Below are positions 1-64,000 of a stretch of 64,000 nt of DNA, one piece after another. Source of the DNA: Lachnospiraceae bacterium (GTDB taxonomy: Bacteria; Bacillota; Clostridia; Lachnospirales; Lachnospiraceae); NCBI GenBank assembly GCA_017469945.1, contig JAFUFI010000004.1, positions 94,581-158,580 of the forward strand, written 5' to 3'. The notes below the pieces were generated by a model. It had not been told where the DNA came from and did no database searches. It saw only the letters and a program-made list of their open reading frames with translations. Position numbers and translations under genes: made by a program. Positions within the stretch are counted from its first letter, which is position 1. Each line of letters begins with the position of its first letter.

Positions 1-753
1 ATGCTCAAGATCTTCGTTTATCTTGTTCTTTCTGCGGACGCCGGCAGTATCGATAAGGATATATTCCTTGTCATTAAAGGTAACCCTTGTATCTACCGCG
101 TCTCTTGTTGTACCCGCAATATCCGAAACGATAAGTCTGTCTTCACCGAGAAGCTTATTGATAAGGCTGGACTTTCCGACATTCGGCTTACCTACGATAG
201 CAATCTTGGGAAGTTCTTCCTCTTCTTCGTCCTCACGGGTCTCGGGGAAATGCTCTATTACTGCATCAAGCATATCGCCAAGTCCGAGTCTGTTAACGGA
301 AGAAATGGCGTAGGGCTCTCCTATACCGAGGTTGTAAAACTCATAAACATCCGCCATATACTTGTCAAAGGAATCAACTTTATTAACGACAAGTACGACA
401 GGCTTATGAGAGCGGCGGAGCATATCCGCCACTTTAGCGTCAGAATCAACAAGTCCCTGTTTTACATCGACCAAAAATATTATAACATCAGCGGTATTTA
501 TTGCAATCTGAGCCTGTTCTCTCATCTGGGAAAGGATGATATCCTTACTCTCGGGCTCGATTCCGCCCGTATCGATAAGAGTAAAATTCTTATCAAGCCA
601 GTTTACATCCGCATAAATACGGTCTCTTGTAACACCGGGGGTGTCTTTAACTATAGCAATCTTGTCGCCTGCGAGAAGATTAAAAAGTGTTGATTTACCA
701 ACATTGGGTCTTCCTACTATGGCAACAATAGGTTTTGTCTTGTTTCCGGCCAT
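1..753 (-). CDS. der: Ribosome biogenesis GTPase Der (EngA), 3' part beyond the window
   Basis: Double-GTPase needed for late 50S subunit assembly. The 251 codons visible begin with [21 protein letters not shown]. The first G domain shows G1 [10 protein letters not shown]2/switch [10 protein letters not shown]3 DTGG and G4 NKVD. After an acidic linker (EDEEEEE) the second domain begins with GKPNVGKSS, followed by AGTTRDAV and DTAG. The family is usually about 440 residues, so the rest of the second G domain and the KH-like domain lie to the left of position 1. The ATG at 753 is preceded by AAGGAG. It follows the DUF512 gene by 34 bp on the same strand, an arrangement familiar from Clostridia, and probably shares its promoter. 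Confidence 0.97.
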
Positions 754-787
754 ACTAATCTCCTTAAAAAATGCCGATTTTGGGGAT

Positions 788-2122
788 TTATCTGTCTAAC
801 CCCAACATACAATTTACAAAATCGCGTCCGCTTGATTTTACAATACTAATCCCGCATTGTAAAGCGGTTTCAACTTCAGGGATATGTACGTCATCAAGGA
901 AAATATCATCTCCGCTTCTCACGCAGTTTTCGGGAAGATAAAGTCTTTGTCCTAAGTTTTTGCCCTTAAGCTGATTAATTATATCATTTTCAACCAAAAG
1001 TCCGGTAATCGTAATTCCGTGACCGTAAAAATCATTAAGTATCGTATAAACATGAATCTTCAGCCAGGGGAATTCTTTCATAAGTCTGTCCGCAAATTCA
1101 TTGTTCATCTTTTCGGTTAAGGTACCGGTTATTGTGCAGACCTCTCTCTCCGGCCTGTCGTATATTCCGGGGATCTGCTTAGCTCTTTCAAAGGCTTCAT
1201 TAAACTCGTCCGTTACAAGCCTTGCTTTTCCTACTCCGTTATCTATCTGTCTGTAGCCGTCGTATCTTGAAGCTTCCGGAAGATCCCTTCCCGCCACGAT
1301 ATAAAACTCGTCGCTGGCGTGTATAAAGTGAAATCCGTATTTTTCATAGGCTATTTTCTGATACTTTTCAATAAGGTCTATTACTTCCCCGCTTCCCTTT
1401 GCGTCAAAAGTTGTAAGGGGCTCTAAGCCTTCCCTAAAGCGGGTAAGTCCCACAGGAACAACAGACACGCTCTCAAGAACCGGCAGATACTTCATAAGCT
1501 CTTTTATAGAAAACTCAAGCTCTGCTCCGTCATTCCATCCGGGACAAAGAACAATCTGACCGTTCATGGTTATGCCTGCCTCGAAGAATCTGTCCACCTT
1601 CTTTAAGGCTTCCCCTGCGAAGCGGTTTTTAAGCATCTTGCACCTAAGCTCGGGATTCATTGTATGGAAAGAAATATTAATAGGTGAAAGATGGTATTTT
1701 ATGATCCTGTCTATATCGTGGTCCGACATATTGGTCAGAGTGATATAATTTCCCTGAAGGAAGCTGAGCCTTGAGTCATCGTCTTTAAAATAGAGGCTCT
1801 CGCGCATCCCGGGAGGGTTCTGATCTATAAAGCAAAAAATACATTTATTGTGACAGGACCTGTAATTATCCATAAGTCCGTTGTCGAAAACGATACCTAA
1901 ATCCTCATCCTCGTCTTTTTCGATTTCAAGCGTAACACGCTCTCCGTCCTTAGTCTCAACAAGAATATTCAGTTCTTCGTCCTGGGTATAATACTGATAG
2001 TCAAATATATCCTCGATGGGATTGCCGTTTATCTCCAAAATGGCATCGCCCGCTTCAAGTCCCATTTCCTCAGCGATAGAGCCGAGCAAAACGCTGCCAA
2101 CAACATGTTTATGATCCTTCAT
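788..2122 (-). CDS. DUF512 family protein: PDZ domain plus radical SAM-type domain
   Basis: A 444-residue protein. Residues about 1-75 look like a PDZ domain ([18 protein letters not shown]). A CxxxCxxC motif follows at Cys90, Cys94 and Cys97 (CHNKCIFC), the spacing that binds a 4Fe-4S cluster in radical SAM enzymes. The C-terminal part is the DUF512 domain. No substrate is known to me for this family, so a radical SAM role is inferred from the cysteine motif. The ATG at 2122 has AAGGAA about 11 nt upstream. The gene sits directly upstream of der on the same strand, hinting at a role linked to translation or ribosome assembly. Confidence 0.88.
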
Positions 2123-2169
2123 AAATAATACAAATTCCTTTCAGTGCCAAATAAAAAAGCAAACTTTTT

Positions 2170-2198
2170 TTGACAACTACAATAATAGTATGTAAAAT
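2170..2198 (+). promoter_or_regulatory. Sigma-A-type promoter of the PRPP synthetase-like gene
   Basis: TTGACA at 2170-2175, a 17-bp spacer, and TAAAAT at 2193-2198. It points at the gene starting at 2251. It overlaps an opposing promoter (2182-2210). Confidence 0.75.
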
Positions 2199-2210
2199 AA
2201 TTAATCGCAA
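2182..2210 (-). promoter_or_regulatory. Probable sigma-A-type promoter of the DUF512-der operon
   Basis: On the minus strand TTGCGA (2205-2210), a 17-bp spacer, and TATTAT (2182-2187). It faces the DUF512 gene and shares most of its DNA with the plus-strand promoter, so both cannot easily be occupied at once. Confidence 0.5.
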
Positions 2211-2250
2211 ATGAACTCTTTGTCTTTCGACAAATTAACGGAGGAACCTA

Positions 2251-3435
2251 ATGCCTAACACAGCAGAACTCGAAAACGCAATGCCCGTCGGCCCCCTTAA
2301 GATCATCGCTTTGCCTTCGATGGAAAAAATGGGCCGTACAATAAATGATTATCTTGTTGAATTCCGCAAGGTAGTCCACAACGATTCCGTTAAAAACGAT
2401 CCCGCTTTCCACGGATATAAAGAAGACAACTATCTTCTCGATTACTCTCTTCCCCGCTTCGGAAGCGGTGAAAGCAAAGCTCTTATTAAAGAGTCCGTCC
2501 GCGGAAAAGATGTTTTTATTCTTGTCGATGTATGTAATCATTCCATCACATATAATATGAACGGATATGAAAACCATATGTCTCCCGACGATCATTATCA
2601 GGATTTAAAGCGTGTTATTGCAGCCTGCAACGGAAAAGCAAACCGTATAAACATCATCATGCCCTTCCTTTACGAAGGTCGTCAGCACAGAAGAAACGGT
2701 CTCGAGTCACTTGATGCAGCTTACATGCTCGAAGAGCTTTACGAGATGGGCGTAAGCAATTTTATTACATTTGATGCCCACGATCCCAGAGTTCAAAACT
2801 CCACACCTCTTAAAGGATTCGACAACTTTATGCCGCCTTATCAGTTTATGAAGGCTCTTCTCGGAAGCGAGAGCGGTCTTACCGTTGATAAGGACCATCT
2901 TGTAGTCATCTCCCCCGATGAAGGTGCTTTGGACAGAGCAATCTACTTTGCAAACGTACTCGGTATCAACACAGGTATGTTCTACAAAAGACGTGACTAC
3001 ACAACAATCGTTAACGGAAAGAACCCCATTGTAGCACACGAATTCCTCGGAGATACTCTTGACGGTAAAGATGTTATCATCATGGATGATATGATATCCT
3101 CCGGAGGATCTATGATAGATACCGCCAAAAAGCTCAAGGAAATGAGATGCGGCAGAGTTTACATCTGCACGACATTCGGCCTGTTTACCGAAGGCCTTTC
3201 CGGATTTGACGATGCTTTTGAGAAGGGATATTTTGATAAGCTTATAACTACCAATCTCACTTATCTTCCTCCCGAGATCTACGAGAGAAAGTATTTCGTG
3301 GAAGCCGATATGAGCAAGTTCATCTCTTCCATCATCGACTTTATGAACCATGACGCTTCCTTGTCAAACGTTATGGCTACTACCGAAAAGATGCATGCAA
3401 TACTTGACAGATATAATAATACTAAGTCCATTTAG
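2251..3435 (+). CDS. Ribose-phosphate pyrophosphokinase family protein (long variant)
   Basis: Predicted to make PRPP from ribose 5-phosphate and ATP. At 394 residues it is longer than the usual 310-320. Recognisable elements: MPFLYEGRQHRR at about 137-148 (compare PYxxxxRQDRK of PRPP synthetases), FDAHDP at 174-179, the flexible-loop KRR at 246-248, and a PRPP-binding loop VIIMDDMISSGGS at 275-287. The first 70 residues and the tail do not resemble the classical enzyme, so this is a divergent paralogue and may be regulatory. The ATG at 2251 follows GGAGG at 2240-2244. It has its own promoter and a terminator that begins inside the coding sequence, so it is monocistronic. Confidence 0.85.
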   Translation: MPNTAELENAMPVGPLKIIALPSMEKMGRTINDYLVEFRKVVHNDSVKNDPAFHGYKEDNYLLDYSLPRFGSGESKALIKESVRGKDVFILVDVCNHSITYNMNGYENHMSPDDHYQDLKRVIAACNGKANRINIIMPFLYEGRQHRRNGLESLDAAYMLEELYEMGVSNFITFDAHDPRVQNSTPLKGFDNFMPPYQFMKALLGSESGLTVDKDHLVVISPDEGALDRAIYFANVLGINTGMFYKRRDYTTIVNGKNPIVAHEFLGDTLDGKDVIIMDDMISSGGSMIDTAKKLKEMRCGRVYICTTFGLFTEGLSGFDDAFEKGYFDKLITTNLTYLPPEIYERKYFVEADMSKFISSIIDFMNHDASLSNVMATTEKMHAILDRYNNTKSI

Positions 3436-3451
3436 GACTTAGTATTTTTTT
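3418..3451 (+). terminator. Intrinsic terminator overlapping the stop codon of the PRPP synthetase-like gene
   Basis: A perfect 12-bp stem (AATACTAAGTCC at 3418-3429 pairing with 3435-3446), a 5-nt loop, then a run of T. The left arm encodes the last codons and the TAG stop (3433-3435) lies in the loop and first stem base. It may also slow transcription of the convergent histidine kinase gene ending at 3454. Confidence 0.9.
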
Positions 3452-3453
3452 AT

Positions 3454-5895
3454 CTATAAAACATCAAAGATTATATCTACTTTAAACAGATCACCGTCGG
3501 CTATTACTTCAAAGCTTCCGTTTTGAAGTTCCGTAAGAGATTTGGCGATATACAGTCCGAGTCCGCTTCCTTCCGAAGTTCTTGAAGAATCTCCTCTTAT
3601 AAACCTCTCCGTAAGTTCATTTCCCTGAAGCGTATTTGGCGTTGCGGAAACGTTTTTTACGCTGATAAGGATCTTTCCTGCGCTTTCTCCCGTAAGCTCC
3701 CTAACAGATACATATACTCTCGTACCCTTAAGGGAGTACTTGCAGACATTTTCGAAAATATTGTCCATAAGTCTCCACATATGTCTGCCGTCAGCCATAA
3801 TAGAAGCCTTTGACTCTCCGTCAAATATCACATCAAGTCCGGCATTTTCCAGCTTATCCGAATACTCAGCGATTATCTGGTGCAAAAGCTCTGTAATCTT
3901 GATCTCTGAAAGAGAAACCTCTGTTGTACCCGATGAAAGTCTCGAAGCATCTATAAGGTCTATAAGGAGCTGTTTTAATCTGATTGATTTTTCCTCGAGG
4001 GTTTTAATATATCTCGCCGCAGGCTCCTTATCAATGTTTTCATCCTGAAGAAGGTTAACGTAGTTGATTATCGAAGTAAGCGGAGTCTTAAGGTCATGAG
4101 AAACATTGGTTATAAGATCCGATTTCATCTTTTCATCTTTTAAAGATGTGTTAACCGCCTGTTTGATGGCATCTCCGATATGGTTGATATTGTCCGCAAG
4201 ATCTTTATTTATATTCAAAAGCTCTTCTTTTTCAATCTTGTAATCAATATCGCCGCCGGATATACGTTTAATACCGTCTATAAGTTCGTTGCGATCGAGG
4301 GTCTTTCTGATCTGTCTTATGGCAAAAAGCACATTGATAAGCACCATAACCACGATCGGTATAAAGATACCGAGGCTGTTGTTTCTTTTTGAACTGACCA
4401 CAATGATCGCAAACAAAAAGAAATTGATCGCAAAATAGAAATGGAAAGGAACAAGCGCCGCAAAATATGCGTTATGATGATTCTCAATCCGGTCTCTTAT
4501 GCGCTGATAAACAAGGAATATGCGGTAAAACAAGCTTAAGTTCTTAAAAGACTTTCCCCGTATACGGCGTATCGTTGTAAACAGAGCCGAGCAAAAGGAA
4601 AAACTGGTAACCATTCCAAGCGGCAAGAATACTCCGTATATGTTGGATATTCCCTCGGTGTAATTCTTGGTAAAGGCGATCTTTGATACAATGATGCTCG
4701 CCGCAAGAAGGATAACATATATCTCCAGGAATATGTTATCGAAGAAAAGGAAATAATACTCTCCCTTTTTCTTAACTCCCGCTGTAAGCGCCATAAAGAA
4801 TACAAGCACAACATAAATCACCAAAATAGCTGATACAAAAGCGACGCTTCTGTATGTAAGACCTTTTCTTCCCGATGTGGCGTTATATGCGATAGAAAAG
4901 GCATCGTCAGCCTTTGTGTAATCCCCCTCAACGTAAGCCCAAAGCTTAATGGGAACCTGGTATTCATCGGAATAGAGCCTTACATAAATATACAGATCCG
5001 ACTCCTTGACATTTGAAAAAGTCGAATACTCAAGGTTGTCCGGGTAGTAAACAAGGAATCCTTTGTAATCGGATATTATCTCGGTAAGCTCATCATCGGA
5101 AAAAGCCGCATAATCAAGAAGCCCGTTCTTAATATTTGTGTATGTTGTGCAGTCCTTTCCGTCCCCGATTCTCAAAACATACTTTGTATTGATGTTGGTA
5201 AATTCGTATAAACCTACACCGTTTCGGTACATATCGTAGTATTTGACGTATTTTTCCGCGGCAACCTTAAGGGCATTTTGAATATCAAGGAATGAAATCC
5301 AGTTGTCCGCAACAGAGTCAAATGAAGTTATACCGTTAACCGACGGATATAAAATGTCAAGATATTTTACGGAAACAATAGTCTGTCCGTCATCGTTTAC
5401 ATAGTAGTAAATATCGTCTCCGCTGTGGTATAAAATATCATCAAAACTGTAAGGCGAAGAATAATGGCTCATAAATTCTTCGACGGTATATTCTTTAAAG
5501 GTATAGGTAAAGCCGCTTCTACCCCATTTGATAAGGTCGTCGATATTATAAATAAGCCCGCCGTTTCTTTCATTTTGATCGCTTGAATAATCAAAATCCA
5601 GAATATTTACGGTATCGCTTATATGCTTATCATTTTTTTCAAAAACATTTTTTATGGCACAATAAGTAATTATGTCCTGCAGCTGGTGCGTGTATATCTC
5701 GGTATAAAGATCCGATTCTTCAAACTCATACTCTTCCGCAAAAGCGCTGCCTCGGACATAAGTCACTTCATCGTCCAAAAAATTAATCTTAAAATCAGAG
5801 CGGATCAAAAGATTCGCCATTATTACGAAAGCAGCTCCTATAAGCAGATGAATAAGTATGCTTACAAGAACTCTTACGGTAATCTTTTTTCTCAT
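3454..5895 (-). CDS. Membrane sensor histidine kinase
   Basis: An 813-residue two-component sensor. TM1 is at about 9-29, followed by an extracytoplasmic region of roughly 320 residues. A block of about five hydrophobic segments follows (about 350-540), then a linker and a HisKA domain with NVSHDLKTPL, the phosphorylated His being residue 600. The HATPase_c domain has an N-box (NVCKYSLKG) and GSGLGLYIAKSL. The sensor region matches no family I recognise, so the signal is unknown. Its ATG overlaps the stop of the response regulator gene (ATGA), implying translational coupling and one operon. Confidence 0.9.
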   Translation of the reverse strand: MRKKITVRVLVSILIHLLIGAAFVIMANLLIRSDFKINFLDDEVTYVRGSAFAEEYEFEESDLYTEIYTHQLQDIITYCAIKNVFEKNDKHISDTVNILDFDYSSDQNERNGGLIYNIDDLIKWGRSGFTYTFKEYTVEEFMSHYSSPYSFDDILYHSGDDIYYYVNDDGQTIVSVKYLDILYPSVNGITSFDSVADNWISFLDIQNALKVAAEKYVKYYDMYRNGVGLYEFTNINTKYVLRIGDGKDCTTYTNIKNGLLDYAAFSDDELTEIISDYKGFLVYYPDNLEYSTFSNVKESDLYIYVRLYSDEYQVPIKLWAYVEGDYTKADDAFSIAYNATSGRKGLTYRSVAFVSAILVIYVVLVFFMALTAGVKKKGEYYFLFFDNIFLEIYVILLAASIIVSKIAFTKNYTEGISNIYGVFLPLGMVTSFSFCSALFTTIRRIRGKSFKNLSLFYRIFLVYQRIRDRIENHHNAYFAALVPFHFYFAINFFLFAIIVVSSKRNNSLGIFIPIVVMVLINVLFAIRQIRKTLDRNELIDGIKRISGGDIDYKIEKEELLNINKDLADNINHIGDAIKQAVNTSLKDEKMKSDLITNVSHDLKTPLTSIINYVNLLQDENIDKEPAARYIKTLEEKSIRLKQLLIDLIDASRLSSGTTEVSLSEIKITELLHQIIAEYSDKLENAGLDVIFDGESKASIMADGRHMWRLMDNIFENVCKYSLKGTRVYVSVRELTGESAGKILISVKNVSATPNTLQGNELTERFIRGDSSRTSEGSGLGLYIAKSLTELQNGSFEVIADGDLFKVDIIFDVL

Positions 5896-6587
5896 AAATC
5901 ACCTTCGATTTTATATCCCACACCCCAGACAACCTTTAAATACTCCGGCTCTCTGGGATTGATCTCGATTTTTTCACGTATATGTCTTATATGTACAGCC
6001 ACCGTGTTCTCGGCGTCTATAGGCTTTTCATTCCAGATATGTTCATAAATCTGTGGAGATGAAAAGACATTACCCTTATTTCTCGCAAGGAAAAGAAGGA
6101 TATTGTACTCGATCGGAGTAAGCCTTACGAAATCTCCGTCAACAAAAACCTGCTTGTTTTCATCATTGATCGTAAGTCCGCCGATCTTGATAACGGATGC
6201 GTTCTCGTCCTTTTGCCCCCCAAGGGAAGTGTATCTGCGCAGGTTGGATTTAACTCTTGCCACAAGTTCTCCCGCGTTAAAAGGCTTTGTGATATAGTCA
6301 TCTGCGCCTATGTCAAGGCCGCCGATTTTGTCCTTTTCCTCAGATTTGGCGGATAAAAGAATTATAGGGAGTTTTGAGGTCTCTCTGATCTTCTTCGTAG
6401 CCTCGATTCCGTCCATCTTAGGCATCATAATATCCATAAGAAGCAGCTGAACGTCTTCTTTATCAAGGATTTCCAGAGCCTCCTCGCCGTTATAAGCCTT
6501 TAACACTTCGATGCCCTCTCTGGTTAAATAGATCTCGATAGCGTCGACAATTTCCTTGTCATCATCACAAACCAAAACTCTGTCCAT
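5892..6587 (-). CDS. OmpR/PhoB-type response regulator
   Basis: A 231-residue DNA-binding response regulator, partner of the kinase encoded immediately downstream. The receiver domain starts MDRVLVCDDD; the phospho-acceptor is Asp52 (LLMDIMMPKMDG) and the conserved Lys lies in TKPF. The C-terminal winged helix reads LTPIEYNILLFLARNKG and ends with VWGVGYKIEGDL. The start is placed at 6587 because AAGGGAG lies just upstream of that ATG; an in-frame ATG at 6602 would put this ribosome binding site inside the gene. The pattern resembles YycF/PhoP-like regulators, but the target genes cannot be named. Confidence 0.93.
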   Translation of the reverse strand: MDRVLVCDDDKEIVDAIEIYLTREGIEVLKAYNGEEALEILDKEDVQLLLMDIMMPKMDGIEATKKIRETSKLPIILLSAKSEEKDKIGGLDIGADDYITKPFNAGELVARVKSNLRRYTSLGGQKDENASVIKIGGLTINDENKQVFVDGDFVRLTPIEYNILLFLARNKGNVFSSPQIYEHIWNEKPIDAENTVAVHIRHIREKIEINPREPEYLKVVWGVGYKIEGDL

Positions 6588-6613
6588 AACTTCTCCCTTC
6601 ATAAACAGTTAAA

Positions 6614-6988
6614 TTAAAAGCCTTTTCCGCAGTATGGAAATGCATTTTTAATCCAGTAAAGCTTATCCTTTTGAATTGCTATAACATCATATCTAACTTC
6701 CAGATTCATATATTGTTTGAAACAGACTCTGAAATAATCGGAAACCTGCGAGATCACCTGTCTTTTTTTAGGCCCGACTACTTCAACGGCTGTACCGTAT
6801 TTATCGCTGCTTCTGTACTTAACTTCAAAAAATATAAGAATTCCTTCTTTAACCCCTACAATATCGATTTCGCCGAATCTCGAGCGGAAATTTCTTGATA
6901 TGATCTTAACTTCGTTTTTCTCTAAAAATCTGCATGCGGCATCCTCATACATACTGCCTGCTTTTCGCTTATTCATTTTCTCCCCCAT
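6614..6988 (-). CDS. yraN: UPF0102 family protein YraN (nuclease-like fold)
   Basis: 124 residues with the UPF0102 pattern: YEDAACRFLEKN, then RNFRSRFGEIDIVGVKEG and FFEVKYRS. The E-x-D...E-x-K arrangement (GEIDIV...FFEVKYR) resembles the active site of restriction-type nucleases; function is not established. It lies at the end of the rnhB-ylqG-ylqH group, a common neighbourhood for yraN. An alternative ATG at 6976 begins MNKRKAG; the first ATG was kept because AAGG sits about 10 nt upstream. Confidence 0.9.
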   Translation of the reverse strand: MGEKMNKRKAGSMYEDAACRFLEKNEVKIISRNFRSRFGEIDIVGVKEGILIFFEVKYRSSDKYGTAVEVVGPKKRQVISQVSDYFRVCFKQYMNLEVRYDVIAIQKDKLYWIKNAFPYCGKGF

Positions 6989-6997
6989 ATTAAAACC

Positions 6998-7285
6998 TTA
7001 ACTTTTAAGTTTACTCTTAATCTTGTCCATATTATCAACAAACAAAAGTATCTCGGCAACAACTTCATAAAGCTCCGGAGGGATCATCTCTCCGATTTCG
7101 AGCCTAGAAAGGGTGTCTGCCAATTTGTCGTCCCTATGAACCGGGACATCAGATTCCTTTGCCTTTTCAATGATCTTTTCAGCCAATGCGCCGCGGCCTG
7201 TGGCTATGACCTTGGGCGCAGCATCATTCGGATCGTATTCAAGCGCAATTGCCTGTTTTATTTTGTTTTTACCGTTTTCAGCCAT
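6998..7285 (-). CDS. YlqH-like protein, FlhB C-terminal domain homologue
   Basis: A 95-residue protein consisting only of the cytoplasmic domain of FlhB/EscU-type export proteins: AIALEYDPNDAAPKVIATGRGALAEKIIEKAKESDVPVHRDDKL..LEIGEMIPPELYEVVAEIL. The autocleavage NPTH motif of true FlhB is absent; DPND occupies its place. No membrane segments are present. It begins 1 nt after the stop of the FliK-like gene, with AAGGA upstream, so the two are co-translated. The same pair (ylqG-ylqH) occurs beside rnhB in Bacillus; its role is unknown to me. Confidence 0.88.
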   Translation of the reverse strand: MAENGKNKIKQAIALEYDPNDAAPKVIATGRGALAEKIIEKAKESDVPVHRDDKLADTLSRLEIGEMIPPELYEVVAEILLFVDNMDKIKSKLKS

Positions 7286-7286
7286 A

Positions 7287-9080
7287 TCAGGTCCTTACAT
7301 CAAAAGAGTACTGCGATAATTTGATCATTCTGCTCTGAGATAAGAGTCCGTTTACTCCTCCGCCATCCGCGGCATCGGAAAAAGGATTCTCCTTGGCCTC
7401 GCTGCTTCCCTTTAATACAGCGCCGGCTCTTACGGAATAACCCTTTGCCTCTAATCTCGCAGTAAGTTCATCCATATGATCGTTCAAGAAATCCAGTATG
7501 GAATCGTCGGCCACATAAAAGTTTGTACTAAGCTTAGAAGTAGCCGAAGAAGTATCCATAGAAACATACACATCAACGGGCCCTAAATGCTCCATATCAA
7601 GATGCAAAAGAGCGGTCACTTTTCCGTCCTTATCCGAAAGCTTTTTCCCGTTGGAATACACATAAAGATCCCCGTGGGCGTTATCACCGCCATCAAGTTT
7701 AATAGGCAGCTGGATATACGAATACATCTGATTAACCTGATGTAAAAAATCCAGATTGGAGCTCATATTTGTGACACTTCCGGAAGCTGAAGAATCCTTT
7801 AATCCCACGCTTTCAAGAGACTGTTTGATAAGATTAAGCTGTTTTGTAAGACCTTTGTACAGCTCCAAAACCTTTTCCTTATCGGCTACGTCTCCGGGCG
7901 AAATACTCCACTCCTCTGAAAGTGCTTTAAAAACAGCATCTTTTATGCCGTCGCTTCCAAGCATCCTTAAAAGGGTATTGGTATCTCCTTTTGAAAGAGC
8001 GGTCGTAAAAAGATTTTTAGTGATATCAAAAAGTTCCTTAAAAGACTTTCCGGAAAGGTCTTCGGGCGTTCCGGAGAATGCGGAAAGTTCCTTATAAAGA
8101 GCTGTTCTGTCATCTTCATTAAGAGGAGCGCTGTACTCCTTAGCGCTGGGTGCCAAAGTGTTATCTTCGTTTTTGATATTGCTTTTACTTAAAATATTTT
8201 CCTCTGCAGTTTCATCTTGAAAAGCTGAAAGCATTTTGAGAGCTCTGTCGGCTGCGGCCTGATTCTCAGTACCTGAATCTGCGGCAGAAGCTTTTTCACC
8301 CTGTTCAAAATAAGCTTCTTCAAGATTAATCCCCCCATTTGTAACTTCTCCTCCGGTACTTAAAGTTTTTTCCGAAGATAAACTTCCTTCTGATACTATA
8401 TTTGTCAAATCCTTAAAAAGCTCTCCGGCTTTGGTAATCTCGCCCTCTGATATAAGACCTCTTACCGCCTCGGAAAGTTCCCCTAAAACCTCACTCATCC
8501 CTTCGCCTATCTTGTAGGAAAGGTTCTTATAAGCGCTCATCTGACCAAGATTTGTCTCGTTTACATCCACTCCAAGCTTGTGAAGATCCACAATATCAGA
8601 CACAGGGTAATCGCTGAAAAGATAAACATCTTTATATATACCGGATAAAGAAGCGCGATCCACATTCATTCCGGATCTCATCATTGTCTGTGCCATCTCC
8701 CCCGATCTTTCGTTAAGAGGAATACCGGCCATATTAAGAGCCTTTGAAACATTGGGATCTGAGGAAAGATTAGTAAAAAGCGGCGAAAGAGACAGAGCGG
8801 CCCCCGTACTTTTTACTTCAAAAGTAAGAAGCTTACCGACATCAAGATCGATACCGGAAGCAAGCTTGGCATCAAAGAGCAGATTCCCGGGAAGCTGCAT
8901 AGTTACAGTATTTCCATCCTTAGATACAACCTGTGCCCTAAGCATGTCTCCCGCTTTTAACTCCGCAAGAAGCGCATCTGCCGCTTCCGGTTTAAGCGTT
9001 AATGTTTCCGAAGGGCTTATTCCGGAAGTCTTGCCTGCAAATATTTGATTTGAATTAGTCAGATCAAAATTAATATTCAT
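7287..9080 (-). CDS. YlqG-like protein with FliK/flagellar hook-length control C-terminal domain
   Basis: 597 residues. The middle is low-complexity and Ser/Ala/Glu-rich. The last 130 residues carry the Flg_hook pattern: LHLDMEHLGPVDVYVSMD, then FYVADDSILDFLNDHMDELTARLEAKGY. This domain in FliK contacts FlhB to switch export specificity. Here the partner FlhB-like domain is encoded directly downstream, outside any flagellar operon. The N-terminal part (NLTNSNQIFAGKTSG) lacks a signal peptide. Function is inferred only from domain similarity and context. Confidence 0.8.
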   Translation of the reverse strand: MNINFDLTNSNQIFAGKTSGISPSETLTLKPEAADALLAELKAGDMLRAQVVSKDGNTVTMQLPGNLLFDAKLASGIDLDVGKLLTFEVKSTGAALSLSPLFTNLSSDPNVSKALNMAGIPLNERSGEMAQTMMRSGMNVDRASLSGIYKDVYLFSDYPVSDIVDLHKLGVDVNETNLGQMSAYKNLSYKIGEGMSEVLGELSEAVRGLISEGEITKAGELFKDLTNIVSEGSLSSEKTLSTGGEVTNGGINLEEAYFEQGEKASAADSGTENQAAADRALKMLSAFQDETAEENILSKSNIKNEDNTLAPSAKEYSAPLNEDDRTALYKELSAFSGTPEDLSGKSFKELFDITKNLFTTALSKGDTNTLLRMLGSDGIKDAVFKALSEEWSISPGDVADKEKVLELYKGLTKQLNLIKQSLESVGLKDSSASGSVTNMSSNLDFLHQVNQMYSYIQLPIKLDGGDNAHGDLYVYSNGKKLSDKDGKVTALLHLDMEHLGPVDVYVSMDTSSATSKLSTNFYVADDSILDFLNDHMDELTARLEAKGYSVRAGAVLKGSSEAKENPFSDAADGGGVNGLLSQSRMIKLSQYSFDVRT

Positions 9081-9083
9081 CAG

Positions 9084-9842
9084 TTAGCCAATAAAATTCT
9101 TGATAAAAGTACGTCTGTGAATAGGACAAGGACCATATTTTTTAATGGCCTCTATATGCTGCGCAGTTCCATATCCCACATGCTTTGCAAATCCGTATTC
9201 GGGATATTCCCTGTCATATTCATACATAAGCCTGTCTCTTGTAACCTTGGCGTAAATACTTGCCGCACCAATGGATATACTCTTTGCATCACCTTTTATG
9301 ATGGGCACCTGTTTTATATTAACCTGAGGTATCGTTACAGCGTCGTTAAGAAGGATATCCGGAGATACCGAAAGCTTTGAAATTGCTTCTCGCATAGCCT
9401 CATACGTTGCCTGCAATATATTGATCTCGTCGATCCTAGCGCTTGATGCATATCCGACAGCGCAGGCAACCGCCTTTTTGCTTATCTCTTCGTAAAGCTG
9501 ATCGCGCATCTTTTCGGAAAGCTTCTTCGAGTCATTGATATAAAGGATATCGCAGTCTTTCGGAAGGATAACGGCTCCGGCAACAACGGGACCCGCCAAA
9601 GGACCTCGTCCTACCTCGTCGATTCCGCAGATAAGTCCGCAGCCCTCATACTGTCTCTCAAACTTAGACAGCTCAAAAATCCTCTTTTTCTCTTTATCAA
9701 GAGCGTCTAACTTTTTTTGCGCATTTGCAACAAGTTTAACGACTCCGCCTCTTTCATCGCTTTTATATTCTGCGATAAATGCCTCCATATCTTTTATATC
9801 GGCATTTTTAAATTCAGCAGTAATCTCTGATATACTTTTCAT
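9084..9842 (-). CDS. rnhB: Ribonuclease HII
   Basis: Cleaves the RNA strand of RNA-DNA hybrids and starts removal of single ribonucleotides from DNA. 252 residues, longer than E. coli RnhB because of about 70 extra N-terminal residues as in Bacillus. The active-site motif GIDEVGRGPLAGPVVAGAV contains Asp75 and Glu76. Further family blocks are INDSKKLS, SIGAASIYAKVTRDR and EYPEYGFAKHVGYGT. The gene lies between lepB and the ylqG-like gene, matching the rbgA-rnhB order of other Firmicutes. Confidence 0.96.
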   Translation of the reverse strand: MKSISEITAEFKNADIKDMEAFIAEYKSDERGGVVKLVANAQKKLDALDKEKKRIFELSKFERQYEGCGLICGIDEVGRGPLAGPVVAGAVILPKDCDILYINDSKKLSEKMRDQLYEEISKKAVACAVGYASSARIDEINILQATYEAMREAISKLSVSPDILLNDAVTIPQVNIKQVPIIKGDAKSISIGAASIYAKVTRDRLMYEYDREYPEYGFAKHVGYGTAQHIEAIKKYGPCPIHRRTFIKNFIG

Positions 9843-9852
9843 GGGTAAAATC

Positions 9853-10434
9853 CTAATCTATAGGTCCAAAATTCTTAAAAGGAAACAGTCTGAAAACAGC
9901 TCTTCCGATGATTTCTTTGCGGGTAACGTTTCCGATGATATCAAATCTCGAATCGACGGAATTGTTTCTGTTGTCACCCATAACAAAATATTCACCATCA
10001 CCAAGGGTTATTCCTTCACCCTTGCCCCTGTTCCAGAGAGTGTCATTGTAATTGATAACTTCGGCTCCGTAGTTTTCCTCAAGGAGCTTATCGTTGATAT
10101 ATATACTTCCGTCCTCACCGATCCTTACGGTCTCTCCGGGAAGTCCGATTACGCGCTTAATATAGTATGTATTTTTCTTTTCAGCATACTTATAAGGGAA
10201 AATAACAATATCAAATCTCTTTGGATCCGTAAATCTGTATGTGATCTTATCAACGATAAGATGATCTCCGTTTTCCAAAGTAGGGTGCATCGAAGTCTGA
10301 TGTACAACAGTCTTCTGCGCAATAAATGTAATAAAAAGTACCGTAATACCAAGTGCGATCAAAAGGTGAATCGCAAGAGAGAACAATTCCTTTAACACAT
10401 CTTTGTATTTCTTTTTATTCGTTGACATTTTCAT
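9853..10434 (-). CDS. lepB: Type I signal peptidase (copy 1)
   Basis: Removes signal peptides from exported proteins at the outer face of the membrane. 193 residues: one N-terminal TM helix (about 17-40), catalytic Ser48 in HQTSMHPTL, catalytic Lys93 in YYIKRVIGLPGE, and the late box GDNRNNSVDSR. The start could be ATG 10434 (MKMSTNKK) or ATG 10428; a longer frame to 10485 has no credible start context. It overlaps the 3' end of rbgA by about 20 bp. A second signal peptidase gene lies on the other side of rbgA. Confidence 0.93.
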   Translation of the reverse strand: MKMSTNKKKYKDVLKELFSLAIHLLIALGITVLFITFIAQKTVVHQTSMHPTLENGDHLIVDKITYRFTDPKRFDIVIFPYKYAEKKNTYYIKRVIGLPGETVRIGEDGSIYINDKLLEENYGAEVINYNDTLWNRGKGEGITLGDGEYFVMGDNRNNSVDSRFDIIGNVTRKEIIGRAVFRLFPFKNFGPID

Positions 10435-11284
10435 TTTCCGGACTCTCAAGCGAAATGTTTCCAAGTCTGCCCGTTCTGAAATCATCTATCAGATACGAAG
10501 CGGCTTTTTCGCTGTCGGGTTCCTCTCCTTTTTTAAGTGCTCTTCTGTTTATAGCTATATTTTCAAGTATCTTAAGGCTGTCATCTTCCTCAGATAAAGT
10601 ATATCTTTCCGCCAAAACTCCGGGGTATGCCTTTACGAGGAAATCAATAAGCTTAATCGAAAGTGTCGGAATATCGAGTATGTTGTCATTGATCGTTCCA
10701 AGAAGGGCCAGCCTAAGGCCGACCTGTTCATCACCTATCTTAGGCCAAAGTATACCGGGAGTATCCAAAAGCTCGATGGAGTCGCTGAGCCTTATCCACT
10801 GCTTTCCCTTTGTGACTCCGGGCTTGTTGCCTGTTTTAGCCATTCCCTTACCCACAAAGGAATTGATAAAAGTGGATTTTCCGACATTGGGGATTCCGCA
10901 GACCATCGCCCTTATAGGACGATTTTTGATACCGCGCTTTCTGTCTCGTTCTATCTTTTCCTTGCAGACTTCTTTGACAATCGAATCAACGCTTCTTGTA
11001 TTTCCGCGGTTTCTCGCGTCCATAGTAATAACAGTGATCCCTTTTTCTTTAAAGAAGGCTTTCCATTTTTCCGTTGCGCCCTTGTTTGCAAGGTCCGCTT
11101 TATTTAAAATAACAAGTCTGAATTTGTTCTTTCCGAGATCGTCGATATCCGGATTTCTGGAGGACAGAGGCGCTCTTGCATCGAGAAGTTCGATAATTAG
11201 ATCTACAAGAGAAATCTCTTCCTTCATCATTCGGACAGCTTTTGTCATATGTCCCGGATACCAGTTAATTGTATTATCACTCAT
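10415..11284 (-). CDS. rbgA: Ribosome biogenesis GTPase RbgA (YlqF)
   Basis: Circularly permuted GTPase that acts in late maturation of the 50S subunit. The motif order is the permuted one: G4 NKAD at 61-64, then G1 GIPNVGKST at 130-138, then G3 DTPG at 174-177. The N-terminus INWYPGHMTKAVR is the family hallmark. 289 residues is the normal length. Its ATG overlaps the stop codon of the upstream lepB (TAATG), so translation is coupled. Confidence 0.97.
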   Translation of the reverse strand: MSDNTINWYPGHMTKAVRMMKEEISLVDLIIELLDARAPLSSRNPDIDDLGKNKFRLVILNKADLANKGATEKWKAFFKEKGITVITMDARNRGNTRSVDSIVKEVCKEKIERDRKRGIKNRPIRAMVCGIPNVGKSTFINSFVGKGMAKTGNKPGVTKGKQWIRLSDSIELLDTPGILWPKIGDEQVGLRLALLGTINDNILDIPTLSIKLIDFLVKAYPGVLAERYTLSEEDDSLKILENIAINRRALKKGEEPDSEKAASYLIDDFRTGRLGNISLESPENENVNE

Positions 11285-11865
11285 TATCTGACAAAACCCA
11301 TTTTCTTTCCGCCCTGGGGCAATTTAAACCACACATGTCCCTTTATATCCGCAAGAGGAACCGGACCGATTCCCGAAGATCTTGAGTCTTCGCTTTCGCC
11401 AGGATTATCCCCCATAACGAAGTATTCATTAATATCCAGGGTAATCTCATTTTCAGCTATTCCGGGCTCCGATATATACCCGCTGCAAACCTTACTTATC
11501 TCTCCGTTAACAAATAACCTTCCGTTTTCAACCTTTACGGTATCTCCCGGAACGGCAACAACTCTTTTGGTGTAGTAGCACGAGTTTTCATTTCCGTTTG
11601 GAAGAAATATAACTACATGCCCATGCTTGGGCTTTCCAAGGACATAGCTGAACCTGTCTATAAGCATACTCTGTTCGGGCTCTATATTCGGTTCCATTGA
11701 TGCTCCTACCACCTGGATCTTCATACCGAAAAGCATAACAAGGGCCGTACCAAGGAAAGCTGCTATCAAAACGCTGAGGATCCAGCTGATGACTTCATGT
11801 ACCGCTTTGTAACTTATTCTCTTTTTTCTTTTATAAAAGGACAAACCGCCCGTATTTCTAGCCAT
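11284..11865 (-). CDS. Type I signal peptidase (copy 2)
   Basis: 193 residues with one TM helix (about 25-50), catalytic Ser56 in GASMEPN, catalytic Lys100 in YYTKRVVAVPGD, and MGDNPGESEDSR. A second lepB-type gene so close to the first suggests different substrates or a simple duplication; the two proteins are clearly divergent. The ATG at 11865 has no Shine-Dalgarno sequence and lies about 9 bp from the promoter -10 box, so the mRNA may be leaderless. Confidence 0.92.
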   Translation of the reverse strand: MARNTGGLSFYKRKKRISYKAVHEVISWILSVLIAAFLGTALVMLFGMKIQVVGASMEPNIEPEQSMLIDRFSYVLGKPKHGHVVIFLPNGNENSCYYTKRVVAVPGDTVKVENGRLFVNGEISKVCSGYISEPGIAENEITLDINEYFVMGDNPGESEDSRSSGIGPVPLADIKGHVWFKLPQGGKKMGFVR

Positions 11866-11873
11866 ACTCAGTT

Positions 11874-11902
11874 ATTATATCATAATTATGCACAAAAACA
11901 AA
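11874..11902 (-). promoter_or_regulatory. Extended -10 promoter in front of lepB copy 2
   Basis: TGATATAAT on the minus strand (11874-11882) is an extended -10 element. A weak -35 (TTTGTT, 11897-11902) lies 17 bp upstream. The predicted start site is near 11867, almost at the lepB ATG. Confidence 0.6.
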
Positions 11903-11937
11903 GAAAGATAGGCTCTCCGGGCTATTAAGAATTCATA

Positions 11938-11972
11938 AGAAAAAGGCAATCCTTCAAATGAAGAATTGCCTT
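11938..11972 (-). terminator. Intrinsic terminator of rplS
   Basis: A 13-bp stem with one G-U pair (AAGGCAATTCTTC pairing with GAAGGATTGCCTT on the minus strand), a 4-nt loop and a T5 tract. It lies 20 bp after the rplS stop and separates rplS from the lepB-rbgA operon. Confidence 0.9.
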
Positions 11973-11991
11973 TAAGTGCAAAAGAAAAGAA

Positions 11992-12339
11992 TTATTTAAC
12001 GATTTCCTTAACCTTAGCCTTCTTACCAACACGATCACGAAGGTAGTTAAGCTTAGCACGTCTAACTTTACCTTTTCTAACTACTTCAATCTTCTCTACG
12101 TTAGGAGAATGAAGGGGCCAGGTCTTTTCTACACCTACACCGTTTGAAGACTTTCTAACGGTAAAGGTCTCTCTGTTGCTTCCGCCCTGACGCTTGATAA
12201 CGGTTCCCTCGAAGATCTGGATTCTTTCGCGGTTACCTTCCTTGATCTTGCCGTGTACCTTAACGGTATCTCCTACTGCAAAATCATCGATCTGAGCCTT
12301 TAACTGCTCTGCTTCGATCTCTTTAATAATGTCGCTCAT
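11992..12339 (-). CDS. rplS: 50S ribosomal protein L19
   Basis: 115 residues, the usual length, starting [14 protein letters not shown] and containing [23 protein letters not shown] and [24 protein letters not shown]. The ATG at 12339 is chosen because AGGAGC lies 9 nt upstream and because L19 proteins begin here; the frame is open to 12378 without support. It follows trmD by 133 bp, a gap that holds its own promoter and leader. Confidence 0.97.
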
Positions 12340-12412
12340 TTTAAGCTCCTTCCTTACAATGGATGTTCTTAATACCATTTAGGTAACAGAGGACCATCTT
12401 TGTTTACACAAC
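12340..12412 (-). promoter_or_regulatory. rplS 5' leader, candidate ribosomal-protein autoregulatory structure
   Basis: About 70 nt between the predicted start site and the ribosome binding site. On the minus strand GATG (near 12399) and CATC (near 12365) can close an outer helix around an inner TACC-TAAAT-GGTA hairpin. Firmicutes often carry an L19 leader RNA at this place. I cannot confirm a match to that family. Confidence 0.4.
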
Positions 12413-12418
12413 ATTAAT

Positions 12419-12447
12419 AATCTACTACAAAGAATCGTAAATTGCAA
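12419..12447 (-). promoter_or_regulatory. Promoter in the trmD-rplS gap
   Basis: TTGCAA (12442-12447), 17-bp spacer, TAGATT (12419-12424) on the minus strand. It would allow rplS to be expressed apart from the ffh-trmD operon. Confidence 0.5.
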
Positions 12448-12472
12448 GTACTTTTTGCATTTACCTATATCT

Positions 12473-13879
12473 TTATAAGTGTAGCCAGGTAAGTATCTTG
12501 TCTCCCCCGTAAACTCCCATTTTTTCCTGAAGTTTAATCGAGGCCTCATTGCCTAAAACAACTTGCCCGTAAGGTATCCTTCCGAGCTCTAAATCCTTGT
12601 TAAACATAAAAGACTCAAGATCGGCGGCATACCCTTTATGCCTGTGCTTTTCGTCGATATAAAGCATACCGATGCTTCCTTCTCCGTGGCATCCTATAAA
12701 ACCGGCTATTTCGCCGTCTTCAAAGATTCCGTATACAACGCCGTCTCTTACTCTGCTTACAGCGTACTCATATCCGCCGAGTTCGTATGCCTTACCGACA
12801 AAATCTGCATACTTTTCATCAAGAAGTCTTATATCTTTGTTTTTTATCTTGTGATGAACATTTTCGGTGTATACATAGTTGTACACATCGCAGGATTTTT
12901 CGAGACCGGGAACATCTTTAAGAATATCTCCGAACTCCTTTGAAACCACAATACTGTGAATATTATCGGGGATGATATCAAAAAACTCCTTAACATCCAT
13001 CACAGCGTTTGTATCAACAAGTACCAACTCATCACAGGGCATATAAATGATCAGAGGTTCTGTGCAGATGATTTCTCCCGTACCGCGGCGAAGAGCTTCG
13101 ATAAGCTGTATATTGTTTCTCTTATCCTTAAGAAGCTCTTTTATGCATTTGTTTCGAAGCTCATATTTTTCGTAAAGATCGGGTCTTACTTTTTTTGTAA
13201 GGATTTCCGCTTTACTCCTTCTAAAAGCAGCGACCTCTTTCGGATTTCCGGTAAGAAGCTCACAAGGGACACTTTCCCCCTCCCAGATTTCGGGTCTTGT
13301 ATATTGAGGGTATTCCAAAAGGTCTCCGTAGAAAGACTCCACATCCGCAGATGTCTCATTTCCAAGGACTCCGGGAATAAGTCTGGCTATAGCATCGATC
13401 ATAACAAGAGCAGGTAACTCACCGCCGGTTAATACATAATCACCAATGGATAATCTGTCTGTAACTATTTTATCCAGAACTCTTTCGTCGATTCCCTCGT
13501 AGTGACCGCATAAAAATACGATCTCATCCTCTTTTGAAAGGCTTATGGCATCACTTTGTTTAAAAGGTTTTCCCTGGGGAGTAACGTAAATGACGCGCTG
13601 TTTTCTTGTAATTCCATCGGCAGCCACATCACCTGCGGCATTTTCCTTATTAAGCTTTAAGGATTTAAATGCGTCATACACCGGCTGTGCCTGCATAAGC
13701 ATTCCGGCTCCGCCGCCGTATGTATAATCATCGACTCTTCCGTTTTTATCCTTACTAAAGTCTCTGATATTTACTGTATTTACATTTAAGAGCCCGTTTT
13801 CACAGGCTCTTCCCAAAATACTCGTATGTACTCCCGACTCTATAAACTCGGGGAATAAAGTAAGAACATCAATTTTCAT
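12473..13879 (-). CDS. trmD: tRNA (guanine-N1-)-methyltransferase TrmD fused to a GNAT acetyltransferase domain
   Basis: 468 residues against about 240 for normal TrmD. Residues 1-245 are TrmD, which methylates G37 of tRNAs using SAM: MKIDVLTLFPEF, DDYTYGGGAGMLMQ, the knot region LCGHYEGIDERV and SIGDYVLTGGELPAL. A central stretch (about 270-370) is unassigned. The C-terminal 100 residues look like a GNAT N-acetyltransferase: GIFEDGEIAGFIGCHGEGS, then LYIDEKHRHKGYAADLE (the RxxGxA acetyl-CoA loop as RHKGYA) and GNEASIKLQEKMG. There is no stop or frameshift between the two parts. ATG 13879 is preceded by a weak GGTG. Confidence 0.93.
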   Translation of the reverse strand: MKIDVLTLFPEFIESGVHTSILGRACENGLLNVNTVNIRDFSKDKNGRVDDYTYGGGAGMLMQAQPVYDAFKSLKLNKENAAGDVAADGITRKQRVIYVTPQGKPFKQSDAISLSKEDEIVFLCGHYEGIDERVLDKIVTDRLSIGDYVLTGGELPALVMIDAIARLIPGVLGNETSADVESFYGDLLEYPQYTRPEIWEGESVPCELLTGNPKEVAAFRRSKAEILTKKVRPDLYEKYELRNKCIKELLKDKRNNIQLIEALRRGTGEIICTEPLIIYMPCDELVLVDTNAVMDVKEFFDIIPDNIHSIVVSKEFGDILKDVPGLEKSCDVYNYVYTENVHHKIKNKDIRLLDEKYADFVGKAYELGGYEYAVSRVRDGVVYGIFEDGEIAGFIGCHGEGSIGMLYIDEKHRHKGYAADLESFMFNKDLELGRIPYGQVVLGNEASIKLQEKMGVYGGDKILTWLHL

Positions 13880-13893
13880 TAGATCACCGGTAA

Positions 13894-14937
13894 CTAGCAA
13901 ATATATCTGCCGACAAAAGGTATCCTTCTCGCAAGCGCAGAGCCCAAAATACCTATAAGGACCACAGCAAAGCAGTAGAAAAGTATTCCGGCCGCAAGCG
14001 GCATAGCATCATGAATTCTTCCGATTATCGGTATGTTTTCAATAATAAGTAAATGAGACAAATATAAGCCGAAGGTGTCGATTCCGACTTCGCTGACAGC
14101 CCATTTAAGCCCATAAGGCACTTTTCTGTCTTTAAAAAGATCAAATATAAGGCTAAAAAGCGAGACAGAATAAAAGAAAGTAAAACTCATATAACTGTCA
14201 ACAAGTTCCGCAGCGGCTATTCCATGCTTGATGGAAACAAATATAAGCAAAAATATGCTTGATGCGAGTCCCAATCCGCCTAAAATATACAAAATCTTTT
14301 TGGTGACCTTTTTAAGGCCTATGTGAACAATATAATAGCCGATTACAAAATATCCGGCATATGAGCAAACAAGCGTAATGTTTCTCATATCCATCACCGT
14401 ATCGACCATATCAGCGAAGTGAAAGGCTTTAAGGCTTTCGGCTCCTATCTGAAAAACTATAAAAATAATGATAAAGTATCTGATCTCAGCTTCGGAAGCG
14501 CTTTTTACCCACCTTAAAAGAATAGGGCTGATGATATACAAGCCAATTATCATAGGCAAAAACCAGAGGTGAGGTCTGGACACTATAGCACACCAGATAA
14601 ACCCTTTGAAGCCGTTTCTGTATTCTACGAAATCAACGATTCCGTAGATAAAGCTCCAAAGGACAAAGCAAACAGTGATCCTTAAAATGTTATGGATCCA
14701 AAGCTTTTTAATATCAATCTCTTTCCCGGGGGAAAGAAAAAGAGCACCGCTAATCATAACAAATATCGGTACTCCAAAGTGCGAAACAGAATTAATGAGG
14801 GCCGACGTGGTCCAACCCGCCGAACCTATTTCTAAGGAATACAGGTTTCCGGAAGTAAGATGCATTAATACAATGCTTATCGCGGAAATTATCCTCAAAA
14901 TATCAAAGGAAATATTTCTGTTAGAATAATCTTTCAA
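13894..14937 (-). CDS. Acyltransferase family 3 membrane protein
   Basis: 347 residues with about ten hydrophobic segments and the acyltransferase-3 N-terminus SFDILRIISAISIVLMHLTSG, which includes the catalytic-type His. Members O-acetylate cell-surface sugars or peptidoglycan; the substrate here is unknown. The start is TTG at 14937 with GAGGG 8 nt upstream; no ATG fits. It is inserted between rimM and trmD, which are normally adjacent, with gaps of only 17 and 14 bp, so it is part of the operon. Confidence 0.85.
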   Translation of the reverse strand: MKDYSNRNISFDILRIISAISIVLMHLTSGNLYSLEIGSAGWTTSALINSVSHFGVPIFVMISGALFLSPGKEIDIKKLWIHNILRITVCFVLWSFIYGIVDFVEYRNGFKGFIWCAIVSRPHLWFLPMIIGLYIISPILLRWVKSASEAEIRYFIIIFIVFQIGAESLKAFHFADMVDTVMDMRNITLVCSYAGYFVIGYYIVHIGLKKVTKKILYILGGLGLASSIFLLIFVSIKHGIAAAELVDSYMSFTFFYSVSLFSLIFDLFKDRKVPYGLKWAVSEVGIDTFGLYLSHLLIIENIPIIGRIHDAMPLAAGILFYCFAVVLIGILGSALARRIPFVGRYIC

Positions 14938-14954
14938 AATAAAACCCTCATAAA

Positions 14955-15461
14955 TTAATCAAGTAAACCGTCAAGGAGATGAACCTTCATACAGCCTTCC
15001 TCAACGTCCACATCAAGAATACAGTCTTTGATGGCGGGGATAAGAACCTCTTTACCGTCATTCATACTTACCACATAAACATCATTGGCTCCGGTAGGCA
15101 TTACTTCTTTCAAGGTACCGAGTTCGCTTCCGTCATCGCAGATCACTTTAATACCGATAAGATCGGCTATAAAGTATTCATCTTTTGAAAGTCTGACAGC
15201 ATTCTTACGGTCAACAAAAATACCCCTTTGGCGATATTTAACCACTTCCTCGGGAGTATCAATGCCCTTTAGTTTTAAAAGAACCTTGTCAGAGACACGG
15301 GCGCTCTCAACCTCAAACACCTTGAAACCTTCTTTAGTCTCGACAAAAACCTGTTTAAGTTTCTTAAAGCGCCTCGCATCATCCGTCGTAGGATAAACCT
15401 TCATCTCACCGCGAACGCCGTGAGATGAGGTGATTATACCAATTTTGAAATAGTCTTCCAT
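14955..15461 (-). CDS. rimM: 16S rRNA processing protein RimM
   Basis: 168 residues, normal length. It helps mature the 16S 3' domain by binding S19. It starts FKIGIITSSHGVRGEMKVYPTTDDARRF and ends in a PRC-barrel with YFIADLIGIKV and GANDVYVV, IPAIKDCI. The ATG at 15461 lies 4 nt after the khpA stop. Confidence 0.96.
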   Translation of the reverse strand: MEDYFKIGIITSSHGVRGEMKVYPTTDDARRFKKLKQVFVETKEGFKVFEVESARVSDKVLLKLKGIDTPEEVVKYRQRGIFVDRKNAVRLSKDEYFIADLIGIKVICDDGSELGTLKEVMPTGANDVYVVSMNDGKEVLIPAIKDCILDVDVEEGCMKVHLLDGLLD

Positions 15462-15465
15462 AATC

Positions 15466-15696
15466 TTATTCCACTATTTCAACATCTACTCTTGTATTAT
15501 CTCTGGTTGAAGCAGCCTTAACAACGGCGCGGATGGATTTTGCAATCCTTCCCTGCTTTCCTATAACCTTACCCATATCAGAAGGGTCAACACGAAGTTC
15601 TACTACAATGTTTCTGCCTTCTGTTTTCTCGGTTACTACAACCTTATCCGGATTGTCTACAAGAGCCTTGGCCATTACTTCTACTAATTCTTTCAT
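15466..15696 (-). CDS. khpA: KH-domain RNA-binding protein KhpA (YlqC)
   Basis: 76 residues with one KH domain, including the GxxG-type loop VIGKQGRIAKSIRAVVKAAS. Related proteins pair with KhpB and bind many RNAs. The ATG at 15696 is chosen because a perfect AAGGAG lies 7 nt upstream; a frame beginning with TTG at 15714 would place that site inside the gene. It occupies its standard place between rpsP and rimM. Confidence 0.95.
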   Translation of the reverse strand: MKELVEVMAKALVDNPDKVVVTEKTEGRNIVVELRVDPSDMGKVIGKQGRIAKSIRAVVKAASTRDNTRVDVEIVE

Positions 15697-15729
15697 TGCA
15701 AGCTCCTTTGACAAAAAGATTAGATGTTA

Positions 15730-15975
15730 TTATTTCTCAATTCCTGCAATCTTGAAGAGCTTAGAAACAACCTCAGTAGGCTGAGCTCCGTTAGCGAGCC
15801 ACTTCTTAGCTGCTTCTTCGTCAATATTGAAGCTTGAAGGATCGGTAGAAGGATTGTAAGTACCAATCTCCTCGATAAATCTTCCGTCTCTGGGTGAACG
15901 AGAATCTGCAACGATTACTCTGTAGATGGGAGCCTTCTTCTGGCCCATTCTTCTTAATCTGATCTTAACTGACAT
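15730..15975 (-). CDS. rpsP: 30S ribosomal protein S16
   Basis: 81 residues starting [26 protein letters not shown], the invariant S16 N-terminus, and containing [13 protein letters not shown]. The ATG at 15975 has GGAGG upstream (TGGAGGAAACCAAAATG). The 84-bp gap to ffh is AT-rich, with no clear hairpin. Confidence 0.97.
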
Positions 15976-16059
15976 TTTGGTTTCCTCCATTAAAAAAAAT
16001 AAATTATTAATATAAACAAAATCATTTTCCCTGATCAGCAAAATGAAAATGTACTTAAG

Positions 16060-17436
16060 TTAGAAAGGTCTGCGGCCTCCGCCGAAACCTCCGAATCCGC
16101 CCATGCCGCCAAAAAGCCCTCTTCCGTGCTTATTGCCGCCCATTTGCTTCATCATTTTCTGGCTTTGTTCAAACTGTTTGACAAAGCGGTTAACTTCCGC
16201 GATATCAACACCGGCGCCTTTGGCAATCCTGAACTTTCTTCTGGGATTTAAGAGCTTGGGGTTGCGTCTTTCGGAAGGAGTCATAGAAAGAACGATGGCT
16301 TCCATATGAGCAAGTTTCTTTTCATCAACCATGCCCTCTAAATCCGAAGCTTTCATACCCATGCCGGGAAGCATTCCCATGATTCCCGCAAGGCCGCCCA
16401 TGTTCTTCATCTGCTTCATGCTTTCAAGGTAGTCCTCAAAATCGAACTGTCCTTTTTTCATGCGCTTAGCCATGTCGCGGCTTTTATCTTCATCTATGTC
16501 GATGCTTTCCTGAGCCTTTTCAATAAGGGAAAGCACATCGCCCATTCCAAGGATACGGCTTGCTATTCTGTCGGGATGGAACTGCTCGAGATCGTCAAGC
16601 TTCTCACCCATTCCGCAGTAAAGGATCGGCTTACCGGTAACAGCCTTTATTGAAAGAGCCGCACCGCCTCTCGTATCGCCGTCAAGCTTTGAAAGGATGA
16701 CTCCGTCTACTCCGACTTTTTCATCAAATTCCTTTGCTACATTGACAGCATCCTGACCGGTCATAGCATCAACAACAAGGATTGTCTGATGAACTTCTAC
16801 GGCCTTCTTTATATCTTCAAGCTCCTGCATCATATCTTCATCCACATGAAGACGTCCGGCAGTATCTAAGATAACTACATTAAATCCGTTCTTTTCGGCG
16901 TACAAAAGAGCCTCTTTTGCGATAACGGGCGGCTTAACATCTGTACCTAAAGAAAAGAAATCAACAGAAACCGCTTCAGCGTTAATACGCAGCTGTTCTA
17001 CAGCGGCAGGTCTGTATATATCGCAGGCAACAAGAAGACTCTTTTTACCCTTGTTTTTAAATCTCTTTGCCATCTTAGCGGTGGCTGTTGTTTTACCGGC
17101 ACCCTGAAGTCCAGCCATCATAATAACGGTAATGGCTTTTCCGGGCTGAAAAGCTACTTCGCTTGTTTCGCTTCCCATTGTGCTGATAAGCTCATCATTT
17201 ACAAGCTTAATAACTGTCTGCGCAGGATTAAGTCCGGTTAAAACATCGCTTCCAACAGCTTTTTCCTCGACGGTCTTGACAAACTGTTTGACCACCTTGA
17301 AGTTAACGTCAGCCTCAAGGAGCGCCATCTTGACTTCCTTTAAAGCGGCTTTAACATCTTCCTCGGTAAGTTTTCCTTTACTGCGAAGCTTTTTAAATAC
17401 ATTTTGAAGTTTATCTGTTAAGCTTTCAAATGCCAA
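16060..17436 (-). CDS. ffh: Signal recognition particle protein Ffh
   Basis: GTPase and RNA-binding subunit of SRP, which brings membrane proteins to SecYEG through FtsY. 458 residues: N domain, G domain with GLQGAGKTTATAKMA, DTAGRLHVDEDMM and TKLD-like SKLDGD, and a Met-rich M domain ending in a Gly/Met-rich tail (GGNKHGRGLFGGMGG). The start codon is TTG at 17436 (MAFESLTDKL, the conserved SRP54 start) with GAGGAA upstream; no ATG fits. It begins 1 nt after the ylxM stop. Confidence 0.97.
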   Translation of the reverse strand: MAFESLTDKLQNVFKKLRSKGKLTEEDVKAALKEVKMALLEADVNFKVVKQFVKTVEEKAVGSDVLTGLNPAQTVIKLVNDELISTMGSETSEVAFQPGKAITVIMMAGLQGAGKTTATAKMAKRFKNKGKKSLLVACDIYRPAAVEQLRINAEAVSVDFFSLGTDVKPPVIAKEALLYAEKNGFNVVILDTAGRLHVDEDMMQELEDIKKAVEVHQTILVVDAMTGQDAVNVAKEFDEKVGVDGVILSKLDGDTRGGAALSIKAVTGKPILYCGMGEKLDDLEQFHPDRIASRILGMGDVLSLIEKAQESIDIDEDKSRDMAKRMKKGQFDFEDYLESMKQMKNMGGLAGIMGMLPGMGMKASDLEGMVDEKKLAHMEAIVLSMTPSERRNPKLLNPRRKFRIAKGAGVDIAEVNRFVKQFEQSQKMMKQMGGNKHGRGLFGGMGGFGGFGGGRRPF

Positions 17437-17437
17437 A

Positions 17438-17782
17438 TTACAATTCCTCTATGATCCCCTCGGAAAGCTTTGCAATTTCCTTTAAAGCTCCCTTCATTTT
17501 AGCGGGATCCATCTCCCCCGAAAGTAGGGATATATCCGATGCTTTCTTTTTGATCGATACAAATTTAGAAACAAGATGTAGCTTATCTTCGTATCCTTGA
17601 AGTATCTTATCGCATCTTTTAATAAGGTCATGCACGCCCTGTCTGGAGATTCCTTCTTCTTCGGCAACCTCAGCCAATGACATATCATCAAAAACGGACC
17701 TTTCATATATACTCTTTTGATGATCCGTTAAAAGTTCACCGTAGAAATCATATAATAAAGATTTTTCAAAAAGCTCATCCAT
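17438..17782 (-). CDS. ylxM: YlxM-family DNA-binding protein
   Basis: 114 residues. The helix-turn-helix LAEVAEEEGISRQGVHDLIKRCDKIL resembles sigma-factor region 4. In Firmicutes and streptococci this gene always precedes ffh and modulates the SRP pathway. The ATG at 17782 (MDELFEKSLLYDFYGELLTDHQ) is preceded by CGGAGC; a frame from TTG 17800 is unlikely. Confidence 0.94.
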   Translation of the reverse strand: MDELFEKSLLYDFYGELLTDHQKSIYERSVFDDMSLAEVAEEEGISRQGVHDLIKRCDKILQGYEDKLHLVSKFVSIKKKASDISLLSGEMDPAKMKGALKEIAKLSEGIIEEL

Positions 17783-17828
17783 AATATAGCTCCGAGGCAA
17801 ACTTCAATCAAAAATACAAATATCAAAA

Positions 17829-17859
17829 GCGCACATATACTAAAATAGTACATGTGCGC
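17829..17859 (-). terminator. Inverted repeat, probable terminator of the chemoreceptor gene
   Basis: A 14-bp stem (GCGCACATGTACTA pairing with TAGTATATGTGCGC, one G-U) around a 3-nt loop, then TTTTGATATTTG on the minus strand. It lies about 50 bp after the chemoreceptor stop. It also covers the spacer and -10 box of the following promoter, so it could be an operator. Confidence 0.6.
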
Positions 17860-17870
17860 CAATCTGTCAA
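17842..17870 (-). promoter_or_regulatory. Promoter of the ylxM-ffh operon
   Basis: TTGACA (17865-17870), 17-bp spacer, TATTTT (17842-17847) on the minus strand, about 60 bp before the ylxM ATG. Confidence 0.65.
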
Positions 17871-17910
17871 GTATTTTTTCTTTACACCCTTAAAAACTTT
17901 TAAAGGCAGA

Positions 17911-19968
17911 TTACTCAAGCTTAAACTTATTAACGATATCAATAAGGCTGTAAGCTGTCTTTTGCTGCTGCTGAGCCATATCCGCAACGCTTTCAACCGC
18001 ATTGGATACATTATTAACGGAGTCTGTGATCTCAGCCGATTTTCCGGAAGTATCCTGTGTAGATTCAGCGATACTTGCAACAGCGTCATTAACTTCATTC
18101 ATAGAATTGCGGATCATCTCTGTCATCTCATCGATCTGAGCTGCGAGTTTTCCAAATAGAGATGCATCATCGCCGTACTGATGTCCAACCTCTACGAAGT
18201 TGTCATAGTCGGGAGTAACGGTCTCGGTAACAAATGAAAGAAGCTTGTTTGATCCCTCAGCCATCTCAAGGAATGCTGTCTGGATCTCATTGGTAGTACC
18301 CTTTATCTTTTCAACGGCATCTGCTGTTTCGGATGCAAGCTTATTGATCTCGGTAGCAACTACAGCGAAACCTCTTCCGGCCTCTCCTGCTCTTGCAGCT
18401 TCGATTGAAGCGTTGAGTGAAAGGAGGTTGATCTGTTCCGCAATCTCGGAAATCGTAGAGGCAAGAGTGTCGATTTCGTTGACAACTTCTACCTTTGCAT
18501 TAGCTCTCTCAAGCTCATCGCGTCTAAGCTTAGCGATTGAGATTGCCTCATCATGCGCTTTGCTCGACTTCTCCTGGATTTCCTTTGCACGTCCTGTGAT
18601 ACGTTCAACTTCATGCTTAGTAGTTTCGGTCTCTTCTGCAAGTCCTCTTACGGATTCGTTTACATCGGCTACAGAAGCGCTAACCTGCTCTGTAGCGGCA
18701 CCTGTCATCATCATAGCGTCGTTAACAACAGCCATGTTCTCACGGATTCTCTCGAACTCCGCATTAAGCTCTTCGCTCATTGCGCCGAGAGTTGTGGAAG
18801 CATCGTTAATATCACGAGACTCCTTGGCAATACCCTGAATGATAGACTTGTTGTTATAATACATATCATTAAGAGCGTTACCAACCTTACCGACTTCATC
18901 CTTTGATCTTACTTTCAAAGGATCGATAGTAAAGTCTCCGGATGCAAGTACGCCGGCAAAAGCAGAAACCTTGGCAAGCTGGCTTGTAATGGCGTTGATT
19001 ACAAGGAAGATAACAACAGCGCCTACGACAAGGGCTATAACAAGGATAATGATCATAATATTGAGCATCTTGTATACATTTGCGAGAAGCTCTTTGTCAT
19101 CGATCTGGAGCATCAGCTTCCAGTTAACCTCGGGAAGTGTTGAATAAAATACATCATATTTAACATTTCCTTCGTTATAGGTTCCTGTTCCCTCATCGGT
19201 TGCAAGGACGGTTGATCCCAAAGAGGCAAGCGATTTATTTGCATCTGCAGTTATATTCTCACCGTTCTCAGACTTTGTGGTGTCTTTATGGTAAAGGAAC
19301 ACACCGCTTGAAGTGGTAAGCATAGCAGATCCGGTCTCACCCATCTTGATGCCGCCTACTACCTCTTCAATTGTTCCAAGCTGGATATCTACGGTAACGC
19401 AGCCGATAAACTTCTGCTGTCTGTTGAAGATAGGCGCTGAGCAGGTCGCCATAACCGTCTGGGATACGGGATCGTAATATGGGTCTGTTATCTGAGCTTC
19501 CCCGCTGGTCATAGTCATAGCATTAGTATAATACTCTTGCACAAAATAATCGTACTCTTTATTACTGTAGTCCATGGTAAGAACTATCTCACCGTTATCT
19601 ACATAGTAATAAGGTCCGTAGTAGCGCTTGTCGGGGTCAAACTTAAAGGGCTCGAACCAAAGTCCTGCTCCGGAGATCATGTCGTTATTTTCGATAATGC
19701 GCTTAAGCATCATCTCATAGGTCTGTGGGGTTGTTTTAACATAAGTTGCGGAAACCGCACTGGCGATATTAAGAGCTGTAAATCTGATGTTGTCGAGCTC
19801 GCCGTTCATCTGATTGATTGCGGCGTCAAGAGTAGCGTCAGCAACCTGCTTGGCCTGATCGGTTATAATTGTTCTACTCTCCTGAAGGCTAAAAATTGCC
19901 ATAAATATAAGTACTAAAGCAAACAGAGGCAATAATGTAACCAGCATCTTTGTTTTAATGCTTCTCAT
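17911..19968 (-). CDS. Methyl-accepting chemotaxis protein with dCache sensor
   Basis: 685 residues. TM1 at about 8-28, an extracellular Cache-type domain ([41 protein letters not shown]), TM2 near 300-325, a HAMP segment, and a cytoplasmic signalling domain with the hairpin tip [35 protein letters not shown]. Cache domains of this kind bind small molecules such as amino acids. The ATG at 19968 follows GGAGGAA; a frame from 20055 has no start support. It lies between ilvA and ylxM with its own promoter, interrupting the usual secretion gene block. Confidence 0.95.
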
Positions 19969-19972
19969 AAAA

Positions 19973-20029
19973 ATTCCTCCTATAGCATAAAGTTTACGAG
20001 TTTTAAATTTATTATACTTTAGGAGGAAT
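19973..20029 (-). promoter_or_regulatory. Inverted repeat that can mask the chemoreceptor ribosome binding site
   Basis: On the minus strand ATTCCTCCTA (20020-20029) is the exact complement of TAGGAGGAAT (19973-19982), which contains the Shine-Dalgarno sequence. The -10 box lies between the arms, so only read-through transcripts from ilvA would contain both. Confidence 0.5.
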
Positions 20030-20039
20030 GTAAAGTCTA
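20011..20039 (-). promoter_or_regulatory. Promoter of the chemoreceptor gene
   Basis: A consensus TATAAT (20011-20016) with TAGACT (20034-20039) 17 bp upstream on the minus strand. Predicted start site near 20004. No sigma-28-type element was seen. Confidence 0.45.
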
Positions 20040-20090
20040 TGTAAAACTTGGTCAATAATTATAAAAAAATTATAAACCATTGTCTATTTT

Positions 20091-21314
20091 TTATATTTTT
20101 GTGGATACAAGTCTCGGTTTGTAGCCCTCTTTTTCAAGAGCATCCATAATCTGATTTTTGTGTTCAGTTCCGAAGGCTTCAAGAGTGATCCTAAGCTCAA
20201 CGGCAGCGCTTCTGTTGATGGAAACAAACTGGTTGTGTTCAAGTTTGATAACATTTCCGCTCTCTCTTGCGATCTCGCCAGATACTCTTGAGAGCTCGCC
20301 CGGCTTGTCTGGAAGAAGTACGGATACGGTAAATATCCTGTCTCTTAAGATAAGTCCCTGCTGAACAACGGATGACATTGTGATAACATCCATATTTCCG
20401 CCGCTTAAGATAGACACTACTCTCTTGTCCTTAGCATCAAGCTGTTTTAAGGCTGCAACGGTAAGAAGTCCGGAATTTTCAACAACCATTTTATGGTTCT
20501 CGACCATATCAAGGAAAGCTACAACAAGATCGGCATCCTCAACAGTGATGATATCGTCAAGATTCTCTTTAAGGTAAGGGAAGATCTTGCTTCCGGGGGT
20601 CTTAACCGCAGTACCGTCGGCGATTGTATTTACTCCGGGAAGAGTAACAACTTTACCCGCTTCAAAAGAAGCTTTCATGCATGCTGCTCCCGCAGGCTCA
20701 ACGCCTATAACTTTAATCTTTGGATTAAGTAACTTGGTAAGAGTAGACACGCCTGTTGCAAGTCCGCCTCCTCCGATGGGTACAAGTATATAATCAACCA
20801 GAGGAAGCTCCTTTACGATTTCCATAGCGATTGTTCCCTGTCCGGTAGCAACGCAAAGATCGTCGAAGGGATGAACAAAAGTATAGCCGTGCTCATCAGC
20901 AAGCTCATAAGCCTTGGCGCAAGCCTCATCGTAAACATCTCCGTGAAGGATTACTTGAGCACCATAACCCTTTGTTCTGTTAACCTTTATAAGAGGAGTA
21001 GTGGTAGGCATAACGATCGTAGCCTTAGCTCCGAAAGCCTTCGCCGCGTAAGCCACGCCCTGTGCATGGTTTCCCGCAGATGCTGTGATAACACCCTTGT
21101 TTCTTTCCTCCTCACTTAAAAGACTCATCTTGTAGTAAGCGCCTCTAAGCTTGTAAGCCCCGGTATACTGCATATTCTCTGGTTTAAAGTATATCTTATT
21201 ACCATACTTGGCACTGAAATACTCAGAATATACAAGTTTAGTTTCGGATGTCACTTTCTGTACAACTTCCGTTGCCTCTTCAAAAGCATCAAGAGTAAGC
21301 ATTTCTTTTTTCAT
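20091..21314 (-). CDS. ilvA: Threonine dehydratase
   Basis: PLP enzyme converting threonine to 2-oxobutanoate, the first step toward isoleucine or a catabolic route. 407 residues: PLP-binding Lys55 in GAYKLRGAY, the SAGNHAQGVAYAA block, the glycine-rich PIGGGGLATGVS, and a C-terminal ACT domain (about 325-407, TVSVLLPDKPGELSRVSGEIAR). The single short ACT domain resembles the form usually called catabolic or TdcB-like with ACT. It is 32 bp downstream of ftsY, probably in its transcript. Confidence 0.94.
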   Translation of the reverse strand: MKKEMLTLDAFEEATEVVQKVTSETKLVYSEYFSAKYGNKIYFKPENMQYTGAYKLRGAYYKMSLLSEEERNKGVITASAGNHAQGVAYAAKAFGAKATIVMPTTTPLIKVNRTKGYGAQVILHGDVYDEACAKAYELADEHGYTFVHPFDDLCVATGQGTIAMEIVKELPLVDYILVPIGGGGLATGVSTLTKLLNPKIKVIGVEPAGAACMKASFEAGKVVTLPGVNTIADGTAVKTPGSKIFPYLKENLDDIITVEDADLVVAFLDMVENHKMVVENSGLLTVAALKQLDAKDKRVVSILSGGNMDVITMSSVVQQGLILRDRIFTVSVLLPDKPGELSRVSGEIARESGNVIKLEHNQFVSINRSAAVELRITLEAFGTEHKNQIMDALEKEGYKPRLVSTKI

Positions 21315-21346
21315 CTTAAAAGCCTCTTTTCCATTTCCTAAATTAA

Positions 21347-22270
21347 CTAACTGAATATAGCTTCGACAAAGGAATCGGGATCGAATTTCTGAAGATCGTC
21401 GATCTGTTCGCCTACGCCGATATACTTAACGGGTATATCAAGCTCGGATTGTATCGCTACAGCGATACCGCCCTTTGCCGTTCCGTCCATCTTGGTAAGG
21501 ACTATTCCCGTAAGGGGAGCAACTTCGGAGAATTCCTTTGCTTGGACAAGCGCGTTCTGTCCTGTTGTACCGTCAAGGACGATAAGGTTTTCTCTGTGTA
21601 CCTCGGGGAACTCTCTTGAAATGATCTTGTCCATCTTACGAAGCTCTTCCATAAGGTTCTTCTTGTTATGAAGCCTACCCGCGGTATCGATAAGGAGTAC
21701 GTCTATGCCTCTTGCCTTGCAGGCGGAAACAGCGTCAAAAACAACGCTTGCGGGATCTGCACCGTTTACGCTGCCAACGATTCCGACATCGGCTCTTTTT
21801 GCCCAGACTTCAAGCTGTTCACCCGCTGCGGCTCTGAAAGTATCGGCCGCCGCAATAAGGACTTTCTTTCCTTCGGCTTTAAACTTAGAAGCAAGCTTTC
21901 CGACGGTCGTTGTCTTTCCTACGCCGTTGACTCCGATAACCATAATAACGGACTTTTCCGTCTCAAACTTATACTCCGTCTCTCCCACAGCCATCTGCTG
22001 TTTGATAGACTCCTTAAGGATCTCTCTGCATTCTTCGGTCTTTTTAAGATGCTCTTTTTTTACTTTCGCCTTAAGATCCTCAATGATGTTATCCGTAGCG
22101 GTAACACCGATATCGGCCATTATAAGGATTTCTTCCAACTCCTCATAGAAATCATCATCAATTTCAGATGCCGTAAAGGCATTGTTTAAGTTTTTGACAA
22201 AGCTGTCTCTTGTTTTTGTAAGTCCGGCTTTTAATCTGCCGAAGAAACCGATCTTGCTCTCTTCTTCCAT
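21347..22270 (-). CDS. ftsY: SRP receptor FtsY
   Basis: Membrane-associated GTPase that docks the Ffh-ribosome complex. 307 residues with a short N-terminus (no long acidic A domain). Motifs: GVNGVGKTTTVGKLA, DTFRAAAGEQLEVWA, DTAGRLHNKKNLMEEL, TKMDGTAKGG and the C-terminal YIGVGEQIDDLQKFD. The ATG follows the smc stop directly, so the two are coupled. Confidence 0.97.
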   Translation of the reverse strand: MEEESKIGFFGRLKAGLTKTRDSFVKNLNNAFTASEIDDDFYEELEEILIMADIGVTATDNIIEDLKAKVKKEHLKKTEECREILKESIKQQMAVGETEYKFETEKSVIMVIGVNGVGKTTTVGKLASKFKAEGKKVLIAAADTFRAAAGEQLEVWAKRADVGIVGSVNGADPASVVFDAVSACKARGIDVLLIDTAGRLHNKKNLMEELRKMDKIISREFPEVHRENLIVLDGTTGQNALVQAKEFSEVAPLTGIVLTKMDGTAKGGIAVAIQSELDIPVKYIGVGEQIDDLQKFDPDSFVEAIFS

Positions 22271-25200
22271 TTAAGCGTCCAAATCCTTTTCTATGAGGTT
22301 AACAGATACAAGCGTTGAAACACCCTTTTCCTGCATGGTAATACCGTAAAGTCTGTCAACATTTTCCATAGTTCCTCGTCTGTGAGTAATAACGATGAAC
22401 TGAGTATGCTTGGTAAGCTTATGCAAATACTTTGCAAATCTTCCGACGTTAGAATCATCAAGCGCCGCCTCAATCTCGTCAAGGAGACAGAAAGGCGAAG
22501 GCTTAAGGTTCTGAATCGCAAACATCAGCGCTATGGCTGAAAGAGCCTTCTCACCACCGGATAACTGCATCATATTCTGAAGCTTCTTTCCCGGGGGCTG
22601 AGCGATGATCCTGATTCCCGCCTCAAGGATATCCTCTTCTTCCATAAGTTCAAGAGTACCTTTTCCGCCTCCGAAGAGTTCCTTAAATACTCTGTCGTAC
22701 TCTTCGCTGATCTCTTTAAACTTCTCGGAAAACTGCTTACGCATAGCGCTGTCAAGCTCTGCGATAATACCCTTCAAGGTCTCGGCCGCCTGAACAAGAT
22801 CCGTCTGCTGAGTCTTCATAGTATTGTAACGCTCGGATATTTCTTTATACTCCTCAATAGCGTTTACATTGACATCGCCGAGTCTCTTTATCTTGTCCTT
22901 AACTTCGGCAATATCTCTCTTCATAACGACAAGATCATTCATAGACTCATCGCGGATAGCCGCCGCTGCAGAAAGAGTGATCTCATATTCATCCCACATA
23001 TAATTGATGTGGCTCTCAATGGATTCCTCGCTCTTTTCCTTTTGAGATGTGAGTCTGAAAACTTCCTTATCAAGGGAAGCCATCTTATCCGCAAGGGCTT
23101 CTCTGTCTTCGAAGAAGGTCTTTTGCTTAGCCGAAAGCTCTGCCTTCTTTTTGATGTTTTCCTGCATCTCGGTTTGCTTATTCTCGGCAACGGAATAGGA
23201 TTTTTCGATAGTCTCCTCAATAAGGGAAATATTTTCCTTATTTTCCGCAACCATCTTCTCGTTGGCCTCGAGAGCGGAAAGCACGGCAGAAAGCTCTTCA
23301 TCCGATTTCGAAAGCTCGGCATCTATTCTGTCAAGGTTTTCCTGCTTATACAAAAGGGCCTGACGCATCTTGGTCACTTCAACTTCAAATGCGTTTACTT
23401 TAGCTGAGCTTTCCGTCTCTTCTTTATGCTTTTCATCAAGAAGTCTGCCAAGCTCAGCTATCTTTTCGTTTGCTAAGCTTTCCTTTTCTTCGCTCAAAGC
23501 AAGCTCATCCTTGGCGCTTTCTCTGCCCTCTGCAATCTCTGCGAGCTGCTTTTCGATGTCCTGCTGTTCCGAAGCAAGGCTTAAAGCGTTCTCTGATTCT
23601 TCCTCCATACGCTCTCTTGCGGATGAAAGGTTTATTCTGGCGGTATTTTGCTTTATTGTAAGATCGGAAATCTCAAGCTTAATATGTTCAAGCTTTGTAC
23701 GCATTTCCGTTCTCTTATCGCGCAACTCGTTAACCTCTTTATCGCCTCTTTCAATCTCTTTTTCTAGCTTGTCTACGCTCTTTTCAAGGTCTGCGATCTC
23801 TCGGCGCTTTCCGAGGAAATTGGTATTGTTTTTAAAAGCACCTCCGCTAATGGCGCCGCCCGGAGCAAGTAACTCGCCCTCAAGGGTAACCATACGGATC
23901 GTGTAATTGTATTTTCTTGCAATCTTTGTTGCGTTGTCCACGCTGTCTACAACGACAAATCTTCCAAGAAGGCTTTCTGCGATCTTTTCATACTCTTTAT
24001 CTGTATCAACAAGAGTATGTGCAAGTCCTAATACGCCCTTTTCGTTAAGAACGTCTATAGCCTTAATCTGCTGAGGGTTTGAAACTGCGTCCATGGGAAG
24101 GAATGTAGCTCTTCCAAGCTTTCCCTCTTTAAGGAAACCTATAAGCTTCTTTGCCGTATCTTCATCCTTTGTGACAATATTTTGAATATTACCGCCGAGA
24201 GCAGTTTCAATTGCGGTCTCGTACTTTTTATCAACCTTGATAATATCGGCAACAACTCCCACAATTCCCTTAAAGCGAGACTTTTGCTCCATAACCTTTT
24301 TAACGCTTCCGCCGTATCCTTCGTATCTTTCGGCGATGTCTAAAAGGGTCTGCAGCTTTGTCTTTTCCTGGTGGTAAAGAGCCTGATCGCTTCTAAGCTT
24401 ATCATCGGTTTTATTTATCTTGGAACGAAGCTCTTCAATTGTGCTTTCGGTTTCCTTTTCTTCTTTTTGCTTGGAAGTGATCTCTTCCGTAGCCTTTTCA
24501 AAGACATCCTCAAGCTCTTTTATTGACTCTTTTCTTTCTTCCTCATCGCTCTTTACGCGAAGGATTCTGGAATTAAGCTCCGCCTTACGAACGTTTATCT
24601 GCTCGCTTAAAGAGTCAAAACGGCTCATCTTGGCCTTTATCGTAGATCTTGAGTTAAGCTCTCCGATGATAATATTTTTATTCTCTTCAAGTTCGCTGTT
24701 CAGCTTTTCGATCTCGCTTTGAACCCTTGATAGAGCATCAGCAAGTTCTTTTGCTGTATTTTCCGTTTCAAGAGCCTTTTCATCGGCGTCTTTATTGTCG
24801 TTTAAAATCTTTTCACGCTCTGCCCTTCGTTTTTCGATTTCTTCGTTAATTGAATTCTTACGCTCAAGATAATATGCATCGGAATCCCCGGCAGACCTTA
24901 TTTTTTCCTTTAACAGCTCAATCTGACCTTCAAGGCGGCTTCTGTTAAGATCGGTATTTGAAAGCTCGTTTCTAGCGCTTTCAATCTCCTTATCAAGACC
25001 GGCGATGGTCTCCTGCATGCGGTCATATTCTTCCTTGACTCCGTCATACTCCTTTTTAACACCGGTAAGATCTTCACTTGCGATACTGAGCTTTTCCTCA
25101 ACATCAATAAGCTTAGACTTAAGGCTTTCATGTTCAAGAAGGAAGGCATTGACGTCGAGAGTCTTAAGGTTTTCTTTAAGAGAAAGATACTGCTTGGCCT

Positions 25201-25831
25201 TCTCGCTCTGGCGCTCTAACGGACCGACCTGGCGCTCCAGCTCGGTTAAAATGTCATTAACTCTGACAAGGTTATTCTGCTCATTTTCAAGTTTCTTTAA
25301 AGCGGAAGCCTTGCGTCTTTTAAACTTTACGATTCCCGCAGCTTCATCAAAAAGCTCACGTCTCTCCTCGGGCTTTCCGGAAAGGATCTTGTCGATCTGA
25401 CCCTGTCCGATGATGGAGTAACCTTCTTTACCGATACCTGTATCGTAGAAAAGCTCATTTACATCTTTAAGGCGACAAGCCGTTCCGTTTAAAAGGTATT
25501 CGCTCTCACCGGATCTGTAGAGGCGTCTGGCAATTGTAACCTCTTCAAAATCTGTAGGAAGCGCATGATCCGAATTATCAAGAGTAATAGCTACGTATGC
25601 ATAACTTAAGGGCTTACGAGTCTCTGTTCCGGAGAAAATGACATCGGTCATTGTTCCTCCGCGGAGCTGTTTAACGCTCTGTTCTCCCAAAACCCATCTG
25701 ACAGCATCGGCTACATTACTCTTTCCCGATCCGTTAGGTCCTACAATACCTGTAATTCCGTTGTGGAACTGAAAAACGATCTTGTTTGCAAAGGACTTAA
25801 ATCCCTGTACTTCAATACTTTTTAGAAACAT
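22271..25831 (-). CDS. smc: Chromosome segregation protein SMC
   Basis: 1186 residues, typical length. ATPase head with Walker A GPNGSGKSN near 32-40, long coiled coil, hinge at roughly 505-670 (KGIVGVVADIIKVDKKYETAIETALGGNIQNIV), second coiled coil, then signature LSGGEKALSAIALMFAI and Walker B FCLLDEIEAALD. Works with ScpA/ScpB to compact and separate chromosomes. The rnc stop overlaps its start by 20 bp. The rnc-smc-ftsY order is classic for Firmicutes. Confidence 0.98.
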   Translation of the reverse strand: MFLKSIEVQGFKSFANKIVFQFHNGITGIVGPNGSGKSNVADAVRWVLGEQSVKQLRGGTMTDVIFSGTETRKPLSYAYVAITLDNSDHALPTDFEEVTIARRLYRSGESEYLLNGTACRLKDVNELFYDTGIGKEGYSIIGQGQIDKILSGKPEERRELFDEAAGIVKFKRRKASALKKLENEQNNLVRVNDILTELERQVGPLERQSEKAKQYLSLKENLKTLDVNAFLLEHESLKSKLIDVEEKLSIASEDLTGVKKEYDGVKEEYDRMQETIAGLDKEIESARNELSNTDLNRSRLEGQIELLKEKIRSAGDSDAYYLERKNSINEEIEKRRAEREKILNDNKDADEKALETENTAKELADALSRVQSEIEKLNSELEENKNIIIGELNSRSTIKAKMSRFDSLSEQINVRKAELNSRILRVKSDEEERKESIKELEDVFEKATEEITSKQKEEKETESTIEELRSKINKTDDKLRSDQALYHQEKTKLQTLLDIAERYEGYGGSVKKVMEQKSRFKGIVGVVADIIKVDKKYETAIETALGGNIQNIVTKDEDTAKKLIGFLKEGKLGRATFLPMDAVSNPQQIKAIDVLNEKGVLGLAHTLVDTDKEYEKIAESLLGRFVVVDSVDNATKIARKYNYTIRMVTLEGELLAPGGAISGGAFKNNTNFLGKRREIADLEKSVDKLEKEIERGDKEVNELRDKRTEMRTKLEHIKLEISDLTIKQNTARINLSSARERMEEESENALSLASEQQDIEKQLAEIAEGRESAKDELALSEEKESLANEKIAELGRLLDEKHKEETESSAKVNAFEVEVTKMRQALLYKQENLDRIDAELSKSDEELSAVLSALEANEKMVAENKENISLIEETIEKSYSVAENKQTEMQENIKKKAELSAKQKTFFEDREALADKMASLDKEVFRLTSQKEKSEESIESHINYMWDEYEITLSAAAAIRDESMNDLVVMKRDIAEVKDKIKRLGDVNVNAIEEYKEISERYNTMKTQQTDLVQAAETLKGIIAELDSAMRKQFSEKFKEISEEYDRVFKELFGGGKGTLELMEEEDILEAGIRIIAQPPGKKLQNMMQLSGGEKALSAIALMFAIQNLKPSPFCLLDEIEAALDDSNVGRFAKYLHKLTKHTQFIVITHRRGTMENVDRLYGITMQEKGVSTLVSVNLIEKDLDA

Positions 25832-26522
25832 ATCCCTGATCTCTCAACTTTAATAACGCCTCATAAGCAGCCTGCTGTTCCGCAGCCTTTTTTGTACGGC
25901 CTTTGCCTCTTCCGAGCTCGTTCTTTCCGCTCTTTACAATAACCTCAAACTCTTTATCGTGTTCCGGGCCATTCTCGCCTAAAAGGACGTATTCGAATTC
26001 TTTCTTTAACTCCCCTTGCATAACTTCCTGAAGGGTACTTTTACTGTCATAAAAAAGGACCTTATTCTCAAGATCTGACAAAATGAACTTGTTAATATGA
26101 TCTTTTGCTTTATCCATGCCACCGTCAAGGAAAATAGCGCCGATAATGGCTTCCATGACATCGGAGGTGATGCTTTCACGGCCTCTTCCGCCCGTGCTCT
26201 CCTCACCCTTACCGAGAAGAATATATTTGCCGAGATCTAAATCTCTGGCACAAATAGCCAAAGAGGGCTCACACACCATAGAAGCGCGCAATTTAGTAAG
26301 ACGTCCCTCCGGCAAATCCGGATATTTATGAAAAAGGAATTCCGAGGAAACGACTTCTAAGACAGCGTCTCCGAGAAATTCTAATCTTTCATAATCACCC
26401 GATTTATTGATCTTTTGCTCATTGGCATAGGAGCTGTGGGTAAGGGCCTGTTTCAAAAGGCTTTTATCCTTAAACTCATAACCAATGGCTTTTTCCAAAC
26501 CATTTAAATCCAAAGTATTCAT
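25812..26522 (-). CDS. rnc: Ribonuclease III
   Basis: Double-strand-specific RNase for rRNA and mRNA processing. 236 residues: catalytic domain with ERLEFLGDAVLEVVSSEFLF (signature), SDVMEAIIGAIFLDGG, and a C-terminal dsRNA-binding domain (TLQEVMQGE... KKAAEQQAAYEALLKL). The ATG at 26522 has AGGAA upstream; the open frame up to 26585 lies in the preceding terminator. Confidence 0.97.
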   Translation of the reverse strand: MNTLDLNGLEKAIGYEFKDKSLLKQALTHSSYANEQKINKSGDYERLEFLGDAVLEVVSSEFLFHKYPDLPEGRLTKLRASMVCEPSLAICARDLDLGKYILLGKGEESTGGRGRESITSDVMEAIIGAIFLDGGMDKAKDHINKFILSDLENKVLFYDSKSTLQEVMQGELKKEFEYVLLGENGPEHDKEFEVIVKSGKNELGRGKGRTKKAAEQQAAYEALLKLRDQGYVSKKY

Positions 26523-26544
26523 TTTTAAGTATTCCTGTTTAAGT

Positions 26545-26583
26545 GAAAAAGATTCCCAGATGACCATATTACATCCGGGAATC
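26545..26583 (-). terminator. Intrinsic terminator between acpP and rnc
   Basis: GATTCCCGGATG pairs with CATCTGGGAATC (12 bp, one G-U), a 9-nt loop, then TTTTTC on the minus strand. It would end the plsX-acpP transcript or attenuate expression of rnc-smc-ftsY. Confidence 0.8.
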
Positions 26584-26616
26584 ATTTATTCCAAATGTTT
26601 GATCCAAAGAAAAGAT

Positions 26617-26847
26617 TTAGCTTAAAGCTTCCTTGATAAGTTCAACAGCCTGTCCTACGGTTGTAATCTGCTCAGCCGCATCCTCTTCTACGTGAATATC
26701 GAAAGCGTCCTCGATACCCATAACGATCTGATATACGTCGAGTGAATCAGCTCCAAGATCGTCGGTAAAAGTAGTTTCGGGTGTGATCTCATCGGGATCT
26801 ACATTTAATACTTCCGCAATAATTGCTTTTAATTTTTCAAGTTCCAT
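26617..26847 (-). CDS. acpP: Acyl carrier protein
   Basis: 76 residues. Phosphopantetheine attaches to Ser35 in LGADSLDVYQIVMGIEDAF. Carries acyl chains in fatty acid synthesis. It follows plsX by 36 bp and uses AAGGAA as ribosome binding site. Confidence 0.97.
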   Translation of the reverse strand: MELEKLKAIIAEVLNVDPDEITPETTFTDDLGADSLDVYQIVMGIEDAFDIHVEEDAAEQITTVGQAVELIKEALS

Positions 26848-26883
26848 AGTAAAGTTTCCTTCCTTAATTACAAAAAAAATATC

Positions 26884-27900
26884 TTAGTTATCAGATTCCG
26901 TTTTAAGCAATTCTTTGATCTTGCCGTTTATATCCAAATCTGTAAACTTAACACACTGTAAAACAGAGTTTTTAATGGCAACGGATGAGCTGCTTCCGTG
27001 AGTCTTTACGAGAAGCCCGTTGCATCCGAGAAGAGGCGCGCCGCCGTAACTCTCGGTATCAAATATCTTAAGAGTCTTTTTAAGAGCTTTCTTGGACATC
27101 AACGCTCCGATCTTTGAAATAAAGGTACTCATAAGTCCCTTTTTGATCATCTTGACCAAAGCTCCGCTCACGCCTTCCATCATCTTAAGAACAACATTTC
27201 CCGTAAATGCTTCGGCTACCACAACATCGCAGGCTCCGTGAGGAATATCTCTCGCTTCGCAGCTTCCTACGAAATTGATTCCCTTTGCCTCTTTAAGGAG
27301 AGGAAAAGTTTCCTTAACAAGAGCATTACCCTTTTCTTCCTCGGCTCCGATATTAACGATTCCGACAGTGGGATTCTTAATGCCAAGGAAATTCTCGGCG
27401 TAGATAGAACCCATCTGAGCGAACTGTACAATAGCGGTAGGCTTGGCGTCTACATTGGCACCGCAGTCTAAGAGGAACGAAATACCCTTTGTTGTAGGGA
27501 TAACGGTTGCAAGAGGCGGTCTCTCGATACCCTTAATACGACCAACGATTATCTGGCCGCCCACAAGGAAAGCACCGGTAGATCCGGCAGTAACAAGAGC
27601 GTCGCAGTTTCCTTCTTTTACAAGGTACATTGCCCTTACAAGAGAAGAATCCTTTTTGCGCCTTACAGCGTTAACGGGAGGCTCCGCAGTCTCGATCACT
27701 TCAGTGCAATGAACGATTTCAATAGAGTCGGGATCGTACTCGTATTTAGCGAGCTCTTCCCTTATCTCCGGTTCCTTACCGCAAAGAAAGATCTTAACAC
27801 GCTTCTCGGCATTAACTGCTTCAACAGCACCCTTAACAATCTGCTCAGGGGCGTTGTCGCCGCCCATAGCGTCTACGGCAACCTTGACGATTCTGTCCAT
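26884..27900 (-). CDS. plsX: Phosphate acyltransferase PlsX
   Basis: Converts acyl-ACP to acyl-phosphate, the donor for PlsY in phospholipid synthesis. 338 residues, starting VKVAVDAMGGDNAPEQIVKGAVEA, with TAGSTGAFLVGGQ and GACDVVVAEAFTGNVVLKMMEG. It lies after rpmF and before acpP. No FapR-type operator was seen upstream. Confidence 0.97.
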   Translation of the reverse strand: MDRIVKVAVDAMGGDNAPEQIVKGAVEAVNAEKRVKIFLCGKEPEIREELAKYEYDPDSIEIVHCTEVIETAEPPVNAVRRKKDSSLVRAMYLVKEGNCDALVTAGSTGAFLVGGQIIVGRIKGIERPPLATVIPTTKGISFLLDCGANVDAKPTAIVQFAQMGSIYAENFLGIKNPTVGIVNIGAEEEKGNALVKETFPLLKEAKGINFVGSCEARDIPHGACDVVVAEAFTGNVVLKMMEGVSGALVKMIKKGLMSTFISKIGALMSKKALKKTLKIFDTESYGGAPLLGCNGLLVKTHGSSSSVAIKNSVLQCVKFTDLDINGKIKELLKTESDN

Positions 27901-27953
27901 AAAAGCTTATCTCCAATTTTTATTGTATACGTTTTGCTTCTTACCTAAAAGAT

Positions 27954-27982
27954 ACTATACAAGAGGGTGAATCAAAAATCAA
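27954..27982 (-). promoter_or_regulatory. Promoter of plsX-acpP
   Basis: TTGATT (27977-27982), 17-bp spacer, TATAGT (27954-27959) on the minus strand, directly after the rpmF terminator. Confidence 0.65.
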
Positions 27983-27994
27983 CATAAAAATAAC

Positions 27995-28025
27995 AAAAAA
28001 AAGAAGCTGAAAAATCAGCTTCTTT
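27995..28025 (-). terminator. Intrinsic terminator of DUF177-rpmF
   Basis: AAAGAAGCTGA pairs with TCAGCTTCTTT (11 bp, 4-nt loop), followed by a T tract on the minus strand, 30 bp after the rpmF stop. Confidence 0.9.
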
Positions 28026-28054
28026 GTAACCTCTTATTAATGCTCAGAAGAGTA

Positions 28055-28234
28055 TCAATCAACGTCGATGACCTGCTTCTTGTCATAAGAGCCGCACTTC
28101 TTGCAAACTCTGTGGGGCTGCATAAGAGCGCCACACTTGCTGCACTTTACGAGAGTAGGAGCAGACATCTTCCAGTTAGCTCTTCTCTGATCTCTTCTTC
28201 CCTTGGAAGATTTGTTCTTAGGGCAGATAGACAT
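28055..28234 (-). CDS. rpmF: 50S ribosomal protein L32
   Basis: 59 residues, MSICPKNKSSKGRRDQRRAN at the start, then TLVKCSKCGALMQPHRVC and KKCG. Four cysteines (Cys31, 34, 44, 47) form the zinc ribbon of the zinc-binding L32 type. The perfect AAGGAGGTG ribosome binding site overlaps the stop codon of the upstream DUF177 gene. Confidence 0.97.
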   Translation of the reverse strand: MSICPKNKSSKGRRDQRRANWKMSAPTLVKCSKCGALMQPHRVCKKCGSYDKKQVIDVD

Positions 28235-28237
28235 GAT

Positions 28238-28762
28238 TTACACCTCCTTAGTGGATTCCAATTTATCGAAAATAGCTGCCATGCGAGGGTCCGGCACAAA
28301 GGTATCGCATCCGCAATCTCCCTCGTTCAAATCATGTCCGCAAACCGGGCAAAGCCCTTTACAGTCTTCTCGGCACAAGATCTTGACAGGCCAGTTTACA
28401 GTAATCTCTCCTTGCAAAAGCGCTTCGGTATCAAGGCTGTAGCCTTCCATGTAATCGAAAAGCTCTTCTTCCTCTTCACCTGCCGCAAAATCAGGGGATG
28501 CGACCTCTCTGTCTATCTGTATATCCAGATTTACCGGAGTACTCTTAAGACATCTGTCGCACTGTCCTTCAAATGACAGCTTAACATTTCCGCTCACATT
28601 AATCTTGCCTTTTTCAAGGTTCTGAAATTTTAAAACATATTTTTCCGAAGATGTTACCGGGAACTCGCCGAAACCACTGTCGTAAGAAGCTATCTCGGGA
28701 CTGGTCTCCAAAGTACTTATCTTGCCGGATGAATTAAAAACATCAGAAAGATTAATCAGCAT
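28238..28762 (-). CDS. DUF177 (YceD-type) protein upstream of rpmF
   Basis: 174 residues. The DUF177 pattern is clear: GQCDRCLKSTPVNL, then LLQGEITVNWPVKILCREDCKGLCPVCGHDLNEGDCGC, with cysteine pairs suggesting metal binding, and a C-terminal DPRMAAIFDKL. The family is linked to 23S rRNA or large-subunit assembly and is nearly always next to rpmF, as here (3-nt gap). Confidence 0.93.
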   Translation of the reverse strand: MLINLSDVFNSSGKISTLETSPEIASYDSGFGEFPVTSSEKYVLKFQNLEKGKINVSGNVKLSFEGQCDRCLKSTPVNLDIQIDREVASPDFAAGEEEEELFDYMEGYSLDTEALLQGEITVNWPVKILCREDCKGLCPVCGHDLNEGDCGCDTFVPDPRMAAIFDKLESTKEV

Positions 28763-28809
28763 ACTTTGTTCCTTTGCAATAAATTACACGCAAAATCGCA
28801 TACTCGAAT

Positions 28810-28838
28810 ATTATATGAATCCACCCGTATTATGTCAA
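28810..28838 (-). promoter_or_regulatory. Consensus promoter of the DUF177-rpmF operon
   Basis: Exact TTGACA (28833-28838), 17-bp spacer, exact TATAAT (28810-28815) on the minus strand. The strongest promoter seen in the window. Confidence 0.85.
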
Positions 28839-28893
28839 GTGATTTTCGAAAAAATCTGAAAAATTTAGGTACAATTTTTCTTATACACGTAAA

Positions 28894-30294
28894 TTATCTT
28901 TTATTAATAGGAACATAAGGCACGTGAGTACCTACGTATTTGTACGCGGGACGAACGATCTTTCCGGCATTTAAGATCTCCTCGAGTCTGTGAGCACACC
29001 ATCCTGAGATTCTGGCGATGGCAAAGATAGGGGTGTAGAGCTCCTCGGGAATTCCCATCATGCTGTATACAAGTCCGCTGTAGAAGTCCACATTGGCGCA
29101 AACTTCTTTGTGAACGTTCTTCTGCTGCATAATAAGCTTACCGGCGATCTTTTCAACTCTCTCGTAGAAATTAAAGTCGTCAAGACGTCCCTTCTCCTCA
29201 GCCAGCTTCTTGGCGTACTCTTTGAGCACAACCTCTCTGGGATCGGAAAGAGTATAAACGGCATGTCCCATTCCGTAGACAAGTCCCTGCTTGTCAAATA
29301 CCTGCTTGTCGAGGATTTTCTGGATATAAGTCTTTACTTCCTTCTCATCCTCACGGTTCTTGATGTTTTTGTATAGATCGGCAAACATATTCTGAACCTT
29401 AAGGTTGGCACCGCCGTGACGGAATCCCTTAAGAGATCCGATTGATGCGGCAATTGAAGAATATGTGTCTGTGCCCGAAGAAGTGACAACGTGGGTCGTA
29501 AAGGTGGAGTTGTTTCCTCCGCCGTGGTCCGCGTGAAGGATAAGGGCTACATCCAAAACCTTGGCCTCAAGCTCTGTAAACTTACCGTCGGGACGAAGCA
29601 TCTGCAAAATATTCTCAGCCACAGAAAGCTCCGGCTTGGGATTTCTGATAACAAGAGCCTCGTCCTTTCTGAAGTGGCAGTATGACATATAAGAATATAC
29701 CGCTATAAGAGGAAGCTTGTTTATAAGCTCCAAGGACTGACGAAGCACATTCTTAGCCGAGATATCATCCGGGTTATTGTCGTATGTATACAGAGTAAGG
29801 ATGCATCTCTGAAGCGCATTCATAATATTGGCATTTGAAGCCTTCATAACAACGTCACGGGTAAAACGGGCGCCGAGATTCTGGAACTCTCTGCTGACGC
29901 GGATGAACTCATCCAGCTGACTCTTTGTGGGGAGCTTTCCGAAGATAAGAAGATATGTTGTCTCCTCAAATCCGAATCTCCTGTCCCCAAGTCCCTTTAT
30001 AAAGTCTACGACATTTACTCCCTGATAATAAAGGCGTCCGTCACATGGGATCTGGTTTCCGTCTTTAAGATCGTAAGCAACAACATCGGAAATCTCGGTA
30101 AGGCCTGTAAGCACACCTTTTCCGGCGGCATCACGGAGTCCTCTTTTTACATCATATTCAAGATAAAGGTTTTTATCTATACGATGGTTGCCTTCAAGGA
30201 TCTGCTCCAGCGAATCGATTTCTTCCTTAATGTGATCCATCTCGGAAAAATCAAGCATTTCGTTGTGTTCATTGATAGAATAAATGTCTGCCAT
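28894..30294 (-). CDS. Citrate synthase (citrate/2-methylcitrate synthase family)
   Basis: 466 residues. Condenses oxaloacetate and acetyl-CoA, supplying 2-oxoglutarate for glutamate in anaerobes with a partial cycle. Motifs: GRLYYQGVNVVDFI, catalytic region LHADHGGGNNSTFTTHVV, GFRHGGAN and YGMGHAVYTLSDPRE. A 2-methylcitrate role cannot be excluded. The ATG at 30294 follows GAGGAGG. It has its own promoter with an operator-like palindrome in the leader. No strong terminator was seen after it. Confidence 0.93.
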   Translation of the reverse strand: MADIYSINEHNEMLDFSEMDHIKEEIDSLEQILEGNHRIDKNLYLEYDVKRGLRDAAGKGVLTGLTEISDVVAYDLKDGNQIPCDGRLYYQGVNVVDFIKGLGDRRFGFEETTYLLIFGKLPTKSQLDEFIRVSREFQNLGARFTRDVVMKASNANIMNALQRCILTLYTYDNNPDDISAKNVLRQSLELINKLPLIAVYSYMSYCHFRKDEALVIRNPKPELSVAENILQMLRPDGKFTELEAKVLDVALILHADHGGGNNSTFTTHVVTSSGTDTYSSIAASIGSLKGFRHGGANLKVQNMFADLYKNIKNREDEKEVKTYIQKILDKQVFDKQGLVYGMGHAVYTLSDPREVVLKEYAKKLAEEKGRLDDFNFYERVEKIAGKLIMQQKNVHKEVCANVDFYSGLVYSMMGIPEELYTPIFAIARISGWCAHRLEEILNAGKIVRPAYKYVGTHVPYVPINKR

Positions 30295-30311
30295 AAACGT
30301 TCCTCCTCAGA

Positions 30312-30335
30312 TTGTATACAAGTATATTTGTATAA
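30312..30335. promoter_or_regulatory. Operator-like TTGTATA repeats in the citrate synthase leader
   Basis: A perfect 10-bp palindrome TTGTATACAA (30312-30321) is followed by TTGTATAA (30328-30335). A third, inverted copy overlaps the -10 box. The set lies between the promoter and the ribosome binding site, a position for a repressor. Confidence 0.5.
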
Positions 30336-30343
30336 CTTTTCTG

Positions 30344-30372
30344 ATTATACAACTACTTTGAAGTCTCGTCAA
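30344..30372 (-). promoter_or_regulatory. Promoter of the citrate synthase gene
   Basis: TTGACG (30367-30372), 17-bp spacer, TATAAT (30344-30349) on the minus strand. Confidence 0.8.
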
Positions 30373-30450
30373 GAAGAATACCCGCAGTATAGCTTATTGC
30401 TTTCTTAACTGCACCTTTTTCGAAAGGATTTAAAGGCTTAAATACTTTCT

Positions 30451-31248
30451 CTATACAGACAATACTGCATCCTTCATACTCTTAACGTAGTCATAGAGAT
30501 ACTTGCCCGCATCTTTTCCGTGCTCTGCAACGATCCTTACAATAGCGCTTCCTACAATAGCTCCGTCGGATTTAGCCGCCATAGCCTTTGCCTGATCGGG
30601 AGTACTGATTCCGAAACCGATAGCACATGGCGTGTCCGTTACCTCTCTTATATGTCCGATTATAGAATCAAGGTCGGTATTTATCTCACTTCTTACGCCC
30701 GTAACTCCCATAGAGCTTACAACATAGATAAAACCGTCTGCATCCTTGGCGATATTCTTGATCCTTTCCTCGGATGTAGGAGAAACCATTGAAATAACGG
30801 AGATATTATGCGCATTTGCAGGCTCTTCCATTTCCTGTTTTTCCTCAAAAGGCATATCGGGAACAATTATCCCGTCCACCCCGAGCTTCTCGCACTTTGA
30901 AAAGAATTCATCGTATCCGTAGTGGAACACAGGATTTGCGTATGTCATAAAGCAAAGAGGGATATCGCTTTCTTCTCTTACTCTTTTAACAATATCAAAA
31001 ACGCCGTCAGTAGTCATTCCGCCCTTAAGTGCGCGGATATTGGCATCCTGAATTACAACACCCTCTGCGGTAGGATCCGAGAAAGGGATCCCAATCTCTA
31101 TAAGGTCTGCTCCGGTTCTTGCCATCTCTAAGATATATTTAACCGTACTGTCCGCATCCGGATCACCGGCGGTTATAAAAGCAATAAATGCTTTACCGTT
31201 TGCATTATCAAAAGCTTTTGAAATCTTGTTTGTAATATTTTTGCTCAT
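30451..31248 (-). CDS. trpA: Tryptophan synthase alpha chain
   Basis: Cleaves indole-glycerol phosphate to indole and G3P. 265 residues. The catalytic Glu is Glu51 (DLIEIGIPFSDP). The position of the second catalytic acid, Asp60 in E. coli, is Glu62 here (SDPTAEG), a conservative change. Phosphate-loop motif GFGISTPDQA. The ATG at 31248 has GAGGAG upstream; a frame to 31275 overlaps trpB and is unlikely. Last gene of the trp operon. Confidence 0.97.
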   Translation of the reverse strand: MSKNITNKISKAFDNANGKAFIAFITAGDPDADSTVKYILEMARTGADLIEIGIPFSDPTAEGVVIQDANIRALKGGMTTDGVFDIVKRVREESDIPLCFMTYANPVFHYGYDEFFSKCEKLGVDGIIVPDMPFEEKQEMEEPANAHNISVISMVSPTSEERIKNIAKDADGFIYVVSSMGVTGVRSEINTDLDSIIGHIREVTDTPCAIGFGISTPDQAKAMAAKSDGAIVGSAIVRIVAEHGKDAGKYLYDYVKSMKDAVLSV

Positions 31249-31258
31249 GTTCTTCTCC

Positions 31259-32446
31259 TCAATCGTGTAAATCAACGCCTCTGTATCTTGCTATAGCCGC
31301 AACGTCTTTGTCACCCCTTCCGGAGATACAGATAATAATGCTCTGATCGGGGGTATAGTTTTTGGCGATCTTTATAGCCTGTGCTACAGCGTGTGCACTC
31401 TCGATTGCAGGAATGATGCCCTCCGTCTTTGACAGATATTCAAAAGCGCAGACAGCTTCTTCGTCTGTGACAGGAACATATTTGGCTCTTCCGATATCGT
31501 GAAGATATGCATGCTCAGGTCCTATTCCGGGATAATCAAGTCCCGCAGAAATCGAATATACAGGCGCTATCTGGCCGTATTTATCCTGGCAAAAATAAGA
31601 CTTCATTCCATGGAAAATACCAAGAGAACCTGTGGCGATAGTTGCCGCAGTCTCGGGAGTATCGACTCCTCTTCCTCCTGCCTCGCAGCCGATCAGTTCA
31701 ACTTCCTTATCGGGGATAAAGTTGTAAAAAGCTCCGATTGAGTTTGATCCTCCGCCAACGCAGGCGATTACGGCAGCGGGAAGTTTTCCCTCAGCCTCAA
31801 GAATCTGAGCCCTTGCTTCCTTACTGATGACGCTCTGGAAATCTCTTACGATGGTAGGGAAAGGATGAGGTCCCATTACAGATCCCAGGCAGTAATGCGT
31901 ATCCGCCACTCTTCCGGACCATTCTCTCATAGCATCGTTAACCGCATCCTTAAGGGTCATGGTTCCTGTTGTAACAGCATTAACCTTTGCTCCCAAAAGC
32001 TCCATTCTGTATACGTTAAGAGCCTGCCTAACAGTATCTTCCTTTCCCATAAAGATCTCGCATTCCATGTCAAGAAGAGCCGCAGCCGTTGCAGTTGCAA
32101 CTCCGTGCTGCCCTGCACCGGTCTCAGCGATAAGTCTTGTCTTTCCCATCTTTTTGGCAAGAAGTGCCTGACCCAAAACATTATTGATCTTGTGGGAACC
32201 TGTATGGTTAAGATCCTCCCTTTTAAGATAAATCTTTGCTCCGCCAAGGTCTTTTGTCATCTTCTCCGCATAGTAAAGAAGCGAAGGTCTTCCGGCATAA
32301 TTATTTAAAAGATCTGTTAGCTCTGCATTAAACTCCGGATCGTTTTTATAATGCTCGTATGCTTCCTCAAGCTTTATAAGCTCGTTCATAAGCGTCTCAG
32401 AAATATACTGTCCGCCGTGTATTCCGAATCTTCCTTTTTCGTTCAT
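31259..32446 (-). CDS. trpB: Tryptophan synthase beta chain
   Basis: PLP enzyme joining indole and serine. 395 residues. PLP-binding Lys86 in HTGSHKINN, the loop [15 protein letters not shown], and [14 protein letters not shown]. This is the TrpB1 type that pairs with TrpA. The ribosome binding site is GGAAGGA. A 72-bp gap precedes it where trpF would often be. Confidence 0.98.
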
Positions 32447-32518
32447 CTTGTCATCCTTCCTGTAGAAATTATAAAGTCCTTACTTGATGTATTTAAACCG
32501 TCCTATAAAGCCGGCCTG

Positions 32519-33298
32519 TTATCTTCCTCTTAACTGTCTAATCATCGCCGCTTTATCCGTGCTTCTCATAAATGTCTCGCCGATAAGAACAGCGTTTGTT
32601 CCGTTATCCTCAAGCCTCTTTATATCTTCCCTTGTTTTCATACCGCTTTCCGATACGAATAGGATATCCTCAGGCACAAGGCTTCTTAATTTTACAGAGT
32701 TTTCTATATCTACCGTAAAGTCCTTGAGATTTCTGTTATTTACTCCGACGATCCTTGCTCCTGCCTTAAGAGCTCTCTTAACTTCCTCCTCGTCATGTGC
32801 CTCAACTAAGGCGGATAGGCCCAATTCGTTTGCAATGCCCAAGTACTCGCTAAGCTGCATATCGCTTAAAATCGCGCAGATTAAAAGTACCGCATCCGCT
32901 CCCATGACTTTTGCCTGGTAGATCATATATTCATCAACGGTAAAGTCTTTTCTAAGAAGCGGTAAGCTAACAGCCTTTCTTATCTCGGACAAATACTCAT
33001 CCTTTCCCATAAACCACTTAGGCTCCGTAAGAATGCTCATAGCATCGGCGCCGGCAGCTTCATATTCTTTCGCTATCTGCACATAAGGAAAATCCTTTGC
33101 GATAACCCCCTTAGAGGGTGAAGCTTTCTTTGCTTCGCAGATAAAGCTGATACCCGGCCCGGCGAGAGCTTTTTCAAAAGGTAAACCTGTCTTAGCGTCC
33201 AAATCTTTTGCTCTAATCTTTAGTTCACTAAGCGGCAGCAGGCTTTTTTCATGCTCAATTCTTTCTATGGTATACTTTGCTATTTCATCTAAAATCAT
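32519..33298 (-). CDS. trpC: Indole-3-glycerol phosphate synthase
   Basis: 259 residues, single-domain enzyme. Motifs: FICEAKKASPSKG, LPLLRKDFTVDEYMIYQAK, GLSALVEAHDEEE, GVNNRNLKDFTVD and FVSESGMKTREDI. Not fused to TrpF. It is 54 bp after trpG, a gap too small for trpD. Confidence 0.97.
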   Translation of the reverse strand: MILDEIAKYTIERIEHEKSLLPLSELKIRAKDLDAKTGLPFEKALAGPGISFICEAKKASPSKGVIAKDFPYVQIAKEYEAAGADAMSILTEPKWFMGKDEYLSEIRKAVSLPLLRKDFTVDEYMIYQAKVMGADAVLLICAILSDMQLSEYLGIANELGLSALVEAHDEEEVKRALKAGARIVGVNNRNLKDFTVDIENSVKLRSLVPEDILFVSESGMKTREDIKRLEDNGTNAVLIGETFMRSTDKAAMIRQLRGR

Positions 33299-33352
33299 AT
33301 TTAGTTCTCCACATATGTTTTGCCAAAATCGCGTTGTCGCCGTAACTAAGTT

Positions 33353-33916
33353 TTATTCTAAGAAGTTAACCATAATTTTCTTACCCTCAGGAGTAAGTAC
33401 GGATTCCGGATGAAACTGCACGCCGTAAACGGGATAATCTCTGTGCTCTACCGCCATAACCTCGCCATCATCCGTCGTTGCGGTAACCCTAAGACAATCA
33501 GGAATCGTATCTTCCTTTGCCGCAAGAGAATGATATCTTGCTACGGTCATTTTATCATCCATCCCTTTAAATAATACTGAGGAATTATCAAGCTTAGCTA
33601 TAGATTGCTTCCCGTGCATAAGCTGCTTTGCGTAAGTTACGGTCGCTCCGAACACCTCGCAGATTGCCTGATGCCCTAAGCAGATACCCATAATAGGCTT
33701 TTTCCCTGCAAAGTACTTTATAACCTCTTCGCAGATCCCTGCCTCCGACGGTTTTCCGGGCCCCGGCGAAATAATGATACGTTCAGGATCAAGAGCCTCA
33801 ATTTCAGAGACAGTCATCTCATCATTTCTTATAACCTTAATATCTGGATTGATACTTCCGATAAGCTGATATACGTTGTAAGAAAAACTGTCATAATTAT
33901 CTATAAGCAGTATCAT
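33353..33916 (-). CDS. trpG: Anthranilate synthase glutamine amidotransferase subunit
   Basis: 187 residues. Class I amidotransferase with nucleophile Cys79 in GICLGHQAI and the catalytic HPES near the C-terminus. Gives ammonia to TrpE. Length is that of stand-alone TrpG, with no TrpD fusion. It could also serve p-aminobenzoate synthesis, as in some Firmicutes. Confidence 0.96.
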   Translation of the reverse strand: MILLIDNYDSFSYNVYQLIGSINPDIKVIRNDEMTVSEIEALDPERIIISPGPGKPSEAGICEEVIKYFAGKKPIMGICLGHQAICEVFGATVTYAKQLMHGKQSIAKLDNSSVLFKGMDDKMTVARYHSLAAKEDTIPDCLRVTATTDDGEVMAVEHRDYPVYGVQFHPESVLTPEGKKIMVNFLE

Positions 33917-33927
33917 AATGTCCTCCC

Positions 33928-35403
33928 TTACTCGATTCCCTCGCAGGCTTTCTCAATGGCGTTTCTAACCGCAGCAGCCTTTTGGATGCATTCCCTGTAT
34001 TCATTTTCCGGTACAGAATCTGCTACGATTCCCGCACCCGAGCGGATAAATACTTTACCGTTTTTCGAAAACGCAAGTCTTATTGCGATACATGTATCCA
34101 GGTTCCCTGTAAATGAAATGTAACCGATGGCACCTCCGTAGATGCCTCTCTTATTGTTCTCGAGTTCGTTTATGATCTCACAGGCGCGAAGCTTTGGAGC
34201 TCCGCTTAAGGTTCCGGCGGGAAGTATTGCATCGACTGCATCAAGAGCATCCTTATCGTCCCTTATATCGCCGCCTACCGTCGAGCCTATATGCATTACA
34301 TGGGAGTATCTCTCGATGGACATATACTTTTCAACTTCTACCGATCCGATCTTACTGATCTTTCCTATATCGTTTCGTCCGAGATCAACGAGCATATTGT
34401 GCTCTGCTCTTTCTTTTTCGTCGGCAAGCAGTTCTTTCTCGAGAGCGATATCTTCCTCGTCTGTTTCTCCTCTTTTTCTTGTACCTGCAAGAGGGAAAGT
34501 ATGGAGCCTTCCGTTTTCAAGCTTTACAAGAGTTTCGGGGCTGGCTCCCGAGATTTCTCCGTCGCTTCCCGAAAAGTAAAACATATAAGGTGAAGGATTT
34601 GAAGTACGAAGTACTCTGTATGCATCAAGGAGACTTCCTTCCATCTTAGCCTCAAGTCTGTTGGAAAGTACAACCTGGAAAATATCTCCCTCGAAGATAT
34701 AGTGCTTACCCTTTTTAACCATCTCGCAATAGTTTTTCTCATCAAAAAGGGGTTCGAAATCACTTAAGAGCTTTAAAGGTTCGTTAGACGCCGGTTTACC
34801 GCTTAAGATGATTTCCTTCATCTCATTAAGCCTTTTAATTGCTGTATTGTAGCTGACATCAATGTCTTCGGTTCTTATATTGTAGATGAGGATTATCTTT
34901 TGCCTGTAATTATCGAAGGCGATAACCTTATGGAAAAGCATCAGATTGCAATCCTTAAAGCCGTCCTCATCCTTCGCATCAAGCTTAAGAGTAGGTTCGC
35001 TGTATTTTATATAGTCGTAGGAAAAATATCCTACAAGGCCGCCTGTAAAAGGTGGAAGTTCTTTATTTTCAGGGCTTTTGTATGTGTCAACAATTTCTCT
35101 GATAGCCCCTCTGATATCTTTTTTTTCGGATCTTGTTCCGTCGGGATCCGTTACGGTAACCTCACCATTGTAGGCGGTAATCTCCATTAAAGGATCGTAT
35201 CCGAGGAAGGAATATCTTCCCCACTTTTTATCAGCCTCTGCGCTCTCAAGAAGATATACATGTTTGCTGACATTTTTAAGCTTTTTAAGGACCTCGATAG
35301 CTGTTGTTGAATCCGCAAATATCTCGCACCAGACGGGAATCACCCCATACTTTCCGGTATTTGCTATTGCCTTACATTCTTCCAGTGACGGATAGATTTT
35401 CAT
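33928..35403 (-). CDS. trpE: Anthranilate synthase component I
   Basis: 491 residues. Makes anthranilate from chorismate. The tryptophan feedback motif LLES is present (VYLLESAEADKKWGRYSFLG), so activity is probably inhibited by tryptophan. The catalytic half contains RTSNPSPYMFYFSG, GASPETLVK, AGTRKRG and HNMLVDLGRNDIGK. The ATG at 35403 follows AAAGGAG; the frame upstream lies in the T-box terminator. First gene of trpEGCBA. Confidence 0.97.
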   Translation of the reverse strand: MKIYPSLEECKAIANTGKYGVIPVWCEIFADSTTAIEVLKKLKNVSKHVYLLESAEADKKWGRYSFLGYDPLMEITAYNGEVTVTDPDGTRSEKKDIRGAIREIVDTYKSPENKELPPFTGGLVGYFSYDYIKYSEPTLKLDAKDEDGFKDCNLMLFHKVIAFDNYRQKIILIYNIRTEDIDVSYNTAIKRLNEMKEIILSGKPASNEPLKLLSDFEPLFDEKNYCEMVKKGKHYIFEGDIFQVVLSNRLEAKMEGSLLDAYRVLRTSNPSPYMFYFSGSDGEISGASPETLVKLENGRLHTFPLAGTRKRGETDEEDIALEKELLADEKERAEHNMLVDLGRNDIGKISKIGSVEVEKYMSIERYSHVMHIGSTVGGDIRDDKDALDAVDAILPAGTLSGAPKLRACEIINELENNKRGIYGGAIGYISFTGNLDTCIAIRLAFSKNGKVFIRSGAGIVADSVPENEYRECIQKAAAVRNAIEKACEGIE

Positions 35404-35446
35404 CTGATGCTCCTTTCTTACTTTGTTATAAACTCGTATATAAATA

Positions 35447-35728
35447 TATAAAAAAACATCCTCGGCAAATAAACTATTTGCCAAGGACGGGATAAACTAA
35501 AATATCTCGCGGTGCCACCTTGATTCGCTTAAGCAGCGCTCTTATCGGAAGACCATCATCTTCTTTACCTTTAACGCAGGCTAACGTCGCAGTATACTCG
35601 GAAACTCCTTTCGCCACGCCCTCAGCGGCCCATTTGACAGCCAGTAATCCAACCTTTCTCAGCACCCGGTCTCTCTGTAAGCACTTTTACTGCCTTTATC
35701 CCCGCTTCAACGGTTTATATCTTAAATT
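35447..35728 (-). ncRNA. T-box riboswitch, tryptophan type
   Basis: A leader of about 280 nt that senses uncharged tRNA. The T-box core AAGGTGGCACCGCGAG is at 35506-35521, where UGGC would pair with the tRNA NCCA end. Stem I elements AGAGAGACCGGG and GGTGCTGAGAAAGG lie upstream. A UGG triplet at 35630-35632 (AAATGGGCC) is the likely specifier for tRNA-Trp. A terminator follows, so low tryptophan charging should favour read-through into trpE. The specifier assignment is by context, not by folding. Confidence 0.92.
35448..35486 (-). terminator. T-box regulated terminator
   Basis: CCTTGGCAAATA pairs with TATTTGCCGAGG (12 bp, one G-U, 3-nt loop), then ATGTTTTTTTA on the minus strand, 45 bp before the trpE start. 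Confidence 0.92.
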
Positions 35729-35734
35729 GAATAA

Positions 35735-35763
35735 ATATTACTACGTCACTTTACAGTTGTCAA
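35735..35763 (-). promoter_or_regulatory. Promoter of the trp operon
   Basis: TTGACA (35758-35763), 17-bp spacer, TAATAT (35735-35740) on the minus strand. Predicted start near 35728, at the 5' end of the T-box leader. Confidence 0.8.
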
Positions 35764-35800
35764 GTGGTAAATTTGGTAAACATCCCCCTCAATACTTCCT

Positions 35801-35873
35801 GTCAAAAATGACACCCCAACCCCGTCCCCCTGTGTCATTTTGTTGACACCCCAACCCCGTCCCCGGGGGTCAT
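35801..35873. repeat. Tandem pair of REP-like palindromic units at the glucosidase 3' end
   Basis: Two units, 35809-35836 and 35844-35872, each bounded by TGACA/TGTCA-type ends around CCCCAACCCCGTCCCC. The second unit reads TGACCCCCGGGGACGGGG on the minus strand and contains the TGA stop of the GH13 gene (35870-35872). Composition is far richer in G and C than the surroundings. A third copy lies at 45629-45657. It resembles the REP sequences moved by Y1-type (RAYT) transposases; no such gene is in the window. Confidence 0.8.
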
Positions 35874-37549
35874 AAATATCTTACTTTGATGACGAGGGCT
35901 TCATAGGGCTCGAGTATCATGTAATCAATCGGAAATGTGTAGGATGAATCCTTTTTATTCTTTAAAGGGTAATTGGATATAGCAACTTTCCCTTTGTGTC
36001 CTCTAAAAACCTTAGGCAGTACAAAGGGAATCTTCTCTTTAGCAAAAGAGGTAATAACAACATATCCGTTCTTATCAAGGCGCCTTTCGTACATATAAAC
36101 GTAAGGATGGTTTTCCTCGTATTCCTTATATTTTCCGAAAAGCAACGTTTTGCTCTTTTGCCTAATCTTTATACACTCTCTGTAGAAGTTTAAAATGCTG
36201 TTAGGATTCTTTTCCTCCCTGGAGACATTGATCTTCCTGTAATTGGGATTTAAATAAAACCAGGGCTTAACCAAAGAGAATCCCGCGTATCTTCCGGAAG
36301 TCCACTGCATCGGAGTCCTTGCCGAATCTCTGCTGGATAAATGTATCCTCCGCAGCCTGTCTTTTTCATCATCCTTAAGATGATACTTAAAGTAATTATT
36401 TATAGAGGAAACGTCTATATACTTATGTATCGAGGACAGGCGGATATTAGTCATACCGATTTCCTGTCCCTGATAAATAAATGGAGTACCGTGCAAAAAC
36501 AAATAGCAAAGTGCAAGGGCCGTTCCGCTTTCTCTGTGGTATTTCTCGCTTCCGTATCTGCTGATAACCCTTGGATGATCGTGGTTTTCAAGATAAAGTG
36601 AATTCCACGCTCTTCCCTCAAGTCCGTACTGCCATTTAGATAAAGCCTTTTTAAGCCTTATCAATTTAAAAGGTCTGTGGATATACTCAGTAAACAAGCA
36701 GTCTGCAGTCATATGGTCAAAAGAAAACATCATATCAAGAGACTTGGTATCGCCGCTTAAATACTTTTTTGCGTTTCCAAGGGAAGTCATAGGCCCTTCG
36801 CCGATCTGCACCGCGCCGTACTCGTCGCAAACTTCTCTGAATTCCCGCATATATTCATGAATATGGGGACCATCCTTGTAATGCATCATGCTTCCAATTA
36901 TCGGCAAAAATCCGATACCATTGGGTAGTCCTTCTCTTTTGGAAATAAAGTTGATAACATCTTCTCTAAATCCGTCAACACCCATCTCAAGCCAGAAACG
37001 AAGGATGTTTTTTACTTCCTCCCTAACCTTTGGGTTGTCCATATTTAAGTCCGGCTGTTTCTTGGCAAAAAGGTGCAGATAGTACTGACCTCTTTCCTTG
37101 TCAAACTCCCAGGCCGAGCCTTCAAGGATGGAATCCCAGTTGTTGGGCTTATCTCTCCAGATATAATAATCGCTGTAGGGATTATCCTTACCCTTTCTGC
37201 TCTCCTTAAACCATTTATGTTCATCGGAAGTGTGATTTATGACAAGGTCCATAACAACCTTCATTCCGAGAGCATGGGCTTTATCAAGCACCTTTTTAAA
37301 CTGATCAAGATCTCCGTAATCGGGATGGATATCGCAATAGTCGGAAATATCATATCCGAAATCCGCATTGGGAGAAGGATACAAAGGGTTAAACCAGATA
37401 GCGGTTACTCCAAGGGATTTAATGTACTCCAGCTTGTCGTACACACCGTAAAGATCCCCTATACCGTCCCCGTTACCATCGGCAAAGCTTCTGACCCAAA
37501 TCTGATAAAATACCGCTGTTTTATACCAGTCCCTCTTAGAACTTTCCAA
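35870..37549 (-). CDS. GH13 alpha-glucosidase (oligo-1,6-glucosidase/dextran glucosidase type)
   Basis: 559 residues, no signal peptide, so cytoplasmic. Conserved regions: VMDLVINHTSDEHKWF (region I), GFREDVINFIS with the nucleophile Asp (region II), QIGEGPMTS with the acid/base Glu (region III), and ENHDHPRVISRYG (region IV). GFRxDVINFIS is typical of subfamily GH13_31. It would release glucose from the ends of isomalto- or malto-oligosaccharides. The start is TTG at 37549, with AGAGG upstream; no ATG precedes the conserved WYKTAVFYQIW. Its stop codon lies in a REP-like unit. Confidence 0.92.
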   Translation of the reverse strand: MESSKRDWYKTAVFYQIWVRSFADGNGDGIGDLYGVYDKLEYIKSLGVTAIWFNPLYPSPNADFGYDISDYCDIHPDYGDLDQFKKVLDKAHALGMKVVMDLVINHTSDEHKWFKESRKGKDNPYSDYYIWRDKPNNWDSILEGSAWEFDKERGQYYLHLFAKKQPDLNMDNPKVREEVKNILRFWLEMGVDGFREDVINFISKREGLPNGIGFLPIIGSMMHYKDGPHIHEYMREFREVCDEYGAVQIGEGPMTSLGNAKKYLSGDTKSLDMMFSFDHMTADCLFTEYIHRPFKLIRLKKALSKWQYGLEGRAWNSLYLENHDHPRVISRYGSEKYHRESGTALALCYLFLHGTPFIYQGQEIGMTNIRLSSIHKYIDVSSINNYFKYHLKDDEKDRLRRIHLSSRDSARTPMQWTSGRYAGFSLVKPWFYLNPNYRKINVSREEKNPNSILNFYRECIKIRQKSKTLLFGKYKEYEENHPYVYMYERRLDKNGYVVITSFAKEKIPFVLPKVFRGHKGKVAISNYPLKNKKDSSYTFPIDYMILEPYEALVIKVRYL

Positions 37550-37608
37550 TTAAAATACGCCTCTTTTCGTATGATAATCTAAATAGCAAAAAACTTAGAT
37601 GCAATAGG

Positions 37609-38925
37609 TTATTCTTTTCGTCTGATGATCCACTCATCTTCGCTCAAAAGTTCCTCCCTTATCCTTCCGGGAAGATCCATAAGCTTTTTAAATTTTTCGG
37701 TAACTTCTCCCGCAGTCTCTATAAGAAGATCCGACTTTTGTCTGCGCCTTTTAAGGAGAGTACCGTCCTTGGCTTCTTCCCTTATTTCTTCGTATCTTCT
37801 GTAGGCATTATTAACACTTTCGCTCCATGAAATATAAATCTCATTCATAGCGTTATCGCCGACTAAGTGGACCTTATCCATATCCTTACAGATTTCAGAT
37901 AAAAGCGCGGCCATCGACTCTCCGTTTTCATCAATCATATATCCGTTTCGGGCATGTGTAATTCCTTCGGCTGCACAGGAATTCTTTATAAGCACAGAAG
38001 CAAGTCCGCAGGCAGCGGCTTCTCTTACAACGATTCCGTTGGTATCGTATGTCGAAGGGAAAAGGAAAAGGTCGCATCTTGTATAGATAGCCCTTAGTTC
38101 ATTGCGATCCCTTATAGGGCCGGTAAAAATCACTTTTTCTCCGATTCCGTACTCTGAAACTTTTTCCTTCATAGTAGGCTCATAGTCTCCGCTTCCTACA
38201 AAGACCATTCTATAATCCATTCCGGATTCATGTAATCTTTTCATAGCTTCAAGGATTATTGGAATCCCCTTATACTCCATCAGTCTTCCGACAAATAAAA
38301 ATACAGGTGCGTTCCCGGGAAGATCATATCCTTTGGTTACTTCCTTCACCTCTTCTGCCGACGCCTTACCCCTTGCAAAATCAACGCCGTTTACCATTAC
38401 CCTGTATTCGCCCTGATATCCGAGACTTTTAAGATTCTCTCCCGCTCCCTCGGAAACAACCCAGACTTCGTCGCATGCAGAGATATTGCTGACAAGCATC
38501 TTTAGTGTTTCCTTTTTAAGAAAACCGTTTCCTACTGCTTTTGCAATATCCTGGTCAAACTTTGTATGATATGTAAATACAACAGGAGCTCCCGTTTCAT
38601 ATTGAAGGATTCTGGCCATAAGAGTCGAAGCGGCAGGACAATGAGTATGTATAATGTCAGGGCCAAACTCCGACATTTCAGCTATCTCTCTTACAGACAA
38701 AAGATACCCGGTCCTATAACCGGCGGTTAACCTGGTTGTATCAAGGCTCGGGTAGGCAACTACTTTATAAGGATAACCTGTATAATCGGTTCCGGGATAT
38801 CTCGGCGTACCGACGATTACCTGTGCGCCGATCTCGTCTGTCAGAACGCGTCCGTAGTTTAAAACCGTATTTGCAACGCCGTCTATTACAGGCGGAAAAG
38901 AATCGTTTAATAAACAAATATTCAT
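37609..38925 (-). CDS. GT4-family glycosyltransferase
   Basis: 438 residues. N-terminal acceptor domain starting MNICLLNDSFPPVIDGVANTVLNYGR, with HTHCPAASTLMAR and FTYHTKFD. The C-terminal GT4 donor domain has FVGRLMEYKGIPIILEAM and FLFPSTYDTNGIVVREAAACGLASV (E-x7-E). This resembles 1,2-diacylglycerol or phosphatidylinositol glycosyltransferases; the acceptor is not certain. The ATG at 38925 has AAAAGGAAA upstream. It is 59 bp upstream of the GH13 gene. Confidence 0.9.
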   Translation of the reverse strand: MNICLLNDSFPPVIDGVANTVLNYGRVLTDEIGAQVIVGTPRYPGTDYTGYPYKVVAYPSLDTTRLTAGYRTGYLLSVREIAEMSEFGPDIIHTHCPAASTLMARILQYETGAPVVFTYHTKFDQDIAKAVGNGFLKKETLKMLVSNISACDEVWVVSEGAGENLKSLGYQGEYRVMVNGVDFARGKASAEEVKEVTKGYDLPGNAPVFLFVGRLMEYKGIPIILEAMKRLHESGMDYRMVFVGSGDYEPTMKEKVSEYGIGEKVIFTGPIRDRNELRAIYTRCDLFLFPSTYDTNGIVVREAAACGLASVLIKNSCAAEGITHARNGYMIDENGESMAALLSEICKDMDKVHLVGDNAMNEIYISWSESVNNAYRRYEEIREEAKDGTLLKRRRQKSDLLIETAGEVTEKFKKLMDLPGRIREELLSEDEWIIRRKE

Positions 38926-38998
38926 AAGATTTCCTTTTATCAAACAGATTTTTTAATTAAAATTACCCTTATATTTTACCACAAATTGTAATCTTCAG

Positions 38999-39029
38999 CG
39001 AAAAAAAGCTCCCGCTAAAAAGCAGGAGC
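38999..39029 (-). terminator. Intrinsic terminator of ackA
   Basis: GCTCCTGC pairs with GCGGGAGC (8 bp, one G-U) around a 6-nt loop, then TTTTTTT on the minus strand, 12 bp after the ackA stop. Confidence 0.9.
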
Positions 39030-39041
39030 CATAAAGCATAT

Positions 39042-40238
39042 TTATTTTGTAAGAGCCAGTGTCTCTCTTGCGATAGCAAGCTCTTCGTTTGTAGGTATAA
39101 ACATTACACATACCTTGGAATCGGGAGTAGAGATTACGGTATCCTCACCGCGCTTTGAATTGGCCGCTTCGTCTAACTTAACTCCGAGATATCCGAGATA
39201 CTCGCAAACAAGCTTTCTTACAAGACCGCAGTTTTCTCCGACACCGGCTGTAAACGCAATACCGTCCACACCGTTCATAGCTGCGGTATAAGCACCAACA
39301 TACTTCGCTACTCTGTAGCTGAAGGTCTTGACTGCGATAATAGCCTTTTCGTTGCCCTCATTATAGGCATCTTCAAGATCTCTGAAGTCGGATGAAAGAT
39401 CACCGGAAAGTCCGTATACACCTGATTTCTTATTGAGAAGTGTCATAACTTCATCTATAGACTTATTCTCTTTATGAGCTATAAACTCCATAATAGCGGG
39501 ATCGATATCTCCGCTTCTTGTTCCCATAATAAGTCCCTCGAGAGGAGTAAGTCCCATAGAAGTATCAACGCATTTGCCGTTCTTTACAGCAGATACTGAA
39601 GCGCCGTTTCCGAGGTGGCAAATAATAAGCTTTAAGTCCTCGGGCTTCTTTCCCATATCCTCAGCCATCTTCTTTGAAACAAAGGAGTGGCTTGTTCCAT
39701 GGAATCCGTAACGGCGGATCTTGTACTTCTCGTAATAGGAGTAAGGGAGACCGTACATATAAGCTTCGGCGGGCATTGTCTGGTGGAAAGCGGTATCAAA
39801 TACAGCTACCATAGGAACTCCGGGCATAAGCTTTGCACAGGCGTCAATTCCGATGAGGTTAGCGGGGTTATGAAGAGGAGCAAGATCGTTACACTCTTTT
39901 ATAGCTTCGATAACTTCGGGGGTAATAACTGTGCTTGATGAGAATTTCTCTCCGCCGTGGACTACTCTATGTCCGACAGCATCAATCTCCGAAAGACTCT
40001 TGATAGCTCCTGTCTTGTCATTGGTAAGAGCTTCAAGTACAAGTCTAATTGCTTCTGTATGATCCGGCATGGGAGAAACGGTTACTTCCTTGTCTCCGCC
40101 GGCTTTCTGGTAAACGATCTGACTTCCGTCGATACCGATTCTCTCGCAAAGTCCTTTTGCGATCCACTGCTCAGTATCGGAATTTATAAGCTGGTACTTT
40201 AAAGATGATGAACCGCAGTTAATTACAAGAATATTCAT
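39042..40238 (-). CDS. ackA: Acetate kinase
   Basis: Forms ATP and acetate from acetyl phosphate, the main energy-yielding end of acetogenic fermentation. 398 residues starting MNILVINCGSSSLKYQLI, with AVGHRVVHGGEKF, VAVFDTAFHQTMP, RRYGFHGTSH and HLGNGASVSA. The ATG at 40238 follows TTGGAGG. It is separated from pta by a 214-bp spacer with a structured element. Confidence 0.98.
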   Translation of the reverse strand: MNILVINCGSSSLKYQLINSDTEQWIAKGLCERIGIDGSQIVYQKAGGDKEVTVSPMPDHTEAIRLVLEALTNDKTGAIKSLSEIDAVGHRVVHGGEKFSSSTVITPEVIEAIKECNDLAPLHNPANLIGIDACAKLMPGVPMVAVFDTAFHQTMPAEAYMYGLPYSYYEKYKIRRYGFHGTSHSFVSKKMAEDMGKKPEDLKLIICHLGNGASVSAVKNGKCVDTSMGLTPLEGLIMGTRSGDIDPAIMEFIAHKENKSIDEVMTLLNKKSGVYGLSGDLSSDFRDLEDAYNEGNEKAIIAVKTFSYRVAKYVGAYTAAMNGVDGIAFTAGVGENCGLVRKLVCEYLGYLGVKLDEAANSKRGEDTVISTPDSKVCVMFIPTNEELAIARETLALTK

Positions 40239-40289
40239 ATAATCTACCTCCAAGATATTAATAACCTAAACTAAGTCACGGCATATCCA

Positions 40290-40412
40290 CCGACAATTCC
40301 ATCGCTCACACGGCTCTCGCCTCAAACACGCGTTTCGCAACGGTACTAACTTCGAACTTCGTTCTCAGTAAGTGCCGGCGACGCTCCATGGTTCGCTCAC
40401 GGAATATGTCGG
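40290..40412 (-). other. Structured GC-richer element between pta and ackA (candidate leader RNA or dispersed repeat)
   Basis: Bounded by inverted repeats: CCGACATATTCC (40401-40412, minus strand) and GGAATTGTCGG (40290-40300). Inside are short hairpins: GAAC-GAA-GTTC (40354-40364), CGTT-GCGA-AACG (40331-40342) and GGC-GAGA-GCC (40312-40321), the last two closed by GNRA tetraloops. No open frame is present. It lies in the ackA 5' untranslated region if the promoter at 40424-40452 is used. Confidence 0.55.
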
Positions 40413-40423
40413 CGTCTATTACC

Positions 40424-40452
40424 TTTATAAAACTTTATCAATATACTTTAAA
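40424..40452 (-). promoter_or_regulatory. Candidate promoter of ackA
   Basis: TTTAAA (40447-40452), 17-bp spacer, TATAAA (40424-40429) on the minus strand, immediately after the pta stop codon. Confidence 0.4.
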
Positions 40453-41454
40453 TTAAACTAGCTGGGCCTGAACTGCGGTAAGGGCTACAACACCGACGAT
40501 ATCCTGCCAGGAGCATCCTCTTGAAAGGTCGTTAACGGGTTTTGCGATACCCTGGAGCATAGGTCCGTAAGCTTCTGCGTTACCAAGTCTCTGAACAAGC
40601 TTGTATCCGATATTTCCCGCGTCAAGGTTGGGGAAGATGAGGACATTGGCATGTCCTGCAACAGGACTTCCGGGAGCTTTGGTCTTGGCTACGTGAGGAA
40701 CAAGCGCAGCATCAAGCTGTAACTCTCCGTCGATGCAAAGATGAGGATACTCTTCCTTTGCGATTCTTGTAGCGTCTACCATCTTTGTAACAAGGGGGTG
40801 TTTAGCGCTTCCCATAGTGGAATGGCTGAGCATAGCGATCTGAGGCTTGGGTCCGATAAGCTGTTTGAACGAACGAGCCGATGAATCAGCAATAACAGCA
40901 AGCTCTTCAGCGGTAGGATCCTGGTTAAGTCCGCAGTCGGCAAAAAGGAATGCTCCGTTCTCACCCATATCTTTCATAATGGTATCTACAATAAAGAAAG
41001 CGGAAACAAGCTTAACTCCTGGAGCAGTCTTAAGGATCTGAAGCGCGGGTCTTAAGGTGTCTGCGGTAGAATGACAAGCTCCGGCAACCATACCGTCAGC
41101 GTCATTGTTCTTAACCATCATAATACCGAAAGTAAGCCAGTCGCTTAAAAGGATCTCTCTCGCCTTCTCGGGTGTCATGCCCTTTGCTTTTCTGCACTCA
41201 TAAAGGAGATTAACGTATGTATCAAGAAGCTCTGTCTCATTGGGGTCGATGATCTTGATACCGTCGAGCTCGATTTCAAGCCAGGTTGCACCATCCATGA
41301 TCTTCTCTTTATTACCGATCATAATGATGTTTGCGATTCCCTCCTTTAAAACTTCGGAAGCCGCGATAAGTGTTCTCTTGTCGTTTGACTCGGGGAGAAC
41401 GATTGTCTTTTTGTCAAGTTTTGCTTTTTCTTTTATACCGTCAATAAATGCCAT
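40453..41454 (-). CDS. pta: Phosphate acetyltransferase
   Basis: Converts acetyl-CoA and phosphate to acetyl phosphate. 333 residues, the short form without the N-terminal regulatory domain of E. coli. Motifs: IVLPESNDKRTLIAASEVL, GMVAGACHSTADTLRPALQ, LFADCGLNQDP and LIFPNLDAGNIGYKL. The ATG at 41454 has AGAGG upstream. It and ackA form the acetate pathway. Confidence 0.97.
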   Translation of the reverse strand: MAFIDGIKEKAKLDKKTIVLPESNDKRTLIAASEVLKEGIANIIMIGNKEKIMDGATWLEIELDGIKIIDPNETELLDTYVNLLYECRKAKGMTPEKAREILLSDWLTFGIMMVKNNDADGMVAGACHSTADTLRPALQILKTAPGVKLVSAFFIVDTIMKDMGENGAFLFADCGLNQDPTAEELAVIADSSARSFKQLIGPKPQIAMLSHSTMGSAKHPLVTKMVDATRIAKEEYPHLCIDGELQLDAALVPHVAKTKAPGSPVAGHANVLIFPNLDAGNIGYKLVQRLGNAEAYGPMLQGIAKPVNDLSRGCSWQDIVGVVALTAVQAQLV

Positions 41455-41503
41455 TTGCTTTACCTCTCTAAAAAACATGTGAATGAATTATAATTGTAAA
41501 ACT

Positions 41504-41532
41504 ATTATAATACTATCACAATCAAATGTAAA
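41504..41532 (-). promoter_or_regulatory. Promoter of pta
   Basis: TTTACA (41527-41532), 17-bp spacer, exact TATAAT (41504-41509) on the minus strand. Confidence 0.75.
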
Positions 41533-41556
41533 ATGAAAGCCCTTACATTTTATTAT

Positions 41557-41586
41557 TTGCTTTTATTTAAACACCTTTTATATTAT
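41557..41586 (+). promoter_or_regulatory. Candidate promoter of tmcAL
   Basis: TTGCTT (41557-41562), 18-bp spacer, TATTAT (41581-41586), 43 bp before the tmcAL start and divergent from the pta promoter. Confidence 0.4.
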
Positions 41587-41628
41587 AGTTATTATAACAG
41601 TTAACGTCTTAAAAATACGGAGACCAAT

Positions 41629-42861
41629 ATGATAGTAAACGGAATCATCGCCGAATACAATCCCTTCCACAACGGCCACATAGCCCACCTTGAAAGTTCC
41701 GCAAAACAGACAAATGCAGATTACACCATCGTCGCTATGAGCGGAAACTTCGTACAAAGAGGTGCTCCGGCTGTCGTAGATAAATATGTGCGTACCAAAA
41801 TGGCCTTAGAGGGAGGTGCGGATATTGTTTTTGAAATCCCCACCTGCTACTCTACTTCAAGTGCGGAATATTTTGCCAGCGCGGGTGTAGCTCTCCTCGA
41901 TAAGCTCGGTGTCGTAGACTACCTTTCTTTCGGAAGCGAATCCGGTGATATCGAAATTTTAAACCATATCGCATCCATCCTTTTAGAGGAGCCTCCCGAG
42001 TTCTCCGAGTATATGCAAAGATACTTAAGAGAAGGCTACACATATCCCCTTGCAAGAAACAATGCCCTCATCCAATATGAGAACTCTTTGTTTGATGCAA
42101 CAAGGGTACTTGAGTCTCCCAATAATATCTTAGCCATCGAATATATCAAGGCCCTTCGCAGAAGAGAATCTACCATTACACCTTTCACAATAAAAAGGCA
42201 GGGCTCAAATTACCATGACCGTTATATGGCTGACAAAGCAACCTCAGCCTCTGCCCAGGCAATAAGAGAAGGCATATTGGCAGGAACCGATTTCTCCGCC
42301 GCTATGCCCGAAAATGCATACATGGATCTGTTTGATGAAATTGAAGCAGGAAATATTATGGATCTTGATGATTTCTCTTCGATGCTTTATTACAAGCTCT
42401 TACAGGAGAAAAATATCGGATACACATCTTATTTCGATGTAAGCAGCGCCCTGTCCGACCGAATTGCCAATAAGCTTAGCACCTTTACATCCTTTAAAAA
42501 CTTTATCGAAGAAGTAAAGAGCAGGGACCGTACCTACACAAGAATTTCAAGATGTCTCATGCACATTTTGCTTGATATAACCGAGCGTGATCTGGAAAGC
42601 TACAAGCTCATTGATTTCATCCCCTATGCAAGAGTACTCGGCTTTAGAAGACAGGCCGAGCCCCTTTTATCGGAGATTAAATGCCGCAGTAAGATTCCTC
42701 TTATAACTAAGGTTGCGGACGCTTCAGGAATACTCTATTCAGAGCCCTGGAAAATGTTCAGAAACGAAATCAAAGCAGGCGAGATCTATTACTCGGCCCG
42801 TGCTATCAAGACATGCACACCGGCCAGAAACGAATACTCTACCCCGCTGGTTATAATATAG
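41629..42861 (+). CDS. tmcAL: tRNA(Met) cytidine acetate ligase TmcAL (YlbM family)
   Basis: Activates acetate with ATP to form N4-acetylcytidine at the wobble position of elongator tRNA-Met. 410 residues. The nucleotidyltransferase start GIIAEYNPFHNGHIAHL carries the HxGH motif (HNGH); SGNFVQRGAPAVVDKYVRTKMAL and FGSESGDI follow. It is divergent from pta, one of the few plus-strand genes, and converges with the UPF0210 gene, leaving only 23 bp between stops. Confidence 0.93.
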   Translation: MIVNGIIAEYNPFHNGHIAHLESSAKQTNADYTIVAMSGNFVQRGAPAVVDKYVRTKMALEGGADIVFEIPTCYSTSSAEYFASAGVALLDKLGVVDYLSFGSESGDIEILNHIASILLEEPPEFSEYMQRYLREGYTYPLARNNALIQYENSLFDATRVLESPNNILAIEYIKALRRRESTITPFTIKRQGSNYHDRYMADKATSASAQAIREGILAGTDFSAAMPENAYMDLFDEIEAGNIMDLDDFSSMLYYKLLQEKNIGYTSYFDVSSALSDRIANKLSTFTSFKNFIEEVKSRDRTYTRISRCLMHILLDITERDLESYKLIDFIPYARVLGFRRQAEPLLSEIKCRSKIPLITKVADASGILYSEPWKMFRNEIKAGEIYYSARAIKTCTPARNEYSTPLVII

Positions 42862-42884
42862 TATATCAGTTCTTTACAAAAATC

Positions 42885-44249
42885 TTAATTCTTAAATGAA
42901 TGTATCGGCGCAGGGATGCGTCCCGTTCTGTTAACAAATGCATCGCAGGAGAATTTGTTTACCGGCATGATCGGGGCGTATCCCAAAAGTCCGCCGAATT
43001 CTACAGTCTCTCCGACTCCCTTGCCAACAACAGGAATAAGTCTTACCGCAGTAGTCTTTTGGTTGATCATACCGATTGCGAGTTCATCGGCAATAATACC
43101 GGAAATAGTAGTTGCTTTTGTATCTCCGGGAATAGCGATCATATCAAGTCCCACAGAGCAAACGCAAGTCATAGCTTCAAGTTTCTCAAGAGTAAGAGCT
43201 CCTGCTGTTGCCGCATTTATCATACCCTGGTCTTCACTAACGGGAATAAACGCACCGCTCAGACCTCCGACGTATGATGAAGCCATTACGCCGCCCTTTT
43301 TAACCTGATCGTTTAAAAGAGCAAGAGCTGCCGTTGTTCCGGGAGCACCGGCATATTCAAGTCCGATCTCGCAAAGAATATCCGCAACGGAATCACCGAT
43401 GGCAGGTGTAGGCGCAAGGGAAAGATCTACGATTCCGAAGGGAACTCCAAGCATAGCAGAGGCCTCTTTTGCAACAAGCTGTCCTACTCTTGTTACCTTA
43501 AATGCAGTCTTTTTTATAGTCTCGCAAAGGACCTCGAAGCTCTCTCCCCTTACTGATTCAAGAGCCTTTTTAACAACTCCGGGTCCGCTTACTCCGACAT
43601 TGATTATCCTGTCAGCCTCGGTAACGCCGTGGAAAGCGCCGGCCATAAAAGGATTATCGTCGGGAGCGTTACAAAATACTACAAGCTTTGCACATCCAAG
43701 GGAATCCTTATCCTTGGTAAGCTCAGCAGTCTCTTTAATGATTTCGCCCATAAGTCTTACGGCATCCATATTGATACCGGTCTTGGTAGAGCCTAGATTT
43801 ACGGAGCTGCAAACAAACTCTGTTGAAGCAAGAGCCTTGGGTATCGATCTCATAAGAAGCTCATCGGCTTTTGTTGTTCCCTTTGAAACAAGAGCTGAAT
43901 ATCCGCCGAGGAAATTGACTCCCACTTCCTTTGCAACATTGTCGAGAGTAACTGCGATCTTAACGAAATCGTCGCTGCTCTTACAGCATGCGCCGCCTAC
44001 AAGTGCGATGGGCGTAACGGAGATACGCTTGTTTACGATAGGAACTCCGTACTCTTTTGCTATCTTCTCACCGGTCTTTACAAGATCCTTGGCTGATTCG
44101 TATATCTTGTCATGAATCTTTTTACAGCACTCGTCAAGATCGCTGTCTATACAGTCAAGAAGGCTGATACCCATAGTAATAGTTCTGACATCAAGGTTTT
44201 CTTCCTCAACCATCTTATTTGTTTCTATAACTTCGAACTGGTTAATCAT
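42885..44249 (-). CDS. UPF0210 (DUF711) family protein
   Basis: 454 residues, normal for the family. Contains [58 protein letters not shown] and [15 protein letters not shown]. Sometimes labelled PFL family, but no glycyl-radical motif (RVxGY) is visible. Function is unknown. It follows an ACT-domain gene of the UPF0237 family by 69 bp, a conserved pairing across bacteria and archaea, so the ACT protein may sense a ligand for it. Confidence 0.92.
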
Positions 44250-44318
44250 TTATGTATCCTCGTATAATTTTCATTCATGCAAGCATGATTTGAATTTTGT
44301 ATTATGACCCTTTTAATA

Positions 44319-44591
44319 TCAGATCCTATGCATGGAATCAAAGATTTCTTCTTTCTGGCACTTAATTGACACGCCGATTCCTTCTCCGATCTTGTCAAGG
44401 TCACCTGCGATAGCGCCGAAATCTTTTCCTGAGCCGCCCATATCTACGATCATCATCATATTGAAATATCCGGATACAATGGTCTGGGATATATCAAGTA
44501 TATTAATTGAATTCTCGGCAAGGTAAGTACAAACCTTAGCGATGATTCCGACAGTGTCTTTTCCGACTACGGTAATAATAAGTTTCTTCAT
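44319..44591 (-). CDS. ACT domain protein (UPF0237)
   Basis: 90 residues, a single ACT domain: MKKLIITVVGKDTVGIIAKVCTYLAENSINILDISQTIVSGYFNMMMIVDM. ACT domains bind amino acids or similar ligands as dimers. The ATG at 44591 follows GGAGGAA; the GTG at 44603 would sit on the ribosome binding site. It is paired with the UPF0210 gene downstream. Confidence 0.93.
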   Translation of the reverse strand: MKKLIITVVGKDTVGIIAKVCTYLAENSINILDISQTIVSGYFNMMMIVDMGGSGKDFGAIAGDLDKIGEGIGVSIKCQKEEIFDSMHRI

Positions 44592-44611
44592 AAATTCCTC
44601 CACATATTTAG

Positions 44612-45412
44612 CTAAATAGCAATTAGTTCACTCATTTCGCTTCTCTTTGCAACGCTGATACAGAAATCATCTCCTCTGTACTCGTTTAAAGGACTCAGGG
44701 TAACTTCCGTTTTAACGGCTTCGTAAGCCAGTTCCGGCAGATTGTTTTCTTTTGAAAGATGTCCCAAAAATATATACTTCATATTATCATGAAGAACTCT
44801 CGATAAAAGCTGTCCGGAAAGCTCATTTGACAGATGTCCTCTGTCTCCCAGTATTCTTTGCTTTAAAGGGTAGGGATAAGGTCCAAGCTGAAGCATCTTA
44901 ACATCATGATTTGCCTCAAGTAATAATACATCCAAACCCTTCAAGGCTTCAACCGTATATTCATCATATTTTCCAAGATCGGTACAGACAGCTACTTTTT
45001 TACTTCCGTAGGAAATCCTGTAACCCACGGGATCGGCAGCATCATGGGATATCTTCATGGGATTGACCGTTAAATCCCCGATGTTGAATTTATTATCCGC
45101 CTTTACTTCATTAAAAAGTTCCGGATCTATCTGCCCTACGGATTTATCTTTTTTAATAGCCTCAATAGTTCCTGCCGTAGCGTAAATAGGAATACCGTAC
45201 TTTCTTGCGATAACGCCAAGCCCGCAAATATGATCGGAATGCTCGTGTGTAATAAGGATTCCGTTTAAATCTCTTCCCGCCAGTCCTGCGCCGTTAAGAG
45301 CCAGATCAACCCGCTTTCCGCTTATGCCCACATCAACAAGGATGTGAGTTGAGTCAGATCCGGCGTAAGTACAGTTTCCGCTGCTTCCGCTGGCAAATGC
45401 ACAAAATCTCAT
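44612..45412 (-). CDS. MBL-fold metallohydrolase, YycJ/WalJ type
   Basis: 266 residues. Begins MRFCAFASGSSGNCTYAGSDSTHILVDVGIS, with the metal-binding ITHEHSDHICGL and later SHDAADPVGYRI and HLSNELSG. Related proteins are proposed exonucleases acting with DNA repair or cell-wall regulation; I cannot choose. It is 4 bp after the FtsA-like gene and 20 bp before the ACT gene, in the polA operon. Confidence 0.9.
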   Translation of the reverse strand: MRFCAFASGSSGNCTYAGSDSTHILVDVGISGKRVDLALNGAGLAGRDLNGILITHEHSDHICGLGVIARKYGIPIYATAGTIEAIKKDKSVGQIDPELFNEVKADNKFNIGDLTVNPMKISHDAADPVGYRISYGSKKVAVCTDLGKYDEYTVEALKGLDVLLLEANHDVKMLQLGPYPYPLKQRILGDRGHLSNELSGQLLSRVLHDNMKYIFLGHLSKENNLPELAYEAVKTEVTLSPLNEYRGDDFCISVAKRSEMSELIAI

Positions 45413-45416
45413 TTAA

Positions 45417-47582
45417 TTATCTTTTCTCCCAGAATATTTCCAGATTGTCCCCCTCTTTAAGTTCCTGCATATAAGCGGCATCAAGACCGTTCACTCTCGT
45501 AATGACGCTTCTTCCCGCAGGATTGCGAAGATCGAAATCTATATAATCAAACACATCAACAAAAACATAACTTGCCTTGCCGTGCATCGTAATCGGTTTG
45601 CCGTTCGCCACAATACTCAGATCGTGAATGACCCCCGGGGACGGGGTTGCTGTGTCATTTTTTGAAGTATCTTCATTAGGCTCGGAAGTATCCTCCACAG
45701 CAGTGGTTTCATCCGGCACTTCCTCTTTAGCTTCCTCGGCCTCGTCTACTTCTTCCGCCTCTTCTGTTTCTTCCTCTTCTTCAGCCTCTTCAGCTTCTTC
45801 GTCTTCGTACCGCTCGCTTAACTCATTTTGCTCCTCTTCGCTAAAGTCCAGAGTAAAGTCCTCGTAAACCTTAGTACTGCTCTTAGCGGAGGTTCCGTTG
45901 ACCGTGATATTCGGAGTCAGCTTGATATCAAGCATACCACATATCTGCTCAACCGTATAGAAATTATCTATAACGATATCATCACCGTCGGTTATATCAT
46001 AAAACTCGTTTTCAAGCTTACCATTTACAAGGGCTGTTCTCGGAAGCTCGATCTGTTTTCCGTTTACAACTATATGTAAAGGCTCAGAAATCTCTTTTAG
46101 GGATCCCAAAGTTGCTTTCGCATCTTCTCCCGCGGTAGAATTTATAACTTCAATCTTATCTCCGCTGTTTATCACAGTATAAAGATCCGCAGGCTCGTTG
46201 TTAAGCTTGATCACGCAAGAATCACCCTGCTCGCCTCTGATCATCTTACTCTTTCCGTTTACGGTAAATGTAAGAGCCTTGCCCCTCTTGGGGAAGAGAT
46301 CCTCGTTTGATAAAGAAACCTGCATAGCAGCATCGGAAACAGTAAGTTTACCGTTATCATAAAGCTTAAGGCGCTGAGAGTTAAACTCAACAAAAATAAA
46401 GTTGTTGCTCTGCGCATAGTAGCTTAAACAGATACCGATAGGCGTAACCATAAGCGAATCCTTAATGGCATCATCATTTTCAAACTCTATGGATTGCATT
46501 ACTTCCTTACCGCGGATGGCAACACGCTCCTTAACGATATCAAGCTTCTTGGCGAGTTTCTCGGTATATCCTGGAACGGTTCCGCCACCGCCTACCACGA
46601 ATACAGCGCTGACGCTCTTATCACCGTTAAGTCTCTTGATTTCAGTCGCAACTTCATCAGCCATCTCGTCAAGCTTTTTGTCGAGCATATCAAGAACCTT
46701 TTTGGGCTCAATAGTCTGCGGAAGTCCTAAAATATCTGTATATTCGATAACCTCATGTCCACCTGCAGCGCGCTTTATCGCCTCGGCAGTCTCAAACTCA
46801 ACAAGACAGTTTTGAACAACGATCTCCGTAAGAGCATCACCGGCAGTAGGTATCATACCGTATGCAACGATCGTTCCGTCGCTTGTAATAGAAATATCGC
46901 TTGTTCCCGCACCCACATCCACAAGTGCAAGATTTAGCATTCTGAACTTTTCCGGGATTGCTACCTGGATAGCGGCAATAGGCTCCAAAGTCATATTAAT
47001 TACGGAAAGTCCCGCTATTCCAACAGCCTTGTTAAGTCCGTCAACTACGTCATCGGGAAGAAAAGTAGCAATAAAATCACAGGAAATCCTTGAAGCCTTA
47101 TGTCCTTCCAGATTACCTATCTGGTAATCGTTCATATAATATCGCATAGGTGTATATCCTACGCAATAAAACTTTATATCGGAATCATTCTTTGCGGCAA
47201 ACTCTGTATAAGCCTGCTCAACGCCGTTCATAAGAAGATTGTAGATATCTTCCGCATCTATCTCTTTTTCGGCTTCAAATCTTATCTCTGATTTAGTAGT
47301 AACGGTACGAAGCACACGACCTGCGGCAGCGATACAAACATCGGACAGGTTAACGTCAAGCTTCTTTTCAAGCTCTTCTTTTACGGCCTTGATCGTAAAT
47401 CCAACCTTTTGGATATCGTGAATCTGACCGTCGAGCATAGCTCTCGTTTCATGCTCTTTGACCGTCTGCCCGATTACATGAAATTTATCCTTAATAAGAT
47501 AACCAACGGTTCCAACTACACTTCTTGTACCAATATCAAGTCCAAATACAAGATTGTCCGATCCGCTTTTTACTCTTGCCAT
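45417..47582 (-). CDS. Long FtsA-like actin-fold ATPase with C-terminal repeat domains
   Basis: 721 residues. Residues about 1-390 are an FtsA/PilM-type ATPase: FGLDIGTRSVVGTVGYL (phosphate 1), an SHS2-like insertion, LALVDVGAGTSDISI (phosphate 2) and VFVVGGGGTVPGYTEKLA (adenosine). Then come three related modules of the form VNGK-x-I...V.DGD.I (near 430, 500 and 655-721, ending LKEGDNLEIFWEKR). An acidic linker of Glu/Ala repeats (about 580-640) precedes the last module. Residues 642-651 are encoded by a REP-like unit. It probably links a filament-forming ATPase to the envelope; a direct role in division is inferred. ATG 47582 follows GGAGGG and overlaps coaE. Confidence 0.85.
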   Translation of the reverse strand: MARVKSGSDNLVFGLDIGTRSVVGTVGYLIKDKFHVIGQTVKEHETRAMLDGQIHDIQKVGFTIKAVKEELEKKLDVNLSDVCIAAAGRVLRTVTTKSEIRFEAEKEIDAEDIYNLLMNGVEQAYTEFAAKNDSDIKFYCVGYTPMRYYMNDYQIGNLEGHKASRISCDFIATFLPDDVVDGLNKAVGIAGLSVINMTLEPIAAIQVAIPEKFRMLNLALVDVGAGTSDISITSDGTIVAYGMIPTAGDALTEIVVQNCLVEFETAEAIKRAAGGHEVIEYTDILGLPQTIEPKKVLDMLDKKLDEMADEVATEIKRLNGDKSVSAVFVVGGGGTVPGYTEKLAKKLDIVKERVAIRGKEVMQSIEFENDDAIKDSLMVTPIGICLSYYAQSNNFIFVEFNSQRLKLYDNGKLTVSDAAMQVSLSNEDLFPKRGKALTFTVNGKSKMIRGEQGDSCVIKLNNEPADLYTVINSGDKIEVINSTAGEDAKATLGSLKEISEPLHIVVNGKQIELPRTALVNGKLENEFYDITDGDDIVIDNFYTVEQICGMLDIKLTPNITVNGTSAKSSTKVYEDFTLDFSEEEQNELSERYEDEEAEEAEEEEETEEAEEVDEAEEAKEEVPDETTAVEDTSEPNEDTSKNDTATPSPGVIHDLSIVANGKPITMHGKASYVFVDVFDYIDFDLRNPAGRSVITRVNGLDAAYMQELKEGDNLEIFWEKR
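45629..45657. repeat. REP-like unit inside the FtsA-like coding sequence
   Basis: 29 bp reading TGACCCCCGGGGACGGGG then TTGCTGTGTCA on the plus strand. It matches the minus-strand reading of 35844-35872 at 27 of 29 positions. It is read in frame as NDTATPSPGVI, within the flexible linker before the last domain. Confidence 0.85.
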
Positions 47583-48157
47583 CTGTAACCCTCCAGTCTT
47601 CTCCTGATACATTCGCAAGCCTTATCAAGAGAACTGCTGTTATCAATAATAAAATCGCATTCCCTGCGAAAAACCTCATCAGAAAGCTGATTGGCCATAA
47701 TGCCCTCAGCCTTTTCCCGGCTGTATCCCCGTGAATTCATAAGACGCAAAATCCTTACTTCCCTGTCGGCGTATACATACCAGAGTTCATCTAAAATATC
47801 TTTGTACCCTGCCTCTATTAAAAGCGCAGCCTCCACAAAAAAGAGCTCGCATCCTTTTTCTTTTGCCCTGTTAAGAGCATCAAGAAGATAATCCTTTACG
47901 GCGGGGTGTATGATAGCATTAACCTTCTCTAAAAGATCTTTATCCGCAAAAACAGCCTTTGCCATCTTTTGCCGGTCGCCTGCCACATCCTCGCCTAAAA
48001 GCAAGACAAGTTTATTATAACACTCCGTGCCCTTTTTTCTTACTTCAAATGCAACTTCATCCGCAAAATATATCTCACAAGTATAATGCTTTCCGATATA
48101 TTTAAGTATTTCGCTTTTTCCGGCTCCTATACCGCCGGTTACTCCGATGAATTTCAT
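47570..48157 (-). CDS. coaE: Dephospho-CoA kinase
   Basis: Last step of coenzyme A synthesis. 195 residues with the P-loop MKFIGVTGGIGAGKSEILKYI, YFADEVAFEVRKKG and HPAVKDYLLD. Its ATG overlaps the polA stop (TAATG), and its own 3' end overlaps the FtsA-like start, giving tight coupling. polA-coaE adjacency is common in Firmicutes. Confidence 0.96.
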   Translation of the reverse strand: MKFIGVTGGIGAGKSEILKYIGKHYTCEIYFADEVAFEVRKKGTECYNKLVLLLGEDVAGDRQKMAKAVFADKDLLEKVNAIIHPAVKDYLLDALNRAKEKGCELFFVEAALLIEAGYKDILDELWYVYADREVRILRLMNSRGYSREKAEGIMANQLSDEVFRRECDFIIDNSSSLDKACECIRRRLEGYRWQE

Positions 48158-50802
48158 TAATGTGCCTCTAACCAGTTATTTCCTGTTTCAAGCCCTATTT
48201 CAAGACATACAGCAAGATCGGCTGCGCCCTTCATAGCTTTTTCAAGAATCTCGGACGCCTTTTCTTTTTCTTCTATGGGAGCTTCGATTACAAGTTCGTC
48301 GTGAACCTGAAGTATAATCTTGGATTTAAGTCCTGCTTCACCGATCATCTTCGCCGCTCTTATCATAGCGATCTTCATAATATCCGCAGCAGTTCCCTGA
48401 ATAGGAGCATTCATGGCTACACGTTCACCAAACTGCTTTTGCATAAAGTTAGATGCCTTAAGCTCGGGAATAGGTCTTCTCCGCCCGAAATAAGTCTCCG
48501 AATATCCCTTCTCCTTTGCATCAAAAACAAGCCTGTCAAGGTACTCCTTGATCTGGGGATAGGTGATAAAATACTGATCTATATACTGCTTTGCTTCCTT
48601 ATTGCTGATAGAAAGGTCCTGTCCGAGTCCGTATGAAGAAATACCGTAAACAATACCGAAATTTACAGCCTTCGCATTTCTTCTTTGAATATCCGTAACT
48701 TCCTCAAATGGTACGCCGAAAACCTTGGAGGCTGTTATCCGATGGATATCTTTATCCTGTTTGTAAGCATCTATAAGCTCTTTATCTCCGGATAAAGAAG
48801 CAAGGACTCTGAGCTCAATCTGAGAATAATCGGCGTCAATAAACACGCAGCCTTCCTTCGGTACAAATACGGCTCTGAGCTGCCTTCCCAGTTCAGTCCT
48901 TATGGGAATATTCTGCAAATTGGGATCGTTTGAAGAAATACGTCCCGTAGCCGTAATGGTCTGGTTAAAGCTGGTATGGATCCTTCCGTCTTCTTCTATA
49001 AAGGCCTGAAGCCCGTCGGCGTATGTACTCTTTAATTTAGTAAGAGCTCTGTACTCCAAAATATCAGCTACAAAAGGATAATCCGGGGCGAGCTTTTCAA
49101 GGACATCAGCCGCGGTAGAATACCCGGTCTTGGTCTTTTTGCCACCGGGGATCTGCATTTTTTCAAACAGGATCTCTCCGAGCTGCTTAGGCGAATTGAT
49201 ATTAAAGTCCTCGCCCGACTCTTCTTTAATCTGCTTTTCAAGCTCGGCAATCCTTATACCAAGCTTTTCGGAATACTTTGTAAGCTCGTCTTTTCTGACA
49301 AGAACTCCTGTCTTTTCCATATCGTAAAGAACAGCGGTAAGAGGCATTTCTATATCGCGCATTATCTTGTCCATCTTCATTTGGGACAATCTGTCGGAAA
49401 TAATGCTTCCCGCGGCAATCGCCACATACGCGCAATCCGAAACATATCCCTTAACCTTTTCCGCATCAGTCATAAGAAGCTCGGATGCGGACGACTTTCC
49501 GAATCTTTCCTTTTTACCGATAAGCGTCGTATCAAGATATTCAGATGCTATGGATTCAAAGTCATAATCATTCTTAAGGGGATTGATAAGGTAAGCCCCG
49601 ATTACAGTATCAAAATACCTTGAAGTATCGTTAGATGCGATAAAATCATATTCGCTCTTAATATCAAGAGTATAAAGCATTCCCTTAGCTTCTTTGACGC
49701 CTCTTTCTACTTCGGCAGATAGATTTTCAAATCCCATAAGGTCGCTTACATAAAAACAGCTGTAACCATTGTCACTCTTTAAGCAAAACGCCGCCGCCTT
49801 AAGGACTCCCTCCTCGGGAAGTAAAAACAGTCCAAAATCGGATCCGGCAAGCAAGAGCCTGTCTCCGAACTCTTTCCCGTCTTTACACTCATTTACTTCT
49901 ATGCTTAAACTTGCTGAAGTCTCTTTAAGCGCATCTTCAGAAAAACGGTCTAGGAGCTTTTTAAACTCCAGCTTTTTCATAAATTCATAGCTTTCGGGAT
50001 TAAAATACCCTTCCGCCTTAGCCGCCTCTTTATCAAGCTCTATATCGCAGTCCGTCTTTATCGTAGCAAGTTTTAAACTGAGCTCGCAAAGATCTTTATT
50101 GTCAATCAAAGACTGTTTTATAGCCTTTTTTGAAATCTCATCAATATGCTCGTAAATTCCGTCTATGGATCCATAGGTAACCATTAGCTCGGTTGCGGTC
50201 TTTTCCCCAACCTTGGGAACTCCGGGGATATTATCCGCCGTATCTCCCATCAGAGCTTTAAGCTCGATAAACTGCTTAGGCGTAACCTGATATTTTGCCA
50301 AAACGTCAGCGGGCTTATAATCCTCGATAGTAGTCTTTCCGTAATTTGTCTTCGGTATACGGATAAGGATATGTTCATCCGAAATCTGTAAAAGGTCTCT
50401 GTCTCCTGAAACAAGGCTGACCTCTATTCCCGCAGCCTGGGATTTTTTTGCAAGCGTACCCATAAGGTCATCCGCCTCAAGTCCCGGGCAGGAAACTACG
50501 CAAACCTTCATAGCCCTTAAAAGATCCTTAAGGACGGGAATCTGCTCTCTAAGCTCCTCAGGCATAGGTTTTCTCGTACCTTTGTAAGCCTCGAACATTT
50601 TATGTCTGAATGTCGGAGCATGTTCATCAAAAGTAACTACCAGATAATCAGGATTTTCTTCATCTAAGATTTTAAAAAGAATATTTAAAAAACCATATAT
50701 CGCATTTGTATGAAGTCCTGAAGCATTAGTAAGATCGGGGACTCCGTAAAACGCTCTGTTTGCAATGCTGTGACCATCTATAAGAACAAGCTTTTCGCTC
50801 AT
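48157..50802 (-). CDS. polA: DNA polymerase I
   Basis: 881 residues. The 5'-3' exonuclease domain (about 1-290) starts KLVLIDGHSIANRAFYGVP and has GLEADDLMGTLA and LMGDTADNIPGVPKVGEKTA. The middle domain has no DxE exonuclease motif, so proofreading is probably lost, as in Bacillus. Polymerase motifs A DADYSQIELRVLA, B RRNAKAVNFGIVYGISSYGL and C QVHDELVIE are intact. AGAGG precedes the ATG. Confidence 0.97.
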   Translation of the reverse strand: MSEKLVLIDGHSIANRAFYGVPDLTNASGLHTNAIYGFLNILFKILDEENPDYLVVTFDEHAPTFRHKMFEAYKGTRKPMPEELREQIPVLKDLLRAMKVCVVSCPGLEADDLMGTLAKKSQAAGIEVSLVSGDRDLLQISDEHILIRIPKTNYGKTTIEDYKPADVLAKYQVTPKQFIELKALMGDTADNIPGVPKVGEKTATELMVTYGSIDGIYEHIDEISKKAIKQSLIDNKDLCELSLKLATIKTDCDIELDKEAAKAEGYFNPESYEFMKKLEFKKLLDRFSEDALKETSASLSIEVNECKDGKEFGDRLLLAGSDFGLFLLPEEGVLKAAAFCLKSDNGYSCFYVSDLMGFENLSAEVERGVKEAKGMLYTLDIKSEYDFIASNDTSRYFDTVIGAYLINPLKNDYDFESIASEYLDTTLIGKKERFGKSSASELLMTDAEKVKGYVSDCAYVAIAAGSIISDRLSQMKMDKIMRDIEMPLTAVLYDMEKTGVLVRKDELTKYSEKLGIRIAELEKQIKEESGEDFNINSPKQLGEILFEKMQIPGGKKTKTGYSTAADVLEKLAPDYPFVADILEYRALTKLKSTYADGLQAFIEEDGRIHTSFNQTITATGRISSNDPNLQNIPIRTELGRQLRAVFVPKEGCVFIDADYSQIELRVLASLSGDKELIDAYKQDKDIHRITASKVFGVPFEEVTDIQRRNAKAVNFGIVYGISSYGLGQDLSISNKEAKQYIDQYFITYPQIKEYLDRLVFDAKEKGYSETYFGRRRPIPELKASNFMQKQFGERVAMNAPIQGTAADIMKIAMIRAAKMIGEAGLKSKIILQVHDELVIEAPIEEKEKASEILEKAMKGAADLAVCLEIGLETGNNWLEAH

Positions 50803-50831
50803 AAATAACCTCTGAATTTTTTATTTGGCGG

Positions 50832-51152
50832 CTATCCGAAAAGGATTATTACCGCGCTTCCAAGCACAAACAAGATAAATGTCGTGACCCATTGTCCTAG
50901 ACTTATAAGGGCTCCGATGCGCATGTGCTTTTTACGGCTTTGTTCAAGACGAAGCCTGAACTCCTCGTCAAGATCAAAACTGTCACCTCTTTCAAGGTGT
51001 TTCATTCCTTCCTGTACAAGAAACTGTATAGAAAGTTCCTCTTTGCAGGCATCGCAGGTATTCATATGATCCCTGAATCTCTCCATGGTTTCATAGTCAA
51101 TACTGTTATTTAAATACAAGGGTATTAATTTTTCAAACTCTCTGCATTCCAT
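50832..51152 (-). CDS. Small zinc-finger membrane protein (anti-sigma-like)
   Basis: 106 residues. The N-terminus MECREFEKLIPLYLNNSIDYETMERFRDHMNTCDACKEEL has the C...HxxxCxxC pattern of zf-HC2 anti-sigma factors. One TM helix sits at the C-terminus (about 80-104). No sigma factor gene is adjacent, so the partner is unknown. The ATG at 51152 has AAGGAA upstream; the longer frame would run through the opposite-strand tRNA. It precedes polA by 29 bp. Confidence 0.82.
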   Translation of the reverse strand: MECREFEKLIPLYLNNSIDYETMERFRDHMNTCDACKEELSIQFLVQEGMKHLERGDSFDLDEEFRLRLEQSRKKHMRIGALISLGQWVTTFILFVLGSAVIILFG

Positions 51153-51162
51153 TAATTTTTCC

Positions 51163-51191
51163 TTGTAAAAATACTCTCTCTGTGGTATTAT
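51163..51191 (+). promoter_or_regulatory. Promoter of the tRNA-Leu gene
   Basis: TTGTAA (51163-51168), 17-bp spacer, TATTAT (51186-51191), 12 bp before the tRNA. Confidence 0.55.
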
Positions 51192-51202
51192 CATTAAGTC
51201 GT

Positions 51203-51285
51203 GCCGGTGTGTCGGAATGGTAGACGAGGCAGACTCAAAATCTGTTGAGGGCAACTTCGTGTGGGTTCGAGTCCCACCACCGGCA
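51203..51285 (+). tRNA. tRNA-Leu (CAA)
   Basis: 83 nt. Acceptor stem GCCGGTG/CACCGGC, anticodon stem GCAGA/TCTGT around the loop CTCAAAA with anticodon CAA (reads UUG), a long class II variable arm, and T-arm GTGGG-TTCGAGT-CCCAC. Discriminator A at 51285; CCA is not encoded. Confidence 0.96.
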
Positions 51286-51291
51286 GTCCTT

Positions 51292-51322
51292 ATCCCTGCT
51301 TTTTGTAAAGCAGGGATTTTTC
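51292..51322 (+). terminator. Intrinsic terminator of tRNA-Leu
   Basis: ATCCCTGCTTT pairs with AAAGCAGGGAT (11 bp, 4-nt loop), then TTTTTCTT. It ends 19 bp before the convergent LD-carboxypeptidase stop. Confidence 0.9.
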
Positions 51323-51340
51323 TTGCCTCTTTGAAGTAAA

Positions 51341-52393
51341 TTACTTCATCATATACTTTACCGTCATCTCATTTTGCTTAACACTAAACTCAGCGACGGA
51401 ACCCATCATAACAGGAATCATCGGATCGTAATGTCCGATATCCGCATCCATGATAACAGGTACCTTATAGTGTCTTGCAACTTCAAGGACTGCTTCGTAC
51501 TTATCAAGATTCATCATTGTTTCCCCGTTATAGGGTCTTCCAAAAACAAATCCCTTCACATTTGAAAACCATCCGGCATTTTCAAACTGCCACATCGCTC
51601 TCCTCTGGGCAAAAACATTTAAGTCGCAGGACTCAAGAACCCAGATAAATCCGTCCTGAACATACTTCTTGTTAAAGTCTGAAACCTTATCAAATCTGGT
51701 CCCAACAAGGGTCTGCAGGCAGTCCATACATCCGCCGATCACGCGCCCTGTAATACTGAAATTAAGATCTGTTTCTCTTGCATCTTTATACAGCTCGCCA
51801 TCGTAATAAATTACATGAACCCTGTCTTCCTTGGGATTAAAAGTTTCAAGTGGATGCTCTGCGTCAACTTTCGATTCCTTCTCCCATTCAAGATATGATT
51901 TAAACTCAAGCTTTTTACCTGTAATAAGGTCCAAGGCATCCTGAATATATTTAGGTCTCGGATTTTCGCAAAAAGCAGCGGCACAAGGACCATATATTGA
52001 AGCGATATCACAAATAGTATTTAAAAGGAATGTGAAGTTAGTATTGTCGGAATAACCCATAAACCACTTTGGCGTTGAATCCATGATCCTGTTGAAATCA
52101 ACATAATTTAGGATCTCGCACATGAGTTCTCCGCCGCCTACGGAAATAAATCCGTCGATATCGCCGTCGCAATACATAGCGGTAAGTTCCCCTGCGCAGT
52201 GCAAAGGAGTATTACTGATTCCTACTCCGTCGCCTCTGAAAGCATTTGTTCCGGGAAGTGGCAAAAATCCTTCTTTACGGAGCACCTCCAAAGCCTTGGT
52301 AAATCTTGTTTTCCATGGCTCCGTAGAAGCGCCGAAGGAAGGTGCAGGAAAACCGATACAAGACTGAGAACTTAAAAACTCGGGATATTTCAT
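51341..52393 (-). CDS. S66 family LD-carboxypeptidase-like peptidase
   Basis: 350 residues, no signal peptide. GFPAPSFGAST at the start, FISVGGGELMCEILNYVDF, the nucleophile Ser in WFMGYSDNTNF, then GGCMDCLQTLVGTRF and a C-terminal DADIGHYDPMIPVMMG with the catalytic His. Members recycle murein tetrapeptides (LdcA) or inactivate microcin C-type compounds (MccF); this clade is uncertain. Position after lysA and ddh fits cell-wall or diaminopimelate metabolism. Confidence 0.9.
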   Translation of the reverse strand: MKYPEFLSSQSCIGFPAPSFGASTEPWKTRFTKALEVLRKEGFLPLPGTNAFRGDGVGISNTPLHCAGELTAMYCDGDIDGFISVGGGELMCEILNYVDFNRIMDSTPKWFMGYSDNTNFTFLLNTICDIASIYGPCAAAFCENPRPKYIQDALDLITGKKLEFKSYLEWEKESKVDAEHPLETFNPKEDRVHVIYYDGELYKDARETDLNFSITGRVIGGCMDCLQTLVGTRFDKVSDFNKKYVQDGFIWVLESCDLNVFAQRRAMWQFENAGWFSNVKGFVFGRPYNGETMMNLDKYEAVLEVARHYKVPVIMDADIGHYDPMIPVMMGSVAEFSVKQNEMTVKYMMK

Positions 52394-52450
52394 AGTAGTA
52401 CTCCTTTCTTTGGTTTTTTGAAAGAAACTAATACATATTTAATCTAAGGT

Positions 52451-53719
52451 TTATTTTAATTTCTCGTAAATCGGGAAACAATCAAACGTAGCAAAATAGT
52501 CCTTAGGCTCCTGGGCTCTTCTTATAAGCTGTACGCTTCCGTCTTCTTTTAAAAGAAGCTCTGAGGACCAAAGTCTTCCGTTGTAGTTATATCCCATCGC
52601 AAACCCGTGCGCACCGGTATCATGTATAACGATGTAATCACCAATGTCTATCTTAGGAAGTTTCCTGTCGATAGCAAACTTATCATTATTCTCGCAAAGA
52701 GATCCGGTAACGTCGTATGTGTGATCAAGAGGCTCATTTTCCTTGCCGAGGACAGTTATATGATGGTAAGCGCCATACATAGCGGGTCTCATCAGGTTAG
52801 CTGCGCAGGCATCAACTCCGATATACTCTTTATGAGTATGCTTTTCGTGAAGTACCTTAGTAACAAGATGTCCGTAAGGACCCATCATAAATCTTCCAAG
52901 CTCGGTATAGATAGCAACATCGCCCATTCCCGCGGGAACAAGGATCTCATCAAAAGCTTTGTGAACTCCCTCTCCAATAACCTTTATATCATTAGGCTCC
53001 TGGTCGGGTCTGTAAGGAATTCCGATTCCGCCGGAAAGGTTTATAAACTTGATATCCGCCCCGGTTTCCTTTTCAAGCTTTACAGCGAGTTCAAAAAGCT
53101 GTCTTGCAAGTTCGGGATAGTAATCATTGGTTACCGTGTTGCTCGCAAGGAAAGCGTGAATACCGAAGTTCTTTGCGCCCTTTTCCTTTAGGACTTTAAA
53201 GCCTTCAAAAAGCTGCTCTGTTGTAAATCCGTACTTTGCATCCCCGGGATTATCCATAATGCTGTTTGCAATCTCAAAGTATCCGCCGGGATTGTAACGA
53301 CAGCTTATGGTTTCAGGAATGTAACCGATGGTTTTCTCAAGAAAATCGATATGAGTAAAATCATCAAGATTTATTGTTGCTCCTAATTTTGACGCGTATA
53401 CAAACTCTTCAGCGGGAGTATCGTTTGAGGAAAACATGATATCCTCTCCCTTAAGACCCATAGCGTCGCTGAGCATCAGTTCTGTGTATGAGGAACAGTC
53501 CGTACCGCAGCCATACTCATGTAAAATATTTATGAGGAAGGGATTGGGAGTTGCCTTAACGGCAAAAAACTCCTTGTATCCCTTGTTCCATGAAAACGCC
53601 TCTTTAAGAGCTTTGGCATTTTCCCGGATGCCTTTTTCATCATAAATATGAAAAGGTGTCGGATATTTTTTTACGATATCCTCGACCATGTCTTTAGTAA
53701 CAAATGCCTTTTTCTCCAT
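52451..53719 (-). CDS. lysA: Diaminopimelate decarboxylase
   Basis: PLP fold III enzyme making lysine from meso-DAP. 422 residues. PLP Lys55 in EFFAVKATPNP, then FSSNDTPAEEF, NLSGGIGIPYRPDQEP and ELGRFMMGPYG (in place of EPGR). The usual C-E-S-G-D motif reads TGSLCENNDKFA, giving the cross-subunit Cys. Motif variants place it in a divergent clade. It follows ddh by 46 bp, so ddh and lysA together convert tetrahydrodipicolinate to lysine. Confidence 0.92.
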   Translation of the reverse strand: MEKKAFVTKDMVEDIVKKYPTPFHIYDEKGIRENAKALKEAFSWNKGYKEFFAVKATPNPFLINILHEYGCGTDCSSYTELMLSDAMGLKGEDIMFSSNDTPAEEFVYASKLGATINLDDFTHIDFLEKTIGYIPETISCRYNPGGYFEIANSIMDNPGDAKYGFTTEQLFEGFKVLKEKGAKNFGIHAFLASNTVTNDYYPELARQLFELAVKLEKETGADIKFINLSGGIGIPYRPDQEPNDIKVIGEGVHKAFDEILVPAGMGDVAIYTELGRFMMGPYGHLVTKVLHEKHTHKEYIGVDACAANLMRPAMYGAYHHITVLGKENEPLDHTYDVTGSLCENNDKFAIDRKLPKIDIGDYIVIHDTGAHGFAMGYNYNGRLWSSELLLKEDGSVQLIRRAQEPKDYFATFDCFPIYEKLK

Positions 53720-53765
53720 TTTTTCATAATCTCCTGTGTAAAACTATAGTTGCCCGTGCTTTTCT

Positions 53766-54746
53766 TTAAAGAAGATGTGCGCGAAGCTCTGCCCCGTCAA
53801 GAGGGCTAAGATAAGCGGGAGGAACATCAAATACAGTCTTGCATCCTGTCATTCCCTCTTTCTTCATACGTACAACGGCTCTTGCGTAAGCAACAAGTAC
53901 GCTGGCTGTAAACTCAGGGTTTGAATCAAGCTTTAAGCTGTACTCGATAACGTGTTTATGCTCGCCGTTTTCTCCGGTAGCACCAGTTCTAAATACAAAT
54001 CCGCCGTGAGGGATTCCGCTGTGATCTCTCTTAAGCTCTTCTTCTGAAATAAAGTGAACTGTTGTATCGTAATCGGCAAAGTAGTTGGGCATCGTCTTGA
54101 TCTCATTTTCGATACGTGCCTTGTCGGCGCCTTCCTCGGCTACAACAAAGCACTCTCTTAAATGCTTCTGTCTTGTCGTAAGTTCGGGATTCTCACCGTT
54201 TCTTACAGCCTCAAGAGCCGATTCGATAGGAATGGTGTACTGCTTTCCGTCTTTAACACCGTCAATACGTCTTATCGCGTCAGAGTGTCCCTGGCTGACA
54301 CCCTTTCCCCAGAAGGTGTAATCCTTTCCTTCGGGAAGAACGCAATTAGCGTAAAGTCTGTTTAAACTGAACATACCGGGATCCCATCCGCAGCTGATAA
54401 GCGCTACATGTCCGCTTTCTTTTGCAGCCTTGTCAACATTGTCAAAATGCTCGGGAATCTTAGCATGAGTATCAAAACTGTCAATTACGTTAAAGTACTT
54501 AGCGTACTCGGGAGTCTGCTTAGGAAGATCGGTAGCGCTTCCACCGCAGATAAAAAGAATATCAAACTCATCTTTATGAGCGGGAATATCCGATACGTTG
54601 TAAACAGGAACGCCCGCGGAAAGAGTCTGCAAAGATGCGGGATCTCTTCTTGTAAAAAATGCGCAAAGCTCTACATCAGGATTCTGTCTGATAGCAAGCT
54701 CAATGCCTTTTCCTAAATTACCGTAACCTAAAATTGCTGCTTTCAT
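53766..54746 (-). CDS. ddh: meso-Diaminopimelate dehydrogenase
   Basis: Makes meso-DAP from tetrahydrodipicolinate in one NADPH-dependent step, bypassing the acylated pathway. 326 residues: Rossmann motif ILGYGNLGKGIE, CGGSATDLP, SCGWDPGMFSLNR and TFWGKGVSQGHSDAIRRIDGV. Product goes to peptidoglycan and to LysA. AAGGCG precedes the ATG. Confidence 0.96.
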   Translation of the reverse strand: MKAAILGYGNLGKGIELAIRQNPDVELCAFFTRRDPASLQTLSAGVPVYNVSDIPAHKDEFDILFICGGSATDLPKQTPEYAKYFNVIDSFDTHAKIPEHFDNVDKAAKESGHVALISCGWDPGMFSLNRLYANCVLPEGKDYTFWGKGVSQGHSDAIRRIDGVKDGKQYTIPIESALEAVRNGENPELTTRQKHLRECFVVAEEGADKARIENEIKTMPNYFADYDTTVHFISEEELKRDHSGIPHGGFVFRTGATGENGEHKHVIEYSLKLDSNPEFTASVLVAYARAVVRMKKEGMTGCKTVFDVPPAYLSPLDGAELRAHLL

Positions 54747-54769
54747 TTCTTTTTCGCCTTTCTATAATG

Positions 54770-55444
54770 CTATATATCTTCAATCTGCCAGTCTATGGGG
54801 GACTCCCCATTGGCGATTAAAAATTCATTTGTTTTGCTGAATGGTTTACTTCCGAAGAATCCTCTGTGTGCCGATAAGGGGCTTGGATGCGGCGCTTCCA
54901 GGATAAGATGATGGGGATTGTTAAGCATCTTTTTCTTACTCTGTGCAGGCCTTCCCCAAAGTATAAAAACAATCGGTCTGTTCTCTTTGTTAAGTCCCTT
55001 TATTGCGGCATCGGTAAAGGTTTCCCAGCCATGGCCCTGATGTGAGAAAGCCTGATGTGCTCTTACCGTAAGAACGGTGTTGAGCATAAGCACTCCCTGT
55101 TTTGCCCATTTAACAAGATAACCATTGTTTGGTATCTTGCACCCAAGATCATCATTAAGTTCCTTGTAGATGTTTACAAGCGAAGGAGGTATATCAATTC
55201 CCGGCTTGACGGAAAATGACAATCCATGGGCCTGCCCTACGTTATGGTAAGGGTCCTGCCCTATGATCACAACCTTCACCTTAGATAAAGGAGTAAGATT
55301 AAAGGCACTGAATATTTCATCCGAAGGAGGAAAAACCTGTCCCGAAGCATATTCATTACCTACAAAGGTAAACAATTCTTTATAATAGGGCTTTTTAAAT
55401 TCGTCCTCGTATACAGTTAGCCAATCATTCTCAATTCCGGCCAT
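54770..55444 (-). CDS. ung: Uracil-DNA glycosylase
   Basis: Removes uracil from DNA. 224 residues, family 1: water-activating Asp in VVIIGQDPYHNVGQAHGLSFSV, VLMLNTVLTV, and the catalytic HPSPLSAHRGFFG. It is 18 bp after hisF, so it is co-transcribed with histidine genes without an obvious functional link. Confidence 0.97.
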   Translation of the reverse strand: MAGIENDWLTVYEDEFKKPYYKELFTFVGNEYASGQVFPPSDEIFSAFNLTPLSKVKVVIIGQDPYHNVGQAHGLSFSVKPGIDIPPSLVNIYKELNDDLGCKIPNNGYLVKWAKQGVLMLNTVLTVRAHQAFSHQGHGWETFTDAAIKGLNKENRPIVFILWGRPAQSKKKMLNNPHHLILEAPHPSPLSAHRGFFGSKPFSKTNEFLIANGESPIDWQIEDI

Positions 55445-55462
55445 GTCTGATTCCTTAAAAAT

Positions 55463-56221
55463 TTATAGTCTTACGCTTACGCCTTTTGAGCGAAGGTATT
55501 CCTTAACCTGACTGATCTCAAGCTCTTTGTAATGGAAAAGGGATGCTGCAAGAACAGCTTCGGCTCCCGCTTCTATGGCATCGTAAAAATGCTCGCATTT
55601 TCCGGCACCACCTGAGGCAATTACGGGAATACCCACCGTATCGGCAACAGCCTTTGTGAGTTCAGTATCATACCCGTTCTTGGTTCCGTCGCAATCCATA
55701 CTCGTAAGAAGGATTTCTCCGGCGCCCAACTTATAGGCTTTTTCAGCCCACTCAACCGCGTCAATGCCCATATCGACTCTTCCGCCGTTTTTATAAATAG
55801 TCCATCCGTTCCCATCAGCTCTTCTTTTAGCATCGATAGCAACTACAACACACTGGGACCCAAACTTATCCGCAGCATCACTTATAAGTTTCGGATTCAT
55901 GATCGCTGCTGAATTGATTGCGATCTTGTCAGCTCCTTCACGAAGGATAGCTTTGAAATCATCAACCGTTCTGATGCCGCCGCCCACAGTAAAAGGGATA
56001 AATACTCTCGACGCAACCTCTCTGACCCACTCAAGCTGAGTATCTCTTGAATCGCTTGAAGCAGTAATATCAAGGAAAACAAGTTCATCAGCTCCTGCCT
56101 TGTCATAAGCTGAAGCAACCTCGGAAATATCTCCGGCATCTCTTAAATTTACAAAATTTACACCCTTAACAACTCGTCCGTCTTTTACGTCGAGACAGGG
56201 AATTACTCTTTTTGTGTGCAT
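55463..56221 (-). CDS. hisF: Imidazole glycerol phosphate synthase subunit HisF
   Basis: 252 residues, (beta-alpha)8 barrel cyclase. Catalytic Asp11 in [16 protein letters not shown] and Asp130-type residue in VVAIDAKR; phosphate motifs [11 protein letters not shown] and [11 protein letters not shown]. Works with HisH, encoded directly upstream (2-nt gap). No other his gene is nearby. Confidence 0.97.
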
Positions 56222-56223
56222 AT

Positions 56224-56844
56224 CTATACCCGATCAGCCTTAACAGCTTTTACAAAATTTCTCAAAATCGAAAGCCCTACATCCGAGCTTTTTTCCGGAT
56301 GAAACTGGGTGGCAAATATATTACCGCATTCCACCGAAGCTTCTACCGTGCATCCATACTCACATGTAGCGGTTACGATGCTCTTATCGTAAGCATCAAG
56401 ATAATACGAATGTACAAAGTACACATAAGAATCCTCGGGTATCCCTTCAAAAAGTCTTCCTTTGTTGGGATATTTTAAATTGTTCCAGCCGATATGCGGG
56501 ATCTTCAATCCTGTATCGGGGATTCTTTTTATCTTACCCTTTAATAAACCGATTCCCGGTACCCCCGGGCTTTCCTCGCTTTCATCGAATAAAAGCTGCT
56601 GTCCGAGGCATATACCCAAAAGCGGAGTTTCTTGTTTTGCCACCTGTTTTATAACATCAACGAGGCCGTATTCGTGAAGTCTTTTCATAGCCTCTCCGAA
56701 AGCCCCGACTCCCGGAAGTATCACACCGTCAGCATTAAGGATAGTATCTTTATCTCTTGTAAGAATTACTTCCTCTCCGATAAACTTAAGAGCTTTTTCA
56801 ACGCTTTTAATATTACCCGCGTCATAATCAATAATTGCAATCAT
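56224..56844 (-). CDS. hisH: Imidazole glycerol phosphate synthase subunit HisH
   Basis: 206 residues, glutaminase subunit that feeds ammonia to HisF. Oxyanion strand [10 protein letters not shown], nucleophile Cys in [12 protein letters not shown], and the catalytic pair in TQFHPEKSS. The ribosome binding site GGAG and the ATG lie right at the end of the repeat-protein gene (2-nt gap), implying translational coupling. Confidence 0.97.
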
Positions 56845-56846
56845 AT

Positions 56847-59800
56847 CTATTCTCCACTGCCGGATTCTACGAAATTCCCGCTTCCCATACCGTCTTCCTC
56901 GGGGAGAAGATCCGGTTTTTCAATAACCGGTGGTTCTTCCTTTACTTCCTCTCCTTCGGGCATCTTACCCGTTGCTTTTGCCAAAGCCTCGTTATAGCTC
57001 ATTCCATCTACTATATAATGCACAAGCTTTGTATAAACAACATCATCCGGTTCGGAAGCAATAAGCCTTGCTTCATCTTCTGTAAGCCCGTATTTTGATG
57101 TCAATATTCCCAAAATCTCCTGATATGTAGGGTCCACTTTATCCACGCAGTTCCATTGCGAAGCGGAAGTAAAGAGTCCGGGATAAGCGTTAACAGACTG
57201 TATAAGGCTGTCCAAAGCTCTGATTTCATTGCCCTCATCGGCAAGCATCTCATACTCGCGAAGCCACAATCTTATCCTCAAAATACACTCAGAGCTGTTA
57301 AACATGATAGTCTCGGATTCGCTTAAATCCTTTCCGAAAAGATTCTGGTAGCAAGCCTGATAATCTTCATTTCTAAAAGCAGCTCTTCCGGCCTTCTTTA
57401 CGGAGAAATCCCCTGCAAATCTGACTATAAGGAATAAAAGTGCCGCAAACATTGCCGCTACGATAACGATCATAGCTACGCTCTTGGTATTTAGTTTTTT
57501 CTCAGGTTTTCCGGGCTCCGGCTTTTCCTTTTTAGGCTTTTCTTTCTTGGGCTTTTTCTCTTTCTTAGGCTTCTTTTCCTCGCCACCCTCTTCGCCCTCA
57601 GCGTCTGCCTTTTTATCCTTCTTGCCCTTCTTTTTCTTCTTTCCGTCGTCCCCCTCTTTATTCATCTCATCAAGGATCTGAGCATTTTCATCGGAAAGCT
57701 TTAAAGAGTTCGCTTCATCGTCCTCATCTTCTTCATCAGCTTCGGTTAAAGCTCCGGTAATCTTGGCAAAAATACCTTTTATCTTGTCGAGGAAAGAATT
57801 CTTCTTGCCTTCTCCGCCTTCGCCTTCTTCGCCGCCTGCGGCTCCGATTGAGCTGATATCTATAGTCTCCGCAGGAGCGGAACTTTCTTTGGATGCGCTT
57901 TCGCTTCCTAGAGCTTCCGTGCCGTCAGATGTAGGATCAAAATCATCCCCAAAATGCTCAAGGTTGATCTCAAAGTCAGGCTCTGCCGTGTCTTCATTGC
58001 TGCCAAATCCAACGCTGCCCTCGCCCAGCTCAACTCTTTCATCCGAATCTGCGGAAATAGTGCTCTCATCAACAGGCACTTCCTCACCATTTGCAATCGC
58101 GTTAAGAACGGGATCGTTTAAAATATCTATATCGCTGCCAAAGGGATTAAACTCCTCGGAAGCGTTTTCGCCTGTTTGTTCTTCGGGCTCTGCTGTGCCG
58201 CTTTGAGACTCTTCGCCGCCGCCTTTTTCCATTGCGGCAAGCTCAGCTCCTGCCAAAAGCGCCTCAACATCGCTAAGATCCGTATCATGAATAGGAAGAT
58301 CCGATCCTATTTTATCAGCACCTGGTATTTCAACATCCTCGCTCTTGTTCTTACCCTTTTTCTTGGCGGCTCTTGCTGCAGCCTTTTCCTCTTTTGCCTT
58401 TTTCTTAGCTGCCGCTTTTTCTTCTTTTAAGCGCTTCTTCTCAGCCTTTTTTTGCTCCTTGGGATCAGCTAAAAGTTCAGAAATCTCTTCACCTGAATCC
58501 TCAGAAAATACAGCCGCCGGATTAGCGCCATCTACGGCCGGCTTTTCATTAAGCTCGCCCTCAATAAGTTCATTTCTCTCATTTTTATCAAGAAGGTCTC
58601 CGATTTCAGAGCTCTCTCCGTCATTTGTCGTATCAATAAGATCTCCCAAGGACAAATCATCAAGTCCCGGAATATCAATTCCGCCTTCTGCAACCCCTGA
58701 ATCTTCCTTAGCCGCATTAAGCATCTTTTCTATATCTTCTTCATCGGGAAGATTTTCCTGTGTCTCGAGCTCGGCATTAAGAGCATCAAGCTCTGAAAGA
58801 TCGATGCCTAAATCGCCGGGATTGTCCGCCGTATCGGGTTCTTCGATTACCGGTTCCTCAATTACAGGCTCTTCGATTACAGGTTCTTCTATAGCAGGCG
58901 CATCTCCAAGGATATCCTCCATACCCGGAATCTCGATATTTCCAAGCGCAGGCTCCTCGATAACAGGCTCCTCGATTACAGGTTCTTCTATAGCAGGCGC
59001 ATCTCCAAGGATATCCTCCATACCCGGAATCTCGATATCTCCAAGCGAAGGCTCCTCAATAACAGGCTCCTCAATAACAGGCTCCTCGATTACAGGTTCT
59101 TCAATTACAGGTTCTTCAATTACAGGTTCTTCAATTACAGGTTCTTCTATAGCAGGCGCATCTCCAAGGATATCCTCCATACCCGGAATCTCGATATCTC
59201 CAAGCGAAGGCTCCTCAATAACAGGCTCCTCGATTACAGGTTCTTCAATTACAGGTTCTTCTATAGCAGGCGCATCTCCAAGGATATCCTCTATACCCGG
59301 AATCTCGATATCTCCAAGCGAAGGCTCCTCAATAACAGGCTCCTCAATAACAGGCTCCTCGATTACAGGTTCTTCAATTACAGGTTCTTCAATTACAGGT
59401 TCTTCTATAGCAGGCGCATCTCCAAGGATATCCTCCATACCCGGAATCTCGATATCTCCAAGTGCAGGCTCCTCAATTACAGGCTCTTCAGGTACAACAA
59501 TATCCGAAGCGGGCTCTTCGTCCTCTTCTTTGTTTGAATCAATATCAGTAAATACTTTCTGGGAAGAATAGTTATTGGAATCGTCTATTGAAGAAATAGT
59601 AAGATCTTCAGACACAGACTTTAAACCGGCATCAAAAGAAGGCATAATATCCGCCATAAGATCAGCGATTTCGCTGTCAAGCGGAGCCTCCTCTGCCGGT
59701 GAAAGCGAAGGGGCTCTGTCAATTACAAGTCCCATCGAATCGACATTTTGAGGGATTTCACTTTTGAAAGGATCCTCCTTAGGTTCCGGATTGGACCCTC

Positions 59801-59849
59801 CCATCATATCCTTTAACAACTTATCCAAATAGTCTTCTGAAGATGCCAT
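56847..59849 (-). CDS. Large acidic repeat-containing membrane protein, function unknown
   Basis: 1000 residues. N-terminus MASSEDYLDKLLKDMMGGSN has no signal peptide. Residues about 118-338 are repeats: five larger units starting with a variant of IEIPGMEDILGDAPAIEEP, each followed by two to six copies of VIEEP. A long acidic region follows, with Lys/Ala-rich helices (about 465-500) and a Lys-rich stretch (KKEKKPKKEKPKKEKP) just before a single TM helix (about 791-812). About 185 residues of helical sequence follow outside. The layout suggests a bitopic protein with a long disordered acidic cytoplasmic part. I do not recognise the family. Confidence 0.85.
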   Translation of the reverse strand: MASSEDYLDKLLKDMMGGSNPEPKEDPFKSEIPQNVDSMGLVIDRAPSLSPAEEAPLDSEIADLMADIMPSFDAGLKSVSEDLTISSIDDSNNYSSQKVFTDIDSNKEEDEEPASDIVVPEEPVIEEPALGDIEIPGMEDILGDAPAIEEPVIEEPVIEEPVIEEPVIEEPVIEEPSLGDIEIPGIEDILGDAPAIEEPVIEEPVIEEPVIEEPSLGDIEIPGMEDILGDAPAIEEPVIEEPVIEEPVIEEPVIEEPVIEEPVIEEPSLGDIEIPGMEDILGDAPAIEEPVIEEPVIEEPALGNIEIPGMEDILGDAPAIEEPVIEEPVIEEPVIEEPDTADNPGDLGIDLSELDALNAELETQENLPDEEDIEKMLNAAKEDSGVAEGGIDIPGLDDLSLGDLIDTTNDGESSEIGDLLDKNERNELIEGELNEKPAVDGANPAAVFSEDSGEEISELLADPKEQKKAEKKRLKEEKAAAKKKAKEEKAAARAAKKKGKNKSEDVEIPGADKIGSDLPIHDTDLSDVEALLAGAELAAMEKGGGEESQSGTAEPEEQTGENASEEFNPFGSDIDILNDPVLNAIANGEEVPVDESTISADSDERVELGEGSVGFGSNEDTAEPDFEINLEHFGDDFDPTSDGTEALGSESASKESSAPAETIDISSIGAAGGEEGEGGEGKKNSFLDKIKGIFAKITGALTEADEEDEDDEANSLKLSDENAQILDEMNKEGDDGKKKKKGKKDKKADAEGEEGGEEKKPKKEKKPKKEKPKKEKPEPGKPEKKLNTKSVAMIVIVAAMFAALLFLIVRFAGDFSVKKAGRAAFRNEDYQACYQNLFGKDLSESETIMFNSSECILRIRLWLREYEMLADEGNEIRALDSLIQSVNAYPGLFTSASQWNCVDKVDPTYQEILGILTSKYGLTEDEARLIASEPDDVVYTKLVHYIVDGMSYNEALAKATGKMPEGEEVKEEPPVIEKPDLLPEEDGMGSGNFVESGSGE
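58836..59495. repeat. Nested minisatellite within the acidic repeat gene
   Basis: A 15-bp unit coding VIEEP, nested within a larger unit coding IEIPGMEDILGDAPAIEEP. The copies differ mainly at third positions (ataacaggctcctcg, attacaggttcttca). Copy number is likely to vary among strains, and the region is prone to assembly error. Confidence 0.9.
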
Positions 59850-59896
59850 ATTTTCATCCCATCCCTATAAAGATTTTTACATAGAAATACTTTTAT

Positions 59897-59925
59897 ATTC
59901 TATCATAATACAGTGATTTATTCAA
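59897..59925 (-). promoter_or_regulatory. Promoter of the repeat protein-hisHF operon
   Basis: TTGAAT (59920-59925), 17-bp spacer, TAGAAT (59897-59902) on the minus strand, 47 bp before the ATG. Confidence 0.6.
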
Positions 59926-60004
59926 TAAAATAACACTATTCATCTTTGATACAAATCATTAAAAAACGCTAAATTAAAACTGATATCTCCGGTGTATAAA
60001 CATA

Positions 60005-60039
60005 ACAAAAAAGGACCATGACATTCGTCACAGTCCTTT
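60005..60039 (-). terminator. Intrinsic terminator of cheV
   Basis: AAAGGACTGTGAC pairs with GTCATGGTCCTTT (13 bp with two G-U pairs, 4-nt loop), then TTTTG on the minus strand, 14 bp after the cheV stop. Confidence 0.88.
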
Positions 60040-60052
60040 GAAAAAACATTTA

Positions 60053-60958
60053 TTAAAGTCCCTTGGTCTTAACAAGATTGTCAACAATTCTTACAAGGTT
60101 TCCAATCTCAGGCTTTGAAAGCTGAGCGTCAGCTCCGAGAGCCTCGCCCTTCTTTCTCATCTCCTCATTAACAAGTGATGAGAAAATGATAACGGGAATA
60201 TGCTTTGTCTTGTCATCGCTCTTTACAAGCTTTGTAAGGCGATGTCCATCCATCTCAGGCATCTCAATATCGGTAATAAGGATCTTTACATGATCGTCGA
60301 GAGTGCCTTCGTTCTTGCACTGTACGATAACATCGTACGCTTTCTGTCCGTTTTCGGTATGGATAAGGTTCTCATATCCGGCCTTTGTAAGCGAATCAAC
60401 GATAAGCTTATTAAGGAGAACGGAGTCCTCAGCGATAAGAATAGGAACATTGCTTCTCTGACGAGGGCCAAGTTCTGTAATATCGCTAACTTTAAGACCT
60501 GTCTCAGGGTTAATGTCGCTTACAATCTTCTCAAAATCAAGAATAATGATAAGCTTGTTATCATTCTTAATGATACCGGTAGATACGCTCGCCTCAGCTG
60601 AAGAAATAGTAGCATCGGGTTTGATGATATTTCTCCAGGAAACTCTGTGAATACCAAGAACGGCATCAACATGGAAAGCAATGTTTAAACTGTTAAAATT
60701 GGTGATGATAAACAGACCTTTGGGATCTGAACTGCCACGACCAAGACAATTCTTAAGGTCGATTGCCGTGATCATAATATCACGCGGCATAAAGATACCT
60801 TCGATACTCGGGTGTGAATTAGGAACCGGTGTAACAGGCTGATATGAAATAATCTCTTTAATCTTAGCTACATTGATACCGTAAGAGAAATTTCCAATTG
60901 TAAACTCAAGTATCTCAAGTTCATTAGTTCCATTCTCAAGCAAAATCTTTGTATCCAT
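60053..60958 (-). CDS. cheV: Chemotaxis coupling protein CheV
   Basis: 301 residues: N-terminal CheW domain (about 1-160, EILEFTIGNFSYGINVAKIKEII) and C-terminal receiver domain with acidic pair ED (ILIAEDSVLL), phospho-acceptor Asp in ILITDIEMPEMDG, and Lys in LSKPE. It couples chemoreceptors to CheA and tunes adaptation. The start is ATG 60958 with AGAGG 6 nt upstream; the preceding TTG is less likely. It is a single-gene unit with its own terminator. Confidence 0.95.
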   Translation of the reverse strand: MDTKILLENGTNELEILEFTIGNFSYGINVAKIKEIISYQPVTPVPNSHPSIEGIFMPRDIMITAIDLKNCLGRGSSDPKGLFIITNFNSLNIAFHVDAVLGIHRVSWRNIIKPDATISSAEASVSTGIIKNDNKLIIILDFEKIVSDINPETGLKVSDITELGPRQRSNVPILIAEDSVLLNKLIVDSLTKAGYENLIHTENGQKAYDVIVQCKNEGTLDDHVKILITDIEMPEMDGHRLTKLVKSDDKTKHIPVIIFSSLVNEEMRKKGEALGADAQLSKPEIGNLVRIVDNLVKTKGL

Positions 60959-60973
60959 CAATACCTCTCATTC

Positions 60974-60989
60974 TGTCACTAATGTGACA
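60974..60989. promoter_or_regulatory. Palindrome in the cheV leader
   Basis: TGTCAC-TAAT-GTGACA, a perfect 6-bp inverted repeat 15 bp upstream of the cheV start. It resembles a CRP/FNR-family operator, or could form a small hairpin next to the ribosome binding site. Confidence 0.4.
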
Positions 60990-61142
60990 ACTTGTTTTAG
61001 AAGGCCTGAAAAATAAAGGCTTAGGTCATATCCAGCATTCCTATATCAAATCGACCATATATGAATTATATCATAATATCTTTAAAATGAAACAACTAAG
61101 AGAAAAAATTGTATAAATTTTTTGTAAAACAGCCAAAACATA

Positions 61143-62864
61143 TTAAATAGTTTCAATAAATCTGCTTAAATATGCGAATATTTCTTCTTCTGAATATATT
61201 TTCAAGACCTCCCCGGCCATCTTTTTACATGCCTCAAAGTTCAGAGAACACACCCTGCGCCGTAACGAAAGTATCCCGGATGGAGAGACGCTCAATGTAT
61301 CAAGTCCGAGCCCTATGAGCAAAGGTAAGATTACTTCATTTGCGGCCGCTTCCCCGCATATTTCAACTGGTATTCCGGCGCTTTTTCCAGCTCTGCATAT
61401 ATTACCTATAAGTCTGATTACAGCAGGCTGAAAAGGTGAATATAGATATGATACCATCCCATTTCCCCTATCCGCACACATCGTATACTGGATGAGGTCA
61501 TTCGTACCAATAGATATAAAATCCACTTCTTTCGCGATCTCTTCAGCAAGGATAGCCGCAGATGGGGTCTCAATCATGCATCCTATCTTTATCTTTTCAT
61601 CAAACAAAATGCCATTAACTTTTAGTTCATCTTTGCATTCACCTATGATTTCTTTAGCGCTTAAAATCTCGCCGATACAGGTGATCATAGGGAGCAATAT
61701 GCTTACTTTTCCATAATAAGATGCGCGTAAAACAGCCTTTATCTGGGTCTTAAATACTTCTGTCTCCTTTAGGCAGTATCTGATCGCTCTAACTCCAAGA
61801 AAAGGATTATCTTCTTTGGGAAAATGCAGGTATGAAATAGACTTATCCCCACCGGCATCGAGAGTTCTGATAACAACTAATTTTTCTCCGGCAAGCTCTG
61901 CTAAAGCCCTGTATGCTTCGAATTGCTCATCCTCCGATGGCATTTTATCGGAATTCATAAACAGCATCTCGGTTCGATAAAGCCCAACGCCTTCTGCTCC
62001 GCAATCCTCAAAATCTTTGGCGCTCACTTTCCCTGATAAATTACAGAAAAGATTTATCTTCCTGCCATCAGCAGTAACTGTTTCAATGTTTTTATATGCA
62101 TAGAGTTCTTTTTCCTGTGACTTTATCTGTTCATTTAGTAGTCTATACTTATCAATCTGTTCTTCGGAAGGGTTAGTAACCGCCTCTTGATTTATGGCAT
62201 CAACTATGATCATATCACCATCGCTTACAGCATCATAAACCTTATATGCACCTGAAATCATAGGTATTCCCATAGATTTAGCCAGTATCGCCGTATGAGA
62301 GGTCTCATTACCGTATCCGGAGATAATACCTGTTATCTTTGAAAAATCTATTTCAGACAAAAAAGAAGGCAAAATATTCCTACCAACAAGTACAGTGTCA
62401 GGCTCAATGGAATACACCTGATCCTTTCCGCTGAGAATACGCAATAGGCCTGACTGTATATCCAAAACATCAGTGCTTCTTTCCCTGATCACTTCATCAT
62501 CAGAGCCTTCAAAAATATTTGCATATACATTCAAAACATCATAAACTGATTCGTCCGCGCTTTTACCGGTATCTATAAGCTTATAAATCTGTCCAAGCAT
62601 ATCCTCGTCATCGAGGATTACTAAATGGCTCCTTATGATATCTCCCTGTTTTTCACCTAAAGATTTATCAAGTGATTTACTAAGCAGCTCTAATCTTTCT
62701 TTATAACAAGAGATTGCTTCTTCAAATCTGGATTGCTCTATATTTGGTTTACATAATTCGGTTGCATAGTTTGCATAATTATTTGGAATTTCATTATAAT
62801 CCGAGATTTTTAATACTTTTCCGATTCCGATTCCTTTAGAGCAAGTTATTCCGGTATAATTCAT
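61143..62864 (-). CDS. ptsI: Phosphoenolpyruvate-protein phosphotransferase (enzyme I of the PTS)
   Basis: Takes phosphate from PEP and passes it to HPr. 573 residues. Phospho-His is in ISGYGNETSHTAILAKSMGIPMISG; PEP-binding blocks AEGVGLYRTEMLFM and LDAGGDKSISYL, GVRAIRYCL, and SIGTNDLIQYTMCADRGN. The catalytic Cys is in PVEICGEAA. The ATG overlaps the end of the fruK-type gene by 29 bp. No ptsH or sugar EII gene is adjacent. Confidence 0.95.
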   Translation of the reverse strand: MNYTGITCSKGIGIGKVLKISDYNEIPNNYANYATELCKPNIEQSRFEEAISCYKERLELLSKSLDKSLGEKQGDIIRSHLVILDDEDMLGQIYKLIDTGKSADESVYDVLNVYANIFEGSDDEVIRERSTDVLDIQSGLLRILSGKDQVYSIEPDTVLVGRNILPSFLSEIDFSKITGIISGYGNETSHTAILAKSMGIPMISGAYKVYDAVSDGDMIIVDAINQEAVTNPSEEQIDKYRLLNEQIKSQEKELYAYKNIETVTADGRKINLFCNLSGKVSAKDFEDCGAEGVGLYRTEMLFMNSDKMPSEDEQFEAYRALAELAGEKLVVIRTLDAGGDKSISYLHFPKEDNPFLGVRAIRYCLKETEVFKTQIKAVLRASYYGKVSILLPMITCIGEILSAKEIIGECKDELKVNGILFDEKIKIGCMIETPSAAILAEEIAKEVDFISIGTNDLIQYTMCADRGNGMVSYLYSPFQPAVIRLIGNICRAGKSAGIPVEICGEAAANEVILPLLIGLGLDTLSVSPSGILSLRRRVCSLNFEACKKMAGEVLKIYSEEEIFAYLSRFIETI

Positions 62865-63750
62865 ATATTTTTTCGCCTTTACTTAGATCATCCGAAAATG
62901 CAGTAGCAGCTCCTGACGCACTGCCAAGTTTCAAAGCAAGTTCATAGTTCTTATCTTTAAGATATCCGGTAAGAAATCCGGCAACCATAGAGTCTCCTGC
63001 TCCTACGGTGTTTATAACTTTTCCGTCTATAGCCTTTTCGTAATATGTCTTACCTTCTTCGGAATAAAGAAGGGCTCCCTCAGCGCCGAGCGATACAATA
63101 ACATTTCTCGCACCACTTTCTCGTAACTTCCCGGCGTATTTTAGAATCTCTTCCCTTGAGCGCAGCTTTACATTAAATATCTCTTCTATCTCCTGCAGAT
63201 TCGGCTTTATAAGGAAAGGATGATATTTTAAAACCTTAGTTAGAAGCGATCCGGATGCGTCTACAATAGATAAAATATCGCGATCTTTAAGCATATCAAG
63301 AATTTCTTCATATATCGTATTCGGCAAAGATTTTGGAATACTGCCGGCCAAAATGAGGACATCTCCGCTTTTTAGTTTATCGATTTTTGATAACAATTCT
63401 TTTAAACTATCTTCAGGTATATTGGGTCCTGCAGCATTAATCTCAGTCTCAGTTCCACTATTTTTAAGCTTAACATTAATCCTTGAAAAGCCATCCGGAA
63501 GCATAACAAAATCGGATTTTATCCCTTTTGACTTGAGACCATTTATAATCTCATTTCCTGTAAATCCTGCAGTAAAACCAAGAGCGGTACTTTCCAGTCC
63601 CAGTTCCTTCAAAACAATAGAAACATTAATCCCCTTTCCACCTATAAAATAGCTTTCAGAGGAACTCCTGTTGGTTAACCCGTTATTTATTTCTCCATCC
63701 ATTCGAACTATATAATCGATAGAAGGATTAAATGTAACTGTATAGATCAT
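62836..63750 (-). CDS. fruK: PfkB-family kinase, 1-phosphofructokinase/tagatose-6-phosphate kinase type
   Basis: 304 residues. MIYTVTFNPSIDYIVRMD, the glycine box IGGKGINVSIVLKELG, LAGSIPKSLP, and the catalytic base Asp in VNTVGAGDSMVAGFLTGYL. This subfamily phosphorylates sugar phosphates made by PTS uptake; fructose 1-phosphate is most likely but tagatose 6-phosphate is possible. The ATG at 63750 follows GGGAG. It forms an operon with ptsI. Confidence 0.88.
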   Translation of the reverse strand: MIYTVTFNPSIDYIVRMDGEINNGLTNRSSSESYFIGGKGINVSIVLKELGLESTALGFTAGFTGNEIINGLKSKGIKSDFVMLPDGFSRINVKLKNSGTETEINAAGPNIPEDSLKELLSKIDKLKSGDVLILAGSIPKSLPNTIYEEILDMLKDRDILSIVDASGSLLTKVLKYHPFLIKPNLQEIEEIFNVKLRSREEILKYAGKLRESGARNVIVSLGAEGALLYSEEGKTYYEKAIDGKVINTVGAGDSMVAGFLTGYLKDKNYELALKLGSASGAATAFSDDLSKGEKIYELYRNNLL

Positions 63751-63777
63751 CTTATTCTCTCCCGGAAATATATATGT

Positions 63778-63806
63778 ATAATATCATGTATCTGAATAAC
63801 TATCAA
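63778..63806 (-). promoter_or_regulatory. Promoter of fruK-ptsI
   Basis: TTGATA (63801-63806), 17-bp spacer, TATTAT (63778-63783) on the minus strand, right after the rRNA terminator. Confidence 0.7.
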
Positions 63807-63814
63807 AGTCTGGG

Positions 63815-63845
63815 TAAAAAAAAACTACAACCGAAGTTGTAGTTA
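63815..63845 (-). terminator. Intrinsic terminator of the rRNA operon
   Basis: AACTACAAC-TTCG-GTTGTAGTT, a 9-bp stem with a UUCG tetraloop, then nine T on the minus strand. It lies about 65 bp after the 23S 3' end with no 5S gene between. Confidence 0.92.
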
Positions 63846-63908
63846 AGATTTAAAAAGAATTTATTCCCTGAAAACCGAATACGAATCTACCTTTCAGACT
63901 TCCTATCT

Positions 63909-64000
63909 TGAACAAGCCCTCGACCGATTAGTAAATGTCAGCTGAAAGTGTTACCACTCTTACACCTCATTCCTATCAACCTCATACTCTCTGAGGGGTC
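63909..64000 (-). rRNA. rrl: 23S ribosomal RNA, 3' end
   Basis: The minus strand gives the conserved 3'-terminal region of 23S rRNA: GAGAGTATGAGGTTGATAGG, GTGTAAGAGTGGTAACACTT, CAGCTGACATTTACTAATCG, GTCGAGGGCTTGTTCAA. The gene runs off the right edge, so only about 90 nt are visible. The exact 3' end is placed by analogy with other 23S genes and may be off by a few bases. Confidence 0.95.

Follow-up and report, generated by a model that had tools for sequence, protein, structure and literature searches.

The window analysed here, a stretch of 64,000 nucleotides from a Lachnospiraceae genome, holds on its minus strand a GH13 gene (35870..37549) whose 559-residue product has an alpha-amylase catalytic domain, as judged from the open reading frame list and from profile matches. 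In Pfam and NCBIfam profile searches the Alpha-amylase domain scores 487 bits, and the best NCBIfam model, alpha,alpha-phosphotrehalase, reaches 560.6 bits, under its cut-off of 799 bits. Among named genomes, uncultured Lachnospiraceae bacterium RUG13622 comes closest at this gene, with 97% identity. How does the gene end? Its frame closes with AGA TAT TTA TGA, and the TGA, at 35872-35870, is the first three bases (minus strand) of a 29-nt repeat unit. Two such units stand here as direct tandem repeats with 6 bases between them: unit A (35809..35837, minus strand, TGACACAGGGGGACGGGGTTGGGGTGTCA; TGACACCCCAACCCCGTCCCCCTGTGTCA in plus-strand letters) and unit B (35844..35872, minus strand, TGACCCCCGGGGACGGGGTTGGGGTGTCA; TGACACCCCAACCCCGTCCCCGGGGGTCA in plus-strand letters), both carrying the core GGGGACGGGGTTG on the minus strand. 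A first-pass annotation of this DNA had noticed tandem units at the end of the GH13 gene and had assigned the stop codon to one of them, and direct reading bears out both points. Its span of 35801-35873 was slightly too wide, the repeats covering 35809-35872, and of the TGACA/TGTCA ends that it described, the distal unit ends in GGTCA, not TGTCA. In mRNA sense, 35809-35872 lies directly past the stop and has six runs of at least four G in 64 nt, a possible G-quadruplex. An Rfam search over 35000-36500 gave one strong match, a T-box leader at 35480-35719 (minus strand; 71.9 bits, gathering threshold 93) upstream of the next gene, that for anthranilate synthase component I, and one match at chance level.

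The core also reveals a third unit of the family in the window, at 45629..45657 on the plus strand, within an FtsA/PilM-like gene (45417-47618, minus strand). Allowing up to two mismatches, the 13-base core matches the window three times, each time exactly, against 0.48 matches expected, and three matches were reached in 2 of 100 shuffles. This third unit lies in frame and encodes DTATPSPGV with partial codons at its ends. The acidic linker of the protein has one unit in the genome under study (G000) and three in its relative G006, all sharing one open frame; for G014 part of the gene is available, and it contains no unit.

How widespread is the repeat? The half unit GGGGACGGGGTTGGGGTGTCA (21 bases, up to three mismatches) matches the 2.62 Mb genome at 140 places; a reversed-pattern control finds 0. 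Places pooled from the matches listed for three patterns (the half unit and two 29-nt patterns) numbered 146; after clustering, 52 stretches around them were used, in which there were 150 pattern matches, and one weak match (L155:6651) was dropped as a chance match. This leaves 149 units, grouped in 97 elements. Chance similarity is ruled out by the excess of the core over shuffles in the window, the 140-149 genome matches and the absence of reversed-pattern matches. The genome-wide search suggested by the first-pass annotation therefore reveals a dispersed, high-copy family of about 150 units, far from being confined to the copies in the window. By clustering, 47 elements are single units, 48 are pairs and 2 are triples, and the family is mostly extragenic, with 3 of the 97 elements lying inside open reading frames of more than 200 residues. 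The commonest unit, TGACACAGGGGGACGGGGTTGGGGGTTCA, accounts for 35 of the 149 copies, and a minor variant with the core GGGACGTAGATGGGGG occurs at L132:3733 and L139:1800. Seven contigs of the assembly start or finish at a repeat unit (C1, C2, C5, C12 and C13 near base 1; C17 and C27 near their ends); the assembly thus likely breaks at repeats, and the count of copies may be too low.

The anatomy of the elements is quite regular. TGA reads inward at 186 of their 194 outer edges, and the four nucleotides just outside are AAAA at 102 edges, TTTT at 18 and ATTT at 13. Between the two ends of a unit, three bases match in 138 of 149 units, four in 61 and five in 16. As DNA the commonest unit folds at 0 kcal/mol, i.e. 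it has no predicted hairpin of its own; unit B of the window folds at -6.0 kcal/mol, and its shuffled versions are equally stable. Inverted units are paired at a fixed offset, 60 nt in 20 cases and 49 nt in 4, and the spacer between them (for example TAGTCAGAATAATTTCAAAATTATCTGACTA), 31 or 20 nt long in the commonest forms, is itself palindromic; one such pair with its spacer folds to -48.7 kcal/mol. The full element is thus two inverted 29-nt units with a palindromic spacer, most often with AAAA just outside, and the hairpin is formed by the inverted pair round its spacer and not by most single units. The first-pass annotation had spoken of GC-rich, REP-like palindromes. High copy number and dispersal agree with that description, whereas the palindromic nature of the units (five matching end bases in 16 of 149) and the GTAG expected of a REP do not.

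Is the stop codon of the GH13 gene an isolated case? Counted by element, 19 of the 97 form the stop of a gene and 24 more have a stop 3-9 nt before their edge; for the remainder the stop lies at 10-20 nt in 7, at 21-150 nt in 20 and further away in 21, and 3 have no gene end in the stretch. Genes here are open reading frame calls of at least 90 codons, not annotation, so shorter genes go uncounted, and the figure of 19 is what is left of 20 zero distances in the histogram after removal of an antisense 109-residue frame over the window units. The distance from stop to unit edge peaks at 0, 5, 6, 7 and 9 nt, with none inside a unit in the listed range. For 70 elements the gap is bounded by one gene end or more, and 38 of these stand no further than 9 nt from a stop. 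Uniform placement of each element in its gap predicts 13.3, and the maximum in 20,000 simulations was 23. A/T runs were considered as the whole cause of this clustering and rejected, as at 166 repeat-free gene ends such runs begin about equally often close to the stop and further off: with distance taken from the first base of the stop codon, the frequency of AAAA/TTTT starts is 0.060-0.062 at 0-6 nt and 0.046-0.055 at 16-50 nt.

The reading frame is biased as well. There are 27 open frames of at least 100 codons that run into an element: 22 meet its TGA in frame, and 5 arrive in one of the two remaining frames; the 22 include three short frames (101-136 codons) outside the 19 genes that may be shadows, as may some of the five others. 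These two remaining frames carry no stop across the unit in 139 of 149 units, whichever direction is read. The 19 stop-supplied genes have AAA as their last sense codon in 13 cases and TTT in 3, that is 16 of 19 compared with 15 of 160 repeat-free gene ends, and the GH13 gene, which ends TTA-TGA, follows neither form. Away from elements, 129 genes stop with TAA in 80 cases, TAG in 29 and TGA in 20. Supply of the stop codon by the repeat is a systematic property of the family.

What do these genes look like where no element is present? At the GH13 gene, the repeat-less relatives G014 (91% identical), G009 and G029 have TAA at the very codon where unit B makes TGA (35870..35872, minus strand), and G005 runs 9 codons further; the stop is TAA in all four. 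The first-pass annotation had suggested that the element set the present C-terminus and had proposed aligning relatives without the repeat; with three of four ending at the same codon, that suggestion is not obviously borne out. C-terminal truncation of the GH13 protein is unsupported by these three relatives, although G005 has its 9 extra codons, and comparison of the sequences indicates that the unit probably took the place of an earlier stop codon and did not shorten the protein. The nearest repeat-less site, that of G014, has diverged downstream of the stop, and G006 has the same repeats as G000. In two more distant named genomes, L034 (78%) and L081 (74%), a related but different unit forms the same GH13 stop, which suggests either repeated arrival at one codon or old presence followed by losses. 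Nor is the repeat a conserved part of the orthologous loci: the core GGGGACGG lies within 100 nt of the stop in 3 of 77 readable named orthologous gene ends (L032, L034 and L081).

The same comparison was made for 13 genes with repeat-less orthologues. In 26 comparisons the ends differ by 0 codons in 10, by 1 in 7, by 2 in 7, by 5 in 1 and by 9 in 1; alignments had at least 38% identity and ended at most 20 residues from the C-terminus, a filter that favours small length differences. The repeat-less stops are TAA in 17, TGA in 5 and TAG in 4. Kept outside the 26 were the rows of G006, which shares elements with G000, and three rows with a core-like match near the stop (G005, G009 and G013, with net differences of 0, +1 and 0). 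The gene at L155:1800 has no orthologue, and those at L114:2619, L124:1800 and L125:3060 have one only in G006. A unit edge can also change the end of a protein, as seen in a short gene at L125:1800 (and the reverse complement of L188) which from our reading of its sequence we name an XRE-like regulator: in G000 it has 76 codons and ends ESTPD before the element, and in G006 it is 4 codons shorter with its stop at the unit edge. Within one L125 block that aligns to G006, two sites, L125:1800 being one of them, differ in unit number, a difference that deletion, unit exchange or insertion can each explain. After a 420-residue gene at whose stop G000, G006 and G029 have units, G009 (L189 / L196) has a different tandem repeat, TGACA.ATAAGCTCTGACCAGAGTAGGCA, directly past TAA.

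Which enzyme could move such a repeat? A genome search returned a single Y1_Tnp (RAYT-type) gene. Its product matches PF01797 at 52.5 bits (cut-off 23) and NF047646, REP_Tyr_transpos, at 75 bits (cut-off 80), and its C-terminus, at residues 251-278, reaches 20.9 bits to HTH_23 (E 0.00031), under the cut-off of 24.6. Picked out by eye, it has what we take to be the HIH and tyrosine motifs of the family. A sequence search for relatives of solved structure returned none at E 0.01. The first-pass annotation had proposed looking for a Y1/RAYT gene flanked by the same repeat, and this one has units on its 3' side (plus strand) and on its 5' side (plus and minus); its own TGA stop is a unit edge. Across the gene the longest exact inverted match is 8 bases. 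The adjoining stretch L125:10477-12262 is 97% identical to G014:C98:32542-34328, and the protein pairs compared between G000 and G014 at gene ends are 48-92% identical; judged by this identity the stretch looks like a recent transfer, and the transposase was not found in G014.

Transposase matches occur in 8 of 31 genomes of the genus, own genome included. Five of the eight have the highest counts of the unit pattern: 149 (own), 144 (G006), 84 (G005), 36 (G029) and 24 (G024). The other three, G012, G026 and G027, have 10, 3 and 1 matches, with other repeat sequences beside the transposase gene. G028, a genome 84% complete in which no transposase was found, has 14 unit matches; in the 22 further genomes, also with no transposase found, counts are 6 (G022), 5 (G020) and 0-4 (all others). 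The transposase stop is a unit edge in G006 too and lies within a unit in G029. In several more distant transposase genes a repeat begins at the stop or a few bases from it; for these distant relatives the flanking repeats rest on reading by eye, the automatic inverted-repeat check of 12 transposase loci being weak for most (exact matches of 8-9 bases in seven, of 13, 15 and 22 in three, none in two).

Several elements of this picture are familiar. In the available part of Di Nocera et al. 2013 (PMC3733652), TIRYT genes are described as RAYT-superfamily Y1 transposases flanked by inverted TIR repeats (TIRtrons) with a common motif GGGGWSAS; TIR families are moderately abundant, many occur in dimers or clusters, and the repeats beside the transposase gene in some cases extend over its ends. 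The present system is alike in having a Y1 RAYT-superfamily gene flanked by repeats, whose core GGGGACGG fits GGGGWSAS at 7 of 8 positions, and unlike in its TGA outer edges, its copy number of about 150 and its measured supply of stops. The same available text states that GTAG REP termini often give a TAG stop to flanking open reading frames and that some REPs lie within such frames; there, it is the GTAG REPs and not the TIR repeats that are said to supply stops. Like the present family, GTAG REPs and BIMEs with their RAYTs have high copy number, paired inverted units and a position adjoining stop codons. The present family differs in that it lacks GTAG, its common single unit does not form a hairpin, the stop supplied is TGA and the transposase has a likely C-terminal helix-turn-helix. 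The accessible portions of other papers place part of the E. coli REPs close to stops (PMC12306157) and repeats very near or immediately past rayt stop codons (PMC2817692), and the phrase "stop codon" is absent from the accessible text of PMC8266576. TnpAREP subclass 2.1, as presented in the part available of Quentin et al. 2018 (PMC6006769), is a long protein with a C-terminal HTH_23-like extension, probably the same as TIRYT according to its authors, who found no REP-like sequences near the subclass 2.1 genes. The present transposase is likewise a long protein, with a likely HTH_23-like C-terminus; here repeats are plain beside the gene.

The lack of GTAG, the mostly non-palindromic units and the likely C-terminal helix-turn-helix point to the TIR/TIRYT branch of the RAYT superfamily, and the sequence features fit a repeat of TIR type served by a TIRYT transposase, not a canonical REP. 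The first-pass annotation had assigned the repeat to REP units moved by Y1/RAYT transposases: the RAYT-superfamily gene is there, and the canonical REP gives way to the TIR type. The broad class is ordinary and TAG stops from GTAG REPs are already in print; what is new is the TGA-edged TIR type, with its frame lock and mostly unchanged protein ends. No report of TGA-edged TIR repeats at stops was found in the RAYT/TIRYT literature, that on Clostridia and Lachnospiraceae included, as covered by titles and abstract openings of largely open-access papers.

Taken together, we favour, with a probability of roughly 0.78, a reading in which the window units are of TIR type and likely moved by the single TIRYT-like Y1 transposase, their edges read TGA inward on either strand, and the GH13 gene now takes its stop from the adjoining copy, probably with no effect on protein length. 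How would this work? A gene frame entering an element as AAA-TGA or TTT-TGA would acquire one Lys or Phe codon and then stop. Arrival at a stop codon would exchange the native stop, mostly TAA, for the TGA of the element, and arrivals in frames that read through would mostly be lost. As a last step, the transposase or its single-stranded target may favour the 3' ends of genes. Mobilisation by the transposase would be in keeping with its co-occurrence with the units across the 31 genomes of the genus, and the targeting, too, could be its work.

Could selection alone produce this arrangement? Insertion would then occur anywhere, copies in coding DNA surviving only if their edge TGA is in frame and at most a couple of codons away from the former stop, and copies further away being lost for other reasons. 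We put this at only a little short of an even chance, and it conflicts only with the last step above, the preference for gene 3' ends. The 22 of 27 frame bias and the near-zero length change are what such a filter would leave, and residues encoded by the other frames could be harmful. A filter against coding damage, however, leaves unexplained the crowding into the first 9 nt past stops (38 of 70 in the same gaps that predict 13.3), as well as the presence at one and the same stop, in separate lineages, of units that are related yet distinct (at GH13 in L034 and L081, not in G014, G009, G029 or G005), a pattern repeated for an 858-residue gene and the 420-residue gene. Another possibility is that a native TGA is the target: just as IS200/IS605 elements enter on the 3' side of a fixed target word, the element would enter directly 3' of a TGA stop already in place. 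Zero length change would be expected here as well, and the gene at L148:4253 indeed ends natively with TGA in G013 and G009. It is nevertheless an improbable account, as TGA is the stop in only 5 of the 26 repeat-less comparisons, all four GH13 relatives have TAA, and TGA marks the outer edges (186 of 194) also away from stop codons.

The remaining two accounts concern what the repeat is. The proposal of the first-pass annotation, a GTAG REP and the RAYT that moves it, both of canonical type, would agree with a high-copy, mostly extragenic family of paired units and with one REP-associated-type tyrosine transposase. It is contradicted by the structure of the units and seems quite unlikely: neither a GTAG nor a GTGG foot appears among the common flanks, GTAG being outside the 14 commonest 4-nt flanks, the commonest unit (35 of 149) lacks a predicted hairpin, though one window unit folds at -6 kcal/mol, and the likely C-terminal helix-turn-helix of the transposase is a mark of subclass 2.1/TIRYT in the available text of PMC6006769. 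An ordinary intrinsic terminator, or a conserved 3' element of the GH13 operon, is suggested by the GC-rich DNA that closes the gene and by the T5 that comes after it on the minus strand. This is very improbable and already contradicted by the distribution of the repeat, with the core missing near the stop in 74 of the 77 readable named orthologous loci and about 96 other elements in the genome; a scan of 35600-36100 found no terminator, and the RNA fold has a z-score of only -1.25, results by which a terminator or structured RNA was rejected.

Does the TIRYT-like transposase aim at stop codons? A repeat that homes to them, its transposase aiming at gene 3' ends and its TGA-edged, A/T-flanked ends shaped for stop replacement in either orientation with the protein left intact, is a tentative and rather doubtful proposal. 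If insertion is targeted, the family would be mobile DNA that escapes purging by bringing a stop codon with each edge and by settling on the harmless codon. Three simple counts, of frame bias, of the Lys/Phe-stop signature and of repeat-less orthologues, can be made again for any RAYT/TIRYT genome, and they make the question of why REP-like repeats hug gene ends, by target choice or by selection, testable. In G029 the transposase is 55% identical and the units differ, many of them starting with TGT. Of 26 elements there, in 19 stretches, 5 supply a TGA stop and another 5 have their edge 4-5 nt past a stop; in 2 an open reading frame stops at a TAG inside the unit; 4 of the 5 stop-forming cases end in AAA or TTT, compared with 5 of 28 repeat-free ends.
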